Source of the DNA: an uncultured Bacilli bacterium
GTDB lineage: Bacteria; Bacillota_I; Bacilli_A; RF39; UBA660
Assembly (NCBI GenBank): GCA_944371995.1
Contig: CALVYD010000004.1
Coordinates: forward strand, 1 to 64,000
Direction: 5' to 3'
DNA length: 64,000 bases
In this document: one piece after another, positions 1 through 64,000 of the stretch
Position numbering within the stretch: the first letter of the stretch is position 1
How the letters are laid out: each line of letters begins with the position of its first letter
The notes under the pieces: generated by a model
Seen by the model: the letters and a program-made list of their open reading frames with translations, nothing else
The model's database searches: none
Told to the model about the DNA's origin: nothing
Position numbers and translations under genes: made by a program

Positions 1-855
1 TACATATATTAGTTGTTTGGCATCTTCATAGTTTTGCTGAGTTAATTTTTCTAGAGTTGTTCCGAAAGCAATGGCTTCTGCTAGTCTTTCTTGAGGGAAG
101 GTAATAGCACTTTCTTTTTTCTTTTTGGCTGTTTTTGCTAATCCTCCATTATTTATAAATATTCTAGCTCCTGGTATTTGATTTCTTTGTATTAAGACAT
201 AGTGTGCGATAGAAGCTATATTTTCAGTTACTATTATTTTCTTTTTGTCGAAGTTTTTCCAAACTAATTCATCTTCATTTTCATTTTCTTTTGCAACGGT
301 TGATAGACATTCTGCAATATGTTTTTTTACATATTGAAATGCAGCATAGGTTCCTTGATAGTCTAAGCGATTTTGGTCGTTATGAAAAATTTTATCTAAA
401 TATCCTAAAGTATATGTTTCGTTCCAGGCTGCTATAAAGTTTTTATCTTGTAATATAGGATGAACTTTTTTATGAAGTTGATAATCTAATATTATATCAA
501 ATAATTGCCTTTTATTTGTAATACCATAATTTTCTACTAACTTTTTCATTTCTTCGTCTAAGAATATTAATTCTGTATTGGAAAGGTACCCTTTATTATT
601 AAAGCTTTTATCTAGTCTCATATTATAATCTAGAAAGGCTATATCAGAATAATTAGTCTTGTGTAAATATTTATTTACTCTTTCTTTGATTTGTTCTTCG
701 CTTAATATATAATCTTTTCTTTTTTGTTCTAATTGTGCTCGCACTAGATTTTCTTTTTTTGTAATTTGGTTGTCTATTTCGGCTATTTTAGCTAGATAGT
801 CTTTTTTTAATTTTTCTAATTCTTTTATGTCTAGTGTTTCTATTTTATTTTGCAT
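1..855 (-). CDS. Unknown protein, partial (C-terminus beyond the left edge)
   Basis: The minus strand is open from an ATG at 855 to the window edge: 285 codons with no stop. An AGGAGG-type ribosome site lies just upstream of the ATG. Residues about 5-75 are rich in Lys, Glu and Gln and look like a coiled coil. The rest is mixed helical with no signal peptide or membrane segment. It is divergent from the HerA-like ATPase at 994, with 138 bp between the two starts. I recognise no family. The clean frame and good ribosome site make it a real gene; its function cannot be given. Confidence 0.8.
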   Translation of the reverse strand, partial: MQNKIETLDIKELEKLKKDYLAKIAEIDNQITKKENLVRAQLEQKRKDYILSEEQIKERVNKYLHKTNYSDIAFLDYNMRLDKSFNNKGYLSNTELIFLDEEMKKLVENYGITNKRQLFDIILDYQLHKKVHPILQDKNFIAAWNETYTLGYLDKIFHNDQNRLDYQGTYAAFQYVKKHIAECLSTVAKENENEDELVWKNFDKKKIIVTENIASIAHYVLIQRNQIPGARIFINNGGLAKTAKKKKESAITFPQERLAEAIAFGTTLEKLTQQNYEDAKQLIYV

Positions 856-926
856 GTTCTCTCCTCCTAAAAGTAGCTCTTATTTTATCATTTTTTTCTT
901 ATTTTGTAAATCACTCGTGTTTTGTC

Positions 927-955
927 TTGAAAAAAAATAAGATTATTAGTATAAT
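927..955 (+). promoter_or_regulatory. Promoter of the HerA-like ATPase gene
   Basis: TTGAAA (927-932), a 17-bp spacer and a perfect TATAAT (950-955). The predicted start of transcription is near 962. A purine-rich ribosome site (AGAGGGG, about 981-987) precedes the ATG at 994. Confidence 0.7.
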
Positions 956-993
956 CAATATTAGAATAGATAAAGTGTAAAGAGGGGACAGTT

Positions 994-3210
994 ATGTTTG
1001 ATAAAATTGTTTATATTAGTGATCATTCTGCTAATATACGTTTAAAAGATGCAGAGCATCTTGCAGTTAATTTAATGAACTTGCATCTTATTTTTGAAGA
1101 TAAAGATAAAAAAGTATTAGGTGAAGTAGATGATTTGGACAAGGATATTGTTAAAGCTAGATTTTTAGGTGAAATTGTTAATGGTCGATTAATTGGTGGT
1201 ACGATTCGTAAACCGTCTTTAGATGCTTCTATTCGTGTTATTGATAAGTCTGAAATTCCTATGATTGTTGGAGAAGATAAAGAAGGGTATATGAAATTTG
1301 GAGTTAGTCCTTTCTATAATGATTTTCCTGTATATTTAGATGTTAATAATTTCTTTAGTAATCATTTTGCTATTTTTGGTAATAGTGGTAGTGGTAAATC
1401 TTGTGGAGTATCACGTCTTTTTCAAAATATGTTTCACGATCAAAGACTATTTCCATATAAGGCCAATATTTTACTTTTTGATTCTTCAGGTGAATATTAT
1501 AATGCTTTTAACAATTTAAATTCTATTAATCCTAATTATCATTATCGTTTCTTTAGTACGAATGAAGTAGATGGAATTGGTGAGAAGTTACGTCTTCCTA
1601 TCTGGCTACTTAATGCTAGTGATTTAGCGTTATTATTACAGGCTACTAATCATTCACAATTACCTATTATTGAGAGAATGTTAAAGTTGGCATTAATTTT
1701 TTCTCAGAACGATATGGATGCTGATAATTATAAGAACCATTTGATAGCTAAAGCTATAATGACTATTTTATATACTAATGAAACATCTCCTAATAAACGT
1801 AATGAAATATTTTCTATTTTAGCAAGCTGTTCTACACCTCAATTTAATTTGGAAGCTCCAGTACAAGGTATTGGTTATACGAGAAAGTTTCGTGAATGTT
1901 TCTTGATTGATTCTCAAGGACAGTTTTCTGAAAGTGTTTTACTTACTGAATATGTATCATCTTTTATTAAGAATGAGTATGATAACTATGAACCTAAGGG
2001 TGGAGTATTCTATACCTTAGATACTTTGGAGAAAGCACTTAACTTTACTTTGATTAGTGAAGGATGGCTTAGAAATGAGAATACTTATGGTGATGCTGTT
2101 ACGATTAAAGTTCGTTTACATGCTTTAATTGTTGGTGAGAATGCTAAATTCTTCGATGTACCAGATTATATTTCTCTTGAAAGTTATTTATCCTCTCTAC
2201 TTATTAATAATGGTCGTAAATATCAATTAGTTAATTTTAACTTGGATGATGTTGATGATGATTTTGCAAAAGTTATTACGAAGATTTATTCTCGTTTGGT
2301 ATTTGAGTTTGCTAAAGGATTAAAAGATAGAGCAAGTATTCCTTTTCATATCATTGTTGAAGAAGCTCACCGTTATATTCAAAACGATACTGACCGTTTC
2401 TTGATAGGGTATAATATCTTTGAACGTATCGCTAAAGAGGGTCGTAAATATGGTGTTATTCTTGGACTTATTTCTCAAAGACCGGTAGAACTTTCTGATA
2501 CTGTTATTTCACAGTGTTCTAATTTCTTGATTTTTAAGATGAATCACCCTACAGATGTAGATTATATACGTAAGATGGTTCCTAATATTAGTGATGAGAT
2601 TGTTGAGAAACAAAAGACATTACAAGCAGGTACTTGTTTAGGATTCGGTATGGCATTTAAAATACCATTAATTTGTAAATTACAGATGCCTGATCCAGCA
2701 CCTTGGAGTGGAAACTGTGATGTTGTTACTATTTGGAATGGTAATGGTGCTCCTCGTAACACCAGAAGAGTGGTTCCTGAAGTTTCCTCTTTTTCATCCA
2801 ATTCTCTTAATCCAATGGATGATATATCTGCATCTAACGATAATTCTATTTCCTTTGCTTTTAATGGAAACTCACCAGATTTACAAACTAATATTTCTAA
2901 GGGATTTGATGAGATTGTCAATCAAGAGGAACCTACTATTACTACGTCAACAAACACTTCTGCAGAGTCAATTGGTCCTTCTAAACCATTAATTGAAATT
3001 ACAGATTCTCCGGTATCTAATTTAGCTGGAGCTGCTTCTAATGATATTTCTAGTTTAGATACTGAAGAAGAACCTATTAATAGATCATCATCTTCTATAC
3101 CAACATTGATAACTTCTAAGGAACTAGATAGTCGTGCTAGTTCTACATTTGGTGTTACTTCTAATGGTTCACCATTAGTGTCTATTACTCCAGATGATAT
3201 GTTAGAATAA
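994..3210 (+). CDS. HerA/DUF87-family P-loop ATPase with a long Ser/Thr-rich tail
   Basis: This 738-residue cytoplasmic ATPase has an N-terminal beta-rich region (about 1-100), Walker A GNSGSGKS at 129-136 and a Walker B-like IIVEEAHRY near 455. ISQRPVELSDTVISQCSNFL follows, as in HerA/FtsK-like translocases of the DUF87 type. HerA proteins are hexameric DNA pumps, usually paired with the NurA nuclease or with defence effectors. No nurA, SIR2 or DUF4297 partner is adjacent; the nearest gene is the unknown divergent one at 1-855. Residues after about 595 form a low-complexity Ser/Asn/Thr/Pro tail that is unusual for HerA. The family is clear. Its role, chromosomal or defensive, is not. Confidence 0.85.
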   Translation: MFDKIVYISDHSANIRLKDAEHLAVNLMNLHLIFEDKDKKVLGEVDDLDKDIVKARFLGEIVNGRLIGGTIRKPSLDASIRVIDKSEIPMIVGEDKEGYMKFGVSPFYNDFPVYLDVNNFFSNHFAIFGNSGSGKSCGVSRLFQNMFHDQRLFPYKANILLFDSSGEYYNAFNNLNSINPNYHYRFFSTNEVDGIGEKLRLPIWLLNASDLALLLQATNHSQLPIIERMLKLALIFSQNDMDADNYKNHLIAKAIMTILYTNETSPNKRNEIFSILASCSTPQFNLEAPVQGIGYTRKFRECFLIDSQGQFSESVLLTEYVSSFIKNEYDNYEPKGGVFYTLDTLEKALNFTLISEGWLRNENTYGDAVTIKVRLHALIVGENAKFFDVPDYISLESYLSSLLINNGRKYQLVNFNLDDVDDDFAKVITKIYSRLVFEFAKGLKDRASIPFHIIVEEAHRYIQNDTDRFLIGYNIFERIAKEGRKYGVILGLISQRPVELSDTVISQCSNFLIFKMNHPTDVDYIRKMVPNISDEIVEKQKTLQAGTCLGFGMAFKIPLICKLQMPDPAPWSGNCDVVTIWNGNGAPRNTRRVVPEVSSFSSNSLNPMDDISASNDNSISFAFNGNSPDLQTNISKGFDEIVNQEEPTITTSTNTSAESIGPSKPLIEITDSPVSNLAGAASNDISSLDTEEEPINRSSSSIPTLITSKELDSRASSTFGVTSNGSPLVSITPDDMLE

Positions 3211-3231
3211 ACAGGGTAAACCTGTTTTTTT
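3209..3231 (+). terminator. Rho-independent terminator after the HerA-like gene
   Basis: Seven-bp stem AAACAGG/CCTGTTT (3209-3215 with 3221-3227), loop GTAAA, then a T run. It overlaps the stop codon of the ATPase gene and separates it from ffh. Confidence 0.8.
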
Positions 3232-3233
3232 CA

Positions 3234-3262
3234 TTTACTTGTTTTCTATTTTTTTGTATAAT
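3234..3262 (+). promoter_or_regulatory. Promoter of ffh
   Basis: TTTACT (3234-3239), 17 bp, then TATAAT (3257-3262). Transcription should start near 3269, leaving a leader of about ten nucleotides before the ATG at 3280. It shares the TTTACT -35 box with several other genes in the window. Confidence 0.65.
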
Positions 3263-3279
3263 AAGTGCTAGGTGATAAT

Positions 3280-4587
3280 ATGTTTGAAAGTTTAGGAGAT
3301 CGCTTACAGAATGCGATTCATAAAATTAAAGGTTATGGGAAAATTACAGAAGATAATATTTCTGATATGATGCGTGAGATACGCTTAGCATTATTAGAGG
3401 CAGACGTTAATTATAAAGTAGTTAAGGGGTTTACTAATACTGTTAAAGAAAAAGCACTTGGAGAAGAGGTTGCTAGCAGTATTAATCCAGGTGATTTATT
3501 TGTTAAGATTGTTAAAGATGAACTTACTGAATTACTTGGTGGAGAACAGGCTGATATTTGTTTGAAAGGAACTCCTGCTGTTTTAATGCTAGTAGGATTA
3601 CAAGGTGCTGGTAAAACGACTGCTATTGGAAAACTTGCTAATTTCTTAAGAAAGAAACATGCTAAGAAACCGTTGCTTGTTGCTTGTGATATTTATCGTC
3701 CAGCAGCAATTGATCAGTTAAAGCAAATTGGTAAGCAACTTAATATGGAAGTTTATGAAGAAGGAAAAAAAGACCCTGTAGAGATTTCTCGTAATGCCAT
3801 TCATTATGCAAAAGAAAATCATTATGATTATGTATTAATTGATACAGCAGGTCGTTTGCATATTGATGAAGAGTTGATGGATGAACTTGAAAATATTCGA
3901 ACTGCGGTAAACCCGGACGAAATTTTATTAGTTATTGATTCTATGATGGGTCAAGATGCAATTAATGTTATTACTGGTTTTCATGATAGATTACCTCTTA
4001 CAGGTGTTATTCTTACTAAGTTAGATGGTGATACTAGAGGTGGTGTTGCCTTATCTGTTCGTCATTTAACACATGTACCAATTAAGTTTATAGGTGTTTC
4101 TGAAAAGTTAGATGGACTTGATTCTTTTGATCCTGAACGTATGGCAGGACGTATTCTTGGCATGGGAGATATTGTTTCTTTGGTAGAGAAAGCAACAGAA
4201 GCTATTGATGAGAAGGAAGCAGAGAAGACTGCTAAAAGAATGCAACAAGGAAAATTTGATTTGGAAGACTTTTTATCTACTATGAAACAGATGAAAAAAC
4301 TAGGACCTCTTGAAAATTTATTAAAGTTATTTCCTGGTGCTAAAAAGATGGGACTTACTAATGTTAAGATTGATCCAAAACAACTTGCTCATATTGAAGC
4401 TATTGTTTTATCTATGACTCCAAAGGAAAGACGTCATCCCGAGATTATTAAAGCTAGTCGTAAGACGAGAATTGCTCAAGGTAGTGGTAGATCTGTACAA
4501 GAAGTGAATAAGTTATTGCAGCAATTTGATCAGATGAAAAAGATGATGAAGCAATTTGCTAATGGCAATATGAAGTTACCTTTTTAA
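3280..4587 (+). CDS. ffh: Signal recognition particle protein Ffh (SRP54)
   Basis: This is the GTPase of the signal recognition particle. It binds the 4.5S/6S RNA and signal sequences and delivers ribosomes to FtsY at the membrane. The 435 residues show an N domain (about 1-90), G1 loop GLQGAGKTT at 106-114, DTAGR at 188-192 and TKLDGDTRGG from 246. A methionine-rich M domain ends in MKKMMKQFANGN. Length is normal. I chose the ATG at 3280 because an AGGTG site lies 5 nt upstream; an upstream GTG at 3265 falls inside the transcription start region. The usual partners ylxM and ftsY are not adjacent. Confidence 0.97.
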   Translation: MFESLGDRLQNAIHKIKGYGKITEDNISDMMREIRLALLEADVNYKVVKGFTNTVKEKALGEEVASSINPGDLFVKIVKDELTELLGGEQADICLKGTPAVLMLVGLQGAGKTTAIGKLANFLRKKHAKKPLLVACDIYRPAAIDQLKQIGKQLNMEVYEEGKKDPVEISRNAIHYAKENHYDYVLIDTAGRLHIDEELMDELENIRTAVNPDEILLVIDSMMGQDAINVITGFHDRLPLTGVILTKLDGDTRGGVALSVRHLTHVPIKFIGVSEKLDGLDSFDPERMAGRILGMGDIVSLVEKATEAIDEKEAEKTAKRMQQGKFDLEDFLSTMKQMKKLGPLENLLKLFPGAKKMGLTNVKIDPKQLAHIEAIVLSMTPKERRHPEIIKASRKTRIAQGSGRSVQEVNKLLQQFDQMKKMMKQFANGNMKLPF

Positions 4588-4637
4588 TGTGCTTTGTATT
4601 GTACTGGGCGTTTGTCGTTTTCTAAAATTATCTCTTA

Positions 4638-4646
4638 CATATGATA
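4638..4646 (+). promoter_or_regulatory. Sporulation-type -10 element (CATANNNTA) before the CotD-like gene
   Basis: CATATGATA matches the CATANNNTA -10 consensus of mother-cell sigma factors (sigma-E/sigma-K, known from B. subtilis). It lies about 20 bp before the start codon of a coat-like gene. A -35 element is not clear. The assignment is inferred from the motif and the gene type. Confidence 0.4.
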
Positions 4647-4666
4647 AAATATAGGAGGTAATTATA

Positions 4667-5005
4667 ATGTTTGATCAAAATAATTTTGATTTTGATTCTA
4701 CTGTTCAGGGTAACAATAATGTAGTTGATAACGATATGAATGTTGATATTAATATGAATAGTCAAATGAATGGTATGAACATGAATATGAATATGTCTTC
4801 TGGTATGGGAGCTCCTATTCAAGAAGGGGTTCAACAAAAATGTATTCACAAAACTATTGTTCATGAAGTTCCTCATGTTTGTCCAATTCATACTAGAATC
4901 ATAAATCATCATGTGTTTAGACATACTTATCGTCCACAATATACTTGTTCTGAAGAGAATGTAGTTAGTAATGTACAATGTGGTTCTTGTTGTCAGTTTA
5001 GATAA
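4667..5005 (+). CDS. CotD-like spore coat protein
   Basis: This 112-residue protein has an N-terminal Asn/Met/Asp-rich low-complexity half containing repeated NMNMN runs. Its His/Cys/Tyr-rich C-terminal half includes HKTIVHEVPHVCPIHTR, HHVFRHTYRPQ and a terminal CGSCCQF. That arrangement resembles the CotD family of inner spore coat proteins (established family knowledge), which are small, His/Cys-rich and cross-linkable. A strong AGGAGG site lies 7-8 nt before the ATG. The sporulation-type -10 element just upstream supports mother-cell expression. The match is by composition and motif, so homology to CotD is likely but unproven. Confidence 0.65.
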   Translation: MFDQNNFDFDSTVQGNNNVVDNDMNVDINMNSQMNGMNMNMNMSSGMGAPIQEGVQQKCIHKTIVHEVPHVCPIHTRIINHHVFRHTYRPQYTCSEENVVSNVQCGSCCQFR

Positions 5006-5018
5006 TTTATTATTTAAG

Positions 5019-5054
5019 ACGAGCATATTATGATGTTTTATCATGCTCGTTTTT
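5019..5054 (+). terminator. Terminator after the CotD-like gene
   Basis: Eight-bp stem ACGAGCAT/ATGCTCGT (5019-5026 with 5043-5050), with further weak pairing inside the loop, followed by TTTTT. Confidence 0.8.
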
Positions 5055-5123
5055 GTATTAATTATTACTTATGAAAAATATATTTAACTATGAATATGAA
5101 TAGTGAGATTTTTAGATTAAATT

Positions 5124-5354
5124 TTGAATATTTTTTATAGTCATAATGAGATTTTTAGAAATGAGTCTAATTCTATTTTTACTTTGACACTTACTATTAC
5201 TTTTTTTATTTATTTGTATTTTTTAGTTAGAAATTATAACTTTTATAAACAAGTTCCTAGTTATCAAAAACAAGCTTATTTAATTCGGTTATATGGAAGT
5301 GCTTTTTTAGTTGCTGGAGTATGTCTTCTTTTGTATTTTCAAAAAATAAGGTAA
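5124..5354 (+). CDS. Possible small two-span membrane protein
   Basis: The frame encodes 76 residues with two likely membrane helices (about 17-36 and 54-71) separated by a Lys/Arg/Tyr-rich loop. It would need a TTG start at 5124; the frame has no internal methionine. I see no good ribosome site in front, so the true start is uncertain. The region upstream holds two near copies of GAGATTTTTAG. No family is recognised. It sits between a coat-protein gene and rpoZ, and it could be a degraded gene. Confidence 0.4.
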   Translation: MNIFYSHNEIFRNESNSIFTLTLTITFFIYLYFLVRNYNFYKQVPSYQKQAYLIRLYGSAFLVAGVCLLLYFQKIR

Positions 5355-5371
5355 ATTCTTAGTGTCTAATT

Positions 5372-5400
5372 TTGTCAGGTTCCTTGATTATTTTTATAAT
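5372..5400 (+). promoter_or_regulatory. Promoter of rpoZ
   Basis: TTGTCA (5372-5377), 17 bp, TATAAT (5395-5400). A hydrophobic N-terminal extension that can be read for rpoZ from 5372 is therefore promoter DNA and not coding. Confidence 0.7.
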
Positions 5401-5434
5401 GTGTTTTATTCTAATACTAGGGAGTGTGATACAA

Positions 5435-5641
5435 ATGATTTATCCTTCTATTGATAAATTACTTAATATTGTAGATTCTAAATACGAACTTGTTCATATT
5501 GCTGCTAGACGTAGTAAAGAGATATCAAGGACAGGGTATTTGCAAATGCCAGCATCTTCATATAAGAGTAAGAAAAATATTGGAAGAGCGTTAGAAGAAA
5601 TTACAGAAGGACTTATTGAGATAAAGAGAGGAGAAAAGTAG
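5435..5641 (+). CDS. rpoZ: RNA polymerase omega subunit
   Basis: Omega stabilises the beta-prime subunit during RNA polymerase assembly. The 68 residues contain the family signature: YPSIDKLL near the N-terminus, DSKYELVHIAARRSKEI, and KNIGRALEEITEGLIEI near the C-terminus. The last two correspond to the DSKYTLV.AA.RAREI and GKALEEI blocks of RpoZ. The start is the ATG at 5435, preceded by GGAGTG, with a promoter ending at 5400. The usual upstream neighbour gmk is absent; recX follows on its own promoter. Confidence 0.9.
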   Translation: MIYPSIDKLLNIVDSKYELVHIAARRSKEISRTGYLQMPASSYKSKKNIGRALEEITEGLIEIKRGEK

Positions 5642-5726
5642 TATTTTTCTTCTTTTTTTATACTGTCCTTGTTTAAAAGAATATGGTAACAACTATTAAA
5701 AATAAGTAGGAGACAACTAAAGCGGC

Positions 5727-5760
5727 TTAAGTTTACTTAATTATTTGGTTCTGTTATACT
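5727..5760 (+). promoter_or_regulatory. recX promoter with a palindromic -35 region
   Basis: TTTACT (5732-5737), 17 bp, TATACT (5755-5760). The -35 lies inside the inverted repeat TTAAGT-TT-ACTTAA (5727-5740). The same 14 bp recurs exactly before miaB (33504-33517), and its core recurs at 58432-58443. Confidence 0.6.
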
Positions 5761-5776
5761 ATTTTTAGGTGATGAT

Positions 5777-6523
5777 ATGAGAATATTAAAATATAAGAAG
5801 AAAAAGAATGGTCAGTATGAATTGATGCTAGAATCTGGAAAAGAGTTATCTTTATATGAGGAGGTTATTTTAAATTTTGATTTGTTGTTGAAAAAGACTA
5901 TTGATGAGAAAGACCTGGAAAGAATTTTTCAAATGAATCAAGAATATGATGTTTATTATGTTGCGTTAAAGTCTTTAAAAACCAGATTTAAATCTGTTAA
6001 GGAATTGAAAGATTCATTATTAAAGAAACAATATCCTCAAGAATATGTTGATAGAGCTATTGATAAACTTTTAAAACAGGGATATTTGGATGATAGTAGT
6101 TTTGCTAAGGCTTATATTAATCAACAACTTGTTACTACTTCTAAGGGACCTGTTAAAATAGAAAAAGAGTTATTAAATAAAGGAGTCTCTTCTGATATTA
6201 TTTATCGGGAATTAGCTGTTTTTTCAAAAGAGGAACAATTGGAGAAGATAAAAAAGGTTGCTGGTAGATTAATTAAGAGTAATCGCAGTCGTGGAGGTAT
6301 GGTTTTAAGAAAGAAAATTATTTATGATTTGCAAACTTTAGGATATGATATTTCTATTATTGAGGAAGGTTTGAGTAACGTAGAGTTTACTGATACTAAA
6401 GATATTCAAAAAAGAGAGTATGATAAACTTTATCATAGATTAAGTAAAAAGTATTCTGGACGTGAATTAGAATATAAGATTAAAGAGAAATTGTATCAGA
6501 AAGGTTTATATTATGAAGATTAA
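5777..6523 (+). CDS. recX: RecX family regulatory protein
   Basis: RecX proteins bind RecA filaments and limit or modulate recombination and the SOS response. The 248-residue protein shows the repeated three-helix RecX modules, for example LKTRFKSVKELKDSLLKKQYPQEYVDRAIDKLLKQGYLDDSSFAKAYI, a typical first and second repeat. A later module holds LRKKIIYDLQTLGYD. The length fits the longer Bacilli RecX proteins. An AGGTG site lies 5 nt before the ATG. The 3' end overlaps the next gene by 11 bp, so the two are cotranscribed. Confidence 0.88.
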   Translation: MRILKYKKKKNGQYELMLESGKELSLYEEVILNFDLLLKKTIDEKDLERIFQMNQEYDVYYVALKSLKTRFKSVKELKDSLLKKQYPQEYVDRAIDKLLKQGYLDDSSFAKAYINQQLVTTSKGPVKIEKELLNKGVSSDIIYRELAVFSKEEQLEKIKKVAGRLIKSNRSRGGMVLRKKIIYDLQTLGYDISIIEEGLSNVEFTDTKDIQKREYDKLYHRLSKKYSGRELEYKIKEKLYQKGLYYED

Positions 6524-7931
6524 AAAATTTATTTTAAAACATAAGGTAATGTTTTCTTTTTCTATCTTTTTAGTTTGTTTTTCTTTGTTTTTAATGGTTT
6601 TCTTGAGAATGGATATTGATTACTTTTGGCATTTTAAAGCTGGAGAGTATATGGCTACTCATTCGTTATTGTTAACACATGATGTTTTTTCTTGGAGCCT
6701 ATTTGAATTTTCCTGGATTTCTCATGAATGGTTATTTGAAATTTTACTTTATTATCTATCTTTAATTTTTGGAGATTATCATTTATTTATTTATGTTTTT
6801 TCTATTACATTATTTTTGGCATTTTTTCTTTTTCTTAGTCAAAGAAGAGAATATCTTAAAAATATACCTTTTGCTTTACTTTGGACAGTATTTTTTACTT
6901 TAATTTTTACAGGACTTAGTGGTCGTCCACAACTTTTTAGTTTTTTGTTTTTAGCTTTTAGTGTTTATCTTATTTTTTATTATTTTTACCATCCTAACTC
7001 TAAGTGTATTTATTTGTTACCAATTATTAGTTTATTCTGGGCTAATATTCATGGAGGATCATCTAATTTACCATATTTATTATGTTTACTTGCTGTATTT
7101 TGTGGATTGTTTCAGTTTTCCTATTCTAAAATTGAAGCAGAAAGAATTTCTAAAAAGCAGATTTTTACTTATCTTTTGGTTGCTGTTTTATGTATGATAG
7201 CTGTTGTTATTAATCCACATGGTATACAGATGCTTTTTTATCCTTATCAAAATATGGCAGATAGTTTGATGCTTTCTACGATTGCAGAATGGCAACCAAG
7301 TAATTTGAATTCTATTTCACATTATGTATATTTTGCTTTTTCTTTGATAATTTTAATAGTTATGATTTTTAGTAAGAAAAAGATAAGATTTATTGATGCT
7401 ATATTTTATTTATTCTTTTTATATTTAGGATTAAAGAGTATTCGCTTTTGGTTTTTTAGTTATATTGTATGGTCTATGTTTATTTTTTACTATGTACCTA
7501 GAAGAAAATTAGACTCTTATACTTGTGTGTTGTTAGTTATTTTTTCTTTTTTATTACTGATTCTTTTTATTACTTCTTTTTCTTATTCTAGGGTACTATC
7601 TACAAAGAGTTTATCTGATGATGCTATTGCGGTATTAAAAGAGGAAAATCCTAAGAGATTATTTAATTATTATGATTATGGAGCGTATCTAATTTATCAG
7701 GATATTCCGGTATTTATTGATGGTAGAGCAGACTTATATTCTAAATATATTTATAAAGATTATCAGGATATATCTAGACTTTCTTATCAATTTCCAGAGT
7801 TGATTGATAAGTATCAGTTTGATTATTTTATCGTTCCTAAAAAGTCTGGTATTGCTAGTTTTTTATCGATTGATGCACAATATCAATTGATTTATAAAGA
7901 TAAGGAATGTCTAATTTTTAAGACAAAATAA
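6513..7931 (+). CDS. Polytopic membrane protein, possibly GT-C-like
   Basis: The 472-residue protein has about ten hydrophobic helices and a C-terminal soluble segment of roughly 90 residues. After the first helix comes DIDYFWHFKAGEYMATHSLL, then SWISHEWLFEILLYYL. This aspartate/His/Trp-rich first extracytoplasmic loop is reminiscent of GT-C-fold lipid-linked glycosyltransferases and related membrane proteins. The enzyme class is inference only. The gene overlaps recX by 11 bp and ends at a strong terminator. A function cannot be assigned from sequence alone. Confidence 0.75.
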   Translation: MKIKKFILKHKVMFSFSIFLVCFSLFLMVFLRMDIDYFWHFKAGEYMATHSLLLTHDVFSWSLFEFSWISHEWLFEILLYYLSLIFGDYHLFIYVFSITLFLAFFLFLSQRREYLKNIPFALLWTVFFTLIFTGLSGRPQLFSFLFLAFSVYLIFYYFYHPNSKCIYLLPIISLFWANIHGGSSNLPYLLCLLAVFCGLFQFSYSKIEAERISKKQIFTYLLVAVLCMIAVVINPHGIQMLFYPYQNMADSLMLSTIAEWQPSNLNSISHYVYFAFSLIILIVMIFSKKKIRFIDAIFYLFFLYLGLKSIRFWFFSYIVWSMFIFYYVPRRKLDSYTCVLLVIFSFLLLILFITSFSYSRVLSTKSLSDDAIAVLKEENPKRLFNYYDYGAYLIYQDIPVFIDGRADLYSKYIYKDYQDISRLSYQFPELIDKYQFDYFIVPKKSGIASFLSIDAQYQLIYKDKECLIFKTK

Positions 7932-7956
7932 AAGTACCTAATATGGTACTTTTTTT
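7931..7956. terminator. Bidirectional terminator between the membrane protein gene and prsA
   Basis: Eight-bp stem AAAGTACC/GGTACTTT (7931-7938 with 7945-7952), loop TAATAT. A-rich and T-rich flanks let it serve both converging genes. Confidence 0.8.
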
Positions 7957-8950
7957 AGTTTGTAGTGCTTGATGATGCAGCTTTTAGTAATTGATCCATT
8001 AATTCATTATATTGTTTTTCTAATTCATCATCATTCCATTTTATGTTATTTTCTTCTCTAATATCGATTAAAGTTTCATAATGAAGTGTAGAGTCATTAT
8101 TTAGTTTGTTGTTTGCTAATGTTTCTTTAATTGTATCTTTTACATCGTCTAATTCTGGTTTTTCTTTCTGATCTACTTTTAAGATAATATGGTAACCATA
8201 TTGTGTTTTTACTGGTTCTTTTGTGTATTCATTATTTTCTAAGTCTTTTACTGCTTCTATGAAGTTTTCATCCATATCATCTGTATTAAAATAATCTAAA
8301 TCTCCACCATTTTTAGCGGTTGCTTCATCATCAGAATATTCTTTAGCAAGTTCTGCGAAGTCTTCTCCTTCGTCTAACTTTTTAATAATTCTTTCTGCTT
8401 TTTTCTTAGCTTTCTCTTCTGCTTTCTCTTTTTCTTCGTCTGTTGCGTCGCTATCTACATCAGGTGTGATTAAGATATGACTTGCTTTAATATCTCCTAT
8501 GATGTTTTTATCATAATACTCTTCAATTTCTTTATCAGTTAGGTTGTCAGCAACAAATTCTTCTACTGCTTCATTTCTTTTGTATTCTAGGCGTAACATA
8601 TCTTCTAGTTCATCTTCTGAGTTTACTCCAAAGTATTGTTGTATTACACTTAGAAAAGTTGTCTCATCACTATAACTTTCTTTTAGTTGATTTATTTGTT
8701 CTTTTACTGCTTGATTTTCCTCATCATCTGACTTATATTTTTCATCGAATAATTGATGATCAATCATATCTACTAATTTAGAAATATTTGAAGTTTTAAT
8801 TTCATTATAGTAGTCGGTTGCTGTTATTTTTATTCCTTTTAATGATACAGCAGTTTTGTTATCATCTAGTTCTGCTTTTTTACCACACCCTGTTACTGTT
8901 AGTATTAGGACACTTAAAATACAGAGACTAATTCCTAATTTTTTCTTCAT
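7955..8950 (-). CDS. prsA: PrsA-type foldase lipoprotein (parvulin peptidyl-prolyl isomerase)
   Basis: PrsA lipoproteins sit on the outer face of the membrane and fold secreted proteins. The 331 residues begin with a lipoprotein signal peptide ending in LTVTGC, with the acylated cysteine at about residue 22. A SurA-like helical N-domain follows, then a parvulin domain near residues 150-250. That domain contains IKASHILITP, FAELAKEYSDD, NGGDLDYF and QYGYHIILK, all family hallmarks. I chose the ATG at 8950 because AGGAGG lies 7 nt upstream; six residues can be added from an upstream ATG that lacks a site. The gene is monocistronic. Confidence 0.92.
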   Translation of the reverse strand: MKKKLGISLCILSVLILTVTGCGKKAELDDNKTAVSLKGIKITATDYYNEIKTSNISKLVDMIDHQLFDEKYKSDDEENQAVKEQINQLKESYSDETTFLSVIQQYFGVNSEDELEDMLRLEYKRNEAVEEFVADNLTDKEIEEYYDKNIIGDIKASHILITPDVDSDATDEEKEKAEEKAKKKAERIIKKLDEGEDFAELAKEYSDDEATAKNGGDLDYFNTDDMDENFIEAVKDLENNEYTKEPVKTQYGYHIILKVDQKEKPELDDVKDTIKETLANNKLNNDSTLHYETLIDIREENNIKWNDDELEKQYNELMDQLLKAASSSTTN

Positions 8951-9039
8951 ATAATTCCTCCTAATCAATGAATATCATAGCAAAAAAAATAATTTCATGC
9001 AATAAATATACGGATATAATCACACAAATTTTCTTTTAC

Positions 9040-9048
9040 CATAAAATA
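9040..9048 (+). promoter_or_regulatory. Sporulation-type -10 element before the YjcZ-like genes
   Basis: CATAAAATA fits the CATANNNTA consensus of sigma-K/sigma-E. An AC dinucleotide about 16 bp upstream (9022-9023) fits the minimal sigma-K -35. It lies 32 bp before the first YjcZ-like start. This is inferred from the motif. Confidence 0.4.
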
Positions 9049-9079
9049 TCATGAAAGCATAAAAAAAGGAGGAAAAGAT

Positions 9080-9160
9080 ATGAGTAATTATATTTCATCT
9101 TCAGCTATCATACTAGTTTTGTTCATTCTTTTAATAATTATCTTAGGTGCTTATATTTAA
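9080..9160 (+). CDS. YjcZ-like tiny membrane protein
   Basis: The product is 26 residues: a short polar start (MSNYISSS), then a single hydrophobic helix AIILVLFILLIIILGAYI. It closely resembles the YjcZ/YabQ-sized tiny transmembrane proteins that many Bacilli make during sporulation, whose core is A.IVVLFILLIIVGA.Y. AAAGGAGG lies 7 nt before the ATG. The neighbouring gene encodes a second member. The role of the family is unknown. Confidence rests on the match to this distinctive core and on the excellent ribosome site. Confidence 0.75.
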   Translation: MSNYISSSAIILVLFILLIIILGAYI

Positions 9161-9172
9161 GGAGGTGTTTTA

Positions 9173-9283
9173 ATGTCTTGTCCTGAGAATACTACCTGTC
9201 CAAAAAGAAATAATAGTTTCGTTATTATTCTTGTATTATACATCTTATTAGCTATTATTTTAGGCGGTACAATGTGCTATTAA
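9173..9283 (+). CDS. Second YjcZ-like tiny membrane protein
   Basis: The product is 36 residues, with a polar N-terminus that has two cysteines (MSCPENTTCPKRNN) and then one membrane helix, FVIILVLYILLAIILGG. It is similar in size and core to its neighbour 12 bp upstream and has its own GGAGG site 7 nt before the ATG. The pair probably forms one short transcript ended by the hairpin at 9287-9314. The CxxxxxC in the N-terminus is not seen in the first copy. Confidence 0.7.
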   Translation: MSCPENTTCPKRNNSFVIILVLYILLAIILGGTMCY

Positions 9284-9286
9284 ATA

Positions 9287-9314
9287 GAGGTAAGAATTTT
9301 ATTCTTATCTTTTT
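9287..9314 (+). terminator. Terminator after the YjcZ-like pair
   Basis: Hairpin GGTAAGAAT/ATTCTTATC (one G-U pair), loop TTT, then TTTTT. It places a transcription end inside what could otherwise be read as the N-terminus of the next gene. Confidence 0.65.
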
Positions 9315-9357
9315 GTTTGGTTTTTATTATTTTGGTTATACTATAACTGGTGATTTT

Positions 9358-9858
9358 ATGTTTTATTATTTGAATTTGTTTTTTCTTAGTTCTTTTTTAG
9401 GTTTTGTTTTAGAAACTTCTTTAAAAACATTTTTCTTTCCTAATATGAATAATGGAATTTTATTTGGTCCTTGGATTCCTGTTTATGGTTTTGGTGCTGT
9501 CATTGTTGTGATTGTTAGTAAGAATATATTTCATAGATTGCATTGTTCTAAATTCTGGAAAACAGTTATTTTATTTTTTTCTGTTGTAATTTTGCTTTCT
9601 TTACTAGAGTTATTAGGAGGTATTGTTATTGAGAAATTGTTTCATAAAGTATTCTGGGATTATTGTGATCAAAAATTTAATTTTGGACCCTATATTTCTT
9701 TAGGTATGAGTTTATTATGGGGAGTGTTTTCTATCGTTTATGTTTATGTGATTTTGCCGATTGAGAAAAAAATTACAAAAAAAATACCAAAATGGGTAAC
9801 TATTTTGGCACTTTGTCTTATTATCAGTGATGCTGTTCTTACTTATTTTTTAACTTAA
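9358..9858 (+). CDS. CmpB/PF06541-type putative membrane transporter protein
   Basis: The 166-residue membrane protein has about five helices. It carries the signature of the family called putative ABC-transporter type IV (ABC_trans_CmpB): FLGFVLETSLKTFF near the start, GILFGPWIPVYGFGAV, LELLGGIVIEKLFHKVFWDY and FGPYISLGMSLLWGVFSIV. Its transport role is only a database label. I moved the start to the ATG at 9358, with GGTG 7 nt upstream, because the longer frame from 9274 runs through the preceding gene's end and its terminator. Confidence 0.75.
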   Translation: MFYYLNLFFLSSFLGFVLETSLKTFFFPNMNNGILFGPWIPVYGFGAVIVVIVSKNIFHRLHCSKFWKTVILFFSVVILLSLLELLGGIVIEKLFHKVFWDYCDQKFNFGPYISLGMSLLWGVFSIVYVYVILPIEKKITKKIPKWVTILALCLIISDAVLTYFLT

Positions 9859-10233
9859 TTTTGTATAGATTTCTTCTACATTTTTTATGTTTTCTTTGTT
9901 ATATTTAAATTCAAATTCTTCGTTTTCATATTGTGGTATTAAATGAATGTGATAGTGATTTACATCTTTTCCTATCTGACAAATAGATAGTCCTGTTATT
10001 TGTAGTTTTTCTTCTAGTAAGGGATAAATTTTTGTTTTTATGATGTGATACATTTCTTTTATTAATTCATCTGGTGTATCTAGAAAGTTTTTATAATGAG
10101 TTTTTGGAATTAATAGTACGTGTCCATTACTTACTGGATTTACGTCTAGAAATGCTTTCATTTTATCGTCTTCATAGATTGTGTAAGATGGTATTTCTCC
10201 TTTTATTATTTTACAAAAAATACAATCGTTCAT
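9850..10233 (-). CDS. hit: HIT family nucleotide hydrolase/transferase
   Basis: Histidine-triad proteins hydrolyse or transfer nucleotidyl groups, for example from AMP-lysine or Ap4A. The 127-residue protein starts CIFCKIIKGEIPS with the usual zinc-type CxxC. It has FLDVNPVSNGHVLLIPKTH and the catalytic triad HYHIHLIP near residues 92-99. Length is typical. It is the second gene of a minus-strand pair, starting 2 bp after the membrane-anchored protein at 10236-10994. It converges with the CmpB-like gene and overlaps its end by 9 bp. Confidence 0.92.
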   Translation of the reverse strand: MNDCIFCKIIKGEIPSYTIYEDDKMKAFLDVNPVSNGHVLLIPKTHYKNFLDTPDELIKEMYHIIKTKIYPLLEEKLQITGLSICQIGKDVNHYHIHLIPQYENEEFEFKYNKENIKNVEEIYTKLS

Positions 10234-10235
10234 AA

Positions 10236-10994
10236 TTATTTTCCTCCTTTGGTATATTGATAAGTAATATTATTTGTCGTAATAATATCACTTTCATTAT
10301 TATTTATTATATCATTAATTATTTGATGTAGTGAATTAAATTCTAATGTAGTTTGTGTTAGATGGTTTACTTTTAATTTTGTATTTTCTTTTTTATTATT
10401 AATAGTTATTGAATATTCATTTGGTATAATATTTTGTTCTTGTAGTTTTAGAGTTATTTCTAAAATTCTATTTGTTATTTCGGTTGGATCAATAGAAGAA
10501 GTAATTCCTAGACTAATATTATATAATTTTGATGATGTTATATCTTCTTCATTGATTAATTTTTGTTTTATAATACTTGAATATTTATTTAGTGTTAAAG
10601 GAAAAGTAATTGTTACTGTTTTATTTATTTGTTTTTTAATTTCATTTTCTAAGTCTTTTTCTAGACTATTTAATAGTGTTTTTCCTTTTTTATAATCTTT
10701 TGTATATGTATCTGTTATTTTTTTGTTTTGATAATAGATAGAAAAATATAACTTTTTATTTTCTTTATTTGTTACTTTTGCTTCATATACTTGGTTTTTA
10801 TAAGTTATTTTTCCAATCTTTAAGTTTTTATTTTCTTGTTTATAGTTTTCTTTTAGATAAGTTTCAAATTTTGTTTTTATTCTATCTGTAAAAAAGGGTG
10901 CTAGTTTTTCTGTTGTAACAATTGTTCCAAAAATTATAAAAGTAATTAAAAATAAAATTGTCATTCCTAACATTAGTTTTTTATCTTGTTTCAT
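10236..10994 (-). CDS. Unknown membrane-anchored protein
   Basis: The 252-residue protein has one N-terminal membrane helix (about 8-30) and a Lys/Asn/Ile-rich extracytoplasmic part of mixed alpha/beta character. There is no lipobox and no catalytic motif I recognise. Codon use is very AT-rich, with long runs of Asn, Lys and Ile, more extreme than in its neighbours. It is the first gene of an operon with the HIT gene and is divergent from the gene at 11132. Its function is unknown. Confidence 0.7.
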   Translation of the reverse strand: MKQDKKLMLGMTILFLITFIIFGTIVTTEKLAPFFTDRIKTKFETYLKENYKQENKNLKIGKITYKNQVYEAKVTNKENKKLYFSIYYQNKKITDTYTKDYKKGKTLLNSLEKDLENEIKKQINKTVTITFPLTLNKYSSIIKQKLINEEDITSSKLYNISLGITSSIDPTEITNRILEITLKLQEQNIIPNEYSITINNKKENTKLKVNHLTQTTLEFNSLHQIINDIINNNESDIITTNNITYQYTKGGK

Positions 10995-11131
10995 TTTACC
11001 ACCAATATTATTGTATCTAGTTCTATTGTTTTTTGCAATTTTATTTTAGAAAATTGTTGGGAAAAATAGTTGTTTTCACAGGATAGTTGTGGTATTATTA
11101 TTGATAGAAGTATATAATAAGGTGGTGTGTG

Positions 11132-12454
11132 ATGATGCATGAGGAAAGGCAAGTAATTTTTAGTAAGGGAAAGGTTTCTACATATAACGGGATGTCTGAT
11201 CTTTATTGTGATTATGTTACGATTACGACTGGTAATAGTCAGCAAATATATTATTTATTAAACAATAAAAAATTAGATAATGATCTTTTAGTTGCCTCTC
11301 CTATTTTAAAAGAAGCGATTGATCCAGATATTCAAAAAACATCTCTTGGTCTTATTAATAAACAAGGAGATATTATTATTCCTTTTGAAAATCGAGATAT
11401 TAGAGTTTTTGATAAATATTTATTAGTTATTCGCAGTGAAGCGAAATCTCAAAGCGTACTTAATGCTATTCGTTCTCGTAATGATCCTACTGCTGCTGAG
11501 AGAATGGTAGATACTAATTCTAATATTAAAGAAAAATTGAATAAGGAAATGAATAATCAAGGCAAGTTTCTTTTAAATGATATTTTTTCCGAGGGAACAC
11601 TTTATACTTTGGATGGTCGTAATATATTAGATAATCAATATTATAGTTTTATTGGAATGACAGATGATTCTTTCTTCTGTAGTACTAATGTATCTGATTC
11701 TAAAGTTGTAGAAGTTCCTCGTAACGCACCTTTTTCTTTAGAGAATTCTGCTCCTATTGTAGAGGCGATGCCAGTTGAAAAGCCTCCTTTGGAAATTCCT
11801 AAAGAGGAGGGTAGTTCTTCTAAGTTAGATATTTCTAATGTAAATGTTTCTAAGAAAGACATTGATTCTATATTGGAGTCTAAACCTGCTGGTTCACTTG
11901 ATTCTAATGCTATTGATAATAAAGCAAAAGCAGTTACTGATACGAAGATAGTTATTCCTACTATTTCATCTAATTCTGTTTTTGAAGAAGAGAAGAAAGA
12001 ATCTAGTCCTATCAAACCTGTTTTAGATATTCCTTCTGTTTCTTTACCAGAAGTTAAACCAGAACCTATTTTCTCAGCAGAGGATAAATCTGTTAGTGTT
12101 TCAAAACCTAAGTCAGTTTCTAAAACTTCAGATTTGAAGGAGAATACTAAAGATGAATCTTTTGGCGATGTAGTTTCTGCTGTTACTAAATTGGTTCAAG
12201 AGAATAATAAATTACAGCAAGAAGTAAATAAGAAAGATTCTACTATTCTTTCACTACAAGATAAGCTTCGTACTATGACAAATCAACAACAGGAAATTAA
12301 TGATTTAGAAGAAGAAAATAAACAATTACATGAAGTTAATGGACAATTACAACGTAAAGTCGATCAATTACAAGAAGGTTGGAGACAAGTACGAGATGCT
12401 TTAGAGGCACCTTCTTCTTATGGAGAGACTGTAGGATATCAAAAAGTTGCATAA
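11132..12454 (+). CDS. Unknown protein with N-terminal beta domain and C-terminal coiled coil
   Basis: The 440-residue soluble protein has a compact N-terminal domain (about 1-190, including DYVTITTGNSQQIYYLLNNKKL and LGLINKQGDIIIPFENRD). A Ser/Pro/Glu-rich low-complexity linker follows (about 195-340). The end is a coiled coil of Gln/Glu/Asn/Leu heptads (about 345-425). The domain order recalls scaffold or cytoskeletal adaptor proteins, but no family is recognised. I chose the ATG at 11132, 7 nt after AAGGTGG. A TATAAT sits at 11113-11118. The linker resembles in style the Ser-rich tail of the HerA-like ATPase. Confidence 0.75.
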   Translation: MMHEERQVIFSKGKVSTYNGMSDLYCDYVTITTGNSQQIYYLLNNKKLDNDLLVASPILKEAIDPDIQKTSLGLINKQGDIIIPFENRDIRVFDKYLLVIRSEAKSQSVLNAIRSRNDPTAAERMVDTNSNIKEKLNKEMNNQGKFLLNDIFSEGTLYTLDGRNILDNQYYSFIGMTDDSFFCSTNVSDSKVVEVPRNAPFSLENSAPIVEAMPVEKPPLEIPKEEGSSSKLDISNVNVSKKDIDSILESKPAGSLDSNAIDNKAKAVTDTKIVIPTISSNSVFEEEKKESSPIKPVLDIPSVSLPEVKPEPIFSAEDKSVSVSKPKSVSKTSDLKENTKDESFGDVVSAVTKLVQENNKLQQEVNKKDSTILSLQDKLRTMTNQQQEINDLEEENKQLHEVNGQLQRKVDQLQEGWRQVRDALEAPSSYGETVGYQKVA

Positions 12455-12463
12455 ATTAATGAT

Positions 12464-12490
12464 TTAAAGGACACTAAGGTGTCTTTTTTT
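12464..12490 (+). terminator. Terminator after the coiled-coil protein gene
   Basis: Hairpin with core GACAC/GTGTC, extended by AAA/TTT around a one-base bulge, followed by a run of T. Confidence 0.6.
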
Positions 12491-12521
12491 AAATTTTCTA
12501 TATAAACTAAGGCAAATTCAT

Positions 12522-12550
12522 TTTACTTAATTTTAAAACTCTCATAAAAT
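12522..12550 (+). promoter_or_regulatory. Promoter of sufS
   Basis: TTTACT (12522-12527), 17 bp, TAAAAT (12545-12550). The -35 is followed by TAATT as in the recX and miaB promoters, but the left arm of their palindrome is missing. Confidence 0.55.
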
Positions 12551-12576
12551 ATTATAAGTTTAAGGGAGGTATTATT

Positions 12577-13770
12577 ATGTATGATGATTTTCCTATTCTT
12601 CATAATAAGAATATTATTTATTTTGATAATGCTGCTACTACGTTGAAACCAGGAAGAGTTATTCAGGCAATGAATGATTATTTAAATTATTATACCTCTA
12701 ATATTCATCGTGGTCTTTATACTAATGCGATTGTTACTGATTATTTATATGATTCTACTAGGGAAGTAGTAAAAGAGTTTATTCATTGTAATAGTCCTAA
12801 AGAAGTTATTTTTACTAGTGGAACTACACATTCTATTAATTTGATGGTATTTGGTTATATGAAATATCATTTGCAAGCGGGAGATGAGGTTTTATTGTCT
12901 AAGGCAGAGCATGCCTCTAACATTTTACCCTGGCTTAGATTAGCTGAAGAGATTGGAATCGTAGTTCGTTATATTCCGTTAAGTGATGATTATTCTTTGG
13001 CTTATGAGAATGTTGTTTTATCGATTACGGAAAAGACTAAGGTAATTTCTTTGGCACAGGTTACCAATGTTATTGGTGATTGTCGTGATATTGAAAAAAT
13101 CGGTAAACTTTGTTCTTCTAAAGGCATTTTGTTTCATGTAGATGGTGCGCAAAGTGTCCCTCATATGAAAGTTGATTTTCAAGCTTCTTATATTGATTTT
13201 TTAAGCTTTTCTGGTCATAAAATGTGTGGTCCTACTGGTGTTGGTGTTTTGGTTGCTAGAGAAGCGTTGTTAAAAGAGATGGTACCTGTTTTCTACGGTG
13301 GTGGTATGAATCTTTCTTTCGATAGTACAGGTAAGTATCAATTGGTTGATTATCCTAGTTTGTTTGAAGCAGGTACTCCACCTATTTTAGAAGTGCTTGG
13401 ACTAAAAAGTGCTATTGAATATTTGAGGGAAATTGGTATGGATAAAATTCAGGATTATGAAAGTGAATTGAAAAAGTATTTACTCTCAAAGTTAGAAACA
13501 GTACCTGATATTGTTTTATATAATCGTGATTCTAGTAGTGGTATTTTAGTATTTAATATTCGTGGTGTTTCTAGTGCAGATGTTAGTAAATATTTAAACT
13601 CTTTTCATATCTGTGTTAGAGCAGGTAGTCATTGTAGTAAGATGCTAAAGGAAAATATGGATATTTCTTCTACGGTAAGAGTTAGTTTGTATTTTTATAA
13701 TACCAAAGAGGAAATTGATTATTTTATATCTGTACTTCAAAGATGTAGAAATGTTTTTCATGTTGTTTAA
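12577..13770 (+). CDS. sufS: Cysteine desulfurase, SufS/Csd type
   Basis: This PLP enzyme removes sulfur from cysteine as a persulfide for iron-sulfur cluster and tRNA thiolation. The 397 residues show YFDNAATTLKP near the start and EHASNILPW. The PLP lysine is K215 in SFSGHKMCGPTGVG. The active-site cysteine is C353 in RAGSHCSK, the short-loop pattern of the SufS group. Length is slightly below the usual 405 or so. No sufBCDU genes are adjacent, so it stands alone here. GGGAGG precedes the ATG. Confidence 0.92.
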   Translation: MYDDFPILHNKNIIYFDNAATTLKPGRVIQAMNDYLNYYTSNIHRGLYTNAIVTDYLYDSTREVVKEFIHCNSPKEVIFTSGTTHSINLMVFGYMKYHLQAGDEVLLSKAEHASNILPWLRLAEEIGIVVRYIPLSDDYSLAYENVVLSITEKTKVISLAQVTNVIGDCRDIEKIGKLCSSKGILFHVDGAQSVPHMKVDFQASYIDFLSFSGHKMCGPTGVGVLVAREALLKEMVPVFYGGGMNLSFDSTGKYQLVDYPSLFEAGTPPILEVLGLKSAIEYLREIGMDKIQDYESELKKYLLSKLETVPDIVLYNRDSSSGILVFNIRGVSSADVSKYLNSFHICVRAGSHCSKMLKENMDISSTVRVSLYFYNTKEEIDYFISVLQRCRNVFHVV

Positions 13771-13799
13771 AGTTGATTATTAGAAAGAGTTATTGTTTT

Positions 13800-13837
13800 A
13801 AAAAGAGAAAATTCTTTTGAAGTTTTCTCTTTTTTTA
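13800..13837 (+). terminator. Terminator after sufS
   Basis: Stem AAAAGAGAAAA/TTTTCTCTTTT around an 11-nt loop (13801-13811 with 13823-13833), followed by further T residues. Confidence 0.75.
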
Positions 13838-13921
13838 TGTTTTTTTGTCTTTCTTTTACTAAATTGTTCATTTGTTTTTTTATACTCTTTTTTTTATGAT
13901 GTTGTTGAAAGGAGGTGAGAT

Positions 13922-14257
13922 ATGTTAAATCAGGTGGTTTTGGTTGGTAGAATTGTTTATGATTTAGAGTTAAAAAAGAATGATTCTGGTAAAAAATACT
14001 TGTCTTTGGTGTTGGCTATTCCTAGAAGTTTTAAAAATATAGAAGGTACTTATGATACGGATTTTATTCGGTGTATTGTTTGGGATAATGTAGCATCTAA
14101 TACAAGTGAATATTGTAAGAAAGGAGATATTGTCGGATTAAAGGGTCGCTTACAGTCTAGGATAGTTGAAAAAAATGAGAAGAGGGAAAATATTATGGAG
14201 GTGATAGGAGAAAAAGTTACTTTTTTAACTTCTTCTAAAGAAAAGGAGGAAAATTAA
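13922..14257 (+). CDS. ssb: Single-stranded DNA-binding protein, short form
   Basis: The 111-residue protein is an OB-fold SSB: LNQVVLVGRIVYDLELK at the start, DFIRCIVWDNVASNTSEYCKKGDIVGLKGRLQSR, then VIGEKVTFL. It ends at KEKEEN without the Gly-rich linker and acidic DDDIPF tip that replicative SSB uses to bind partners. It is probably a secondary SSB, or a mobile-element or competence-type paralog, rather than the essential one. A strong AAAGGAGGTGAG site precedes the ATG. It lies directly beside the insertion-element scar at 14258-14482. Confidence 0.85.
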   Translation: MLNQVVLVGRIVYDLELKKNDSGKKYLSLVLAIPRSFKNIEGTYDTDFIRCIVWDNVASNTSEYCKKGDIVGLKGRLQSRIVEKNEKRENIMEVIGEKVTFLTSSKEKEEN

Positions 14258-14332
14258 TGTTTTTCTTTCTTTTTTTAGTCCGAAATTTTGTTTAAAACTA
14301 AGATGGATTTATTAGTGGATAAATTCCTTGTT

Positions 14333-14424
14333 ATCATATAGTGTTTGAACTATTACAGAAATATATGATAGAATTGAAAAGAACACAAGGAAGCTTACTA
14401 TCTGTTAAGCAATTGCGAAGTAAG
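14333..14424 (+). mobile_element. Scar of an IS200/IS605-type element (right end)
   Basis: This stretch holds no gene. It matches the region downstream of the tnpB remnant at 58 kb. Both contain GAA-TATATGAT-GA-TT and end in a 23-bp segment running from CTGTTAAGCAA to CGAAGTAAG (14402-14424 here, 58413-58435 there) with two mismatches. The 58-kb copy has an extra stretch with a GGTAG-CGA-CTACC hairpin that is missing here. Similarity stops right after GAAGTAAG, which marks the element end. It is a decayed transposon end, not a functional element. Confidence 0.55.
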
Positions 14425-14482
14425 AATTAAATGCTTCTTTCTTTTGTTTTATAAAATTGTTATTTTAGATTAGAGGGATTAT

Positions 14483-15364
14483 ATGGAAAAGATACAAATA
14501 ACAGAAGATATTCTTAAGAGACTAAATTGTATTCATGCGAATGAAAATATGTTATTTAGAATGTCTAATGGAGATATTCTTAAGATTTTATCGCCTAGTT
14601 ATATTGCTGCTTTTAATCAGTGTACTGGTAATTGTATGGAAGATAAAATTTTGAATGCAAAAGAGGTTTCTGGTGTTTTAGAAATTATAGTTCCTAAAAG
14701 TGCTATGTATTTTGGAAATCGTTTTATTGGTTATACAATGGAAGGTGCTGTAGGTCAAAGCTATCTTGACTATACTAAAAATTTCACAATAGATAAACAA
14801 GAAGATCTATATAATTATGCCGAAATGTATTCTGCTATTGAAAAACCGGTTCGTAAAGCTCGTAATGTTGTATTTCCTGATCTTTGTACTTGCGATAATA
14901 TTTTTATTTCTCAAAATAGTGAAGGATACCGTGTACAGTTTATAGATTATGATGGTCTTCAGGTTGGTGATCAAAGGAGTTTTTGTATTTCTAGTGCTTT
15001 AGGAGAGCCAAGGGATTTTGCTAATAAAAAATATCTAGATCATAATATGCTTTTTACTAAAGAACTTGATAAGAAAAGTTTAATTCACCTATATTTTTTA
15101 TCTGCTTTTCATATTGACTTAACGCAAGTCAATAAATTTCATCCAGAAATTAATGGATATGTTACTTTAGATGATGTTTTTTCTTCTATTCATTTAGATG
15201 ATTGGGATGTTATGGATAAGGTGTATAAGGCAATGCAAGATAAAGGTACTAATGAGTATTTAGGTGATGATGTATTTCGATTGGCTGATACCTATCAAAT
15301 GCATGTTTTTTGTGTTCCTGGAAGGACAGGGCATTATTTAAAAGTACTAGAGAAAAAGAGATAA
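14483..15364 (+). CDS. Protein-kinase-like fold protein (diverged)
   Basis: This 293-residue soluble protein has features of a minimal kinase fold. NGDILKIL (about 29-36) could carry the ATP-binding lysine. FPDLCTCDNIFIS resembles the catalytic loop H.DL...N but is one residue longer. VQFIDYDGLQVG fits the metal-binding DFG position. An N-terminal regulatory domain is lacking. It may be an active small-molecule kinase or a pseudokinase. The same logic is seen more clearly in the two paralogs at 56933 and 58543, which also flank an IS scar. It has a good promoter-proximal location and ends at a strong terminator. Confidence 0.5.
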   Translation: MEKIQITEDILKRLNCIHANENMLFRMSNGDILKILSPSYIAAFNQCTGNCMEDKILNAKEVSGVLEIIVPKSAMYFGNRFIGYTMEGAVGQSYLDYTKNFTIDKQEDLYNYAEMYSAIEKPVRKARNVVFPDLCTCDNIFISQNSEGYRVQFIDYDGLQVGDQRSFCISSALGEPRDFANKKYLDHNMLFTKELDKKSLIHLYFLSAFHIDLTQVNKFHPEINGYVTLDDVFSSIHLDDWDVMDKVYKAMQDKGTNEYLGDDVFRLADTYQMHVFCVPGRTGHYLKVLEKKR

Positions 15365-15369
15365 TTGGA

Positions 15370-15397
15370 AAAATACTAGAATTAGTATTTTTTTTTT
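15370..15397 (+). terminator. Terminator after the kinase-like gene
   Basis: Nine-bp stem AAAATACTA/TAGTATTTT (15370-15378 with 15383-15391), loop GAAT, then a T run. Confidence 0.85.
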
Positions 15398-15427
15398 GAT
15401 ATTATTAATATTAAGGTAGGGATAGTT

Positions 15428-15829
15428 ATGGAAATTATTTATTATGATAATCAATATTTAGAGTCTTTAAATGAACTTTTATATGAGTCTTTTAAGGTGA
15501 CTAAAACAGGTAATAAAGCTTCTTCTGATATAGAATTGATAGCGGTTATTGATAATAAAGTTGTTGGATATTTAGTATTAAATAAGTTAGTTGATCCAGT
15601 TAAAAATCTAACTTACTTTTATGTTAATTACGTTTGTACGCATCCTGAGTTTCGTAATCAGCATATTGCGACTTCGATGTTTGAAAAGGTATTTTCTATT
15701 TGTAGAAAGGAACAAATTTCATATTTAGAATTAACTTCTAATCCTTCTAGAGTTGCTGCTCATCATTTGTATCAAAAACTAGGATTTCAAGTTCGTGAAA
15801 CTACGGTGTTTCGAAAGGAGATTTTATGA
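15428..15829 (+). CDS. GNAT family N-acetyltransferase
   Basis: Small acetyltransferases of this fold move an acetyl group from acetyl-CoA to an amine. The 133-residue protein shows IELIAVIDNKVVGYLVLNKL (strands 2-4) and YVNYVCTHPEFRNQHIATSMFEKVF. The latter includes the acetyl-CoA pyrophosphate loop, in a relaxed R/Q-x-x-G/A form (RNQHIA). YLELTSNPSRVAAHHLYQKLGFQ is the usual C-terminal end. The substrate cannot be read. The stop overlaps the start of the phosphorylase gene (ATGA), so the two are translationally coupled. Confidence 0.88.
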   Translation: MEIIYYDNQYLESLNELLYESFKVTKTGNKASSDIELIAVIDNKVVGYLVLNKLVDPVKNLTYFYVNYVCTHPEFRNQHIATSMFEKVFSICRKEQISYLELTSNPSRVAAHHLYQKLGFQVRETTVFRKEIL

Positions 15830-17052
15830 TAGTTGATATTATTAATAAGAAAAGAAATGGTCAAGAATTAAGTTATCATGAGTTAGATGTTTTCTTTAAC
15901 GGTTATTTAGATGGTAAAGTAAAAGATTATCAAATGTCTAGTTTACTTATGGCTATTTGTATCCAAGGAATGAGTGATGAAGAGATTTTTTCTTTAACTA
16001 AAATATTTATTGATAGTGGAGATGTTCTAGATTTGAGTTTTCTTCCTGGAGTTACTGTAGATAAACATTCTACTGGAGGAATAGGGGATAAAACTACTTT
16101 GGTTATTGCTCCAATTGTTGCGAGTTTAGGTATTCCAGTTTTAAAAATGAGTGGTAGAGGATTAGGATATACGGGTGGTACGATTGATAAATTAGAAAGT
16201 ATTCCTGGTTTTCGTATTGATTTATCTGATGAGGAAGTTATGCATCAAGTGGAAGATATTGGCATTGTTATTACGGGTCAGACCGCTAGTCTTGCTCCTA
16301 TGGATAAGAAGATATATGCTTTGCGTGATGTTACAGGAACAGTGTCTTCTATTCCTTTAATTGCATCTAGTATCATGAGTAAAAAAATAGCAGCTGGTGC
16401 TGATAAGATATTAATTGACATTAAAGTTGGTAATGGTGCTTTATTACAAACGAGAGAAGAAGCTGAGAAGTTAAGCGAATTAGTTATTAAGATTGGTAAA
16501 ATTTATCAAAAAGAAGTACGAACTATTGTTAGTGATATGAATATTCCTTTAGGATATTGTATTGGTAATAGTTTGGAAGTCTTGGAAGCTATTAAAATTT
16601 TACAAGGTAATGAGCGTGATAATAATTTAACGAAGTTATGTATAGATCTTGCTAGTGAAATGGTTTGTATGTCTAAAGGCGTTACTAAACAAGATGCTAT
16701 TGATATGATTTTAGATTCTATTCAATCTGGTATTGCTTATCAGAAATTTTTAGAACTAGTTCAAGCACAACATGGAAATATTGATTTACTTTCTACTAGT
16801 AAAAAAGTTAAAATAATCAAGGCTTCTCAATCTGGTGTTATTCAGAGTATTTCTGCAATTGAACTTGGAAAGTTATCGGTATCCTTAGGTGCAGGACGTA
16901 CGACTATGGAGGATACGATTGATTATGGTGTTGGACTAGAACTTCTAAAACAAGTTGGTGATTCTGTTCAAAAAGGGCAGGAAATACTTAAAATTTATTA
17001 TCGAAAATTACCTAGTTTACCAGACTTTAATCACATTTTTTTAATAAAGTAA
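15826..17052 (+). CDS. pdp: Pyrimidine-nucleoside (thymidine) phosphorylase
   Basis: It cleaves uridine, thymidine or deoxyuridine with phosphate to free base and (deoxy)ribose-1-phosphate. The 408 residues contain the family signature KMSGRGLGYTGGTIDKLESIPG and the phosphate site KHSTGGIGDK. LRDVTGTVSSIPLIASSIMSKKIAAG and DIKVGNGA follow. The C-terminus is about 25 residues shorter than in Geobacillus-type Pdp but ends cleanly in the biotinyl/lipoyl-like region. It shares an operon with the GNAT gene. Salvage partners such as deoC or cdd are not nearby. Confidence 0.93.
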   Translation: MIVDIINKKRNGQELSYHELDVFFNGYLDGKVKDYQMSSLLMAICIQGMSDEEIFSLTKIFIDSGDVLDLSFLPGVTVDKHSTGGIGDKTTLVIAPIVASLGIPVLKMSGRGLGYTGGTIDKLESIPGFRIDLSDEEVMHQVEDIGIVITGQTASLAPMDKKIYALRDVTGTVSSIPLIASSIMSKKIAAGADKILIDIKVGNGALLQTREEAEKLSELVIKIGKIYQKEVRTIVSDMNIPLGYCIGNSLEVLEAIKILQGNERDNNLTKLCIDLASEMVCMSKGVTKQDAIDMILDSIQSGIAYQKFLELVQAQHGNIDLLSTSKKVKIIKASQSGVIQSISAIELGKLSVSLGAGRTTMEDTIDYGVGLELLKQVGDSVQKGQEILKIYYRKLPSLPDFNHIFLIK

Positions 17053-17110
17053 AAAAAAAGATTGAAAAATAGAAAACTATGTTATAATAATAATATGAAG
17101 GCGGTGTATT

Positions 17111-18331
17111 ATGGAGAAAATTTATATGAATAAGAATAATGATGGTAAACAACAATCTACTTTTCAACAAGTTTTTAAATCGCAGTTATCTAAGAAAATG
17201 TCTATCACCATGGCTTTGGTAGCTTTCTTTTCATTTTTATTGATTGGTATAGGCAATGTTTCTTATGCTGCTCCTGTTGAGATTCCAAAGGATGATTTAG
17301 GAGATAGTATTGTTACACAAACATCCAATGTACAAGTTATTGGTGCTTCTACTCCAACTTTTTCTGTACAGATGTATTATACTACAGTAAATGGACAATC
17401 TCTTCCAATTTTCTGTTTAGAGAGAGATGTTGATTTCATAGCAGGAGAAACATTAACAAAGTCAGGTAGTATTGATGATCAAGGATTGCTATATGTAATG
17501 GCTAATTCTTTTCCTCATGTTAAGTTTGTAGATTCTTCTGGTAATCAATTTCCAGATGAAGTTCAAACATGGATTACTCAAGCAGCTATTTGGGAATATT
17601 TAAATGGTTCTAATTTAAATGTTAGCGATGACAAACATAATTTAGAGCAAATGAAGACGGTTAGAGAACTTTATTATGGAGATAGTCCTAATACTAAATA
17701 TTGTGATGTAGATGGTTGCTATGATTCAGAAGTGCAAGTTGATTCTACTGAAACATTTTATCAAAAATATATTGCAGAGTTAGTTACAAATGCTAAACAA
17801 GCTGGTGTTACTACTAGTGGTGTTATGCAGATGAGTAAACAAAACAATGATATATCAATTACTGATGATGAAAAATATTATCAGTCATCAGAAATAACTG
17901 TTTCTAATACTGCACCAAATAATATTTTAGAATTCTCTGTTTCTATTGAAGATGCTCCTGAAGGAACAATTTTAGTAGATGAAAACGGACAAGAAGTTGA
18001 AAGTACTAAAAACTTATCTAAGTTTTATGTAAGAGTTCCTGTTGATAAAGTTACTGAAGATAATAAGACAGTTAAATTGAAAGCAACTGGAACATTTAGA
18101 GGATATGATGGTTATTACTATCGTGCTGATGGTGCACAAACAGTTAGTACAGTATTTACTACAGATGTTAAAAATGATACTGGTTTAGAGTTTACACTTA
18201 ATTATACTCCAGAAGTACCTTCTACTGGTATGAATATGGCACAGTCAGTATACTTTATTGGTTTAATTGTGTTACTATGTGGAGTGGGTATTATTTATGC
18301 AAATGCCAAACCAAAATCACAACAACAATAA
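17111..18331 (+). CDS. Thioester-domain (TQXA) surface protein with sortase signal
   Basis: This 406-residue wall protein has a signal peptide (basic start, then MALVAFFSFLLIGIGNVSYAAP). A thioester domain follows: cysteine C102 in LPIFCLERD and glutamine Q157 in WITQAAIWEYL, which in this family form an internal Cys-Gln thioester that bonds to host ligands. After a beta-rich stalk (about 225-360) comes the sorting motif VPSTG (369-373), a variant of LPXTG. A membrane helix and a weakly basic tail end the protein. The adjacent sortase gene overlaps its 3' end and is the obvious anchoring enzyme. Confidence 0.85.
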   Translation: MEKIYMNKNNDGKQQSTFQQVFKSQLSKKMSITMALVAFFSFLLIGIGNVSYAAPVEIPKDDLGDSIVTQTSNVQVIGASTPTFSVQMYYTTVNGQSLPIFCLERDVDFIAGETLTKSGSIDDQGLLYVMANSFPHVKFVDSSGNQFPDEVQTWITQAAIWEYLNGSNLNVSDDKHNLEQMKTVRELYYGDSPNTKYCDVDGCYDSEVQVDSTETFYQKYIAELVTNAKQAGVTTSGVMQMSKQNNDISITDDEKYYQSSEITVSNTAPNNILEFSVSIEDAPEGTILVDENGQEVESTKNLSKFYVRVPVDKVTEDNKTVKLKATGTFRGYDGYYYRADGAQTVSTVFTTDVKNDTGLEFTLNYTPEVPSTGMNMAQSVYFIGLIVLLCGVGIIYANAKPKSQQQ

Positions 18332-18980
18332 AAATAGAAAACGTTTGAGAAAGAGTCAGTTGCTATTCATCGGCTCTTTCCTTGTATTTATAGGAATAAT
18401 TACTATTTCTTATAATCATTTAGTTTTTTTAAAGGATCAAGTATTTGCTAATATGAAAATTGCTATGTTAGATTTGGGAAATGTTGCTCAGGATAAAATT
18501 CAAGATGAAATAGATATTCCAGAGGTAGAAAACGTTTCCGATGGCACTGTTTATCAACAGAACGATAAAGAAATTGATTATAGCAGGTATGTTGGTGTTT
18601 TAGAGATTCCTAAAATAAGTTTAAAAAGAGGGTTTTATAATACTGATTCTAAATATAATAATATTGAGCAAAATGTATCAATGATAACTGGTTCTTCTAT
18701 GCCAGATGTTCCTAATGGAAATTTAATGTTAATGGCGCATTCTGGGGATGCTTATATTTCATTCTTTGCTTATTTGTATCGTTTAAAAATAGGAGATACT
18801 GCCTATATTACTTACCAAGGAAAAAGATATAAATATCAAATTGTTAATATTTATACTGTTCCTAAAACAGGTAAGGTGGCAGTTTATCGAGATTATAATA
18901 AAACTACATTAACTCTTATTACTTGTACTAAGAATGATGATACAACCCAGACTGTTTATATTGCTGAATTAGTATCTTAA
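18297..18980 (+). CDS. Sortase, lacking the usual catalytic arginine position
   Basis: This membrane-anchored transpeptidase should link the upstream VPSTG protein to the wall. The 227 residues have an N-terminal membrane helix (about 20-40) and a sortase barrel. LEIPKISL, MLMAHSGD with the catalytic histidine H148, and TLTLITC with the nucleophile C210 are present. After C210 the sequence is TKNDDTTQTVYIAELVS with no arginine, although sortases normally place one there. I chose the ATG at 18297, after GGAGTG. It overlaps the adhesin gene by 35 bp and couples the two. Confidence 0.85.
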   Translation: MQMPNQNHNNNKNRKRLRKSQLLFIGSFLVFIGIITISYNHLVFLKDQVFANMKIAMLDLGNVAQDKIQDEIDIPEVENVSDGTVYQQNDKEIDYSRYVGVLEIPKISLKRGFYNTDSKYNNIEQNVSMITGSSMPDVPNGNLMLMAHSGDAYISFFAYLYRLKIGDTAYITYQGKRYKYQIVNIYTVPKTGKVAVYRDYNKTTLTLITCTKNDDTTQTVYIAELVS

Positions 18981-18995
18981 TAGGAGGTGTGGTCT

Positions 18996-19586
18996 ATGGA
19001 GTTAAGTTTATTTGAAAAGATGAAAATAATTTTTGAATTATTATTTTCATCTTTTATGTTTATAGAACTATTTTTCTTATTCCTTCTATTATTTCTTTTG
19101 GTAGTTGTTAATATGAAAGTGAAAAATAAAGTTATACCTATTTTTCTAACTATATTTTTTGCTATTTCTGTTCTTGTCCTTGTTATCTATCATTTTTCTT
19201 ATGTTGCTACTTGCCTTGATACTTTTATTATGAAAGTTATGGATTATTATTATTTTCCTTCTACTGTTGTCTTTTTCTTCTTGTTTATTGTTGCTATTTT
19301 GATTTTTATTTATACTATATTTAGTAAAAAGTTACTTACCTGGAAAAAGATATTTAATTATAGTTTTATGACTATCATATTTTTACTTTTTTCTATGTTT
19401 GTAGGTACTGCTAATATTCAGAATATAGATTTATCTGATGTTGTTTCTTTATATCAAAATGATCAAATTTTATCTGTTGTACAACTTAGTAATTTAATTT
19501 TTCTGTGTTGGATAATAATTAGTTTCTTTTATCATTTATATATGTTTTTTAAGAGAAAGTTTGATAAAGAAAAGGTTGAGTTTTAA
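18996..19586 (+). CDS. Unknown membrane protein of the sortase cluster
   Basis: The 196-residue protein has about five hydrophobic helices, short loops and a basic C-terminus (FFKRKFDKEKVEF). AGGAGG lies 8 nt before the ATG at 18996. It is the last gene of the adhesin-sortase transcript and ends at a strong bidirectional terminator. No motif or family is recognised. Its position suggests a role in surface-protein export or in the same membrane complex, but that rests only on context. Confidence 0.7.
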   Translation: MELSLFEKMKIIFELLFSSFMFIELFFLFLLLFLLVVVNMKVKNKVIPIFLTIFFAISVLVLVIYHFSYVATCLDTFIMKVMDYYYFPSTVVFFFLFIVAILIFIYTIFSKKLLTWKKIFNYSFMTIIFLLFSMFVGTANIQNIDLSDVVSLYQNDQILSVVQLSNLIFLCWIIISFFYHLYMFFKRKFDKEKVEF

Positions 19587-19608
19587 AGAGACTCAACCTT
19601 ATTTTTTT
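19572..19608. terminator. Bidirectional terminator between the sortase cluster and vanY-like gene
   Basis: Ten-bp perfect stem AAGGTTGAGT/ACTCAACCTT (19572-19581 with 19591-19600), then ATTTTTTT. On the other strand it is followed by TTTTCTTT. Confidence 0.9.
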
Positions 19609-20444
19609 GCTAAATATTCTTCTAATGTTAAATTATTTTTATAGATTTCTTCTGCAATTTCTTTTCCAACGTAACGATAATGCCATGATTCATATTGGTA
19701 TCCAGTAATATTTGTTTTATCTTCTGGAAATCTTAATATAAATCCATATTTGTAAGCATTTTGTTGCATCCAAGTAAATTCTTCTGTTTCTTCGAATGAA
19801 GTATATGGTATTACTCCATTATAGACATCTACCGCTAGTCCTGTTTGGTGTTCTGAGTATCCTGCTCTTGCTGAATAGGTATCAGCTGCTTGTTTACCAT
19901 CTGTTTCTACATAATTATTGTATAAGTTTACTTGATAGTCATAACTTCTATAGCTTGACATTGCTAGTATTGTCATATCATCTTCTTTTGCGTTCTGAGA
20001 TAGTTCTTCAAAAGCATTTTTTGCTTCGCTTACTAACTGCATGCCACTTCTAGCGTAAGCAGTATCGATTGGTTCTAGATTTTCTGGTATATAATCTTGT
20101 GTTACATAATTATATTTATTTACTAAAATTAAATTTGTATTTAAATTTTCTGAAGGTTTTGTATTTGTATAATAAGGTTGGTCAATACCAATATTTACGT
20201 GTGTAATTACATCTTCTATTGATAGTGAATTGTTTTCTTTTTGATATGTTATATATCTTTCTTTATTTTCTTTTCTATAGTAAGATATTTTTTTCATGTC
20301 TTCTATTAATTTTTCTTCTTTTGTTAATTCTTTTTTATTTTCATTTTCTTTAGGTAATACATATATTATTCCAACTCCTATGATTATGCATATTAGAAGT
20401 ATTAGTATTACTTTAGGACCTTTTTTCATTTTTCTTTTTTTCAT
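19599..20444 (-). CDS. VanY-type D-alanyl-D-alanine carboxypeptidase (M15B)
   Basis: This zinc peptidase trims the terminal D-Ala from cell wall stem peptides. The 281 residues have an N-terminal anchor helix (about 8-27) and the M15B zinc motif SEHQTGLAVDVYNG, providing His and Asp. TWMQQNAYKYGFILRFP and SWHYRYVG (second zinc His) follow. These blocks are diagnostic for the VanY/DdpX-like family. I chose the ATG at 20444 because AGGTG lies 5 nt upstream. It diverges from a serine-type D,D-carboxypeptidase gene at 20531, so two wall carboxypeptidases share one intergenic region. Confidence 0.9.
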   Translation of the reverse strand: MKKRKMKKGPKVILILLICIIIGVGIIYVLPKENENKKELTKEEKLIEDMKKISYYRKENKERYITYQKENNSLSIEDVITHVNIGIDQPYYTNTKPSENLNTNLILVNKYNYVTQDYIPENLEPIDTAYARSGMQLVSEAKNAFEELSQNAKEDDMTILAMSSYRSYDYQVNLYNNYVETDGKQAADTYSARAGYSEHQTGLAVDVYNGVIPYTSFEETEEFTWMQQNAYKYGFILRFPEDKTNITGYQYESWHYRYVGKEIAEEIYKNNLTLEEYLAKK

Positions 20445-20530
20445 ATTATCACCTACTTTCATCATATCATTCTTTTTTTTATTTATGTATATTTTTTTTC
20501 ATCTTTACATAAAAAATAATGGAGGTATTT

Positions 20531-21724
20531 ATGAAGAAGGTTTTATCTATTTTTTTCTGTGCTTTGAGTATTGTTACTATTATTCCTTCTCCGGTATATG
20601 CTGAAGAGGCGAACGAATCTGAACTTATTCCTGGAGCAGTCAGTGGTGTATTGATGGAAGCTAATAGCGGGGAGATTGTTTTTCAAAAAGAGATGGATAA
20701 AGAAGTTAGCGTTGCTTCTATGACTAAGATGGTTGCTCAAATATTAATTTTAGATGCGATAAGAGAAGAAAAAATTTCCTGGGATGATATTGTTACTGTT
20801 AGTCAGAATGCAGCAGACATGGGAGGTTCACAGATTTATTTAAGTGTTGGTGAAAAGATTAGTATTCGTGATTTAATGAAAGGTATTTCTATGGCTAGTG
20901 CTAATGATGCTACTGTTCAGATGGCAGAAGTTATTGCAGGGAGTGAGGCTGCTTTTGTTAAGTTAATGAATGATAAAGTTAAAGAGCTGGGATTAAAACA
21001 TACTGTATTTAAGAATTCTACTGGTCTTGATGAAGAAGGCCATTACTCTAGTGCTTATGATATGGCGATGATTGCTAGAGAACTTGTAGTTAATTATCCT
21101 GAAATTTTAGAGTTTTCTTCTGTCTATGAAGATTATTTGCGAGAAGATACTGAAAATAAGTTCTGGCTTGTTAATACTAATAAATTAGTACGTTTTTATG
21201 AAGGTGCTGATGGTTTAAAGACCGGTCATACTGATGCGGCTAAATATTGTTTGGCTGCTACTGCTAAGAAAGATAATCTTCGTTTTATTGCTATTGTTTT
21301 AGGAGAAGAAGATAGTAAGGTTAGAAATCAAGAAGTTATGAATTTACTTGATTATGGTTTTAATCATTATCAAATGAACTTGATTAAATCTAAAGATGAG
21401 GTTTTAAAAACTGTTCCTATTGATAAAGCTACTAAATCAGAACTTTCCTTAGTACCAGTTCACGATATTGGAGTATTGTCTAAGAAATCTAGTAGTTCTG
21501 TAAAATATACATATGAAGTAAAATTACATTCTTTTCAGTTTCCGATAAAAAAAGGTGATGTTGTTGGAAAAGTAATTGTTAAAGATAAAGAAAATGATAA
21601 AAATATTACTACTGTTGATTTGACAGTTTTGGAAGATGTTGATTCGCTTTCTTATTTGCAACTATTTTATAAAGGATTTAAAGACTTATTTTCTGGTAAT
21701 TATACCTTTTCATTTACTAAGTAA
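20531..21724 (+). CDS. dacA: Serine-type D-alanyl-D-alanine carboxypeptidase (S11, DacA/DacF-like)
   Basis: This low-molecular-mass penicillin-binding protein removes terminal D-Ala from peptidoglycan. The 397 residues start with a signal peptide (MKKVLSIFFCALSIVTIIPSPVYA). All three penicillin-binding motifs are present: S63-M-T-K66, S123-A-N and K230-T-G. A PBP5-type C-terminal beta domain (about 275-375) and an amphipathic end (LFYKGFKDLFSGNY) that would hold it at the membrane complete it. I chose the ATG at 20531 because the GGAGG that starts inside an upstream ATG codon is its ribosome site. Confidence 0.93.
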   Translation: MKKVLSIFFCALSIVTIIPSPVYAEEANESELIPGAVSGVLMEANSGEIVFQKEMDKEVSVASMTKMVAQILILDAIREEKISWDDIVTVSQNAADMGGSQIYLSVGEKISIRDLMKGISMASANDATVQMAEVIAGSEAAFVKLMNDKVKELGLKHTVFKNSTGLDEEGHYSSAYDMAMIARELVVNYPEILEFSSVYEDYLREDTENKFWLVNTNKLVRFYEGADGLKTGHTDAAKYCLAATAKKDNLRFIAIVLGEEDSKVRNQEVMNLLDYGFNHYQMNLIKSKDEVLKTVPIDKATKSELSLVPVHDIGVLSKKSSSSVKYTYEVKLHSFQFPIKKGDVVGKVIVKDKENDKNITTVDLTVLEDVDSLSYLQLFYKGFKDLFSGNYTFSFTK

Positions 21725-21730
21725 GTTTGA

Positions 21731-21759
21731 TTGACTATTGTTAGTAAAGTGTGTATAAT
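21731..21759 (+). promoter_or_regulatory. Strong promoter of the SGNH hydrolase gene
   Basis: TTGACT (21731-21736), 17 bp, TATAAT (21754-21759). It is followed by a leader with a terminator-like hairpin (21776-21800). Confidence 0.75.
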
Positions 21760-21775
21760 TTCTATAGGATAATAT

Positions 21776-21800
21776 AAGGTTTTATACCTTTTTCTTTTTT
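21776..21800 (+). terminator. Terminator-like hairpin in the SGNH hydrolase leader
   Basis: AAGGT-TTTAT-ACCTT (21776-21790) followed by a T-rich tract to 21800. It lies between a good promoter and the start codon at 21828. It is enclosed by the longer inverted repeat CTATAGGATAA/TTATCTTATAG (21762-21772 with 21802-21812). It may be an attenuator, or simply the terminator for dacA read-through. Confidence 0.4.
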
Positions 21801-21827
21801 GTTATCTTATAGAAAGAGGGAAGTTTT

Positions 21828-22784
21828 ATGGATAATGATAAGCAAAAAAAAGTAAGTAATCGTAGAAGTAATTATAAATATTCTAATAAAAATTATCAAC
21901 AGACTAATCATCAGAGAAGAAATTCTTATTATCAAAATACTAATAAAAGACGTTCTTCTAGTCAACATTCTTCTAATTTAGAATCTGATGAGATGAAATT
22001 TTCTGATGAATTAGATACTAGTTTTGTTGAGAAGAGAAGAGTAAATAAAGATAAGATTATTCGTGATTTGGATAATTCTTATCAGAAAGAAAATAAGCCT
22101 AAAAAAGGTAGTATTAAGATTATTTTGCATCTTTTACTTATTATATTATTATTAAGTATAACTGTTTTATGTACTAGTCTTTATTTTACTTATATTTCTC
22201 CTAAAGTAGTAGAAAAGGCAGTTACTAAAGAAGTTGTTGTGATGGATGATAATTATTTGTTTTTAGGGGATTCTATTACTGATTTTTATGATTTAGATGA
22301 ATATTATGAGGGATTACCTGTTGTTAATAGTGGAATTGGTGGAAATGATACTCAAGATATTTTGGATGATATGGAAAATAGAGTTTATCAATATAATCCT
22401 TCAAAAGTGTTTTTATTAATTGGAACTAATGATATTGATCATGGTGACTCTTTGGATTCTATTGTAGATAATATTGAAAAGATTCTATTAGAAATTCGTG
22501 AGAATAGACCATATTCGGAACTTTATTTAGAATCCATTTATCCTGTTATGGAAGGAGAAAAGGCTGTTAATAGTCGTACTAATGAAAAAATTATGACTAT
22601 TAATGATAAATTAGAAGAGTTTTGTGAAAAAGAACAGATTACATATATCGATATGTTTGATTTATTAGTGGATTCTTCTTCTGAAAAAGTACAGATAAAT
22701 CCTAAGTATACTAAGGATGGTTTGCATTTATCTGATGAAGGATATGATGTAGTTACTAATGAAGTTAAGAAGTATTTGAAGTAA
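21828..22784 (+). CDS. Membrane-anchored SGNH/GDSL hydrolase
   Basis: SGNH enzymes are esterases, often O-deacetylases of wall or capsule polymers. The 318-residue protein has a charged, Asn/Ser/Arg-rich cytoplasmic stretch of about 95 residues, one membrane helix (about 100-122) and then the hydrolase domain outside. Block I is LGDSI (nucleophile S149). Block II is probably SGIGGNDTQD, block III LLIGTNDID, and block V DGLHLS with D297 and H300. All catalytic residues are present. A type II membrane topology with an unusually long basic N-terminus is the odd feature. Confidence 0.88.
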   Translation: MDNDKQKKVSNRRSNYKYSNKNYQQTNHQRRNSYYQNTNKRRSSSQHSSNLESDEMKFSDELDTSFVEKRRVNKDKIIRDLDNSYQKENKPKKGSIKIILHLLLIILLLSITVLCTSLYFTYISPKVVEKAVTKEVVVMDDNYLFLGDSITDFYDLDEYYEGLPVVNSGIGGNDTQDILDDMENRVYQYNPSKVFLLIGTNDIDHGDSLDSIVDNIEKILLEIRENRPYSELYLESIYPVMEGEKAVNSRTNEKIMTINDKLEEFCEKEQITYIDMFDLLVDSSSEKVQINPKYTKDGLHLSDEGYDVVTNEVKKYLK

Positions 22785-22829
22785 TCTATATTTATTATTT
22801 AATGTTTTATCATATTTGTTTTTTTCTTT

Positions 22830-22838
22830 CATATATTA
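22830..22838 (+). promoter_or_regulatory. Sporulation-type -10 element before spoVS
   Basis: CATATATTA fits CATANNNTA (sigma-E/K type) and is identical to the element before cotE. In B. subtilis spoVS is under sigma-H, so a mother-cell assignment here is only a suggestion from the motif. Confidence 0.35.
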
Positions 22839-22867
22839 ATGGTATAGAAAGAGAGGAATTTATAATT

Positions 22868-23128
22868 ATGGAAACATTAAAAGTAAGTAGTAAATCTAAT
22901 CCTAACAGTGTTGCTGGAGCACTTGCTAATGTATTTCGTGAAAAAGGAAACGTAGAAATTCAAGCAGTTGGTGCAGGTGCGTTAAATCAAGCAATTAAAG
23001 CTGTTGCAATTGCAAGAGGGTTTGTAGCACCTTCTGGTAAGAATCTGGTATGTATTCCTGCCTTTCAAGATATTGCTATTGATGGCGAGGAACGTACAGC
23101 AATTAAGTTGATTATAGAGGCCAAATAG
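22868..23128 (+). CDS. spoVS: Stage V sporulation protein S
   Basis: SpoVS is a small Alba-like protein that affects septation and coat assembly timing in spore formers. The 86 residues METLKVSSKSNPNSVAGALA, then GNVEIQAVGAGALNQAIKAVAIARG and IPAFQDIAIDGEERTAIKLIIEA, match the highly conserved family almost throughout. I chose the ATG at 22868, after GAGGAA. The frame can be read from 22802, but that part covers the promoter. Its presence, together with CotE, is strong evidence for endospore formation or recent loss of it. Confidence 0.95.
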   Translation: METLKVSSKSNPNSVAGALANVFREKGNVEIQAVGAGALNQAIKAVAIARGFVAPSGKNLVCIPAFQDIAIDGEERTAIKLIIEAK

Positions 23129-23141
23129 GTCTTTTTTTTTC
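23117..23141 (+). terminator. Terminator after spoVS
   Basis: Short hairpin AGGCC/GGTCT (one G-U pair) with loop AAATA, overlapping the stop codon, followed by a long T run. Confidence 0.65.
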
Positions 23142-23185
23142 GTTCATAACGTGATAAACTATATTATAGATAGGAGGGTGTTTTT

Positions 23186-24328
23186 ATGTTTTGTCCTCGT
23201 TGCGGCGCTCAGATGAAAAATAATCAAAGATATTGTATGAAATGTGGAGCTTTGAATTATGATCATCCCGATAATAAACGAATGAAAAATTTAATGTCTG
23301 AGGAAGAGTTTGAAAAATCTAATAAGGAGTATCAGGAAAATCTTACTAAACCGGCTGATGTAGTAGAGTTTGCTGGTCAAAAGTATGAAACTAAAACTAA
23401 AAATAAAAAATCTTATGTTGATACTAGAACTGCATTGATTTTGTTGTTAGTATTTACTGTTGCTTTAGCATTACTTTTGTATTTCTATTTTTATTTTTCT
23501 GCTCTTATGATAGTAGTTGCTTGTCTTTTTTATTTCCTTTTTGGCTTCTTTACTATTGCTTTGTCATGTGTTTATATGAAAGGTGGATATTCGGGATTTA
23601 CGCCTATTATACCTTTTTATAATAATTTTGCTTATTGTGATATGGCTGTTGGTTCTGGATGGATGTTTTTACTTTTGTTTGTTCCTATTGTCAACTTCTT
23701 TTATTCACTTTATCTTAACTATCAATTTGGTAAATCGTTTGGAAAAAGTGGATGGCTTACTGTATTTTTTCCATTTATTATGATTCCATATATTGCTTTT
23801 AGTGATACAGCAATATATCAAGGTCAAGGGTTACAATATTCATCGTTTGTGGAAAAAGGAAAGAGAAGAAATCCTAATATATCTGCTTTTGTTTATGCAG
23901 TTATTGTTTTTGCCTTAAGTATTAGTATTTTTATACCGGTATCTACTAGTGCAAAATATAAATTGCTTCCTCGAGATATGGAGAAAGTTTTAGAGAAGGT
24001 ACATGAAGATGTAGATTCTGGATATTATACTTGTGATAATGGAGATATTAATACTAGTCCAGGAGAGTATTATATTAAATTCTCTGATGTAAATGATTTA
24101 TTAGATTTTCAACTTCTTCCTTTAAGATCACCATTTAATGGAGAAAAATTAAAGGGATATGTTAAAGTTGTATTTACCTCTACTGAAGGTAAAGCTCACT
24201 ATACTTATTCTATTACTGTTACTGATGGAAAGTTAGGTATTCGTAATGGTAAAGAAGATTCTTATTATAGTGTAAAAAAAGTTACTGATGTTTCTTTGCC
24301 AGAGGGAGCAGTTATTTGTAAAAAGTAG
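23186..24328 (+). CDS. Zinc-ribbon membrane protein (DUF5684-like)
   Basis: The 380-residue protein begins with a zinc ribbon (FCPRCG...YCMKCG, residues 2-21) and a charged linker. Four or five membrane helices follow (about 85-215), containing GWMFLLLFVPIVNFFYSLYLNYQFGKSFGKSGWLTVFFPFIMIPYIAF, typical of the DUF5684 membrane module. A last helix (about 230-250) leads into an extracytoplasmic C-terminal domain of about 120 residues. The role is unknown; similar proteins often sit near signal peptidases. AGGAGGG lies upstream of the ATG. Confidence 0.75.
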   Translation: MFCPRCGAQMKNNQRYCMKCGALNYDHPDNKRMKNLMSEEEFEKSNKEYQENLTKPADVVEFAGQKYETKTKNKKSYVDTRTALILLLVFTVALALLLYFYFYFSALMIVVACLFYFLFGFFTIALSCVYMKGGYSGFTPIIPFYNNFAYCDMAVGSGWMFLLLFVPIVNFFYSLYLNYQFGKSFGKSGWLTVFFPFIMIPYIAFSDTAIYQGQGLQYSSFVEKGKRRNPNISAFVYAVIVFALSISIFIPVSTSAKYKLLPRDMEKVLEKVHEDVDSGYYTCDNGDINTSPGEYYIKFSDVNDLLDFQLLPLRSPFNGEKLKGYVKVVFTSTEGKAHYTYSITVTDGKLGIRNGKEDSYYSVKKVTDVSLPEGAVICKK

Positions 24329-24337
24329 TAAAATAAG

Positions 24338-24366
24338 TTGATATTTTTCTTAAAAAGTAATATACT
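24338..24366 (+). promoter_or_regulatory. Promoter of the T-box leader
   Basis: TTGATA (24338-24343), 17 bp, TATACT (24361-24366). Transcription would start near 24373, right before the T-box leader. Confidence 0.7.
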
Positions 24367-24372
24367 ATTAAC

Positions 24373-24566
24373 AAATCGATAATTAGAACTAATAATAAGA
24401 ACCTTTAATGAGAGAGAAGTCGTGGTTGGTGAAAACGATATTAAAGACTTATTTATCTACTCTATAGATGAAATATTTCCGGAGAAGTCCGTTATACTTT
24501 TAAGTGAAAAAAAGGATGGTACCGTGCTATTTGCACTCCTTGTACTGTTCTTTTTTCTTTTTTAGG
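24373..24566 (+). promoter_or_regulatory. T-box riboswitch (predicted serine specifier)
   Basis: T-box leaders sense uncharged tRNA and allow readthrough when it accumulates. The marks are GAGAGAGAAG (AG bulge), GGTTGGTGAAAACGA (distal stem I), the T-box GGATGGTACCGTG (24514-24526), and a GTGC-TATTT-GCAC hairpin with a T-rich end near 24550-24563. On the 3' side of stem I, TCT at 24461-24463 followed by A is a good serine specifier candidate, and serS is the second gene downstream. The bulge reads TGGT, which pairs best with ACCA, while serine tRNAs usually end in GCCA. Confidence 0.88.
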
Positions 24567-24576
24567 AGATGATATC

Positions 24577-25509
24577 ATGATTGATTTGCATTATGATTTG
24601 TTGTCAATTTTGTATTATTGTTATAAGAAAAATGATTTTAGTTATATAAAAACGATTCAAAAGTATTATGAAGAAAATGTGGTTCATGGAGTGGTTGCTA
24701 ATCTTTATTTTATGAGTGAAGATGAAATGAAAGAAGAGAGTGGTGATTGGTTCGAACCTGTTAATGTAGTAGAGCGATTCCGTATTGCGACTAATTTATT
24801 TTTAAAGTTTTTTCCTGAATTAGAGGTTATTTATAGTATTGAAGGTTGCGATTATATCGAGGGACCAGAAGAGCTAGAGGAACTTTATAAGCTTGGTCTT
24901 CGTAATATTTTACTAGTATGGAATAATAAGAATCGGTATGGCTCCGGTAATCGGAGTGATTCTGGTTTGACGGATGAAGGTAGGGTATTACTTCGAAAAG
25001 CAATTGATTTAGGTATTTCTATTGATTTATCTCATATGAATCGAAATACTTTTTCAGATACTGTAAAATTATTGAAAGAAGAAAAAGCTAAGGGTAAGCA
25101 ATTTAGTGTTATTGTTAGCCATTCTAATTGTTATGATTTATATCCTCATGATAGGAATTTAACTGATCAGCAGTTATTATCGATTAAGGAGCTTTCTCCT
25201 GTTGTTGGACTTGTTTCTTACGGACCTTTTGTCTCCTCGAGTGAGGACAGAGGTGAACTTGCTAAAAGATATGTAGAACATATTGTTTATATGGTTGAAT
25301 TGCTTGGTATTGATTCTGTTGGTGTTGCTACTGATGATATGAGTTTTGGACCTGTGTTATTTGGAGATAGTGAAGATATACAAATATTTGATTATGGACA
25401 GGTTGGTAAGCAGCTTACAGCTTTATTGAAAGACACTTTTATGGAAGATGAAATTAATCAAATATTATATAAAAATAGTTATGAAAAATTGTTTAGAAAG
25501 AAGGAATGA
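24577..25509 (+). CDS. Membrane dipeptidase family protein (peptidase M19)
   Basis: M19 enzymes are zinc dipeptidases related to renal dipeptidase. The 310 residues show the metal ligands in order: IDLHYDLL (H-x-D, residues 2-9), SIEG (Glu near 89), DLSHMN, VSHSN and GVATDD. GNRSDSGLTDEGRVLLRKAIDLGISIDLSH is a classic family block. No signal peptide is present, so it acts in the cytoplasm. It lies between a serine T-box and serS, so release of serine or another amino acid from dipeptides under serine starvation is a reasonable inference. Confidence 0.9.
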   Translation: MIDLHYDLLSILYYCYKKNDFSYIKTIQKYYEENVVHGVVANLYFMSEDEMKEESGDWFEPVNVVERFRIATNLFLKFFPELEVIYSIEGCDYIEGPEELEELYKLGLRNILLVWNNKNRYGSGNRSDSGLTDEGRVLLRKAIDLGISIDLSHMNRNTFSDTVKLLKEEKAKGKQFSVIVSHSNCYDLYPHDRNLTDQQLLSIKELSPVVGLVSYGPFVSSSEDRGELAKRYVEHIVYMVELLGIDSVGVATDDMSFGPVLFGDSEDIQIFDYGQVGKQLTALLKDTFMEDEINQILYKNSYEKLFRKKE

Positions 25510-25511
25510 AT

Positions 25512-26795
25512 ATGATAGATATTAAATTAATTAGAGAAAATAAGGATTTAGTAAAAGAGAATATTAAGAAGAAATTTCAAGATGAAAAACTTCCTTTAGT
25601 AGATGAAGTTTATGAAATGGATAAGAGAGTACGTGAAGTACAAGTTAAAGCTGATGGATTAAAAGCTGATAAAAATAAAATGAGTAGTGAAATTGGTAAG
25701 CTTATGAAAGAGGGAAAGAAGGAAGAAGCAGAAGAAGTAAAACAAAAGATTGCTTCTATGGCAGATGAAATTAGTGCTTTAGAGGAAGAACAAGAAGAAC
25801 TTTCTCGTGATATTAAGGATCGAATGATGGTAATTCCTCAAATTATGGATCCTTCTGTTCCTATTGGAAAAGATGATAGTGAAAATGTGGAAGTACAAAG
25901 ATTTGGGGATCCTGTAGTACCTGATTATGAAATACCATATCACGCTGATATTATCGAAAGACTTCATGGTATGGATAAGGATGCTGCTGGTAGAACTAGT
26001 GGACAAGGATTTTATTATTTACTTGGGGATATTGCTCGTTTACATGAGGCAATGCTTGCTTATGCTCGTGACTTTATGATAGATGCTGGATTTACTTATG
26101 CTATTCCACCATTTATGATTCATAGTGATGTTGTGACTGGTGTTATGTCTTTTCCTGAGATGGAAGCTATGATGTATAAGATTGAAGGAGAAGATTTATA
26201 CTTAATCGGAACCAGTGAGCATTCTATGATTGGTAAGTTTAAAGATCAAATTATTAAAGATAGTGAACTTCCTATTCATATGACAAGTTATTCTCCATGT
26301 TTCCGTAAAGAAGGTGGTTCTCATGGATTAGAAGAAAGAGGACTTTACCGCGTTCATCAGTTCGAAAAACAAGAGATGATTGTTATTTGTGAACCAGAAG
26401 AGTCAATGGATTGGTATGAGAAGATGTGGAAGTTAACAGTTGATTTCTTTAGAAGTTTAGATATTCCAGTTAGACAACTTGAATGTTGTAGTGGAGATTT
26501 AGCTGATTTAAAAGTAAAATCTTGTGATGTTGAAGCTTGGAGTCCAAGACAGAAAAAATATTTTGAAGTTGGTAGCTGCTCTAACTTAGGAGATGCTCAA
26601 GCTAGACGTTTAGGAATTCGTAAAAAAGGAGAAAAGGGAACATACTTCTTACATACTTTAAATAATACCGTTGTTGCAACTCCGAGAGGATTAATTGCAT
26701 TAATCGAGAATAATTATCAAGAAGATGGAAGTATTAAAATTCCTAAAGCTTTGCAACCATACATGGGAGGAAAAGAAGTTATTAAAGCAGATTAA
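25512..26795 (+). CDS. serS: Seryl-tRNA synthetase
   Basis: It charges tRNA-Ser with serine. The 427 residues contain the N-terminal tRNA-binding coiled coil (about 30-110, Lys/Glu rich), motif 2 FRKEGGSHGLEERGLYRVHQFEKQEM and motif 3 NTVVATPRGLIALIENN. Length is normal. The start at 25512 fits an AGAAGG site; an ATG six bases earlier is too close to it. The gene begins right after the dipeptidase stop, and both genes are under the T-box leader. Confidence 0.97.
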   Translation: MIDIKLIRENKDLVKENIKKKFQDEKLPLVDEVYEMDKRVREVQVKADGLKADKNKMSSEIGKLMKEGKKEEAEEVKQKIASMADEISALEEEQEELSRDIKDRMMVIPQIMDPSVPIGKDDSENVEVQRFGDPVVPDYEIPYHADIIERLHGMDKDAAGRTSGQGFYYLLGDIARLHEAMLAYARDFMIDAGFTYAIPPFMIHSDVVTGVMSFPEMEAMMYKIEGEDLYLIGTSEHSMIGKFKDQIIKDSELPIHMTSYSPCFRKEGGSHGLEERGLYRVHQFEKQEMIVICEPEESMDWYEKMWKLTVDFFRSLDIPVRQLECCSGDLADLKVKSCDVEAWSPRQKKYFEVGSCSNLGDAQARRLGIRKKGEKGTYFLHTLNNTVVATPRGLIALIENNYQEDGSIKIPKALQPYMGGKEVIKAD

Positions 26796-26819
26796 AGAAA
26801 TAGTGTATATTTCTTTTTT
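26794..26819 (+). terminator. Terminator after serS
   Basis: Nine-bp stem AAAGAAATA/TATTTCTTT (26794-26802 with 26808-26816), loop GTGTA, then T residues. It overlaps the serS stop codon. Confidence 0.8.
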
Positions 26820-26848
26820 CTTTGGATATCCTAGTTAATGGTGATAGA

Positions 26849-26992
26849 ATGGAAGAAGATAAAAGATGTGAAGTAGTAGGGCGTGAGTCAGCTATGAAGA
26901 ATATTCATATTGATAGCAACTCTAAGGAAGGTAAATTACTTGTTGAAGTTGTGGATAAAGAGTCTACTTTACAGAGATTAGAAGATGAATAA
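26849..26992 (+). CDS. Small acidic protein of 47 residues
   Basis: The frame MEEDKRCEVVGRESAMKNIH continues to KESTLQRLEDE. It is charged, soluble and mixed in composition, with GGTGATAG upstream of the ATG. It lies alone between the serS terminator and another hairpin that overlaps its own stop, which supports an independent small transcript. No family is recognised. The regular use of common codons argues for a real gene, but it is short. Confidence 0.5.
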   Translation: MEEDKRCEVVGRESAMKNIHIDSNSKEGKLLVEVVDKESTLQRLEDE

Positions 26993-27006
26993 TCTTCTTT
27001 TTTTTC
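26980..27006 (+). terminator. Terminator after the small acidic protein gene
   Basis: Seven-bp stem AGAAGAT/ATCTTCT (26980-26986 with 26992-26998), loop GAATA, then a T run. Confidence 0.8.
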
Positions 27007-27040
27007 TTTTTAAATGATAAAATTATCTTAGGTGATAATG

Positions 27041-27739
27041 ATGATTTTTGTTTGGATTTTACTTATTATCTTAGTTTTAGTGTTAGTCATTGTTATTTTA
27101 GGATATATTTTATTATATAAATTAAAGAAATTTTTAGGTGTATCTAGTATTTCTGGCTTAATAAAAGATGCTAAGAAAGAAGATGAAAGTATGCCTAAAT
27201 CTTTATCTAGTTTGGATTCTTTATATTTAACGAGAATTAAAGAAGATTTTCCTAATCTTAATATTAATGAGTTAAAAAGGGAATGTGAAAAAAATATATT
27301 GGATTATTTTCGTGCTATTGAAAGTAAGGATAGTACGAGCTTTCAAAGTGATAAAATAAAGAGTAGTGTAGATAAAAAAATTCAGGAATATAAAGATAAA
27401 AATATTTCTTTTCGGTCTATTCAATTTCATAAGACTGTCGTTAGTAAATATGAGAAAAATGGTAGTGTTGCGACGATTACTTTTGGTAGTAGTTTACAGT
27501 ATGAATTATATATAGATGGTACTTTTCAAAAAAAGGTGCAAGATCGGTTCCGTATTCAATATATTTATATTATAGATAGTTCTAAGCTTGATAAATATAG
27601 TAAAGTCATCGGAATTCGGTGTCCTAGTTGTGGTTCTGTTGCTATTGATTTTAAGACTCATCAATGTAAGTATTGCGGGACTTATATGAAAGATATTGTC
27701 AAGAGAGTTTGGTATTGTAATGATTTAGTATCGTATTAG
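27041..27739 (+). CDS. Membrane-anchored Tim44-like protein with C-terminal zinc ribbon
   Basis: The 232 residues have one N-terminal membrane helix (about 2-26) and a linker. A middle region (about 60-180: LNINELKRECEKNILDYFRAIESKD, then VVSKYEKNGSVATITFGSSLQYELY) resembles Tim44/NTF2-like folds. The end is a zinc ribbon, CPSCGSVAIDFKTHQCKYCGTYM. It heads an operon whose other three genes match B. subtilis ydjG, ydjH and ydjI. In B. subtilis the first gene of that operon is pspA (ydjF), so this protein takes its place. I chose the ATG at 27041, 6 nt after AGGTG. Confidence 0.7.
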   Translation: MIFVWILLIILVLVLVIVILGYILLYKLKKFLGVSSISGLIKDAKKEDESMPKSLSSLDSLYLTRIKEDFPNLNINELKRECEKNILDYFRAIESKDSTSFQSDKIKSSVDKKIQEYKDKNISFRSIQFHKTVVSKYEKNGSVATITFGSSLQYELYIDGTFQKKVQDRFRIQYIYIIDSSKLDKYSKVIGIRCPSCGSVAIDFKTHQCKYCGTYMKDIVKRVWYCNDLVSY

Positions 27740-27781
27740 TATGTTTTATGATATATTATATATAATAGATAGAGGTGTTTT

Positions 27782-28837
27782 ATGGAAGCATTGGATCATA
27801 AGTGCCCTTCCTGTGGTGCGAAAATTACGTTTCATCCTAAAGAACAAAAATGGGTATGTGACTATTGTGGTAGTAAGTTTACATTAGAAGAGATGCAGAA
27901 GTATCAAAATGCTAGTAGTGAGAATGTGAATCAAAAAAAGGCTTCTAAAAAGGAAGTAAAAGTCGAAGAAGCAGATGTTTACCGTTGCAAAAGCTGTGGT
28001 GCTGAGATTGTTGCAGATCCTAATACAACAGCGACATTTTGTGTATATTGTGGTAATACGGCAATACTCAAAGAAAGAATTCAAAATAGTAGAGTACCTG
28101 ATTTAATTATTCCTTTTCAAAAAGTAAAAGAAGATGCAGTGAAAGCTTTCGAAGGTGTTGTGAAACATAAACCTCTTGTTCCGAAGGCTTTTAAGAGAAA
28201 AGAAAATATCAATAAAATTACTGGTATTTATATTCCTTTCTGGGCCTATGATTTTGATGTTTCTGGTACTGCATGTTTTAATGCGAAAGATGTTCATTCG
28301 TGGAGTGATACTTCTTTTCATTATACTAAAACTGATACTTTTATGACAGAAGTTGAAGGACATATGCATTATGATAAAGTACTGGCGGATGGTTCTTCTA
28401 GGTTTCCTGATGCTTTAATGGATTCTTTAGAACCTTTTCAGTATAAAGATTTAGTAACTTATAATCATGCTTTTTTATCTGGCTTTTTAGCAGAAAAGTT
28501 TGATGTTGGTGAAGATAGTGCCATAGAGAGAGCCAAAGAGAGAACTATGAATACGTCTGTTTCGCTATTGCAAGAGGAGGTTCGACATCAGACTAGTATG
28601 CTTGCTAGTAATAAGCTTACGGTAAATAAGGTAGACTCTGATTATATTATGTTGCCTGTCTTTATGGTAAATATCAAATATCGTGATAAGATGTATACTT
28701 TTGCTATGAATGGGCAAACAGGTAAGATTGTTGGTGATTTACCATTAGGAAGAAAAGAAGTTATTCTTTGGACTTTATTAGTTTTAGTTCTTTCCTCTTT
28801 AGTATTTATCTTGTTATTTATAGGAGGAATTATATGA
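27782..28837 (+). CDS. ydjG: YdjG-like double zinc-ribbon membrane protein
   Basis: The 351 residues carry two zinc ribbons (HKCPSCGAK...VCDYCGSKF at about 4-33 and YRCKSCGAEI...FCVYCGNTA at about 62-90). A conserved domain follows with VPDLIIPFQKVKEDAVKAF and YIPFWAYDFDVSG, and a C-terminal membrane helix (about 327-349) ends the protein. This matches YdjG. In B. subtilis, YdjG with YdjH recruits the SPFH protein YdjI to the membrane in the PspA envelope stress response (established). Databases often mislabel it as a helicase-like zinc-ribbon protein. It overlaps the next gene by 4 bp. Confidence 0.88.
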   Translation: MEALDHKCPSCGAKITFHPKEQKWVCDYCGSKFTLEEMQKYQNASSENVNQKKASKKEVKVEEADVYRCKSCGAEIVADPNTTATFCVYCGNTAILKERIQNSRVPDLIIPFQKVKEDAVKAFEGVVKHKPLVPKAFKRKENINKITGIYIPFWAYDFDVSGTACFNAKDVHSWSDTSFHYTKTDTFMTEVEGHMHYDKVLADGSSRFPDALMDSLEPFQYKDLVTYNHAFLSGFLAEKFDVGEDSAIERAKERTMNTSVSLLQEEVRHQTSMLASNKLTVNKVDSDYIMLPVFMVNIKYRDKMYTFAMNGQTGKIVGDLPLGRKEVILWTLLVLVLSSLVFILLFIGGII

Positions 28838-29748
28838 AAAAAATTGGTTATTTGATATTTTCCTTTGGTATCTTTTTCTTATCTTTTATTTCTGTTCAGG
28901 CCAGTGTAAATACTTATACACGAACTGATTCGGATTATCTGGTACCTGATTATATTGATGTTACTGGTAGTAATCGAGATAATGTATTAAGTACTCCAGC
29001 AGTAGATGCTTCTGAAAAGGTTTATGATTTTGCTGATTTACTTACGGATAGTGAGGAGAAAAAAATATATAATCAGGTAATCGAGTATATTGATAAGACG
29101 GATTTGGATTTAGCAATTGTTACTGTGAGTGATTATGATAAAGCAATTTGTAATGGAGATTGTACTAGAACTTATGCTGATGATTTTTATGATTATAATG
29201 AATTTGGTATAGGATCGCGTCATAGTGGAGTGTTGTTTTTAGTTGATATGAAAACTAGAACAATTTATATGACTACTACTGGTGATGCGATGGATATGTA
29301 TAGTGATTATCGTATTGAGCAGATAATGGATGCTATTTATCAAGACTTTAGTAATCAAAATTATTACACAGGGATTACAAAGTTTATGACAATCCTTGAA
29401 AATTATGATACAATAGGTGTAGCTAATAGTAAGGATAGTCATTATGAGATTTCTGATGATGGTCGTATTGTTAGGGATATTCCTTGGCTTATTTTAATTG
29501 GAGGACCGTTGTTAATTACTGGAATCGTTATGGCTATTATGATTAGTAAAAATAAATTAGTTAGGGTTGCTACTTCGTCTAGAGAGTATTTGGATAAAAA
29601 GACTTTGGAAACTAACGTGGTTAGAGATCGATTTGTTCATACGCATACTTCGAAGACGCCTATTTATCATTCCAGTGGTAGTAGTGGTGGAGGCAGTCAT
29701 TCTGGAAGTAGTGGTGTTAGCCATGGTGGTGGTGGCCATCGATTTTAA
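28834..29748 (+). CDS. ydjH: YdjH-like TPM-domain membrane protein
   Basis: The 304 residues have a signal peptide (about 1-22), a TPM (TLP18.3/Psb32/MOLO-1) domain at about 65-200 with VYDFADLLTDSEEKKIYNQV and GVLFLVDMKTRTIYMTTTGDAMDMYSDYRI, and a membrane helix (about 230-250). The tail is rich in Gly, Ser and His and ends SHGGGGHRF, as in YdjH and YgcG proteins. The start at 28834 fits AGGAGG and overlaps ydjG by 4 bp (ATGA). A longer frame from 28768 lies within ydjG and is not used. Confidence 0.88.
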   Translation: MKKIGYLIFSFGIFFLSFISVQASVNTYTRTDSDYLVPDYIDVTGSNRDNVLSTPAVDASEKVYDFADLLTDSEEKKIYNQVIEYIDKTDLDLAIVTVSDYDKAICNGDCTRTYADDFYDYNEFGIGSRHSGVLFLVDMKTRTIYMTTTGDAMDMYSDYRIEQIMDAIYQDFSNQNYYTGITKFMTILENYDTIGVANSKDSHYEISDDGRIVRDIPWLILIGGPLLITGIVMAIMISKNKLVRVATSSREYLDKKTLETNVVRDRFVHTHTSKTPIYHSSGSSGGGSHSGSSGVSHGGGGHRF

Positions 29749-29768
29749 ATTGAAAGAGAGGTATATTT

Positions 29769-30977
29769 ATGGGTTTAATTAAAGCAGCAGTAGGTGCGGT
29801 TGGAAGTACGTTACATGATCAATGGAAAGAGTATATTCGGTGTGATGATTTAGGACAAGATATTTTGATGAAGAGAGTATCTACTCCTAATGGTATTATT
29901 TCAAAAGATAGTGGTATTCAGGTAGCACCTGGACAGATTGCTGTTATTTTTCAAAATGGTCAGATCTTAGATGCTACGGCAGAAGAGGGCATTTATACAT
30001 TTGATCAATCTACTTCTCCATCTTTCTTTGCTGGACAATTTGGTGCTGTATTTAAAGAAATGTGGACTAGATTTACTTATAATGGTGGAACTTTTAAAGA
30101 ACAGGCAGTATTTTATATTAATGCTAAAGAAATTATGGATAATAAGTTTGGTACTCCTGCTCCTATTCCATTTCAAGATTGGTCTCATCCTATTCCAAAT
30201 CAAATGACTGGAACGATGAGTCCATTACGAGTTGAAGTTAAATGCTTTGGTAAGTATACATTTAAAATTACTGATCCAGCAGTATTTATGTCTCGCATTG
30301 CTGGTACAGCTGATGAGTATCGTAAAGATGAATTATGTGAACAGATGAGATCTGAAGTTATTGGTGCATTCCAAAATGTCTTAAATGAACTTGGAACTTC
30401 TGTACATAAGACTCCAGTACTAGAGTTACCTAGTAGAACAGATGAAATTAAAACTGTTATGGATGAGAAGGTATTTGATCAACCTATCCGTGACCGTGGT
30501 ATTAGTTTATTAGGATTCGTTGTTGAATCTGTTACTTTAGATGATGAGTCAAATCAAAAGATTGATAATTATGAATTATCTTCTAATCAGTTTATGCAAC
30601 AAGGAACACTTACTGGTGCTTATGCGAATGCTGTTCAAGATGCTGCTAAAAACGAAGCTGGTGCAATGAATGGATTTTTAGGTGTTGGTATGATGAATAT
30701 GGCATCTAATGGTATGATTGGTGGAGCTGTTAATAATGCTATGAATCCACAGGCAGGTAGTGTTGCTGCTCAACCTTATGATCCATATGCAAATCAAGCT
30801 GCATCTCAATTAAATCAAGCACAGCAAGCAGCAAATGCAGGTAGTAGTCCAACCATAACTCCAGTTCAAGTACAATCATCAACAGATACTACGGTGTCTC
30901 CTCAATTTTGTCCAAATTGTGGAAGTCCTTCTCAAGGTGGAAATTTCTGTACCAATTGTGGAACTAAATTAAAATAA
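29769..30977 (+). CDS. ydjI: YdjI-like SPFH-domain protein with C-terminal zinc ribbon
   Basis: The 402 residues begin with the stretch typical of YdjI (WKEYIRCDDLGQDILMKRV). An SPFH/band-7-like domain follows (about 25-235), with VAPGQIAVIFQNGQILDATAEEGIYTFD and SPLRVEVKCFGKYTFKITDPAVFMSRIAG. Then come an Ala/Gln/Asn-rich flexible part and a zinc ribbon (FCPNCGSPSQGGNFCTNCGTKL). SPFH proteins oligomerise at membranes. YdjI lacks its own anchor and depends on YdjG and YdjH. Databases call this family virion core protein, which is misleading. It is the last gene of the operon. Confidence 0.9.
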   Translation: MGLIKAAVGAVGSTLHDQWKEYIRCDDLGQDILMKRVSTPNGIISKDSGIQVAPGQIAVIFQNGQILDATAEEGIYTFDQSTSPSFFAGQFGAVFKEMWTRFTYNGGTFKEQAVFYINAKEIMDNKFGTPAPIPFQDWSHPIPNQMTGTMSPLRVEVKCFGKYTFKITDPAVFMSRIAGTADEYRKDELCEQMRSEVIGAFQNVLNELGTSVHKTPVLELPSRTDEIKTVMDEKVFDQPIRDRGISLLGFVVESVTLDDESNQKIDNYELSSNQFMQQGTLTGAYANAVQDAAKNEAGAMNGFLGVGMMNMASNGMIGGAVNNAMNPQAGSVAAQPYDPYANQAASQLNQAQQAANAGSSPTITPVQVQSSTDTTVSPQFCPNCGSPSQGGNFCTNCGTKLK

Positions 30978-30979
30978 TA

Positions 30980-31018
30980 AAAAGTCTACATTCATTTTGA
31001 ATTGTAGACTTTTCTTTT
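30980..31018. terminator. Strong bidirectional terminator after the ydjI-like gene
   Basis: Eleven-bp stem AAAAGTCTACA/TGTAGACTTTT (30980-30990 with 31003-31013), with TTCA/TGAA pairing inside, then CTTTTTT. It also serves the converging gene that ends at 30992. Confidence 0.9.
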
Positions 31019-31939
31019 TTGATAAACTTTATCTAAATACATTCCATCTCTTAGTGCTTGACAGACACTTTGACAGCTTTGATAACTGTGCATTGTGTTT
31101 TCTTCTGTAAATGCGATATGTAGTTTTTTTCTTTCTTCTGGTTCTAATATCATAGTAGCTGCTGTTATAGATAATAGTATTGGCTTTAAGTATACATGTT
31201 CGTCAGGGTATTCAGTCAACTTTTTATCTGTATATATTAAGGCATCCTCAATACTTGCATGTAAATATTGTGCTATGATTTCTTGGTAAGTACTGTTTAC
31301 TAGATTTGTTTCTTGACAAAGGTCTAAACATCTTTGTCTACCACTTTTTTCAGGATGAGTAGGAAATTTAGTTAGATATTCCTCTAGGCTTTTTTCACAA
31401 TAGATTTCATTTAGATATTCTTCTAATAATGCAGATCTTCTGAGAGGGTCATTTGTATATTCTAATTCTTGTGATAATAAAAATAAAAATGTTAAACTAT
31501 AGTCTCTTTTTACTTGCCTTTCTATTTCTGCTATGTTTTCTTGTATTCTATCTACAATATCTTCTTGTAGAGATAATATTGGATTTCTGATTGTCAGTTC
31601 ATTAATATAATTAAGAAATCTACTTTTGATAAGATCCTTATTATACATCCCTATAGGTTCTCTTCTTAAGAAGTAAGAAAATCTATTTTCTAATTGATCT
31701 AATGGAATGTTATCTAAATCTAGTTTGTTATATAACTCTGTTTCTGAGTTTGATACTATATCTATATGTATTAATGTCTCATTTTCTTTTTTTAATGTCT
31801 CATTTTCTTTTTTTAATGTCTCATTTTCTTTTTCTTTATTTTCATCTATTTTTGCTATTAGCAATGTTTGGTATAAATTATTTAATGATTCTGATCTGTT
31901 GATAATTTCTTGTAATATTTTAGTTTGTATTTGTTCCAT
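30992..31939 (-). CDS. Unknown protein with N-terminal heptad-repeat coiled coil
   Basis: The 315-residue soluble protein has an N-terminal coiled coil (about 1-60) built in part from a seven-residue unit, LKKENET, encoded by three perfect 21-bp tandem repeats at 31771-31833. The rest is all-helical (about 75-310) with many Glu, Leu and Tyr. No catalytic motif or family is recognised. The start is preceded by a weak GAGGGATAT site. The repeat unit could change copy number by slippage while keeping the frame. Confidence 0.7.
   Translation of the reverse strand: MEQIQTKILQEIINRSESLNNLYQTLLIAKIDENKEKENETLKKENETLKKENETLIHIDIVSNSETELYNKLDLDNIPLDQLENRFSYFLRREPIGMYNKDLIKSRFLNYINELTIRNPILSLQEDIVDRIQENIAEIERQVKRDYSLTFLFLLSQELEYTNDPLRRSALLEEYLNEIYCEKSLEEYLTKFPTHPEKSGRQRCLDLCQETNLVNSTYQEIIAQYLHASIEDALIYTDKKLTEYPDEHVYLKPILLSITAATMILEPEERKKLHIAFTEENTMHSYQSCQSVCQALRDGMYLDKVYQKRKVYNSK
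31771..31833 (-). repeat. Three perfect 21-bp tandem repeats inside a coding region
   Basis: The unit starts TTAATGTCTC on the plus strand, and the three copies are exact (31771-31791, 31792-31812, 31813-31833). On the minus strand each encodes LKKENET (one heptad of a coiled coil). Confidence 0.9.
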
Positions 31940-32042
31940 AATATCCCTCTTTTTATGGATTATTATAGCATCTTTTCATTGATTTGTATATTTTTTTCTT
32001 TTTTTTACATACTAAGAATGAAGTGTAAAAAGGGGACGAAAT

Positions 32043-32071
32043 TTGACAATGAAGGATAAATTTGCTAGAAT
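32043..32071 (+). promoter_or_regulatory. Consensus promoter of the ankyrin-like gene
   Basis: Perfect TTGACA (32043-32048), 17 bp, TAGAAT (32066-32071). It sits inside what can be read as the N-terminus of the next gene and shows that translation starts downstream at 32106. Confidence 0.75.
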
Positions 32072-32105
32072 ATATAACTGTCAGACAAACAGAGAGGTGT
32101 TATAC

Positions 32106-32801
32106 ATGTTTTATGATGAAAAACAAGCTCTTAAAGCTTGTGAAGATGAGCCATCCCTGATTTTTGATTTAATTAAAGAAGGATATTATCATTTAGTAGA
32201 CGAGCTTATCTCTAAAAATAAGGTAGATATTAATACTGTAGATGCTGCTGGTAATGATGTTGTTGTTAGATTATTAAAAGCAAAACAATATGATTTGGTA
32301 TTAAAGTTTCTTAGAAAACGTACTTGGCATGTAAATCATCAAAATTTAGATGGTAATACAATTGGTCATTTGTTAGTAAAAGATACATCTGTTCATGCAT
32401 TGAAAGTTTTAGATCAACTTACTAAAAATAAAAAATATTTATTGAATATTAAAAATAAAAATGGGGAAACGGTGCTAGATAGAGCTATTCATAATCAATC
32501 TGCTTTTCCAGCACTTAAAATACTAGAAGAAAAAAGATTTAATAATATTGATGTATTGTCATTTAAGCAGTTATATCAGTTATGTATTAAAAATAATTAT
32601 TATGGTAAATATTCTAAACTAACAAATCTAGATAGTATAGTTGAAAGTTTAGAAAAAAAAGATGGTCTTGTTCCTAGTATGAGACAATTATTAGATAAGA
32701 TTATTGATAATATGGAAGTAATTAAGCATGATTTAATGCAAAATAAATTTTCTGTATTAGATAATATGATTAATTCATCTTTAGAAGAAGTTATTGTATA
32801 G
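32106..32801 (+). CDS. Ankyrin-repeat-like protein
   Basis: The 231 residues contain repeats of ankyrin type: KNKVDINTVDAAGNDVVVRLLKAKQYDLVLKFL, then WHVNHQNLDGNTIGHLLVKDTSVHALKVL and YLLNIKNKNGETVLDRAIH. The pattern N-x-x-D/N-x-x-G-(N/E)-T recurs every 33 to 36 residues. A helical C-terminal part follows. Such proteins bind other proteins; the partner is unknown. The ATG at 32106 has AGAGGTG 6 nt upstream. Upstream ATGs overlap the TTGACA promoter. Confidence 0.7.
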   Translation: MFYDEKQALKACEDEPSLIFDLIKEGYYHLVDELISKNKVDINTVDAAGNDVVVRLLKAKQYDLVLKFLRKRTWHVNHQNLDGNTIGHLLVKDTSVHALKVLDQLTKNKKYLLNIKNKNGETVLDRAIHNQSAFPALKILEEKRFNNIDVLSFKQLYQLCIKNNYYGKYSKLTNLDSIVESLEKKDGLVPSMRQLLDKIIDNMEVIKHDLMQNKFSVLDNMINSSLEEVIV

Positions 32802-32820
32802 AGGGCTTTTCCTCTTTTTT
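32800..32820 (+). terminator. Terminator after the ankyrin-like gene
   Basis: Short hairpin AGAGG/CCTCT around GCTTTT, followed by TTTTT. Confidence 0.55.
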
Positions 32821-32886
32821 AGTATAGAATTTATAAATTTGGTGTTTAGTGGTATAATTTGGTTACTTAATGTGAGGGGATGATGT

Positions 32887-33456
32887 ATGAAAAAAAATAT
32901 ATATAATACTTTGGGATTGACGAATGAGCCTATTAATCAGATGGTTGATATTTTAGATAAAATGGATTTAACTTCTGAAGAAATTGCTGAACGTATTGGA
33001 GATATGCGTGAGGTAATAAGAGCACAGATGCATGTTGTAGCATTAGGAAGTGATAATCAGGAATTGGCAGATAAAATTGCTGCTGCTAATAATTTAATAA
33101 AACAAAAAAGAATTGATGCATTTAAGCAATCAGTTGCTGATGGCACTTATCCTGAGTTTTTAGCTAATATGTCATGGACAGAGAAATCATCTTTATCTGT
33201 AGATATGGGATTATTTAGACAAGGATTTTTGAATGAGAAGCCACTAACAAAAGAGGAACAGCAATACTATGATATTATTGAGAATTCTATTGATAAAGAT
33301 ATAGAAAAGAAAGCATTAAGTGCAGGCTTTGATAGTGTAGAAGCTTGGCAGGAGCATAATGCAAAGCAATGTAGAAATAAAGAATCGTCATTTCAATTAC
33401 ATTTAGCAAAGTCTAGGGATGTATTTCTTAATGGAAAAAGATGTAGGAAAAGATAA
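32887..33456 (+). CDS. Unknown helical protein
   Basis: The 189-residue soluble protein is predicted mostly helical, with a short basic tail (HLAKSRDVFLNGKRCRKR). No motif or family is recognised. A GGTATAAT -10-like sequence lies about 25 bp upstream, and AGGGGATG forms the ribosome site. Its transcript ends at a hairpin that overlaps the stop codon. It stands between the ankyrin-like gene and miaB on its own transcript. Confidence 0.65.
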   Translation: MKKNIYNTLGLTNEPINQMVDILDKMDLTSEEIAERIGDMREVIRAQMHVVALGSDNQELADKIAAANNLIKQKRIDAFKQSVADGTYPEFLANMSWTEKSSLSVDMGLFRQGFLNEKPLTKEEQQYYDIIENSIDKDIEKKALSAGFDSVEAWQEHNAKQCRNKESSFQLHLAKSRDVFLNGKRCRKR

Positions 33457-33466
33457 CATCTTTTTT
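33436..33466 (+). terminator. Terminator overlapping the end of the 32887 gene
   Basis: Nine-bp stem AAAAGATGT/ACATCTTTT (33436-33444 with 33456-33464) and a short T run. Confidence 0.7.
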
Positions 33467-33503
33467 GTTATATAATTATAATCTAAAGATATTTAGGGGA
33501 GAT

Positions 33504-33537
33504 TTAAGTTTACTTAATTCTTATATTTTGGTATAAT
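33504..33537 (+). promoter_or_regulatory. miaB promoter with a palindromic -35 region
   Basis: TTTACT (33509-33514), 17 bp, TATAAT (33532-33537). The inverted repeat TTAAGT-TT-ACTTAA (33504-33517) is identical to that at recX. Confidence 0.65.
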
Positions 33538-33563
33538 CTATGTTGTATTTGAGAGGTGGTTTT

Positions 33564-34979
33564 ATGCATTTACCTGATTATAAAGAAGCTAGGAAAAGAG
33601 ATATTAGACCTTATCATAGGGTAGAGTTTCAATTTGATGATAAAGTAAAAAATAAGTATCAAGGAAAGACTTTTTATTTGAAAACTTATGGTTGTCAAAT
33701 GAATGAGCATGATAGTGAAAATATTGAGGCGTTACTTGAGTTTTTAGGATTTGCTAAAGTGGATGATTATACTGCTGCAGATTTGGTGCTTTTAAATACT
33801 TGCTCTATTCGTGAGAATGCACATAATAAAGCTTTTGGTATGCTTGGTAGACTTAAGCATTTAAAACAAGAGAAAAAAGATTTAATTGTTGGATTGTGTG
33901 GATGTATGGCTCAAGAAGCTAGTGTTGTTGATACAATACTTCAAGATTATCGCTGGGTCAACTTTGTATTTGGTACTCATAATATGTATCAGTTACCTGA
34001 AATTATTGATAAAGCAATTGAAGAGAATAAACAGCAGATTGAGGTTTTCTCTCGTGAGGGTGATTTAGTAGAAGGTGTTCCTGTGCGAAGAGTTAATGAC
34101 TATAAAGCGTATGTTAATATTATTTATGGTTGCAACAAGTTTTGTACATATTGTATTGTTCCTTATACTAGAGGTCGTGAGAGAAGTCGTTTAAAAGAAG
34201 ATGTGTTAAAAGAAGTACAAGAGTTAGTTCGTGATGGTTATAAAGAAGTTACTTTACTTGGTCAAAATGTTAATGCTTATGGTAAAGATATTTATGATGA
34301 TTACACTATGGCTAACTTATTAGAGGATGTTGCTAAAATGGGAATTCCTAGAATTCGTTTTACTACTTCACATCCTTGGGACTTTACAGATGAAATGATA
34401 GATGTGATTGCTAAATATGATAATATTATGCCTAGTGTTCATTTACCTGTACAAAGTGGTTCTAGTCGTATTTTAAAACTTATGGGACGTAGGTATACGA
34501 AAGAAAGTTATTTAGAGCTATTTCATAAGATTAAAAATAAAGTTCCTAGAGTTAGTATTTCTACTGATATTATTGTAGGATTTCCTGGAGAGACGGAAGA
34601 AGACTTTTTAGAAACTTTAGATTTAGTTCGTGAATGTCAGTATGATAATGCGTTTACATTTATTTTTTCCAAAAGAGAAGGAACTCCTGCTTGTAGGTTA
34701 GCAGATCCTGTACCTTTGAAAGAAAAAGAAGAGCGTCTTCAGAGATTAAATGAAGTTGTTAATCATTATTTCTTAGAAAATAATAAGAGGCTTGTCGGAT
34801 GCGAACTTGAAGTTTTAGTAGAAGGTATTTCTGATAAAAAACATATGTATTATGGTTATAGTGATACTAATAAGTTAATTAATTTTTCTAGTGAAAAAGA
34901 ACTTAAGCCAGGTGATATTCTTATGGTAAAGATCGTGGATGCAAAAACATGGAGTTTGGACGGTGAAATGGTTGAATAG
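33564..34979 (+). CDS. miaB: MiaB tRNA methylthiotransferase
   Basis: MiaB adds the 2-methylthio group to i6A37 of tRNAs reading U-starting codons. It uses two 4Fe-4S clusters and SAM. The 471 residues show the N-terminal UPF0004 cysteines (TYGCQMN, LLNTCSIRENA, GLCGCMAQ). The radical SAM motif CNKFCTYC has C190, C194 and C197, and IVPYTRGRERSR follows. The C-terminal TRAM domain starts near residue 400. I chose the ATG at 33564, with GAGAGGTGG upstream. As in B. subtilis it is followed by ricA (ymcA) and cotE. Confidence 0.95.
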   Translation: MHLPDYKEARKRDIRPYHRVEFQFDDKVKNKYQGKTFYLKTYGCQMNEHDSENIEALLEFLGFAKVDDYTAADLVLLNTCSIRENAHNKAFGMLGRLKHLKQEKKDLIVGLCGCMAQEASVVDTILQDYRWVNFVFGTHNMYQLPEIIDKAIEENKQQIEVFSREGDLVEGVPVRRVNDYKAYVNIIYGCNKFCTYCIVPYTRGRERSRLKEDVLKEVQELVRDGYKEVTLLGQNVNAYGKDIYDDYTMANLLEDVAKMGIPRIRFTTSHPWDFTDEMIDVIAKYDNIMPSVHLPVQSGSSRILKLMGRRYTKESYLELFHKIKNKVPRVSISTDIIVGFPGETEEDFLETLDLVRECQYDNAFTFIFSKREGTPACRLADPVPLKEKEERLQRLNEVVNHYFLENNKRLVGCELEVLVEGISDKKHMYYGYSDTNKLINFSSEKELKPGDILMVKIVDAKTWSLDGEMVE

Positions 34980-35289
34980 GGCACTAGATGAAGTTGTTTC
35001 TGTTATTACTTCTAGCAGAGATTACCATATTTGTATAGAATTACAGGAGAAGATGAAGAAAAATCAAAATTTGATGGACTTAATAGATAAGTTAAAAGAT
35101 GCCCAGAAAAGATATGTAAAAAGTAATTATGATAAAAGTATTAAGGATGAATTGGATTTGTTAGAAGAGAAGCTTCAACAAGTACCAATCTATGTATCTT
35201 ATATGGCACACTTAGAAAAAGTAAATGATATGCTTTCTTATGTAGAAGATGACTTAAATCAGTATTTTTATCAATTATTAAATTCTTAG
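34963..35289 (+). CDS. ricA: RicA/YmcA-family protein
   Basis: YmcA (RicA), with YlbF and YaaT, forms a complex that promotes RNase Y processing and phosphorelay activation of Spo0A in B. subtilis (established). The roughly 108-residue helical protein here has VSVITSSRDYHICIELQEKMKKNQNLMDLIDKLKDAQKRYVKSN, the YlbF/YmcA pattern of short helices. The call also rests on synteny between miaB and cotE. The start is uncertain: GTG at 34963 (GGAG 8 nt before) or TTG at 34972 (GGTG before). Both overlap the end of miaB. The Cys-rich tail of B. subtilis YmcA is absent. Confidence 0.75.
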   Translation: MKWLNRALDEVVSVITSSRDYHICIELQEKMKKNQNLMDLIDKLKDAQKRYVKSNYDKSIKDELDLLEEKLQQVPIYVSYMAHLEKVNDMLSYVEDDLNQYFYQLLNS

Positions 35290-35292
35290 TAG

Positions 35293-35333
35293 AGAACTAT
35301 AATGAAATAGATATTTCGTTTAGTTCTTTTTCT
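35293..35333 (+). terminator. Terminator after ricA
   Basis: Stem AGAACTA/TAGTTCT (35293-35299 with 35321-35327), an inner stem of GAAATA/TATTTC type, then TTTTTC. Confidence 0.75.
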
Positions 35334-35433
35334 TTGGAAAAAGTGTGTTGCTGATTTTCTTTATATATCAACAAAAATTATAAAGTTTAAATTAGACATC
35401 GACGTATATTTTGAAAGAAACAGTATAAATTTC

Positions 35434-35462
35434 TTGATTTTTTTCTTTTCAAATGGTATAAG
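35434..35462 (+). promoter_or_regulatory. Promoter of the CRISPR-like array
   Basis: TTGATT (35434-35439), 17 bp, TATAAG (35457-35462), with an upstream TGG giving an extended -10. Transcription is predicted at 35469-35470, the first base of repeat 1. Confidence 0.6.
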
Positions 35463-35469
35463 ATAAGTA

Positions 35470-35709
35470 GTTCTACATTACCTATGAAGGCTTTGAAACT
35501 CAACTGTTTCTTCAACTTCTTCTACATCAATTATATTGTGTTCTACATTACCTATTGAGGATTTTAAGCTCTTTAATGAATGCATTTTCTGCAACATATA
35601 ATTTTGTTCTACCTTACCTATTAAGGCTTTGAATCTCCATTAAAGCTATAATCCATTCCGTCAAGTCCGTTGATAACTAGTTCTACCTTACCTATTAAGG
35701 AATTTGTTT
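35470..35709 (+). CRISPR. Degenerate four-unit CRISPR-like array without cas genes
   Basis: Four copies of a 30-bp unit start at 35470, 35540, 35606 and 35680. All begin GTTCTAC-TTACCTAT, and copy 1 ends in TTTGAAAC, as in type I-B/III repeats. Copies 3 and 4 contain the hairpin CCTTA-CCTAT-TAAGG. The copies differ from each other at several positions, mainly in the last ten bases. The intervening segments (40, 36 and 44 bp) are unrelated to each other. A promoter ends just before copy 1 and a terminator follows copy 4. No cas gene lies in the window. It is either a decaying orphan array or an RNA gene built from repeats. Confidence 0.65.
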
Positions 35710-35719
35710 CAAAATAAAA

Positions 35720-35752
35720 GTCAAGGAGTAGTTGCTGTCCTTGATTTTTTTG
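35720..35752 (+). terminator. Terminator after the CRISPR-like array
   Basis: Seven-bp stem TCAAGGA/TCCTTGA (35721-35727 with 35738-35744), a ten-base loop, then a T run. With the promoter at 35434-35462 it defines an RNA of about 280 nt. Confidence 0.85.
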
Positions 35753-35785
35753 TTGCTATTTTTGGTCAAATATATTAGTTTGCTG

Positions 35786-35794
35786 CATATATTA
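35786..35794 (+). promoter_or_regulatory. Sporulation-type -10 element before cotE
   Basis: CATATATTA fits CATANNNTA. GTCAAAT lies 14 bp upstream (35765-35771) and is a weak match to a sigma-E -35. In B. subtilis cotE is transcribed by sigma-E and sigma-K (established), so this is the best supported of the spore-type elements here. Confidence 0.55.
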
Positions 35795-35811
35795 AGTTAG
35801 GAGGGGTAGTT

Positions 35812-36342
35812 ATGTCTAGTTATAAAGAAATTGTTACAAAAGCAGTTATAGGAAAAGGTAAAAAACTTTTTACTACGGATAATACCATTAAAGTTAGTAA
35901 TTTGCCTTCTACTATTTTGGGATGCTGGGTAATTAACCATAATTTTCAAGGTCAAAAAAATGGTGATCAAATTACTATTACTGGTAGTTATGATGTTAAT
36001 ATATGGTATTCTTATGATCGTGATACGAAGACTGATGTTGTAAAAGAGACAAATCGTTATCAGGAAGTTGTTCGTATGAGAAGCAGGGATGATAGCAGTG
36101 ATAATGAAGAAATTATTGTTCGTAGTTTAAAGCAGCCTACATGTTCTAACATTACTATTGATGGTAATGACATTCATTATACAATTGAAAAAGAACTTGG
36201 TATCGAGTTAGTTGGTGATGTTAAAGTAAAAATAGAGGCTGACGAAGAGGAAGACCCTTGGGATGAAATTGTTGACGAGTCTCAAGATAATACTGTAACT
36301 GATGATATTGATGAAGATTTTATACAAGATAATACCATTTAA
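35812..36342 (+). CDS. cotE: Outer spore coat morphogenetic protein CotE
   Basis: CotE directs assembly of the outer spore coat in Bacilli. The 176 residues match it from end to end: MSSYKEIVTKAVIGKGKK at the start, PSTILGCWVINHNF, GSYDVNIWYSYDRDTKTDVVKE and LKQPTCSNITIDGN. An acidic C-terminal tail completes it. AGGAGGGG precedes the ATG. Synteny miaB-ricA-cotE is the same as in B. subtilis except for the repeat array in front. CotE is largely limited to Bacilli-type spore formers, which helps place the organism. Confidence 0.93.
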   Translation: MSSYKEIVTKAVIGKGKKLFTTDNTIKVSNLPSTILGCWVINHNFQGQKNGDQITITGSYDVNIWYSYDRDTKTDVVKETNRYQEVVRMRSRDDSSDNEEIIVRSLKQPTCSNITIDGNDIHYTIEKELGIELVGDVKVKIEADEEEDPWDEIVDESQDNTVTDDIDEDFIQDNTI

Positions 36343-36350
36343 TGTCTTTG

Positions 36351-36377
36351 ATAGCACTTATGAGTGCTATTTTTTTT
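36351..36377 (+). terminator. Terminator after cotE
   Basis: Eight-bp perfect stem ATAGCACT/AGTGCTAT (36351-36358 with 36363-36370), loop TATG, then TTTTTTT. Confidence 0.92.
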
Positions 36378-36411
36378 AGTATGTGTTATCCTTTTAGTAA
36401 GGAGTGTTGTT

Positions 36412-36897
36412 ATGGGAAATAAAAAATATATATTTATTACTATTGGTATTGTTTTGGGAGTTTTTGCTTTTCTATTTTGGATATTTTTTGTGGTTATTTC
36501 TTCTCGTAGACCTAATTATACTTTTTCTCTTTCTAATGCCGGTACTGATTGTAGTAAACGGGAGTATTCTCTTTATTATGAAAAGAATGATGTTAAGTAC
36601 TATAGTGCTTGTTATGATAAGGTGAATGTTATAGAGGAGAAGTTTTTATTTAAAAAGACGGATGATATTAAAAAATATATTGATAATGGTCAGTTACTTT
36701 CTATTTTACAGAAGTTTGATATGGATAAATGGAAATATAGTGAAGGAGTACAAACAGATTATTACGTTTTAGATTCTTCAAAAAACTTAATTATTACTAG
36801 GTGTAGTACTGAAACTCGGGATACTTATTATTTTCATCGTGGTACTGATGGCTATTTTTGTCAGTATTTTGTGGATTTTAATATTCGGCAAGAATAG
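36412..36897 (+). CDS. Unknown protein with N-terminal membrane anchor
   Basis: The 161-residue protein has one N-terminal helix (about 7-28) and a soluble extracytoplasmic part with four or five cysteines (TDCSKREYSLYYE, YSACYDK, TRCSTETRD, YFCQYF) that could form disulfides. No lipobox is present. AGGAGTG precedes the ATG at 36412; the frame can be extended to 36364, but that part is terminator DNA. No family is recognised. It lies between cotE and rpsP on its own transcript. Confidence 0.65.
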   Translation: MGNKKYIFITIGIVLGVFAFLFWIFFVVISSRRPNYTFSLSNAGTDCSKREYSLYYEKNDVKYYSACYDKVNVIEEKFLFKKTDDIKKYIDNGQLLSILQKFDMDKWKYSEGVQTDYYVLDSSKNLIITRCSTETRDTYYFHRGTDGYFCQYFVDFNIRQE

Positions 36898-36913
36898 TGT
36901 TATCAAAAAAAGG

Positions 36914-36942
36914 TTGACAGATAGCTTTTTTTTTATTATACT
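36914..36942 (+). promoter_or_regulatory. Consensus promoter of rpsP-khpA
   Basis: Perfect TTGACA (36914-36919), 17 bp, TATACT (36937-36942). It is one of the two perfect TTGACA boxes I noted in the window, as expected for a ribosomal protein gene. Confidence 0.8.
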
Positions 36943-36972
36943 ATATTTGCATTTAAGAAATGGAGGGATATT

Positions 36973-37248
36973 ATGGCAGTTAAAATTAGATTAACAAGAA
37001 TGGGTGCTAAAAAGAAACCTACTTATAGAATTGTTGCAACTGACTCTAGACGTCCTAGAGATGGTCAATATATTGAATTAATTGGTACTTATGCACCTGT
37101 TGGAGAATGTAAGGTTAATATCAATGAAGAAGTAGCTTTAAAATGGTTAAATAATGGAGCTATTCCTACAGATACAGTTAAGAGTTTATTTACTAAAGCT
37201 GGTATTATGAAAAAGTTTACTGAATCTAAAGAAAAGAAGGATAAATAA
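36973..37248 (+). CDS. rpsP: 30S ribosomal protein S16
   Basis: S16 stabilises the 5' domain of 16S rRNA. The 91 residues match the family from the start ([40 protein letters not shown]) through [35 protein letters not shown] lies before the ATG. Together with khpA it forms the first part of the classical rpsP-khpA-rimM-trmD-rplS operon, but rimM, trmD and rplS are absent here. Confidence 0.97.
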
Positions 37249-37250
37249 TT

Positions 37251-37499
37251 ATGGATTTAGTTCAGCTAACTGAGGAGATTGTTAAATCATTAGTAGTAGA
37301 TCAAGATGCTGTTAGTGTGAAAGAGTTTCCTACAGAAGAAGATAATGTTATCTTGATACAAGTAATTGTTGCGGAAGCTGATATGGGAAGAGTTATTGGT
37401 AAAGGTGGAAGATGTGCTAATGCTATTCGTACTTTGGTTCAAGCAAGTAGTGCTTTAAAAGATAACAGGTATGTTAAAATTGATATTGATAAGTTTTGA
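37251..37499 (+). CDS. khpA: KhpA, KH-domain RNA-binding protein
   Basis: KhpA (YlqC) binds RNA together with KhpB and affects cell division and elongation in several Bacillota. The 82 residues include a complete KH domain with the signature GRVIGKGGRCANAIRTLVQA (G-x-x-G loop GKGG). It starts 2 bp after the rpsP stop. The gene ends at a terminator that overlaps its stop, so the usual downstream rimM-trmD genes have been moved elsewhere. Confidence 0.93.
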   Translation: MDLVQLTEEIVKSLVVDQDAVSVKEFPTEEDNVILIQVIVAEADMGRVIGKGGRCANAIRTLVQASSALKDNRYVKIDIDKF

Positions 37500-37523
37500 G
37501 AAAGCAATTTTGCTTTCTTTTTC
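37499..37523 (+). terminator. Terminator after khpA
   Basis: Eight-bp stem AGAAAGCA/TGCTTTCT (37499-37506 with 37511-37518), loop ATTT, then T residues. Confidence 0.88.
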
Positions 37524-37562
37524 TTTTGTCTTGTTATATAATATTTTTGAGGTAGAAGAATA

Positions 37563-38273
37563 ATGATGAATGATTTAGTGATTCCTAACCATATAGGTAT
37601 TATTATGGATGGGAATGGTCGCTGGGCCAAAATGCGTGGACTTCCGCGTAGTGCAGGGCATAGAGAAGGTGCTAATACATTAAAAAAACTTTGCCTTTAT
37701 GCTGAGAGTATTGGTTTAAAATACTTATCTGTTTATGCGTTTTCCACAGAAAATTTTAAACGTAATAAAATAGAAGTTGATTTTTTAATGAACTTATTTG
37801 TTGATATGTTTAAAAAAGAGTTTCAAGAAATTATGGATCGTCAGGTAAAGGTTGTTTTTTCTGGGCGTAGGGATCCACTTCCTAAAAAAGTGTTAGAAGC
37901 TATGGATGAACTTACTTTCAAGACCAAGGATAATACTCGTACAGTACTTAATGTCTGTTTAAATTATGGTGGTCAGTTTGAGGTTTTGGATATGACCAAA
38001 AAAATTGTGCAACAAGTTCAGAATGGTAGTCTTAATGTGGATGATATTAATTTAGATACGATATCTGCTAATCTGTATCAAGATTTACCACCGCTTGATT
38101 TGGTAATTCGTACGAGTGGAGAGTTACGTCTTAGTAATTTTATGTTATATCAAGCAAGCTATGCAGAATTTTATTTTCCAAAGATTCTGTTTCCTGATTT
38201 TTTAGAGAATGAATTTATGGAAGCAATCGTAGAATTTAATAAAAGAACTAGAAAGTTTGGAGGGAATGTATGA
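37563..38273 (+). CDS. uppS: Undecaprenyl diphosphate synthase
   Basis: It condenses isopentenyl diphosphates into the C55 carrier used for cell wall synthesis. The 236 residues carry the cis-prenyltransferase blocks: HIGIIMDGNGRWAKMRGLPRSAGHREGA, with the catalytic aspartate in MDGNGRWA, YLSVYAFSTENFKR, and RTSGELRLSNFMLYQASYAEFYF. The start is the ATG at 37563 or the adjacent one at 37566, behind GAGGTAG. It overlaps cdsA by 4 bp. Confidence 0.96.
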   Translation: MMNDLVIPNHIGIIMDGNGRWAKMRGLPRSAGHREGANTLKKLCLYAESIGLKYLSVYAFSTENFKRNKIEVDFLMNLFVDMFKKEFQEIMDRQVKVVFSGRRDPLPKKVLEAMDELTFKTKDNTRTVLNVCLNYGGQFEVLDMTKKIVQQVQNGSLNVDDINLDTISANLYQDLPPLDLVIRTSGELRLSNFMLYQASYAEFYFPKILFPDFLENEFMEAIVEFNKRTRKFGGNV

Positions 38274-39070
38274 AAAAACGTGTACTTAGTGCTATTGTTA
38301 TGATATTGATTTTTGTTCCATTATTAATTATTGGAGGTAAGGCATTTGCTATTTTTATGACTATACTTGCTGCTTTAGGATTATATGAATTAATTCATAT
38401 TCGAGAAAGTAAAAAAGAGTTTCCATTCTTAATGAAGATTTTTGCTTATGTTATGGTAGTATTCTTTTCATTATCTCATTTTAACTCAATTACTTTTAGT
38501 TATACTATGGATTACCGAGTAGTGGCTTTTATGATTTTTGCCTTTTTATCACCTATGGTATTTATTCATGATTTTAAAAAATATAATTTAAATGATGCTT
38601 TATTTTTGATAGGATCAGTATTATTTATTGGTTTAAGTTTTAATTTATTTATTATTTGTCGTAATTATGATATTACTTATCTTATTTATTTATTACTTAT
38701 TACAACACTTACCGATACTTTTGCTTTGTTTACTGGTATGTTAATTGGTAGGCATAAATTGTGTCCTGTTGTTTCTCCTAAAAAGACTGTTGAAGGACTT
38801 ATTGGTGGAACATTTGTTGGTACATTTGCTGCTACTGCCTTTTATGTTACGGTAATAGATCCGTCTATGTCTTTGGCATTTATTGTGATTATTACTATTA
38901 TCTTATCTTTATTGGGACAATTAGGAGATTTAGTATTTTCTTCTATAAAAAGATATTATGATAAGAAAGATTTTTCTAATTTGATTCCAGAACATGGAGG
39001 AATATTAGATAGATTTGATAGTTTAATATTTGTTGTTTTAGCATTTATTATTTTTTCTAGTGTATTATAA
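38270..39070 (+). CDS. cdsA: Phosphatidate cytidylyltransferase
   Basis: CdsA makes CDP-diacylglycerol from phosphatidic acid and CTP for phospholipid synthesis. The 266-residue polytopic protein ends with the CDP signature: VSPKKTVEGLIGGTF, LGQLGDLVFSSIKRYYDKKDFSNLIPEHGGILDRFDSLIF. Start and stop overlap its neighbour (ATGA). In most Bacilli dxr follows, but here rseP does. Confidence 0.96.
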   Translation: MKKRVLSAIVMILIFVPLLIIGGKAFAIFMTILAALGLYELIHIRESKKEFPFLMKIFAYVMVVFFSLSHFNSITFSYTMDYRVVAFMIFAFLSPMVFIHDFKKYNLNDALFLIGSVLFIGLSFNLFIICRNYDITYLIYLLLITTLTDTFALFTGMLIGRHKLCPVVSPKKTVEGLIGGTFVGTFAATAFYVTVIDPSMSLAFIVIITIILSLLGQLGDLVFSSIKRYYDKKDFSNLIPEHGGILDRFDSLIFVVLAFIIFSSVL

Positions 39071-39081
39071 AGGAGGCAACC

Positions 39082-40134
39082 ATGGGATTTCTTATTAATT
39101 TAATCTTATTTATATTAATATTAGGAAGTATTGTTTTTGTACATGAGTTTGGTCATTTTATGATGGCTAAACTTACTGGCGTTTATGTATATGAATTTGC
39201 GATAGGTATGGGACCAAAGTTATGGAGTAAAAAGGGAAAAGAGACTGAGTATACTTTACGAGCTATTCCTATTGGCGGATTCTGTATGATGGCAGGAGAA
39301 GATTTAGAGGATGATGACTTAAAAAAAGTTCCTAAAAATAAAAGATTACAATCTAAAAAGCCTTGGCAACGTTTTTTAATTATGTTTTTTGGAGCTGGTA
39401 ATAATTTTATTTTTGCGGTTTTATTACTTTTTCTTATTGGTCTTATCTGGGGAGGTTCTTCTATGGAACCTGTTGTTACTTCTGTTCTTAAGAATTCAGC
39501 AGCAGCTAATTCTGGAATTGAAGCAGGAGATAGAATTTTAGAAATTAATGGTCATTCTATTTCTACAACTGATGATATTAGTTTATATCTTGCTGTTGCT
39601 AATCCAGAGGAAGCTAGCGATATTAAAGTAGAAAAAGAAAATGATAGTATAAAAACATATTCTGTACAACCAAAAAAGAAGAAAGTAGATGGACAGACTA
39701 CTTATCAATATGGTATTGGTATGGAGCAAGAAGTAGAACATGGATTATTAGCTGCTATTCAGTTTACTTATAAGAAGACTATTTCTATTTTTAAACAAAT
39801 GGCTGTTACTGTTGGTTATTTGTTTACTGGTGGTATTAATATTTCTCAACTTAGTGGGCCAGTTGGAATTTTCTCTATTGTAGGGAATCAAAGTTCTGCT
39901 GGAATTATGAATATCATTTATTTAGTAGCATTTTTAAGTATTAACGTTGGATTTATTAATTTACTTCCTTTACCAGCATTTGACGGAGGACATATTCTAT
40001 TTATTATTATTGAAAAAATTAAAGGTTCTCCAGTTAATCCTGAGACAGAAAATAAGATTCATACGATAGGGTTGTTTTTATTAATGCTTTTAATGGTAGT
40101 TATTACATTTAATGATATTTTAAGATTATTTTGA
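39082..40134 (+). CDS. rseP: Site-2 intramembrane metalloprotease RseP/RasP
   Basis: This membrane zinc protease cuts anti-sigma factors and leftover signal peptides. The 350 residues have the zinc motif HEFGH in the first helix (about residues 20-24), a PDZ domain (about 125-205, with NSGIEAGDRILEINGHSI), LSGPVGIFSIVG, and the second active motif NLLPLPAFDGGH. All catalytic parts are present. AAAGGAGG lies before the ATG. It ends the uppS-cdsA-rseP operon. Confidence 0.95.
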   Translation: MGFLINLILFILILGSIVFVHEFGHFMMAKLTGVYVYEFAIGMGPKLWSKKGKETEYTLRAIPIGGFCMMAGEDLEDDDLKKVPKNKRLQSKKPWQRFLIMFFGAGNNFIFAVLLLFLIGLIWGGSSMEPVVTSVLKNSAAANSGIEAGDRILEINGHSISTTDDISLYLAVANPEEASDIKVEKENDSIKTYSVQPKKKKVDGQTTYQYGIGMEQEVEHGLLAAIQFTYKKTISIFKQMAVTVGYLFTGGINISQLSGPVGIFSIVGNQSSAGIMNIIYLVAFLSINVGFINLLPLPAFDGGHILFIIIEKIKGSPVNPETENKIHTIGLFLLMLLMVVITFNDILRLF

Positions 40135-40151
40135 TTTTGGTAGGTGATTCT

Positions 40152-40331
40152 ATGAATCCTATAATTCTTCTTATTTGTATTTTGGTTGTCTCTTTTGTTA
40201 CTTTTTTCATTGCTTATTCAGGGGAGAAAAGACAAATACAGCTAGACAAGAAAAAAAAGAAGTCTTATACAGATGATCCTTCAATTTTGTTTGATGAGTA
40301 TTCTCAAGATGAAGATATAGAAATTATATAG
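40152..40331 (+). CDS. Small single-span membrane protein
   Basis: The 59-residue protein has one N-terminal helix (about 4-24) followed by a basic segment (KKKKKS) and an acidic end (DEYSQDEDIEII). TAGGTG lies 7 nt before the ATG at 40152. A longer frame from 40131 overlaps rseP and lacks a site. It is probably the last gene of the rseP operon. It resembles no family I can name. Confidence 0.6.
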   Translation: MNPIILLICILVVSFVTFFIAYSGEKRQIQLDKKKKKSYTDDPSILFDEYSQDEDIEII

Positions 40332-40356
40332 GTCATGAAGGTGACCTTTTAATTTT
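40331..40356 (+). terminator. Weak terminator before priA
   Basis: Hairpin GGTCA/TGACC around TGAAGG, followed by TTTT-AATTTT. The priA -10 (TATAAT, about 40362-40367) follows directly. Confidence 0.5.
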
Positions 40357-40385
40357 GTGCTATAATAAAAGAGGGAGGTAGGCAG

Positions 40386-42548
40386 ATGGTTGCTGGAGTT
40401 TTAGTACAACTTGCTAGTCAGAACGTGGATAAAATCTTTGACTATTCAGTACCTAGAGAGTTGGAAGATTCTATTAAATTAGGTATTCGAGTTTTGGTTC
40501 CTTTTGGAAGGCAGACCTTGGAGGGCTTTGTTTTAGAAATTAAAGATTCTAGTCAGTTGGAATTAAAAGAAATTTATTCGATTGTAGATTATGATATTGT
40601 ATTAAATGAAGAATTACTTTCTCTCGGGAAAGAAATACAACACGATACTTTGTCTACTTTAATCAGTGCTTATCAAGTGATGTTGCCTAAAGCATTAAAA
40701 GCAAAAGCAGGAACTACTATTCATAAAAAATTTCATACTTTTTATAAGATGGGACAAAATAATTATATTGGTACTTCTGTTCCACAGAGGAAAATATTAG
40801 AATTGTTTCAAAGTAAAGATATGATTCCTAAAGAGGAGTTAGTTTCTATTTCATCATCAGCACTTTCTACTTTGGTAGAAAAGCAAGTTTTATTTCCTGT
40901 TCAGATAGAGGATTATCGGTTAAAGTATGATATTCATCAAGATTCTAAGAAGGTTTTAACTCCTCTTCAGCAACAAGTCGTTGATAAAGTTATCCATGGA
41001 GATTATGAGAGACCATTTTTGTTATTTGGTGTTACTGGTAGTGGTAAGACTGAAGTTTATATGAATATTATTGAACATGTATTAAGTCAGGGTAAGACGG
41101 CTATTATTCTGGTTCCAGAGATTAGTTTGACACCTCAGATGGTTGAACAGTTTTCTAATCGTTTTGGTAATCAAATTGCAGCACTTCATTCGGCTTTATC
41201 TGATGGTGAGAAGTATGATGAATGGAGAAGAATTGCTAGAGGAGAAGCTAGTATTGTGATAGGTGCTCGTAGTGCTATTTTTGCTCCATTAAAAAATATT
41301 GGAGTTATTATCATGGATGAAGAACATAGTGATTCTTATAAACAGGGTGATAAAGATCCTAGATATCATGCTAGAGATATTGCAATATGGAGAGGTAAGT
41401 ATCATTGTTGTCCAGTTGTGTTAGGAAGTGCTACTCCTTCTTTAGAGTCTATGGCTAGAGCAAACAAGGGAGTGTATCAACTTCTGGTTTTAAATAAGAG
41501 AGTCAATGGTCGGTCGCTTCCTGATGTAGAAATTATTGATATGAATAGAGAAGCTAAGAATAGTTCTTCTCATCTAACGCAGGTTTTGTTAGATGAGATT
41601 AAGCATTGTATTGATAGAGGGGAACAGACTATTTTATTTTTAAATAGGCGAGGATTCTCAACTTTTGTAACTTGTAAGAATTGTGCTGAGACGATTAAAT
41701 GTCCTCATTGCGATATTACTCTTACTTATCATAAAAGTAATAAAATGCTACGGTGTCATTATTGTGGATATGCAACACCACTTCCTAAAGTTTGTCCTAA
41801 TTGTGGTGAAGAAGCATTATCTGATTTAGGCGTTGGTACAGAAAAAATAGAAGAAGAACTACATACCTTATTACCTTATGCCAGGGTTCTTAGAATGGAT
41901 GTTGATACGACTAGTAGAAAAGGTGCTCATAAGAAGATGATTGAAGCATTTAGAAATCATGAATACGATATTTTGCTTGGTACACAGATTGTTGCTAAGG
42001 GTCTTGATTTTCCAGATGTGACTTTAGTTGGAGTTGTTAATGCTGATACTAGTTTAAATATTCCAGATTTTCGTAGTAGTGAAAATACTTACTCATTACT
42101 TTCTCAGGTTGCTGGTAGGAGTGGTAGAAGTGATAAGCAGGGAAAGGTTTTGATTCAAACCTTTAATCCTGATCATTATGCAATCTCTTATGTTAAACAT
42201 CATGATTATTTAGGATTTTATAAAGAAGAGATGTTTGTTCGAAGAAAGCTAGGATATCCTCCTTATTATTATCTTTGTTATATAAAAATTAGTGGTAAGG
42301 ATGCAAAGTATATATTTCAAGAAGCACTAAAGATTAAACAGTCTTTAGAGCGTATGTTAGAGCATACTACTATCTTAGGTCCTACATCTCTTCCTATTTT
42401 TAGGGTAAATAATATTTATCGATATGGTATTATTTTGAAGTATAAAAAAGAAGATAGATTGCGTCAAGATTTATTTAGAGTAAAAAATCATTATAAGACA
42501 AATAATAAAGTTAGAATAGATATTGACTTTAGTCCTAGTCATTTTTAA
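40386..42548 (+). CDS. priA: Primosomal helicase PriA
   Basis: PriA restarts stalled replication forks by loading the DnaB/DnaC helicase. The 720 residues have the N-terminal DNA-binding domain (VLVQLASQNVDKIFDYSVP), Walker A GVTGSGKTE near 218, the DEEH box, and ARYHARD-like DPRYHARDIAIWR. The helicase core holds eight zinc cysteines (CKNCAETIKCPHCDI, LRCHYCGYATPLPKVCPNCGE). GTQIVAKGLDFPDVTLVGV completes motif V. GGGAGGT precedes the ATG. It heads a cluster with the same order as in B. subtilis. Confidence 0.96.
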   Translation: MVAGVLVQLASQNVDKIFDYSVPRELEDSIKLGIRVLVPFGRQTLEGFVLEIKDSSQLELKEIYSIVDYDIVLNEELLSLGKEIQHDTLSTLISAYQVMLPKALKAKAGTTIHKKFHTFYKMGQNNYIGTSVPQRKILELFQSKDMIPKEELVSISSSALSTLVEKQVLFPVQIEDYRLKYDIHQDSKKVLTPLQQQVVDKVIHGDYERPFLLFGVTGSGKTEVYMNIIEHVLSQGKTAIILVPEISLTPQMVEQFSNRFGNQIAALHSALSDGEKYDEWRRIARGEASIVIGARSAIFAPLKNIGVIIMDEEHSDSYKQGDKDPRYHARDIAIWRGKYHCCPVVLGSATPSLESMARANKGVYQLLVLNKRVNGRSLPDVEIIDMNREAKNSSSHLTQVLLDEIKHCIDRGEQTILFLNRRGFSTFVTCKNCAETIKCPHCDITLTYHKSNKMLRCHYCGYATPLPKVCPNCGEEALSDLGVGTEKIEEELHTLLPYARVLRMDVDTTSRKGAHKKMIEAFRNHEYDILLGTQIVAKGLDFPDVTLVGVVNADTSLNIPDFRSSENTYSLLSQVAGRSGRSDKQGKVLIQTFNPDHYAISYVKHHDYLGFYKEEMFVRRKLGYPPYYYLCYIKISGKDAKYIFQEALKIKQSLERMLEHTTILGPTSLPIFRVNNIYRYGIILKYKKEDRLRQDLFRVKNHYKTNNKVRIDIDFSPSHF

Positions 42549-42594
42549 TAAAATATGATATTCTTATGTTAATGATAATGATAGAGGTGATATT

Positions 42595-42822
42595 ATGGCA
42601 AGGAATCATTTTTTCTTATCGCAAAATGATATTGATGAAGAACCAAAAGTAAGTGTTAATGAGAAAAATAGTCGTGAATTTCAAAATTTAATGGAACATA
42701 GTCAGCGTAAGTATGATGATTACTGGGATATAAATAATCCACTTGTTCGAGCAATCCTTATTATTTTATTTTTAATTGCTGCTATTGGTTCTGCTTATTA
42801 TATTATTACATGGTTTAGTTAA
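42595..42822 (+). CDS. Small membrane-anchored protein
   Basis: The 75-residue protein has a charged cytoplasmic part (about 1-48) and one C-terminal membrane helix (about 50-72, RAILIILFLIAAIGSAYYIITWF). AGAGGTG lies before the ATG. It stands where def is found in the B. subtilis priA-def-fmt order, but bears no resemblance to peptide deformylase. Function unknown. Confidence 0.65.
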   Translation: MARNHFFLSQNDIDEEPKVSVNEKNSREFQNLMEHSQRKYDDYWDINNPLVRAILIILFLIAAIGSAYYIITWFS

Positions 42823-42847
42823 TTATAATACTGGGATGGTGGTGTAG

Positions 42848-43990
42848 ATGCTTTCTTCTGTTTTTGAAAACGATGATGTTCTTTCTTTATTATCTAAAGT
42901 TTCTAGTAATCCTAGATATTATGATAAAAAGAAAAAAGATTCTATTAATTATGAGAAGTTCTCCGGGCTTGAGCAGCCTATGTTTTTATTGTTTGATGCA
43001 TTATTTAAGTATCAAATTATTATTAGGGATGATACTTATCTTAGAGACTATGTTCATCATTTAGAATTGTTATGGTATAAGATTGATAATTTTCATGATA
43101 TTAGTGAAGGTGTATGTAAAATCTTGGTTAAATTTTGTGCTAAAAAACTGGGATATAAGATGCAGATAGAAGAACATAGAAGAGAAATTTTGGAATATAT
43201 TTACCAGAAATATATTGTGGAAGGGTATTTGTTCCATGGAATTTCTGATGTATATGTTTCTACTATTAAGAAAGAAGGATTTTCTCCACAACTTTATGAG
43301 AATTATTATCCTCGTTTTTTAGAAATTCAAAAACAATATCCAGCTTTTTTCTCTGATATGGATTTTCATCATGATTATGTTTCTTTTACTGATGATTTTG
43401 TAATGGCATGTTATTATGCTACTTATAGTCCTATTTATTTTTCTAATTTTTTATGCCCATCTTCTTCTAAAAAACTTGAGCTTAATAGTTATGCAAAAAG
43501 GGATTATATGGGATGTTTTAGAAATTTACGTAATTTACTCAAAACAAAGGAGATTAATGAAGAAGATAGCAAGAAAATAGAGACGCTTTGTCATAATCAG
43601 TGGAAATTATTGAAAAGAAATGAGTCTTGTCCTACGATTATGTTAGTAAAAAGAAGTGTCTTTGGTAAAAATGTAATCCATGGAATTAACGAAATTTTGG
43701 AGGATGGAAAAGAAGATATCGGTATATTGGCACATCATATAATGGATTATAAATTTGATAGTTTATCATGGAATCTTCCGATTTCCTCTTCTAATATTGA
43801 ATTTGTAAGTATTCCTTATGCATCCTTTGTTGTTGATGCTTTTAAAGAAGAAGATTCTGATAGTATAGAAGTTATTATACCAAATGAAGAAGATAATACT
43901 GAAGATGGTAAAGTTTCATTCTTATTACTTTTAGGTTCTGTTTTAATTTTGACTGGTGTGTTATTTAGTGTTATTATGTTGTATCAATAG
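42848..43990 (+). CDS. C-tail-anchored protein, possible ADP-ribosyltransferase-like fold
   Basis: The 380-residue protein is soluble up to one C-terminal membrane helix (about 357-377). Three stretches are spaced as in ADP-ribosyltransferases of the His-Tyr-Glu type: YLFHGISDVYVSTIKKEGFSP (His near 128), YVSFTDDFVMACYYATYSPIYFSNF, and NIEFVSIPYASF near the end. The His, the aromatic/Ser-Phe-Thr strand and the Glu followed by hydrophobics fit that layout, but the family call is weak inference. It could equally be an unrelated fold. It lies in the def/fmt region in place of def. Confidence 0.45.
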   Translation: MLSSVFENDDVLSLLSKVSSNPRYYDKKKKDSINYEKFSGLEQPMFLLFDALFKYQIIIRDDTYLRDYVHHLELLWYKIDNFHDISEGVCKILVKFCAKKLGYKMQIEEHRREILEYIYQKYIVEGYLFHGISDVYVSTIKKEGFSPQLYENYYPRFLEIQKQYPAFFSDMDFHHDYVSFTDDFVMACYYATYSPIYFSNFLCPSSSKKLELNSYAKRDYMGCFRNLRNLLKTKEINEEDSKKIETLCHNQWKLLKRNESCPTIMLVKRSVFGKNVIHGINEILEDGKEDIGILAHHIMDYKFDSLSWNLPISSSNIEFVSIPYASFVVDAFKEEDSDSIEVIIPNEEDNTEDGKVSFLLLLGSVLILTGVLFSVIMLYQ

Positions 43991-44000
43991 AGGTGAGGTT

Positions 44001-44948
44001 ATGGAAAAGGTTAAGATTGTATTCATGGGAACTCCAGATTTTAGTGTTCCTATTTTAGAGGGTTTAATAGAGAATTATCAAGTCATTGGTGTTGTTACAC
44101 AACCAGATCGTTGTGTTGGAAGACGTCAGGAAGTTGTTTTTTCTCCTGTTAAAGAGGTTGCTTTAAAATATCAAATTCCTGTTTTTCAACCTGAAAAAAT
44201 TCGAAATAATTATGATGATATTTTGGCTTTAGAGCCTGATATTATTATTACTTGTGCTTACGGGCAAATTATTCCTAAAGCTATTTTGGATTTTCCTAAA
44301 TATGGTTGTATTAATGTGCATGCGTCACTACTTCCTAAATTGCGTGGCGGAGCACCGATTCATCATGCTATTATAGATGGTTATGATAAGACAGGTATTA
44401 CTATTATGTATATGGATGAAGCTATGGATAGTGGTGACATTATTTCTCAAAGAGAAACTGAAATTTTAGATAGCGATACAGTGGAGACGTTACATGATAG
44501 ATTAAGTAGCCTTGGAAGAGAATTATTACTTGATACTTTACCTAGTATTTTAGATGGTAGTGCTAAACGTATTAAACAAGATGAATCGCTAGTTACTTAT
44601 GCTTATAATATTAAAAGAGAAGAAGAGTATCTAGATTTTAGTAAAACTAGTTTAGAATTGTTTAATCAGATACGTGGACTTTCTCCTTTTCCTGGCAGTT
44701 CTTGTATTATTAATGATAGGGAATTTAAAGTGTATTTTGCTAGAATATCTTCTGTTCAATCTAGTTTGTTTCAACCCGGGGAAATACTTCATATTTATAA
44801 AGATGGTATTGGTATTGCGACTCAGGACTATGAGATTGTGCTTTTAGATATAAAACCTTTTGGTAAAAAAAGGATGCTAGCTAGTAGTTTTATTAATGGA
44901 ATTAAAAAAGAAGAATATATAGGGAAGGTAGTTTATGGACGAAAATAA
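44001..44948 (+). CDS. fmt: Methionyl-tRNA formyltransferase
   Basis: Fmt formylates initiator Met-tRNA. The 315 residues have VKIVFMGTPDFSVPIL at the start, the formyl-THF site INVHASLLPKLRGGAPIHHAIIDG with N, H and D of the catalytic set, and GITIMYMDEAMDSGDI. A C-terminal OB domain (about 205-310) follows. I chose the ATG at 44001, after AGAGGTGAGG. A deformylase gene is expected to accompany it but is not in the window. It overlaps the following gene by 14 bp. Confidence 0.96.
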   Translation: MEKVKIVFMGTPDFSVPILEGLIENYQVIGVVTQPDRCVGRRQEVVFSPVKEVALKYQIPVFQPEKIRNNYDDILALEPDIIITCAYGQIIPKAILDFPKYGCINVHASLLPKLRGGAPIHHAIIDGYDKTGITIMYMDEAMDSGDIISQRETEILDSDTVETLHDRLSSLGRELLLDTLPSILDGSAKRIKQDESLVTYAYNIKREEEYLDFSKTSLELFNQIRGLSPFPGSSCIINDREFKVYFARISSVQSSLFQPGEILHIYKDGIGIATQDYEIVLLDIKPFGKKRMLASSFINGIKKEEYIGKVVYGRK

Positions 44949-45660
44949 AGATTTTAATTCTACTTCTGATTCTAAAGATAAGGTTAGGGCTTTTTTTAAA
45001 ACACCTCGTGGAAAAGCAGTTCTTTTCTTTGGTGTCTACTTTATATTTTTTATAGGATTAGCTATATTTTCACGTGTTGCTGGTACAGGAAATTCTATTA
45101 GTCCTCAATTAAATGTTTCTCCTTATTCTTATAGTTTGAATCAAATTTCTAATCATAATTATCATTATCGATATCAGTATCAAATTGATGATTTATCTTT
45201 TTCTTTTGAAGGAGACAGAGTTAATAATAGAAGTTTATTTAGTGATGGTACTACTTCTTATTATCAAAAAGATGATTTGTTTATGAAAAATCAGGATGGT
45301 CTTTGGATAAAATGTGATAATCCTTATATTTTTCCTTCGTTTTTAGATGATTCTATTATTAATACTCTTATTACTTCAGCTACTTATGTTTCTAAAACTG
45401 AACTTGCAACAGGGGAAGAAGAGATAAATCTTGAAATTAGTACTACGACGTTAGTTAAAATTTTAGATGGTGTTGATGTAGATTTAGATGATCCTGTAAA
45501 TACGATTCAGTTGAAGAAAGATACATCTTCAGAAGTAGTTGAAATTCGTTACAATTTAACTAGTTATGCTATTTATCATGGAAGTTGTACTTCTCAATTT
45601 CAGTTGATACTTTCCTATTCTAATTTTGGAGAAAATTCAGAGATTCAAGACCCTGCATAA
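44935..45660 (+). CDS. Unknown protein with membrane anchor and extracytoplasmic domain
   Basis: The 241-residue protein has a short cytoplasmic start, one membrane helix (about 27-46) and a beta-rich outer domain (about 60-230) rich in Ser, Tyr and Asp. There is no lipobox. The start overlaps the fmt stop. It occupies the place of rsmB in the B. subtilis order but is unrelated to a methyltransferase. Function unknown. Confidence 0.65.
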   Translation: MDENKDFNSTSDSKDKVRAFFKTPRGKAVLFFGVYFIFFIGLAIFSRVAGTGNSISPQLNVSPYSYSLNQISNHNYHYRYQYQIDDLSFSFEGDRVNNRSLFSDGTTSYYQKDDLFMKNQDGLWIKCDNPYIFPSFLDDSIINTLITSATYVSKTELATGEEEINLEISTTTLVKILDGVDVDLDDPVNTIQLKKDTSSEVVEIRYNLTSYAIYHGSCTSQFQLILSYSNFGENSEIQDPA

Positions 45661-45682
45661 AATGTTGTTTGGTCTTTTCTTT
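45647..45682 (+). terminator. Possible terminator after the 44935 gene
   Basis: Stem AAGACC/GGTCTT (45647-45652 with 45671-45676) with an 18-nt loop, then a T-rich stretch. The long loop makes this uncertain. Confidence 0.4.
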
Positions 45683-45720
45683 TATTTGTTGTATAATAAT
45701 ATAGATATTGGAGTGAGTCT

Positions 45721-46740
45721 ATGAATATATATAATTTAACCAGGGATGAAATGGAAGAATATTTTGTAAAGCTAGGATCTAAAAAATTTCATGCTGATCA
45801 GTTGTTTTCTTGGCTTTATGAGAAACGTATTTCTTCTATTTCAGAGATTACAAATATTAAGAAGGAATTACTTAATCAAGTTAGCTCTGATTATTCTTTT
45901 TCTAAATTAAATCTTGTTCAAGTAGAACGAGATGTTGATGTTTGTAAATATTTATTTGAACTTAGTGATGGTGAACATATTGAAGCTGTATTAATGATGC
46001 ATGATTATGGAAACAGCGTTTGTATTTCTAGTCAAGTTGGTTGTAATATGGGATGTAGATTCTGTGAATCTGGTAGAAGAAAAAAAGTACGTAATTTAGA
46101 AACCTGGGAAATGGTTACACAACTTCTAATGATTGAAGAGGATTTAGGTATGCGAGTAAGTCATGTTGTTGTCATGGGAATTGGTGAACCTTTTGATAAT
46201 TATGACAACTTATTAAAATTCTTTTTAATTATTAATCATCCTAAGGGTCTTGCGATTGGTGCTCGTCATATTACTGTTTCTACTTGTGGAATTGTTCCTA
46301 AAATATTAGAGTTTAGTAATTTTCCATTACAAATTAATTTAGCAATTAGTTTGCATGCTCCTAATGATGAACTTAGAAATCAAATTATGCCAATTAATAA
46401 AGTTTATCCTTTAAAAGAGTTAATTCATGCGTTAGAGATTTATTTAGAAAAAACAAATCGACGTATCACATTTGAATATATTTTACTTTCTGGAGTGAAT
46501 GATACTGACTCTTGTGCTTTAGAATTAGCTAGATTAGTTGGACATTTAAATTGTTATATTAATTTAATTCCGTATAATGAGACAAATAATTTAGAATTTA
46601 GACGAAGTAATACTGTTCAAATTATGAAGTTTTATGATATACTTAAGAAGAATAGACTTAATGTCACAATCAGGAGAGAGTTTGGTAGCAAGATTAGTGC
46701 TGCTTGTGGACAACTTAGAAGTAAGAAGGAGGAGTTATGA
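45721..46740 (+). CDS. rlmN: Dual-specificity RNA methyltransferase RlmN
   Basis: This radical SAM enzyme methylates C2 of A2503 in 23S rRNA and A37 of some tRNAs. The 339 residues hold the cluster motif C108-x3-C112-x2-C115 in GCNMGCRFCESGRRKKVRN, then HVVVMGIGEPFDNYDNLLKF, HITVSTCGIVP and LAISLHAPNDELRNQIMPIN. The second catalytic cysteine is in KISAACGQLR. The stretch after the cluster (ESGRRKKVRN) differs from the more common STGKQGFNRN. Cfr, the related resistance enzyme, is less likely given the housekeeping operon. Confidence 0.93.
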   Translation: MNIYNLTRDEMEEYFVKLGSKKFHADQLFSWLYEKRISSISEITNIKKELLNQVSSDYSFSKLNLVQVERDVDVCKYLFELSDGEHIEAVLMMHDYGNSVCISSQVGCNMGCRFCESGRRKKVRNLETWEMVTQLLMIEEDLGMRVSHVVVMGIGEPFDNYDNLLKFFLIINHPKGLAIGARHITVSTCGIVPKILEFSNFPLQINLAISLHAPNDELRNQIMPINKVYPLKELIHALEIYLEKTNRRITFEYILLSGVNDTDSCALELARLVGHLNCYINLIPYNETNNLEFRRSNTVQIMKFYDILKKNRLNVTIRREFGSKISAACGQLRSKKEEL

Positions 46741-47480
46741 AATCTTTTTATTTAACAGATGCAGGAAAAGTTCGCAGCCATAATGAAGATAGTGTCATTA
46801 TTGTTAAAAATCAAAATGATGATTATTTAATGGCCATCGCAGATGGGATGGGAGGTCATTCTGCTGGAGAAGTAGCTAGTTCTATTGCGATTGGCTATTT
46901 AGGAAAATATTTTAAAGAAACTTTTTTAAATATGAGCAAAGTGGATGCTGTTAACTGGATTCGAGATGCGTTTAGTGAGATTAACACTTTAATTTTTCAG
47001 CATGAAAAAACACATCCTGAAAGTAAAGGAATGGGAACTACTTTAGTTCTTGCAATACTTACTAAAGATTATCTATTATTTGGTAATGTAGGGGATTCTA
47101 GTGGCTTTGTTATGAAAGATGATAAACTTCATAAAGTAACCTACGACCATACTTTAGTTAATTTACTTGTTAGTGCTGGAGAGCTTACCAAAGAAGAAGC
47201 TAGTGTTCATCCTAAAAAAAATGTATTAATGAAGGCACTAGGTGCTGCTACTTCTGTTGAAGTTGATATTTTTGATTGTGATATGGATATTACGGAGATA
47301 CTTCTTTCTAGTGATGGACTTACTAATATGTTAGATAAAGATCAGATAGAAAAAGTTTTACTTAGTGATAATGACGTTGAAGATAAAGTTATTAAATTAA
47401 TTCAAAAAGCGAATAATCGCGGGGGAACTGACAATATTTCGGTGGCTTATTTAATCCGTAGTGAAGAAGGTGACGAGTAA
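46737..47480 (+). CDS. prpC: PP2C-type Ser/Thr protein phosphatase PrpC
   Basis: PrpC removes phosphate from substrates of the partner kinase PrkC. The 247 residues have the PP2C metal sites: TDAGKVRSHNEDSV, AIADGMGGHSAGEVAS, FGNVGDSSGFV, SSDGLTNM and RGGTDNISVA. Length is normal. It overlaps rlmN by 4 bp and the kinase gene by 1 bp (TAATG), so expression is tightly coupled. Confidence 0.96.
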   Translation: MKSFYLTDAGKVRSHNEDSVIIVKNQNDDYLMAIADGMGGHSAGEVASSIAIGYLGKYFKETFLNMSKVDAVNWIRDAFSEINTLIFQHEKTHPESKGMGTTLVLAILTKDYLLFGNVGDSSGFVMKDDKLHKVTYDHTLVNLLVSAGELTKEEASVHPKKNVLMKALGAATSVEVDIFDCDMDITEILLSSDGLTNMLDKDQIEKVLLSDNDVEDKVIKLIQKANNRGGTDNISVAYLIRSEEGDE

Positions 47481-49270
47481 TGATTACAAAGGGGCAAAAG
47501 ATAAATGATCGTTATGAGATTATTCGTTCTATTGGTGAAGGTGGTATGGCCAATGTTTATCTTGGCTATGATACAATACTAGATCGTAATGTAGCAATTA
47601 AAATTTTACGAGGAGATTTGTCTAGTGATGAAAAATTCGTTAGGCGTTTTCAGCGTGAAGCTTTATCTGCTTCTAGTCTTGCACATCCTAATATTGTTGA
47701 GATGTATGATGTAGGTGAAGATGATGGTGTTTATTACATTGTTATGGAATATGTGGAAGGAAAGACATTAAAACAATTGCTTAAAAAACGTGGAAGTTTA
47801 ACATTGTCGGAAGCTATTGACATTATGTTGCAGCTTACTGATGGTATGGCACATGCTCATGATTCTTATATTATTCATAGAGATTTAAAACCGCAAAATG
47901 TAATGATTAAAGATGATGGTCAAATTAAAATAACAGATTTTGGTATTGCTATGGCACTTAATGCTACGCAACTTACACAAACAAACTCAGTCATGGGATC
48001 TGTTCATTATTTGCCTCCAGAACAAGCAAGTGGTAAAGGTTCTACTATTAAGAGTGATATTTATTCCATGGGAATCATTTTTTATGAATTACTTACTGGT
48101 AGCTTACCTTTTAAGGGAGATAATGCTGTTGAGATTGCTTTAAAGCATATGCGAGATCCACTCCCTAGTGTTAGAGAAGATAATCCGGCTATTCCTCAAA
48201 GTATTGAAAACATTATCTTAAAAGCAACTGCTAAAAATCCTAAGAATCGTTATGATGATGCTAGACAAATGCATGAGGATTTACTTACCGCTTTAGATGA
48301 TGATCGTATGAACGAACCTCCTTATAAATATCCTTATCCTGAACATGATACTGAGTCCACTAAGAACTTAAAGAAAATTGAAGATATTGATAAAAATGGT
48401 GATCAGGAAGAAGAGGAAGAACCTGTTGCTACTAAGATAGAAGATAAAGGGGATAAAAAACGTAAAAAATTAATTATTATATTATCTATTGTTTTTGGAG
48501 TGTTGGTTCTTGGCATTATAACGTTTGCCTTTATTATTCCTGCTGTTACTGCTTCTAAGCCAGTTATTGTTCCTGATTGCGAAGGAGATAAAGTTAGTCA
48601 GTGTGAAAAGAAACTACAAGAGGCTGGATTAGAGGTTCGAACTAATATTAAAAGTGTGGCATCTTCTAAAATTGAAAAAGGTTTAGTAGTTCGTACTGAT
48701 CCAGAAGAGGGACGAAGTGTAAAAGAGGGTACGAAAGTTACTATTTATAAATCTAGTGGTGAAGAAACTTTTGAAATTAAGGATTACAGTGGAGAAAATT
48801 ATATTGAGATTCAAACAATTTTGGAGACACAATATGGATTAAATGTTACAGTTGAAAAACGAGATGTTGATGCTAGTGATAGAGAATATGATCCACAGGA
48901 GATTATTGGTCAATCTTTAGCCGAAGGTAGTGAAGTAAAAGAAGGAGATTCTATTATTTTATATATTCCTAATATCGTAGAAAATTTCCCTGATATGGCT
49001 GGTTTAGGATGGGGATTAGCAGATGCACAAGCTTTCTGTGATAAATATGGATTAACTATTAGTGTTGAATATCAAGAGACTACTGCTTATGAAGAAGGTA
49101 AAATAATTGATCAGTCAAGAGCTGCTGGTAGTCCTATTGTTAAAGGACAAACACTTACTGTTACGATTGCTCAAAAACCAAAACAGCAGTCAACACCATC
49201 CACACCATCTACTGGAGATGACGATGAAGAGACTACAACTCCATCAGATACAAATAATGGAACAGAATAG
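47480..49270 (+). CDS. prkC: PASTA-domain Ser/Thr protein kinase PrkC
   Basis: PrkC senses wall fragments (muropeptides) and controls spore germination and wall growth in B. subtilis (established). The 596 residues have a kinase domain (about 1-270) with IGEGGMANVYLG, the catalytic loop H133-R-D135-LKPQN and DFG at D153. A juxtamembrane acidic stretch, one membrane helix (about 331-353) and three extracellular PASTA repeats (about 355-575) follow. A Ser/Thr/Pro-rich tail ends the protein. It is followed by rsgA and rpe as in B. subtilis. Two unfamiliar membrane proteins downstream may be substrates or partners. Confidence 0.97.
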   Translation: MITKGQKINDRYEIIRSIGEGGMANVYLGYDTILDRNVAIKILRGDLSSDEKFVRRFQREALSASSLAHPNIVEMYDVGEDDGVYYIVMEYVEGKTLKQLLKKRGSLTLSEAIDIMLQLTDGMAHAHDSYIIHRDLKPQNVMIKDDGQIKITDFGIAMALNATQLTQTNSVMGSVHYLPPEQASGKGSTIKSDIYSMGIIFYELLTGSLPFKGDNAVEIALKHMRDPLPSVREDNPAIPQSIENIILKATAKNPKNRYDDARQMHEDLLTALDDDRMNEPPYKYPYPEHDTESTKNLKKIEDIDKNGDQEEEEEPVATKIEDKGDKKRKKLIIILSIVFGVLVLGIITFAFIIPAVTASKPVIVPDCEGDKVSQCEKKLQEAGLEVRTNIKSVASSKIEKGLVVRTDPEEGRSVKEGTKVTIYKSSGEETFEIKDYSGENYIEIQTILETQYGLNVTVEKRDVDASDREYDPQEIIGQSLAEGSEVKEGDSIILYIPNIVENFPDMAGLGWGLADAQAFCDKYGLTISVEYQETTAYEEGKIIDQSRAAGSPIVKGQTLTVTIAQKPKQQSTPSTPSTGDDDEETTTPSDTNNGTE

Positions 49271-49279
49271 AGGGACTAT

Positions 49280-50122
49280 ATGAAAGGACAGATTGTAAAG
49301 ATTCATAGTGATTTGCATTATGTACAAGCAAATACAGAGATTTATCCATGTAAATGTAGAGGAATTTTTAGAAAAGAAAAAATATTACCCTTAGTAGGAG
49401 ATTTTGTTGAATTTGATTCTAATAAATTAATAATTGAGAAGATTTTACCTAGAAAGAATGAATTCTTTCGACCTAAAGTTAGTAATATTGATCAAGCTTT
49501 TCTTATTACTAGTTTAGTTTCTCCTGATTTTTCCTTAAATTTACTTGATAAATTGCTTGTGCTTATGGAGTTACATTCTGTCAAACCTGTTATTTGTATT
49601 ACAAAAAGAGATTTAGTAACTGATGCGAAGTTTTGTGAAATTGAACCTATATTGAATTATTATAAACAATTAGGATATACTGTTATATTTAATACAGAGT
49701 TAGATAAAATAAAAGAATTGTTAAAAAATAAAACTAGTGTTTTTACCGGGCAAACAGGTGCTGGTAAAAGTACTTTGTTAAATAAACTAAAGCCAGATTG
49801 GAATTTGGAAACTGGTGAAGTTTCCGTTGCCTTAGGGCGTGGAAGACATACTACTCGTGTAGTTACGTTATATGAACTTTTCGAAGGAAAAGTGATGGAT
49901 ACTCCTGGTTTTTCAGCTTTAGATTTTCAAGGATATTCTAAAGAACAAATTCGAGATGCTTTTATAGAGTTTTCTCATTATCCTTGTCCATTTAAGGATT
50001 GTCTACATACAAAAGAAGCAGAATGTGAGGTAAAAAAGGCAGTTATTTCTAATAATATAATGAAGAGTCGCTATCTTAATTATTTAAGTTTTATTCAGGA
50101 GGGTGATTGTTATGAAGATTAG
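49280..50122 (+). CDS. rsgA: Ribosome small subunit-dependent GTPase RsgA
   Basis: RsgA (YloQ) is a circularly permuted GTPase that helps mature the 30S subunit. The 280 residues have an N-terminal OB fold (about 1-65), then G4 TKRDL, G1 GQTGAGKS (157-164) and G3 DTPGF in the permuted order typical of the family. A zinc site (CPFKDCLHTKEAEC) is near the end. Length is a little below the usual 290-300. It overlaps rpe slightly. Confidence 0.96.
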   Translation: MKGQIVKIHSDLHYVQANTEIYPCKCRGIFRKEKILPLVGDFVEFDSNKLIIEKILPRKNEFFRPKVSNIDQAFLITSLVSPDFSLNLLDKLLVLMELHSVKPVICITKRDLVTDAKFCEIEPILNYYKQLGYTVIFNTELDKIKELLKNKTSVFTGQTGAGKSTLLNKLKPDWNLETGEVSVALGRGRHTTRVVTLYELFEGKVMDTPGFSALDFQGYSKEQIRDAFIEFSHYPCPFKDCLHTKEAECEVKKAVISNNIMKSRYLNYLSFIQEGDCYED

Positions 50123-50738
50123 TGCTACCTTTTTAAGCAGTTCTAATATACCTGCAGATTTAAAAAAGTTAAATGATACTGATGTTGATTATATACATGT
50201 AGATGTTATGGATGGTAAGTTTGTTCCTAATAAAACGATGCCTTTTCGAGAAATGAGAAATATCTACAAGTATACTGATAAAAGATTAGATGTTCATTTA
50301 ATGGTCGATGATCCTAGAAAATATATTCCTTTATATGCTGAACTAAATACTGAGTATATTACTTTTCATGTAGAGGTGATGGAGCATGTTGAAGAATGTT
50401 TGGAAATGATAAAAAGTTATGGGATTAAGGCTGGTTTAGCATTGAAGCCAGCAACACCGGTTAAAAGTTTGGTTCCTTACTTACCACTCTTAGATTTGAT
50501 TCTGGTTATGAGTGTGGAGCCTGGTAAGGGTGGACAGGAATTTATTGCTTCTTCAGGTTCAAAGATAGAAGAAGTAAGGGCGTTACTTGATTCTTATCAA
50601 TCTAAAGCTGTTATTAATGTAGACGGGGGTATTAATAACGAGACAAAAGATAAGTGTCAAAAGTGTGATATATTGACTTCTGGGAGTTATATTATAAATT
50701 CAGAGTCGTTCCAACAGCGTATTGATAGTCTTAGATAA
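50112..50738 (+). CDS. rpe: Ribulose-phosphate 3-epimerase
   Basis: It interconverts ribulose-5-phosphate and xylulose-5-phosphate in the pentose phosphate pathway. The 208-residue TIM barrel shows VDYIHVDVMDGKFVPNKTM (metal His and Asp), LDVHLMVDDP and VMSVEPGKGGQEFIASS. VNVDGG-like INVDGGINNETKDKC and the phosphate site TSGSYI follow. ISATFLSS replaces the more usual IAPSILSAD at the start. I chose the ATG at 50112 with GGAGGGTG upstream. Confidence 0.93.
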   Translation: MKISATFLSSSNIPADLKKLNDTDVDYIHVDVMDGKFVPNKTMPFREMRNIYKYTDKRLDVHLMVDDPRKYIPLYAELNTEYITFHVEVMEHVEECLEMIKSYGIKAGLALKPATPVKSLVPYLPLLDLILVMSVEPGKGGQEFIASSGSKIEEVRALLDSYQSKAVINVDGGINNETKDKCQKCDILTSGSYIINSESFQQRIDSLR

Positions 50739-50759
50739 AGAATAAAAAGGGGTGATACT

Positions 50760-52520
50760 ATGAATGATAATAACCAAGATAAAGGCTTGATTTCATCAGA
50801 AGATGTCTTGGCTGTCGTTAGTGGTAATCAAGATGCTTTAGCAGAGCAACTCGAACGTGCTAAAGAAGTTGCTATCGAACAATTAAATAGTAATCATTCT
50901 GCGGCTTTGGAAGAAGCTCAAAAAAAGAAAGAAGAAGAGCAGAAAAAAATAACAGAAGCTAATAGATTACAGATGGAAGCTCAAAAAAAGAATGAACAGC
51001 TAGTGTATCAAAAAGAAGAGCGTGAGCGGTTAACGAATGAACAGCTACAAGCTAACAAAAAAAAGGCATTACCACAGCAACAAAATGTTCAATCACAGCA
51101 AGTACAAGTTCAACTTGCTCCAGAAAAAGTTGATCCTAAAAAGAAGCGTGAACAAGAGCGTTTATTAAAAAAACAAGCTCTTGAGCAAAAGAAGAAAGAA
51201 AAAGAAGAAAAAAGAAGGTTAGAACAAGAACAAAAACGTATACAAAAAGAAAATGCTAAAAAAGCTAAATTAGATGCTAAGAAACAGAAGTTATTAGCTA
51301 AGCAACAGTCGAATGGTGCAAATACAGTGCAAAGTTCTATTGATGTGCAAAAAGTTAGTGAAGAAGAGTTAAAACGTCAAGAAGAGCAGAAAAAAGCAGA
51401 AGCATTAAGACAACAAGAATTGGAAAGACAAAGATTAATACAACAACAGGCTGCGCAACAGGAGGCGTATAGACAACAAGTTTTATTACAACAACAAGCT
51501 GCTAAACACGCCGAGGAAATGGCTAAAGCGGAAGCCTTGAGACAACAACAGTTGGCACAGCAAAAAATGCAAGAACAACAGGCTTATCAGCAACGGCAAC
51601 TTTTACTTCAGCAACAGCAAAGAAAGCAGGCGGAAATGGCTGCACAACAAGCAAGAATTGCTAAAGAACAAGAGTTAATAAATAAAAGATATCAAGAGCA
51701 GCAGGCTAAACAACGAGAAGAAGCAGCTAGACAGCAAGCTATACTTCAAAAACAAAAAGAAGAAGCTGAAAGACAGCAAGCTAGGCAAAGAGAAGAGGCT
51801 GCAAAATTACAAGCAAAACAAGCGGAAGAAGCAGCTAGACAACAAGCTATGCTTCAAAAACAACAAGAAAAAGCGCAACAAGAAGCTACTAAAGCACGTA
51901 AAATATCTGATAAAAAAGCAGAAAAAGAATTAAGAGCAAAACAAAAGGCTGAGGCAAAAGCAGCGAGAAGAGCAGCTAGTAATTTTAAATATTATTTGGC
52001 TTTTATATTCTTTGTGTTTCTTCTTTTTGTGATTGGTTTTTTACCTGAAATTAATGATTACTTTAATCGTCGTAAAATTGAACAAGAACAAAATACTAAT
52101 TCTGTTATTACTACTGGTACATTATCTTGTGATATGAATACTAATGATGAAAGATTTGATTATTCTTATCAAGCGACTTTTAACTTTCGAGATAATGAAA
52201 TGTATCGTTTAACTTTTAAAACAACCATTAAAGGAGATAGAAATTTAGATGCTTTAGATCTTTCTGAAATGAAAAGTCAATGTGATTTATTAGAAAGTCA
52301 GGTTGTTAATGCTAATGGTGTTCGTGTTTCTTGTAGTTTAAATGAAGGGGTATATGTGAATGAACAAGTTCTAGATTACTCTAGTTTAAATGTAGAAGAA
52401 GTTTCTACTGCTTATATAGAAGCAGGAGGAACTTATCCTAATTATGTATATCAACAAAATATTGATGATATTGAAAAGCAAATGAATTCGAGTAATTATA
52501 ATTGTGAGAGAAGGAAGTAG
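50760..52520 (+). CDS. Long Gln/Lys/Glu-rich coiled-coil membrane protein
   Basis: The 586-residue protein has a cytoplasmic part of about 400 residues made of Gln, Lys, Glu and Ala heptads (for instance AEEAARQQAMLQKQ), one membrane helix (about 410-430) and an outer domain of about 150 residues with four cysteines. The outer domain is clearly related to that of the next gene; both share G(S/T)L(S/T)C near the helix and EAGG-YPN at the end. The coiled coil is like TolA or DUF-type spacers. It follows rpe by 21 bp and may belong to the PrkC operon. Confidence 0.72.
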   Translation: MNDNNQDKGLISSEDVLAVVSGNQDALAEQLERAKEVAIEQLNSNHSAALEEAQKKKEEEQKKITEANRLQMEAQKKNEQLVYQKEERERLTNEQLQANKKKALPQQQNVQSQQVQVQLAPEKVDPKKKREQERLLKKQALEQKKKEKEEKRRLEQEQKRIQKENAKKAKLDAKKQKLLAKQQSNGANTVQSSIDVQKVSEEELKRQEEQKKAEALRQQELERQRLIQQQAAQQEAYRQQVLLQQQAAKHAEEMAKAEALRQQQLAQQKMQEQQAYQQRQLLLQQQQRKQAEMAAQQARIAKEQELINKRYQEQQAKQREEAARQQAILQKQKEEAERQQARQREEAAKLQAKQAEEAARQQAMLQKQQEKAQQEATKARKISDKKAEKELRAKQKAEAKAARRAASNFKYYLAFIFFVFLLFVIGFLPEINDYFNRRKIEQEQNTNSVITTGTLSCDMNTNDERFDYSYQATFNFRDNEMYRLTFKTTIKGDRNLDALDLSEMKSQCDLLESQVVNANGVRVSCSLNEGVYVNEQVLDYSSLNVEEVSTAYIEAGGTYPNYVYQQNIDDIEKQMNSSNYNCERRK

Positions 52521-52528
52521 GTGATATT

Positions 52529-53557
52529 ATGAGCAATAAGGATGATGATGTTGAATTACTAGATTCATCCATCAATAAAAGTCAGAATCGTTCAGGTGAT
52601 GTTTCTTCTTCAGATTTATTGGGAAATCAAGTTATTTCAAGTCTTGATTCTTCTCATCAGTCAGTAAATACTAATGATTATTTTACTTCAAATACATCAC
52701 CTAATCCATCTTTTTCCCAAGATAATATACAAACTAATTTGAATTCATTAGATTCTAATGAAGGTACTCCTCCTTTAGTTAATTCTAAGGATCAGCTATC
52801 TCCTATGTCAGATATGCCAAGACCTTTTTCTAATCAGGAAAATCAGTATCATGTAACTAGTAATGTGTTTCCTACTAGTGATTATCATTCTCATGCATCT
52901 ATACAAAATAATAGTAGTACTACTAATTTAAATTCTAATAATAATAGTTTATCTTCTAAGGGTACTAATGTTTCTACTTCTCAGTATGAATCTGTTGATT
53001 CTAATAATAATGGTAATGATACATCTAAGCCTACTAAGCCAATTGTATTTTTAATTATATTTTTAGTATTGTTATTGGTGATTTTTTTCCTTCCTTATAT
53101 TGGTGATTTCTTTAATAAATTAATTCCTGAGTCTAAGATGTCTACTGAGGTTTCCAAAATAGAGAATGGCTCTCTTACTTGTACTTTGGAGCATGAAGAA
53201 GAAAATGTTAGTTATTATTATACTGATACTTATGACTTTAAAAATCGTAAAGTTGAGAATTTACAGCATGTTGTTTCTATTCAAGGAGGTACTGATTTCT
53301 TAAATCAACGAAATGCTGAATGTCAAAATTTGCGGCAAGCTTCTTCTTATATTTCGGGTATTTCTATTGAATGTAATTTATCTTCTGGTGAAATGGTAGA
53401 AACGCAGTTTTTTAATTTTAGTACTTTACGTGATATGGATGTTTCTACTGAATTTGTTGAAGCCGGGGGAATTTATCCTAATGTTGAATATGGTGATGAT
53501 ATTTCAGAAATTGAAAAGAATTTAACTATTAGTGGATATGAATGTAGAGAATCTTAA
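52529..53557 (+). CDS. Membrane protein with Ser/Asn-rich tail, paralog of the preceding outer domain
   Basis: The 342 residues start with about 165 residues of low-complexity Ser, Asn, Asp and Thr, then a membrane helix (about 172-194) and an outer domain of about 140 residues. That domain shares its layout with the previous gene: NGSLTCTLEHEEENVSYYY, four cysteines, VSTEFVEAGGIYPNVEYGDDISEIEKN. The intracellular part is quite different, so only the outer domain is conserved. AGGTG lies before the ATG. The Ser/Thr-rich cytoplasmic tail next to a Ser/Thr kinase operon suggests a PrkC substrate (inference). Confidence 0.72.
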   Translation: MSNKDDDVELLDSSINKSQNRSGDVSSSDLLGNQVISSLDSSHQSVNTNDYFTSNTSPNPSFSQDNIQTNLNSLDSNEGTPPLVNSKDQLSPMSDMPRPFSNQENQYHVTSNVFPTSDYHSHASIQNNSSTTNLNSNNNSLSSKGTNVSTSQYESVDSNNNGNDTSKPTKPIVFLIIFLVLLLVIFFLPYIGDFFNKLIPESKMSTEVSKIENGSLTCTLEHEEENVSYYYTDTYDFKNRKVENLQHVVSIQGGTDFLNQRNAECQNLRQASSYISGISIECNLSSGEMVETQFFNFSTLRDMDVSTEFVEAGGIYPNVEYGDDISEIEKNLTISGYECRES

Positions 53558-53604
53558 TTTACATTTATTTACGAATTTTACAATTGGTAATTTTTGTCAA
53601 GTTA

Positions 53605-53633
53605 TTGTCTACTCTTTGTAAATATGCTAGACT
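53605..53633 (+). promoter_or_regulatory. Promoter of the 3D-domain protein gene
   Basis: TTGTCT (53605-53610), 17 bp, TAGACT (53628-53633). An AAGGAG site follows before the ATG at 53656. Confidence 0.6.
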
Positions 53634-53655
53634 AGTGTTTACAAGGAGTTTTTTT

Positions 53656-54345
53656 ATGAAAATTTTTATATATATTATTAATTTTATGTTAATATTAGGT
53701 ATTGTTCTTTATCTTACTATTGTTGGTATTCAAAGTACAAAACCTATGATTGTCTCAGTTGAACTTGAAGAGAAAACTTTAAAAAGTTCTGATTTGTTAG
53801 CATATGCCAAGAATATAGAAAGTGTTGTTTCTAAAGAAATAGATAGTGATAGCGAAGTTGATTTAGATGATAGTGAGGATAAGGAAGAGACCATTATTGT
53901 GTCAAGTGATAATACAATTGAGAATGATAATGTCAATCAGGAGATTGTCGTTTCTGATGATTCTAGTTTAGATGATAAAGCTTATGTAAGTGATGTTTTA
54001 GAAACTCAAGTAGGAAGTTTAAGTGGCTATGGACCTGATTGCTACGGGTGTAGTGGAATTCTCGCTAGTGGATTAGATGTACGTGATGGAACTATTTATT
54101 ATAGTGATTCTACTTATGGTGCTGTGCGAATTTTGGCCGGGGATAAATCTTATCCTTATGGTACGATTGTTAGAGTTAAAAATTCTAAAATTTCTGAGTT
54201 TATTGGTATTGTTTTAGATCGAGGTAGTGCAATTGGTTTTGGTAAAAGTCATTTGTTTGATTTACTTTTTCCCTCGTCTAGTGAAGCTTTAGTTTATGAG
54301 GTTTCTTATAATACTACATTTGAAATATTACGGTACGGGTATTAA
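53656..54345 (+). CDS. 3D/RlpA-like double-psi barrel wall protein
   Basis: The 229-residue protein has an N-terminal helix (about 3-24) and an acidic, Asp/Ser/Glu-rich linker (about 35-125). The C-terminal barrel domain (about 130-229) contains YGPDCYGCSGILASGLDVRDG, PYGTIVRVK, FIGIVLDRGSAIGFGKSHLFDLLFPSSSEA. The last part matches the 3D-domain pattern (D-R-G and D-L-F). Such domains occur in lytic transglycosylases and germination proteins such as YabE and YuiC. A wall-degrading role is likely, the substrate inferred. The N-terminal frame extension to 53584 is promoter DNA. Confidence 0.8.
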   Translation: MKIFIYIINFMLILGIVLYLTIVGIQSTKPMIVSVELEEKTLKSSDLLAYAKNIESVVSKEIDSDSEVDLDDSEDKEETIIVSSDNTIENDNVNQEIVVSDDSSLDDKAYVSDVLETQVGSLSGYGPDCYGCSGILASGLDVRDGTIYYSDSTYGAVRILAGDKSYPYGTIVRVKNSKISEFIGIVLDRGSAIGFGKSHLFDLLFPSSSEALVYEVSYNTTFEILRYGY

Positions 54346-54406
54346 TTATCTTGAATAATTCTCTTTTATTTGATATAATATGTTTACTTTTAAGGAGGTT
54401 GGTTTT

Positions 54407-54673
54407 ATGAGTTTTACAGATATACCTGATGATACTTTGGATGATAAAGATTTTGCAGAAATAGGTGATGATAATTATTATTTCAATTCTTCTTTAGGCA
54501 TTTCTGGTATTGATTCTAGTTTGTTAGAAGAATTTCTTGATTTAGATATTCCTCTAGGGGATGAGATATTAGCATCTGATAGGGCTTGTGAGATTTTAAA
54601 TCGTATTTCTCAAAATGACGATGATTCTTTTTTGCCTGATTTTGAAGGTAAGACTATTGGTCCTAAAAAATAA
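54407..54673 (+). CDS. Unknown small acidic protein
   Basis: The 88-residue protein is strongly acidic, rich in Asp, Ser and Ile, and has no membrane segment (SFTDIPDDTLDDKDFAEIGDDNYYFNSS at the start). A TATAAT-like -10 lies at 54374-54379 and AAGGAGG precedes the ATG at 54407. The gene ends at a terminator overlapping its stop. No family is recognised. It is probably transcribed alone. Confidence 0.65.
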   Translation: MSFTDIPDDTLDDKDFAEIGDDNYYFNSSLGISGIDSSLLEEFLDLDIPLGDEILASDRACEILNRISQNDDDSFLPDFEGKTIGPKK

Positions 54674-54698
54674 TAAGGATATTATTCCTTTTTTTTTG
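54674..54698 (+). terminator. Terminator after the small acidic protein gene
   Basis: Hairpin AAGGA/TCCTT around a six-base loop, followed by eight T residues. Confidence 0.75.
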
Positions 54699-54739
54699 CT
54701 TTCATGTTAAAATTAGTATGCTAGATGGAGGTATAATTG

Positions 54740-56896
54740 ATGAATGAATTTATTATTAAAGAGATAGCAAATAATTTAAATATTACAGATAAACAAGTAG
54801 AAGTTGTTTTATCTTTACTTAGTGAAGGAAATACGGTTCCTTTTATTGCGCGTTATAGAAAGGAAGCAACTGGTGCTTTAGATGAAGAGACGATTCGTTC
54901 TATTAATGAAGTATATCTATATCAAGTTAATTTGTTAAAGAGAAAAGAAGATGTTATTCGTTTGATCGATGAGAAGGGTATGCTTACTGATGAATTAAAG
55001 AATTCTATTATGAATTGTACAAAGTTAGTCGATGTGGAAGATTTATATCGTCCTTATAAAGAAAAGAAAAAAACAAAGGCTACCGAAGCTATTGCTTTAG
55101 GACTTGAACCTTTAGCTAAAATGATGATGAGTTTTCCTACTACGGGTAGTTTAGAAGATATGGCTACTAAATTTGTAAAGGATAAAGTAAAAACTGTAGA
55201 AGAGGCCATTACAGGAGCTAAATATATTATTGCAGAATGGATTAGTGATAATGCTAGTTATCGTAAGTGGATTCGTAGTTATTTTTATAAGAATGGTATT
55301 ATTACTTCTAAAATAAAGAAAAATGCTGAAGACGAAGGTAAAGTATATGAGATGTATTATGATTATAGTGAGCCTGTAAAATGGATTAAACCTCATCGTA
55401 TTTTAGCGCTTAATCGTGGTGAGAAAGAGAAAGTGTTAACAGTTTCTATCGATGTTGATAAAGAGGGTATCCTTGCCTTTTTAGAGAAGAAAATTATTAA
55501 GAATGAGAAATCTTTTGTTGTTAGTAGCATTAAAGAAGCAATAGAAGATGCTTATAAGAGATTGATTGCTCCTTCTATTGAGCGTGAAGTACGAGCAGAA
55601 CTTTCTGAAAAAGGAGAAGAAGCGGCGATTGATAACTTTGGAAAGAATTTAGAGGCACTATTACTTACTCCTCCTATGAAAGAACAAGTAGTTCTTGCTT
55701 TTGATCCGGGTTTTGTTAATGGATGTAAGTTGGCTGTCGTTGATAAGAATGGAAAGTATTTAGACTCTACTGTAATTAAACCATTTTTAAATAATAATAG
55801 TGAAGATAGAATTCGTTTGTCTATGGAAGTTGTTGTAGGACTAATTAAAAGATATCATGTTGATATTATTGCGATTGGTAATGGTACGGCATCTAGAGAA
55901 TCTGAAAAATTTTGTGCAGATATGATTCATAAATATCAGTTAGATTGTAAATATGCCATTGTATCTGAAGCGGGAGCATCTATTTATAGTGCTTCTCCAG
56001 TTGCAGCAGAAGAGTTTCCTGATTTAGCAATTGAAAAACGTAGTGCTGTTAGTATTGGTAGACGTATTCAAGATCCACTTGCTGAACTTGTAAAGATTCC
56101 ACCAGAAGGAATTGGTGTTGGACTTTATCAACATGATGTTAGCGAGAAAAAGTTGTCTAGTTCTTTAGATTTTGTCGTTGAAAAATGTGTTAATAGCGTA
56201 GGTGTTAATGTTAATACTGCTTCTAGTTCACTACTTAGTTATGTATCTGGTCTTACTAAGAAGACATGTCAAAAATTAATTGAGTATCGTGAAAAAGTAG
56301 GAAAGATTGTATCTCGTGATGAGATTCGTAAAAAGAAGTTACTTACTGATAAAACTTACGAACAAGCAATTGGTTTTCTACGTATCTTAGATGGTGATAA
56401 TGCTTTAGATAAGACAGCAATCCATCCAGAAAGCTATGATATTGCGGAGAATTTATTAAAGGACTTAGGTTTTACTATTAGTGATATAGGTAGTCCTGAA
56501 TTAATCGATAAGTTAAATAAGATTGATGTTCGTAGTTATCAAGAAAAACTGGGTACTGATCAATATACTTTAGAAGATGTTATATTGTCTTTAAAGAAAC
56601 CTAATTTAGATCCTAGAGATGAAATGCCGCAACCACTACTTCGTAGTGATATTTTAGATATTAAAGATTTGACGGTTGGTATGAAGTTACAAGGTACTGT
56701 TCGTAATGTTGTTGATTTCGGGGCTTTTATTGATATTGGTCTTCATAACGACGGGCTTGCTCATATCTCTAAGCTTACAGATAAATATATTAAACATCCT
56801 AGCGAAGTAGTTAGTGTTGGAGATATTGTTGATTGTTATGTAGATGATATTAATTTAGAAAAAGGAAAGGTTAGCTTGAGTTTACTTCCTCGCTAA
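54740..56896 (+). CDS. tex: Tex-family RNA-binding transcription accessory protein
   Basis: Tex is an RNA- and polymerase-associated protein with a YqgF-like fold and a C-terminal S1 domain. The 718 residues have the helical N-terminal part (FIARYRKEATGALDEETIRSI), the YqgF-like nuclease fold near 320-450 with VLAFDPGFVNGCKLAVVD, helix-hairpin-helix motifs (VNVNTASSSLLSYVSGLTKKTCQKLIEYREKVG), and an S1 domain at about 645-715 (GTVRNVVDFGAFIDIGLHNDGLAHIS). I chose the ATG at 54740, after GGAGGT; a TTG three bases earlier is less likely. Confidence 0.95.
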   Translation: MNEFIIKEIANNLNITDKQVEVVLSLLSEGNTVPFIARYRKEATGALDEETIRSINEVYLYQVNLLKRKEDVIRLIDEKGMLTDELKNSIMNCTKLVDVEDLYRPYKEKKKTKATEAIALGLEPLAKMMMSFPTTGSLEDMATKFVKDKVKTVEEAITGAKYIIAEWISDNASYRKWIRSYFYKNGIITSKIKKNAEDEGKVYEMYYDYSEPVKWIKPHRILALNRGEKEKVLTVSIDVDKEGILAFLEKKIIKNEKSFVVSSIKEAIEDAYKRLIAPSIEREVRAELSEKGEEAAIDNFGKNLEALLLTPPMKEQVVLAFDPGFVNGCKLAVVDKNGKYLDSTVIKPFLNNNSEDRIRLSMEVVVGLIKRYHVDIIAIGNGTASRESEKFCADMIHKYQLDCKYAIVSEAGASIYSASPVAAEEFPDLAIEKRSAVSIGRRIQDPLAELVKIPPEGIGVGLYQHDVSEKKLSSSLDFVVEKCVNSVGVNVNTASSSLLSYVSGLTKKTCQKLIEYREKVGKIVSRDEIRKKKLLTDKTYEQAIGFLRILDGDNALDKTAIHPESYDIAENLLKDLGFTISDIGSPELIDKLNKIDVRSYQEKLGTDQYTLEDVILSLKKPNLDPRDEMPQPLLRSDILDIKDLTVGMKLQGTVRNVVDFGAFIDIGLHNDGLAHISKLTDKYIKHPSEVVSVGDIVDCYVDDINLEKGKVSLSLLPR

Positions 56897-56932
56897 TCTT
56901 TTTTATGTTATACTTTTTGTAGGTGTGGAATT

Positions 56933-58093
56933 ATGAATGCTAAAAAATTTGAGAAAAAATTGAGTCATTATTATGAACAAGGATTAGTTTATCCAGGCTT
57001 TATTCACTGGGTCTATTCTCATGATAAAAAGAGTCTTTTTCATGATCAAAGTCTTGTTTCTTTGTTACAAGAGCATTATAAAGAGATTGTATCTAAGTGT
57101 TTACCAAGTAATCGTTTTTTACTTGTATCTGAGCTAAGTCGGAAAGATGATATGAATAGTTTTACTAAGGAACAGATTCCTTTTTTATTATCTTTTGTTG
57201 ATAGTGAATATTCTTTTTTTGACTTTGATGATTTATGCCCTGATTTGAAGATTAAAGATTATATTAATACACATTTTACTAGTCTTATTTCTAATATTCC
57301 TAATGTATGTTTTTATTCTATGGCTGTTAAAAATGGTGATGTTGATGATAAAAATAGAGAAGCTTTAAATCAATTTTTAACTAAAAATAAAAGAGAATAT
57401 GTTGAGTTTTTATTAGGAAATAAACTTCCTAAAGATGCTAAAAATTATGATGATGTTATCGATGTTACTTTAAAATTAGTGGATGAAGTTTTGGAACATG
57501 AGAATCTTTCTTACACGGATATTAAAAGACTTAATAGTGGAGGGTATTCTGATGTTATTCTTATCGGTAGTAAAGTGTTAAAGGTTGGTAAGGAAAGAGG
57601 TACTTATTATGTTCCTAATAATGAATATTTATTAAAACCATATATTCGTGTTAATTTGGAAGATATTTCTGATGTTCCTGGTACTATTGAAGTAGTGGAA
57701 AAGGTTAATACTGATGTTTCTGATATTGATTTATATTCTTTTTATAAAGAACTTAGAAAAAAGGGAATTGTATGTATGGATATTAAGTCAATTAATTTAG
57801 GAATTCTTCTTAAAGATAATACGTTTCATTGGAATAAACAGCTGGGTAGGGATGTATCTGTTAGAGGTTTAATTGGTGATGATAATTTTTCCCCTCTTTC
57901 AAAAGGAAGCCCTGTTATTTTAGATTCTGATCATATTTATTCTGAGAGAATGTTTAATTTTTTATCTAAAAGAAAAGAAAATAATTTTAAAAGTTTACCT
58001 GGTTATCAATATGAACAAAGATATCAAAAAGAGTTAGCTGATATGCTTAATGATGAGAAAAGTAATGTTGTTGATGGTAAGAGGATAAAATAG
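56933..58093 (+). CDS. Kinase-like protein with helical N-terminal domain (paralog 1)
   Basis: The 386 residues have an N-terminal helical domain (about 1-190) and a kinase-like C-terminal domain. In that domain LNSGGYSDVILIGSKVLKVG gives a Gly-rich loop and an ATP lysine (VLKV). CMDIKSINLGIL (D near 283) has the D-x-K-x-x-N catalytic loop, and VILDSDHIY stands for DFG. All key residues are present, so activity is likely. The substrate is unknown. It is about as long as, and clearly related to, the gene at 58543, from which it is separated by a tnpB remnant. The family is probably expanded in this lineage. Confidence 0.62.
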   Translation: MNAKKFEKKLSHYYEQGLVYPGFIHWVYSHDKKSLFHDQSLVSLLQEHYKEIVSKCLPSNRFLLVSELSRKDDMNSFTKEQIPFLLSFVDSEYSFFDFDDLCPDLKIKDYINTHFTSLISNIPNVCFYSMAVKNGDVDDKNREALNQFLTKNKREYVEFLLGNKLPKDAKNYDDVIDVTLKLVDEVLEHENLSYTDIKRLNSGGYSDVILIGSKVLKVGKERGTYYVPNNEYLLKPYIRVNLEDISDVPGTIEVVEKVNTDVSDIDLYSFYKELRKKGIVCMDIKSINLGILLKDNTFHWNKQLGRDVSVRGLIGDDNFSPLSKGSPVILDSDHIYSERMFNFLSKRKENNFKSLPGYQYEQRYQKELADMLNDEKSNVVDGKRIK

Positions 58094-58118
58094 TTTTCTT
58101 TCTTTTTTTTGTTAATAA

Positions 58119-58326
58119 GGAATCTGCTTTTCAATAGGTCTTATTGTTTTCGTCTTAGAATATAAAGCTAAGATATATGGAAAAAGATATATCAAAATAG
58201 ATAGTTATTATCTAAGCAGTCAGGAGTGTAACAGGTGTGGATATAAGAATGAGAAGGTAAAAGAATTAAGTGTTAGAAGTTGGATATGTCCAAAATGTGA
58301 AAGTTATCATGAATGTCGGTTATAAT
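58119..58326 (+). pseudogene. tnpB remnant (C-terminal zinc-ribbon fragment)
   Basis: The plus-strand frame GICFSIGLIVFVLEYKAK continues through YGKRYIKIDSYYLSSQECNRCGYKN and VKELSVRSWICPKCESYHE. It matches the end of IS200/IS605 TnpB: a RuvC-like YGK-x-x-I-x-I-D followed by the zinc ribbon CxxCG...CPKC. The N-terminal three quarters, a start codon and tnpA are missing. TnpB proteins are RNA-guided nucleases, ancestors of Cas12. Here the protein is dead. Only about 68 codons remain before a stop. Confidence 0.78.
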
Positions 58327-58435
58327 ATTATGTTTGAAGGATGAAAGAAGTATATGATGGAGTTAAAGTAGATAAGAAAGAAACAAAAGAAAACTACGGT
58401 AGCGACTACCTTCTGTTAAGCAATCACGAAGTAAG
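58322..58435 (+). mobile_element. Right end of the IS200/IS605-type element
   Basis: The segment contains a GGTAG-CGA-CTACC hairpin (58398-58410) and ends in the 23-bp stretch shared with 14402-14424 (two mismatches). In intact elements this region gives the guide (omega/reRNA) scaffold and the cleavage hairpin. The stretch from 58094 to 58542 holds no intact gene: the tnpB fragment, this end and then the promoter of the next gene. Confidence 0.6.
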
Positions 58436-58464
58436 TTTACTTAATTCTTTTGTTCTGATATTAT
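58436..58464 (+). promoter_or_regulatory. Promoter of the second kinase-like paralog
   Basis: TTTACT (58436-58441), 17 bp, TATTAT (58459-58464). It lies directly at the end of the IS remnant, with TAAGT-TT-ACTTA as -35 palindrome. Transcription would start about 70 bp before the ATG, a longer leader than usual here. Confidence 0.5.
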
Positions 58465-58542
58465 ATTAGTAATTCCTTTTTATAGGATAATTTGTAAGAA
58501 TTATTTTACAAGAGTTTTTATTGCAAATTAGAAGGTGAGATT

Positions 58543-59640
58543 ATGGAGAAAGAGGAACTTATTAATATTATTTCTTATAGTGTACAACATCATGAGATTG
58601 CTCCAGGTTTTTTTGATTATTTATATGAAGAAGTTAAAGATTCTATTATATTAACAGAAATAATTAAAGAAAAATTTGATTTTATACTTTCTGCTTTTCC
58701 TAATAATTCTTTTTTTTCATTGGTTTTGGAAGAATTATCATGTTATGATGATATGCATTCTCATATTGTTAAGAATATTCCTATCGTATTAAAATATTTT
58801 CATGGAGATTTAGATAATCTTTCTACTTTTTCTATACAAGAATATGTGAATTCTCATTTTTCTGAATTAGTATCCTATATTCCTAAAGACACTTTTTTTG
58901 CTATGGCTATTTCTGATTATTATGTGCAAGAAAAGAATAGGAATCTATTAAATCAGTATTTAATGGATTATAAAAAGGATTATGTTTCTTTTTTACTTGG
59001 GAAAAAGTTATCTTTATCTTATTCTGATACACAACTTGATACTCTTATGGATGTTTTAGTTATGTTAGTAGATGAACTTTTGAAACATGAAGAACTTTCT
59101 TATGTTGATATAAAATTGCTTTCTGCAGGGTCTTTTTCTGATGTTATAGAAATAGGAAGTAAAGTAGTAAAAGTTGGTGATGAACGATATACCTATTTTA
59201 TGCCTAATAGTCCTTATTTTTTGGCACCATTAATTAGGGTTAATTTAGAAGATATTTCTTTTCTTAAAGGAACAATTGAAGTTGTTGAAAAAGTGGATAC
59301 AGATATTCATATTTCTGAGTCTGAATTATACGAGTTATATAGGCTGATTCGTTTGGATAAGCAGATATGGTTAGATGTAAAAAAAGAAAATGTAGGTAGA
59401 CTTTTATGTGATAATACGATTCATTATAAAAAGACACTTTATCCTGATTCTATTACTCGTGGCCTTCTGGGAGAAAATACCACGGTTTTAAAAAAAGGAG
59501 ATTATGTGGTTTGTGATTTAGACCATTTAGTGTTTGAAGAAGTTTTTCAGAATGATTTTGGTTTGCGACAAAATTTCTATCTTTCTAATGCTTATGATTT
59601 TGAAGAAAAATATCAAAAGTCTAAAATAAAAAATGATTAA
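58543..59640 (+). CDS. Kinase-like protein with helical N-terminal domain (paralog 2)
   Basis: The 365 residues parallel the gene at 56933: N-terminal helical domain (about 1-185), then LLSAGSFSDVIEIGSKVVKVG (Gly-rich loop and lysine), WLDVKKENVGRLL (D-x-K-x-x-N) and VVCDLDHLVFEE (DFG position). The middle NLEDISFLKGTIEVVEKVDTD is nearly shared. Similarity is obvious along the whole length, but the two differ at most positions, so duplication is old. AGAAGGTGAG precedes the ATG. Its last 4 bp overlap the end of the convergent Crp/Fnr gene. Confidence 0.62.
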   Translation: MEKEELINIISYSVQHHEIAPGFFDYLYEEVKDSIILTEIIKEKFDFILSAFPNNSFFSLVLEELSCYDDMHSHIVKNIPIVLKYFHGDLDNLSTFSIQEYVNSHFSELVSYIPKDTFFAMAISDYYVQEKNRNLLNQYLMDYKKDYVSFLLGKKLSLSYSDTQLDTLMDVLVMLVDELLKHEELSYVDIKLLSAGSFSDVIEIGSKVVKVGDERYTYFMPNSPYFLAPLIRVNLEDISFLKGTIEVVEKVDTDIHISESELYELYRLIRLDKQIWLDVKKENVGRLLCDNTIHYKKTLYPDSITRGLLGENTTVLKKGDYVVCDLDHLVFEEVFQNDFGLRQNFYLSNAYDFEEKYQKSKIKND

Positions 59641-60263
59641 ACATTAATTTTAATTGTTTTTTCATGTTTTTCTATCAGACCTTTTTCTTCCATTCTTTTT
59701 AATTCTCTCATTAAATTTGATCTATCTACAAATAAATATTCTGCAATGGCTTTGTAGGATGTGGTTACTTTAAATATATGATTGTCATTCATTCTCTGTT
59801 TTAAGAAAAATAATAATTTTTCTTCTACACTACGTTTGGATAATAGTTCTATTTTCTCATTTTGTTGTTTGTTATCTACTATTAATAAGTCGAATAATGT
59901 CATGACTAAATTGTTATGAAATGAACAGTTGATATTACAATTTTTTAATATGTTATAATAATCAATAAAAATTACTTCTGTTTCTTTATTACTGATAATG
60001 TAAATGTCATCTTCCGTATCTTGAAAAAATAAATTTGAAAATATGTCATTTTCTTTTAACTCTCTCATTATAGTTACATTTCCTTCACTATCATTTTTAA
60101 CAATATTAGCTTTTCCATAGGTTATAAAACCTATGTTTTTTTTTGTTGGAAAAGAACTTAATATAGTTTCTTTATTGTAAAATATTTTACGTTTGACATT
60201 GACACAGTTTGACAAATTCTTCTTAAATTCTGTTATTCTTGTTTCTTCTAGTGTTTTTGTCAT
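59637..60263 (-). CDS. Crp/Fnr family transcription regulator
   Basis: The 208 residues have an N-terminal cyclic-nucleotide-binding-like barrel (about 25-115, GFITYGKANIVKNDSEGNVTIMRELKENDIFSNLFF). A dimer helix and a C-terminal winged helix follow (about 140-205, KRSVEEKLLFFLKQRM, TSYKAIAEYLFVDRSNLMRELKRMEEKGLIEK). Three cysteines lie in the N-terminal half: C22, then two close together in NCNINCSF, which might hold a cluster. That is a guess, as the usual Fnr cysteine spacing is not present. It is divergent from nrdDG and likely controls it. I chose the ATG at 60263, with GAGGTG upstream. Confidence 0.85.
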   Translation of the reverse strand: MTKTLEETRITEFKKNLSNCVNVKRKIFYNKETILSSFPTKKNIGFITYGKANIVKNDSEGNVTIMRELKENDIFSNLFFQDTEDDIYIISNKETEVIFIDYYNILKNCNINCSFHNNLVMTLFDLLIVDNKQQNEKIELLSKRSVEEKLLFFLKQRMNDNHIFKVTTSYKAIAEYLFVDRSNLMRELKRMEEKGLIEKHEKTIKINV

Positions 60264-60285
60264 ATTTATCACCTCAATATTTTTA

Positions 60286-60314
60286 ATTTTAACAAAATTT
60301 ATTTATTGTTGCAA
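60286..60314 (-). promoter_or_regulatory. Promoter of the Crp/Fnr gene, overlapping the operator
   Basis: On the minus strand, TTGCAA (60314-60309), 17 bp, TAAAAT (60291-60286). The -35 lies inside the operator, which fits autorepression. Confidence 0.55.
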
Positions 60315-60323
60315 ATGCAACAA
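60306..60323. promoter_or_regulatory. Perfect 18-bp inverted repeat, probable Crp/Fnr operator
   Basis: TTGTTGC-AAAT-GCAACAA, seven-bp arms, is the only good palindrome between the divergent regulator and nrdD. Its centre (60314.5) is about 42 bp before the predicted nrdD transcription start, the class II position of Crp/Fnr activators. Confidence 0.65.
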
Positions 60324-60344
60324 ATGTTTTTTCTTTTTGTAGAG

Positions 60345-60350
60345 TAGAAT
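60345..60350 (+). promoter_or_regulatory. -10 element of nrdDG
   Basis: TAGAAT with no recognisable -35 at the right distance (60322-60327 reads AAATGT). Such a promoter would need an activator; the operator at 60306-60323 is in the right place. Confidence 0.5.
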
Positions 60351-60381
60351 GGAATCTATAGAATAGGGAGATAGTATATAT

Positions 60382-62514
60382 ATGACGAAAGATATTATGA
60401 TTGTAAAAAGAAATGGTAATTTAGAAAAATTTGATCCAGAACGAGTAAAAAAAGCAGTTGTTGCTAGTGCTGAGAGAGTTATGGTTGATTTGACCGAGGA
60501 TGCTTTAGAACAAATTGTTTCTAAAGTAAGGGAATTTTTAAGTACTCAGACTAGTAATCCTACGGTAGAACAAGTTCATAGCTGTTGTGAAGCGGCTTTA
60601 GAACAAATTAATCCTTTAGTTGCGAAAAGTTATAGAGAATATCGTGATTATAAAAAAGAAATTGTTCATATTTTAGATAAAGTGTATAAGAAAGCACAAG
60701 TTATTACTTATATTGGTGATAAAGAATGTTCAAATATGGATAGTGCTTTAGTTACTACACAGAGATGTCTAATTTATAATAGTTTAAATAAAGAACTTTA
60801 TAAAAAATTTTTTTTGACAGCTAATGAAATAGAAGCTTGTAAAGATGGATATATTTATATTCATGATATGGCTTTTCGAAGAGATACTATGAATTGTTGT
60901 TTGTTTGATATGGCCAATGTTTTAAAAGATGGTTTTGAGATGAGTAATCTTTGGTATACTGAACCGAAAACATTACAGACAGCTTTTAATGTTCTAGGAG
61001 ATGTTATTATTAATACTACAGCCATGCAGTATGGTGGTTTTACGGTTCCAGAAGTTGATACTGTGTTAAAAAAATATGCTAAGAAAAGTTATGATATGTA
61101 TTATCAGGAGTATTTAGATATTAAGGGTGAAGAGTATAGAGAAGAAGCAGAGGAGTATGCTTGGAAGAAAACTATACGTGAGTGTGAGCAAGGTTATCAA
61201 GGTGTTGAGTATAAACTTAATACTGTTAGTTCTAGTAGAGGTGACTATCCTTTTGTGACATTTACTTTTGGTGTAGATACTGATAAGTACGCAGTAATGA
61301 TTACAAAAACTATGTTGGATGTACATCGTAAAGGTCAAGGAAAGAAAGGATTTAGACGTCCTACATTATTTCCTAAACTTGTATTTTTGTATGATAAAAA
61401 AGTTCATGGAGAAGGTGGATGTCTTCGTGATAGTTTTCTTACAGCTATTAAATGTAGTGAAAAAACAATGTACCCGGATTATTTGTCTTTAAGTGGAGAG
61501 GGATATGTTCCAGAAATGTATAAAAAGTATGGTAGAATTGTGTCTCCCATGGGATGCAGAGCATTTTTGTCACCATGGTATGAGCATGGCGGAATGGAGC
61601 CAGTAGATAAAAATGATAAACCGGTTTTTATTGGTAGATTTAATATCGGGGCGGTTTCACTACATCTACCTATGATTTTGGCAAAGGCTCGTGAAGAACA
61701 AAAAGATTTTTATGAAGTATTAGATTATTATTTAGAAATGATTCGCCATATTCATCTTAGAACTTATAGGTATCTTGCAAAACGTAAAGCATCTACGAAT
61801 CCACTTGCATATTGTCAAGGTGGTTTTTATGGAGGACATTTAAAACCAGAGGAAGCAATTGAGCCTGTATTAAAATCTTCTACTGCATCTTTTGGCATTA
61901 CGGCTTTAAATGAGTTACAAGTTTTATATAATGGGAAAAGTATTGTAGAGGATGGACAATTTGCACTTGATGTTATGAAATATATCAATAAGAAAATAAC
62001 AGAGTTTAAGAATGAAGATCATATTTTATATGCAATTTATGGAACACCAGCTGAGAATTTGTGTGGCTTACAAATTAAACAGTTTCGTAAGAAATATGGA
62101 ATTATTCCTGGCGTTAGTTCTCGTGAATATGTCTCTAATAGTTTTCATTGTGGTGTCTGGGAAGATATTACAGGAATCGAGAAGCAAGATTTAGAAGAGA
62201 GATTCTGGGATTTATTTCGAGGTGGACGTATTCAATATGTTCGTTATAATTTAAGTTATAATACAAAAGCTATGGTTACTTATGTAGAAAGAGCTATGGA
62301 AAAGGGTTTTTATGAGGGTGTTAATTTGTCTTTATCTTATTGTAACCATTGTGGACATGAAGAATTAGATATGGATGTGTGTCCAAAATGTGGTAGTACG
62401 GATCTTACTAAAATTGAGAGAATGAACGGCTATTTGTCTTATTCAAGAGTTCATGGAGATACGATGCTTAATAATGCTAAAATGGTGGAAATTTCTGAAA
62501 GGAAGTCTATGTAA
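60382..62514 (+). CDS. nrdD: Anaerobic ribonucleoside-triphosphate reductase (class III)
   Basis: NrdD reduces ribonucleotides to deoxyribonucleotides with a glycyl radical and works only without oxygen. The 710 residues begin with an ATP-cone (about 5-95, VKRNGNLEKFDPERVKKAV). The catalytic barrel follows with the active cysteines (MNCCLFDMANVLKDGFEMSN near 172). A zinc site CNHCGHEELDMDVCPKCG is near 655. The radical glycine is probably G683 in RMNGYLSYSR, where many family members have RVCGYLG. It overlaps nrdG by 1 bp. No class I or II enzyme is in the window. Confidence 0.96.
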   Translation: MTKDIMIVKRNGNLEKFDPERVKKAVVASAERVMVDLTEDALEQIVSKVREFLSTQTSNPTVEQVHSCCEAALEQINPLVAKSYREYRDYKKEIVHILDKVYKKAQVITYIGDKECSNMDSALVTTQRCLIYNSLNKELYKKFFLTANEIEACKDGYIYIHDMAFRRDTMNCCLFDMANVLKDGFEMSNLWYTEPKTLQTAFNVLGDVIINTTAMQYGGFTVPEVDTVLKKYAKKSYDMYYQEYLDIKGEEYREEAEEYAWKKTIRECEQGYQGVEYKLNTVSSSRGDYPFVTFTFGVDTDKYAVMITKTMLDVHRKGQGKKGFRRPTLFPKLVFLYDKKVHGEGGCLRDSFLTAIKCSEKTMYPDYLSLSGEGYVPEMYKKYGRIVSPMGCRAFLSPWYEHGGMEPVDKNDKPVFIGRFNIGAVSLHLPMILAKAREEQKDFYEVLDYYLEMIRHIHLRTYRYLAKRKASTNPLAYCQGGFYGGHLKPEEAIEPVLKSSTASFGITALNELQVLYNGKSIVEDGQFALDVMKYINKKITEFKNEDHILYAIYGTPAENLCGLQIKQFRKKYGIIPGVSSREYVSNSFHCGVWEDITGIEKQDLEERFWDLFRGGRIQYVRYNLSYNTKAMVTYVERAMEKGFYEGVNLSLSYCNHCGHEELDMDVCPKCGSTDLTKIERMNGYLSYSRVHGDTMLNNAKMVEISERKSM

Positions 62515-63053
62515 TGAAGTATCATAATATTACAAAAGCGGATATGCTTAACGGGGAAGGGCTTCGTGTGGTACTCTGGGTTTCTGGTTGTTCTCACCAT
62601 TGTCCTGGCTGTCAGAATGCAATTACCTGGGATCAAACAGAAGGGTTAGAGTTTGATAATACTGCTAAAGAAGAAATTTTTGCTGAACTTGAAAAGGACT
62701 GGTGTAGTGGTCTTACACTATCTGGAGGTGATCCTTTATTTTATGGTAATCGATGTGATATTTCTAGTTTGGTTGTTGAAGTCAAAGAGAAATTTCCTAA
62801 TAAAACAATATGGCTTTATACAGGGTATACCTGGGAAGAATTATTAGAACAGGTAACGTCTGATAATAATTTAGATACAATTTTGAAACATATTGATGTA
62901 TTATTAGATGGAAGGTTTGTTTTGAAACTTGCTAGTTTAAAAATACATTATGTAGGAAGTAGTAATCAAAAAATTATTGACGTTCCGAAAAGTTTAGCTA
63001 ATCAAGAAAAAATATTATATATTGATAATAGTGAGGTTTTAGAAAGTGAATAG
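62514..63053 (+). CDS. nrdG: Anaerobic ribonucleotide reductase activating protein
   Basis: NrdG is the radical SAM enzyme that makes the glycyl radical on NrdD. The 179 residues have WVSGCSHHCPGCQN with C26-x3-C30-x2-C33 binding the 4Fe-4S cluster, GLTLSGGDPLFYGN and TIWLYTGYTWEEL. Length is normal. It starts inside the stop codon of nrdD and overlaps the next frame by 8 bp, so all are in one operon. Confidence 0.96.
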   Translation: MKYHNITKADMLNGEGLRVVLWVSGCSHHCPGCQNAITWDQTEGLEFDNTAKEEIFAELEKDWCSGLTLSGGDPLFYGNRCDISSLVVEVKEKFPNKTIWLYTGYTWEELLEQVTSDNNLDTILKHIDVLLDGRFVLKLASLKIHYVGSSNQKIIDVPKSLANQEKILYIDNSEVLESE

Positions 63054-63321
63054 TATAGTAAATAAATTAAATAATGGTTATACTTTGTATTTTTCTTATG
63101 ATAGAGATGAAAATGCTAGAGCTGGTTATTTAAAGAAAACTGATTATGGTATGATACCTAGTGCTTTGACAGGTGAGGCAGAATTTCCATATGTTTTAGA
63201 TTTGGTAAAGCAGGGTCGTACTTTGCAACTTTGTCTTAGTGATGTTGGCTTTATGTTTACTGCTATGCTTGGCAATGCGATATTAGAGGGACCTTATGGA
63301 GAAGAAGAGTGCCTTGATTAA
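63046..63321 (+). CDS. Unknown small protein, probably truncated by an in-frame stop
   Basis: The 91-residue frame starts with GTG at 63046 inside nrdG and ends at TAA (63319-63321). The sequence NNGYTLYFSYDRDENARAGYLKKTDYGMIPS looks like a real soluble domain of mixed alpha/beta type. No family is recognised. The same frame stays open after the TAA for another 48 codons to a TAG at 63469. This suggests that one gene of about 140 codons has been cut by a nonsense change, or that a sequencing error is present. Confidence 0.6.
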   Translation: MNSIVNKLNNGYTLYFSYDRDENARAGYLKKTDYGMIPSALTGEAEFPYVLDLVKQGRTLQLCLSDVGFMFTAMLGNAILEGPYGEEECLD

Positions 63322-63469
63322 ACAATTGTTGTCAGTGATTCAAATATTATGTTAGTTTTAGAAAATAGAGAACATGTTAGTTATCAGAAGGCTTACCGAT
63401 TGTATGGTAGTGATAAATATCGTGTTTATACAAAGAAATTTTTGGAGGGAAGTAAGTATGAGAAATAGA
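63322..63469 (+). pseudogene. Second half of the split small gene (same frame)
   Basis: After the TAA the frame reads TIVVSDSNIMLVLENREHV, then SYQKAYRLYGSDKYRVYTKK, and stops at 63469. An ATG at 63350 could start a 39-residue protein, but no ribosome site is visible. The frame overlaps the start of dut by 12 bp. Composition is protein-like, with Tyr, Lys, Arg and Val in normal amounts. Confidence 0.45.
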
Positions 63470-63910
63470 GGATTTGAAATAGTTAAAGGTTATGAAGATA
63501 AGGATATCCATATTCCAGTTAGAAAGACAAAACATTCTGCTGGATATGATGTGGAGGCTGCAGAAGATATTGTAATACCAAAGTATTATCCTGGTATTAA
63601 GCCGACATTAATTCCTACAGGGTTAAAAGCGTATTGTAGGGAGGATGAGTGCTTTTTATTATTAAATCGTAGTAGTGGCCCTAAAAAAGGGTTTGTGCTT
63701 GCTAATAGCGTTGGTTTAGTAGACTCTGACTATTATGGTAATCCTGATAATGATGGTCATTTTTACTTTGCTTATTTTAATTGTAGTGATCATGATATTA
63801 ATGTAAAAAAAGGAGATGTTATTGGACAAGTAGTATTTCAGAAGTTTTTAGTTACGGATGACGATAGTGCAGTTGGAGAGAGACTAGGAGGGTTCGGGTC
63901 TACTGATTAA
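63458..63910 (+). CDS. dut: dUTP diphosphatase (trimeric dUTPase family)
   Basis: It hydrolyses dUTP to dUMP, which keeps uracil out of DNA and feeds thymidylate synthesis. The 150 residues show the motifs TKHSAGYDVEAAEDI (1), LLLNRSSGPKKGFVLANSVGLVDSDYYGN (2 and 3, with catalytic Asp), VKKGDVIGQVVFQKF (4) and RLGGFGSTD (5). All five motifs are present. I chose the ATG at 63458 with GGAGGG upstream; a longer frame from 63374 runs through the previous gene. It follows the nrdDG operon, so dNTP genes are grouped. Confidence 0.95.
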   Translation: MRNRGFEIVKGYEDKDIHIPVRKTKHSAGYDVEAAEDIVIPKYYPGIKPTLIPTGLKAYCREDECFLLLNRSSGPKKGFVLANSVGLVDSDYYGNPDNDGHFYFAYFNCSDHDINVKKGDVIGQVVFQKFLVTDDDSAVGERLGGFGSTD

Positions 63911-64000
63911 AAATCTAAAAAAATTAAAAATATTTAAAAGCTATTTTTTTTAATTTTTAATTTTTTTTTGCAATTTTTTCTTGTAAAATGTTGAAAAATA
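63911..64000. other. AT-only downstream region
   Basis: Nearly pure A/T after the dut stop. An A-rich stretch (63911-63938) could pair with the T-rich one at 63944-63969 and end transcription. Too little sequence remains to the window edge to name anything else. Confidence 0.3.

Follow-up and report, generated by a model that had tools for sequence, protein, structure and literature searches.

Positions 35470–35709 of the window, the 64-kb stretch of contig CALVYD010000004.1 analysed here, are a genuine small CRISPR array of the class-1 type with a type I-B/III-like repeat. The same repeat is carried by two sister species, and a stand-alone cas6 gene occurs in exactly the genomes that have the array. 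Orphan arrays are usually labelled relics or clients of a full system; what is new here is an array family that persists in three species together with one selected cas gene. On balance we favour, with moderate confidence, the reading that a class-1 array is transcribed independently and processed by a trans-encoded Cas6, the effector having been lost, missed or provided in trans.

A repeat finder and direct reading of 35470–35709 both gave four 30-bp units separated by 40, 36 and 44 bp (Table 1), confirming the four units and unrelated intervening segments described by the initial annotation. These segments resemble neither one another nor the repeat. When the 600-bp region was shuffled 500 times with its dinucleotides preserved, copies of a 20-mer core numbered at most two and never four, which rules out a chance origin of the repeat; elsewhere in the window, tiles of 600 bp contain no four-copy 20-mer family. 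No Rfam family was matched in the window. The type I-B/III-like tag reported for one unit is likewise present, at the end of repeat 1. Direct repeats within the 20–40-bp range of CRISPR arrays, with unique spacers between them, recur in all three species (four, five and five units), and their spacers span 29–48 bp, a wide range compared with most CRISPR types.

Table 1. Features of the array locus, in positions of the 64-kb window.
Feature	Position	Strand	Basis or remark
Leader with promoter motif	35380–35469	+	Direct reading; 95/109 identical in G004
Repeat 1, GTTCTACATTACCTATGAAGGCTTTGAAAC	35470–35499	+	Only unit of the window array with an exact TTTGAAAC 3′ end
Spacer 1, 40 bp	35500–35539	+	Absent in G004 and G002; no target above chance
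Repeat 2, GTTCTACATTACCTATTGAGGATTTTAAGC, degenerate	35540–35569	+	Repeat finder
Spacer 2, 36 bp	35570–35605	+	35/36 bases common to G004
Repeat 3, GTTCTACCTTACCTATTAAGGCTTTGAATC	35606–35635	+	Repeat finder
Spacer 3, 44 bp	35636–35679	+	In neither G004 nor G002
Repeat 4, GTTCTACCTTACCTATTAAGGAATTTGTTT, terminal, 3′ end decayed	35680–35709	+	Same sequence in G004
Intrinsic terminator hairpin and T run	35716–35752	+	Fold; kept in G004

Like the RliB-CRISPR of Listeria discussed below, the array stands isolated, with no adjacent cas genes and with promoter and terminator motifs of its own. By eye, a −35 element TTGATT (35434–35439) is followed after 17 bp by an extended −10 element TGgTATAAG (hexamer 35457–35462). 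The predicted transcription start falls near 35469–35470, close to base 1 of unit 1, in agreement with the promoter previously annotated as leading into that unit; this promoter is absent from the list of a consensus scan because the scanner requires T as the last −10 base. The strong terminator proposed to follow unit 4 also holds up, as the segment 35680–35760 folds at −17.9 kcal/mol (z −2.43). The CCTTA/TAAGG hairpin is present as described and weak, at −3.2 kcal/mol, a stability not clearly above that of shuffles. Pfam agrees with the naming of miaB, ricA (Com_YlbF family) and cotE as the flanking genes.

The initial annotation had proposed searching the genome for the 30-bp unit and for cas genes, and both searches found matches. 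Among 16 genomes of the genus, which appear to be MAGs and are 77–95% complete, the repeat is carried by three: the genome of the window itself (G000), an uncultured Bacilli MAG (G004, CALVJR010000034.1) and a Bacilli MAG (G002, JAGHJJ010000002.1). An exact-pattern scan of 84,980 species matched G002 and G004 only, and in a family sample of 386 genomes, outside which G002 and G004 fall, the repeat was matched in G000 only. The pooled consensus of the three arrays is GTTCTACMTTACCTATTRAGGCTTTGAAAC, and a cotE tree unites their hosts in one fully supported clade. G004 carries a five-repeat array at the same locus as G000, and its leader, promoter motif, decayed last repeat and terminator correspond to those of G000; the −10 region and the junction between leader and repeat 1 are unchanged. 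Its trailer-side spacer, TCTTTAATGAATGC(A/G)TTTTCTGCAACATATAATTTT, is the one common to both genomes (35 of 36 bases), three leader-side spacers being private to G004 and spacers 1 and 3 to G000. G004 also has about 107 bp of extra sequence upstream of the leader, including a partial tandem duplication (L003 1394–1541), that is missing from the window. The ricA–cotE site of G002 is empty; in that genome five repeats, with four spacers of their own, form an array among other genes, which ends in a decayed last repeat, then an inverted repeat resembling a terminator. The most decayed repeats lie at the trailer end in all three arrays, and the exact 8-nt tag TTTGAAAC is kept by one repeat in G000, three in G004 and four in G002. 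Polarity towards the leader is visible in the spacer common to G000 and G004, which is trailer-side only, and in the decayed terminal repeats, a pattern to which recombination or deletion may contribute. Taken together, the unique spacers, the leader, the decayed trailer repeats and the leader-side spacer differences between sister species identify the locus as a genuine CRISPR array.

Part of the spacer difference may stem from events other than acquisition. The right flanks of G000 and G004 are near-identical (synonymous divergence, dS, 0.04 for cotE and 0.01 for the next gene; 147 of 150 trailer positions), whereas the leader matches at 95 of 109 positions and more distant genes reach a dS of up to 0.45. 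The near-identical cotE region suggests recent recombination at the array locus, and a breakpoint inside the array could explain part of the difference, given that the right flank is nearly unchanged and the leader and farther genes have diverged. With two genomes compared, differential deletion from a longer ancestral array is another possible source. Window positions 35353–36897, compared with G004 contig C34, show hardly any difference in cotE and the gene after it despite the dS of up to 0.45 elsewhere, and G000, G002 and G004 all encode the same CotE protein.

The description of the array as having no cas genes is right for the locus, but the genome encodes a stand-alone cas6 and an unrelated Cas9–Cas1–Cas2 system. 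A PF10040 search gave a single marginal match, in G004 (E 0.115), and missed the cas6 of G000; further examination of the G004 match led to a full-length Cas6. This protein is recognised by PF01881 (1.2e-28), TIGR01877 (97.4 bits, cut-off 58.65) and PADLOC Cas6b (2e-54). When it was used as query, cas6 was found in exactly three of the 16 genus genomes, namely the array-bearing G000, G002 and G004. The copies lie on contig C8 in G000 (intact, 84% identical to G004), contig C3 in G004 and contig C60 in G002, where the contig end cuts the gene after 40 residues. All three are syntenic (in G002 for the gene start only) and adjoin the same small gene pair, and a TrmA/RumA-like methyltransferase gene is found nearby in G000 and G004. 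No cas gene was recognised beside cas6 in the two assembled neighbourhoods of about 20 kb (G000 and G004). Between these genomes the cas6 dN/dS is 0.165 (bootstrap 0.10–0.26) at a dS of 0.46, indicating that the protein is constrained by purifying selection. Alignment to Pyrococcus furiosus Cas6 (3pkm, 1.7e-13) places Tyr28 and His43 opposite Tyr31 and His46, which we take to be its catalytic residues. Because the three species form one clade, the co-occurrence of array and cas6 counts as a single shared history, not as three independent associations. A full-text literature search, with most subscription journals outside its coverage, returned no report of a stand-alone cas6 paired with an orphan array.

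Genome-wide effector searches covered the Cas5 and RAMP families. Cas5 (PF09704) had no match in any of the 16 genus genomes and the Csm/Cmr RAMP family (PF03787) none in G000, G002 or G004, while the positive controls of both searches matched. No Cas1 was matched in G002 or G004, and the single Cas1 of G000 is that of a type II system. From the gene set of a type I-B system we thus found Cas6b, through three profiles in G004 and its 84% identical homologue in G000; Cas5, cognate Cas1–Cas2 and the RAMP proteins of a type III system were not detected.

According to our favoured model, the array would be transcribed from its own predicted promoter, and the stand-alone Cas6 (encoded on contig C8 in G000) would cut the transcript inside each intact repeat. 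The predicted cut lies directly after the CCTTA/TAAGG hairpin on its 3′ side, with 8 nt of the repeat still to follow, and would leave TTTGAAAC as the 5′ tag of each crRNA. Such a tag resembles that of Cas6-processed class-1 repeats. The crRNAs could then serve as guides for a class-1 effector that is either supplied in trans, for instance from a mobile element, or missed by our searches, since none is encoded near the array or cas6 or was detected in the genome. Spacers would have been acquired while an adaptation module was available; as far as is visible this acquisition is historical, as G002 and G004 show no Cas1 and the Cas1 of G000 is type II. Consistent with this model, one repeat occurs in three species with different spacers, one of them common and trailer-side, next to a conserved leader and terminator; repeats decay at the trailer end and close on an 8-nt tag; and cas6 keeps its place, its constraint and the aligned Tyr28 and His43 in exactly the array-bearing genomes. 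Against it stand the missing effector and cognate adaptation genes (Cas5, RAMP and Cas1 searches), the empty search for spacer targets, the spread of spacer lengths, the single origin behind the cas6 co-occurrence and the restriction of the exact tag to repeat 1 of G000, on account of which this genome may yield few crRNAs. Among the options raised by the initial annotation, an orphan array using cas genes elsewhere has the most support, although our searches found a single matching cas gene, cas6, and found it on a different contig.

A decaying array, another of those options, is less likely and still a serious rival. It would be what remains of an ancestral type I-B or III system that lost its effector and adaptation genes, leaving the array and cas6 as passive, decaying leftovers. 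The decayed trailer repeats, the small number of units, the lack of a detected effector or cognate Cas1, the single intact tag in G000 and the empty ricA–cotE site in G002 would all be expected of such a relic. However, the dN/dS of cas6 implies that the gene was constrained for the greater part of the divergence, and both the −10 region and the terminator are conserved. Leader-side spacers also differ between sister species, a difference that could be due in part to differential deletion or to a recombination breakpoint.

Two further readings seem to us improbable. In one, array and Cas6 form a minimal module with no resident Cas effector complex, in which crRNAs excised and held by Cas6 might act directly, for example as antisense RNAs to the transcripts of invaders, or might provide a ready stock of guides for effectors that arrive on mobile elements; this we regard as doubtful. 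Next, at a similarly low probability, we place a complete class-1 system whose effector genes went unassembled or unbinned, for example on a plasmid, or belong to families beyond the Cas5 and RAMP searches (Cas3, Cas7, Cas8, Cas10). The incompleteness of the MAGs leaves room for it, as does the readiness of family searches to miss genes, illustrated by the failure of PF10040 to find the G000 cas6; against it, the Cas5 and RAMP searches of the three genomes were empty with matching positive controls, and cas6 stands alone in both assembled neighbourhoods. Class-1 effectors do occur in the genus, as shown by a csm (type III-A) operon in G007, which runs from cas10 to csm5 on a short A+T-rich contig (C52, 266–5609); the csm contig carries no array and no Cas6 was detected in that genome. 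PF03787 matched G007 and, elsewhere in the genus, contig C97 of G011, where Cmr-like RAMP genes lie on DNA with a G+C content apparently far above that of the rest of the genus, probably a contamination of the MAG.

The search of phage and plasmid collections suggested by the initial annotation found no target: spacers of the three arrays matched nothing beyond chance in phage collections or genus genomes, nor did those of the window array in a plasmid collection. IMG/VR contains no match to exact cores drawn from several spacers or to a core that was back-translated; for spacer 3 this covers two core patterns and a back-translated core. A phage-borne repeat was rejected, the repeat having no IMG/VR match. 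Self-targeting was likewise discarded, because the best genus matches were exact over 20–21 nt, about the chance level, and fell in unremarkable genes; one G004 spacer matches a membrane-protein gene at 25 of 29 positions, at or near chance. Spacers directed against the csm operon of the genus were dismissed as well, as the best match (25/36) is at the chance level (control 24/36). Since known sequences account for only a minority of the spacers found in uncultured bacteria, the absence of matches is no evidence against a CRISPR array. The open frames noted in the reverse-complemented spacers are the chance expectation at such lengths. Under a codon model the spacers lean antisense to coding sequence (one-sided sign-flip p 0.04), a lean not seen in the type II control; it would fit RNA targeting and is too weak to rely on.

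That lean, the promoter motif and terminator of its own and the wide range of spacer lengths would also suit a non-CRISPR RNA gene built from repeats, a small or regulatory RNA in which the segments between repeats are directed at fixed targets in the host, which was the remaining option of the initial annotation. We consider this very improbable: from one sister species or locus to another the spacers change but repeat and leader persist, host targets in the genus do not exceed chance, and Cas6 is co-retained. Identical spacers in relatives would have pointed to such a structured RNA; those of G000, G004 and G002 differ, apart from the one trailer-side spacer common to G000 and G004.

Just as improbable is that the mini-array is a client of the Cas9 system in the same genome, since the 22-repeat array beside Cas9, Cas1 and Cas2 in G000 has an unrelated 36-bp repeat and uniformly 30-bp spacers, and G004 and G002 carry the mini-array repeat with no Cas1 found; type II ownership was rejected on the repeat. 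The type II locus (contig C18, 7679–15309) encodes a Cas9 of about 1,200 aa and, in the position where one might look for csn2, between its array and cas2, a 360-aa ATPase-like ORF. In its array one spacer occurs twice in succession, and two others are near-identical and apparently cover the start of related genes.

The favoured reading, an independently transcribed class-1 array served by a trans-encoded Cas6, has partial counterparts among known systems. Type I-B processing by Cas6b shares with it the Cas6b-family protein and a repeat in which a short hairpin precedes a terminal 8-nt tag of the GAAAC type; unlike type I-B systems, it has no detected Cas5 and lacks an adjacent operon. An orphan I-F array of E. 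coli that carries anti-cas spacers (Almendros 2016, cited in PMC12814883) is similarly an isolated class-1 array kept when its effector genes are missing, and its genome too has a CRISPR system of another type, but here no spacer matches the genus csm operon beyond chance (25/36 versus 24/36). A survey of isolated CRISPR arrays and isolated cas loci shows both to be common (PMC5294841), and here too array and cas gene lie apart, each without CRISPR-type neighbours; that survey defines a cas locus as a set of at least three cas genes, whereas the partner here is a single cas6.

By our comparison, the nearest system in kind appears to be RliB-CRISPR of Listeria monocytogenes, an isolated five-repeat array with its own promoter and terminator and no adjacent cas genes, which is processed by PNPase and whose activity needs trans-encoded I-B cas genes of other strains (PMC3886909). 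Its 29-nt repeats (GTTTTAGTTACTTATTGTGAAATGTAAAT) are mutually identical, and its spacers measure 35–37 nt, some of them matching phages (PMC3886909). Both are isolated chromosomal arrays with short repeats of the class-1 (I-B) kind and few spacers, at a locus conserved in relatives. The window array differs in its repeat, in the retention of a stand-alone Cas6 and in that no complete system with its repeat was found. The pairing raises the question of what use processed guide RNAs have in a cell that encodes no recognisable effector (Cas5 and Csm/Cmr searched). Exchange of effector modules is known to leave arrays and cas6 in place (PMC6452270), and this clade may show such an array-and-cas6 chassis caught without its effector.
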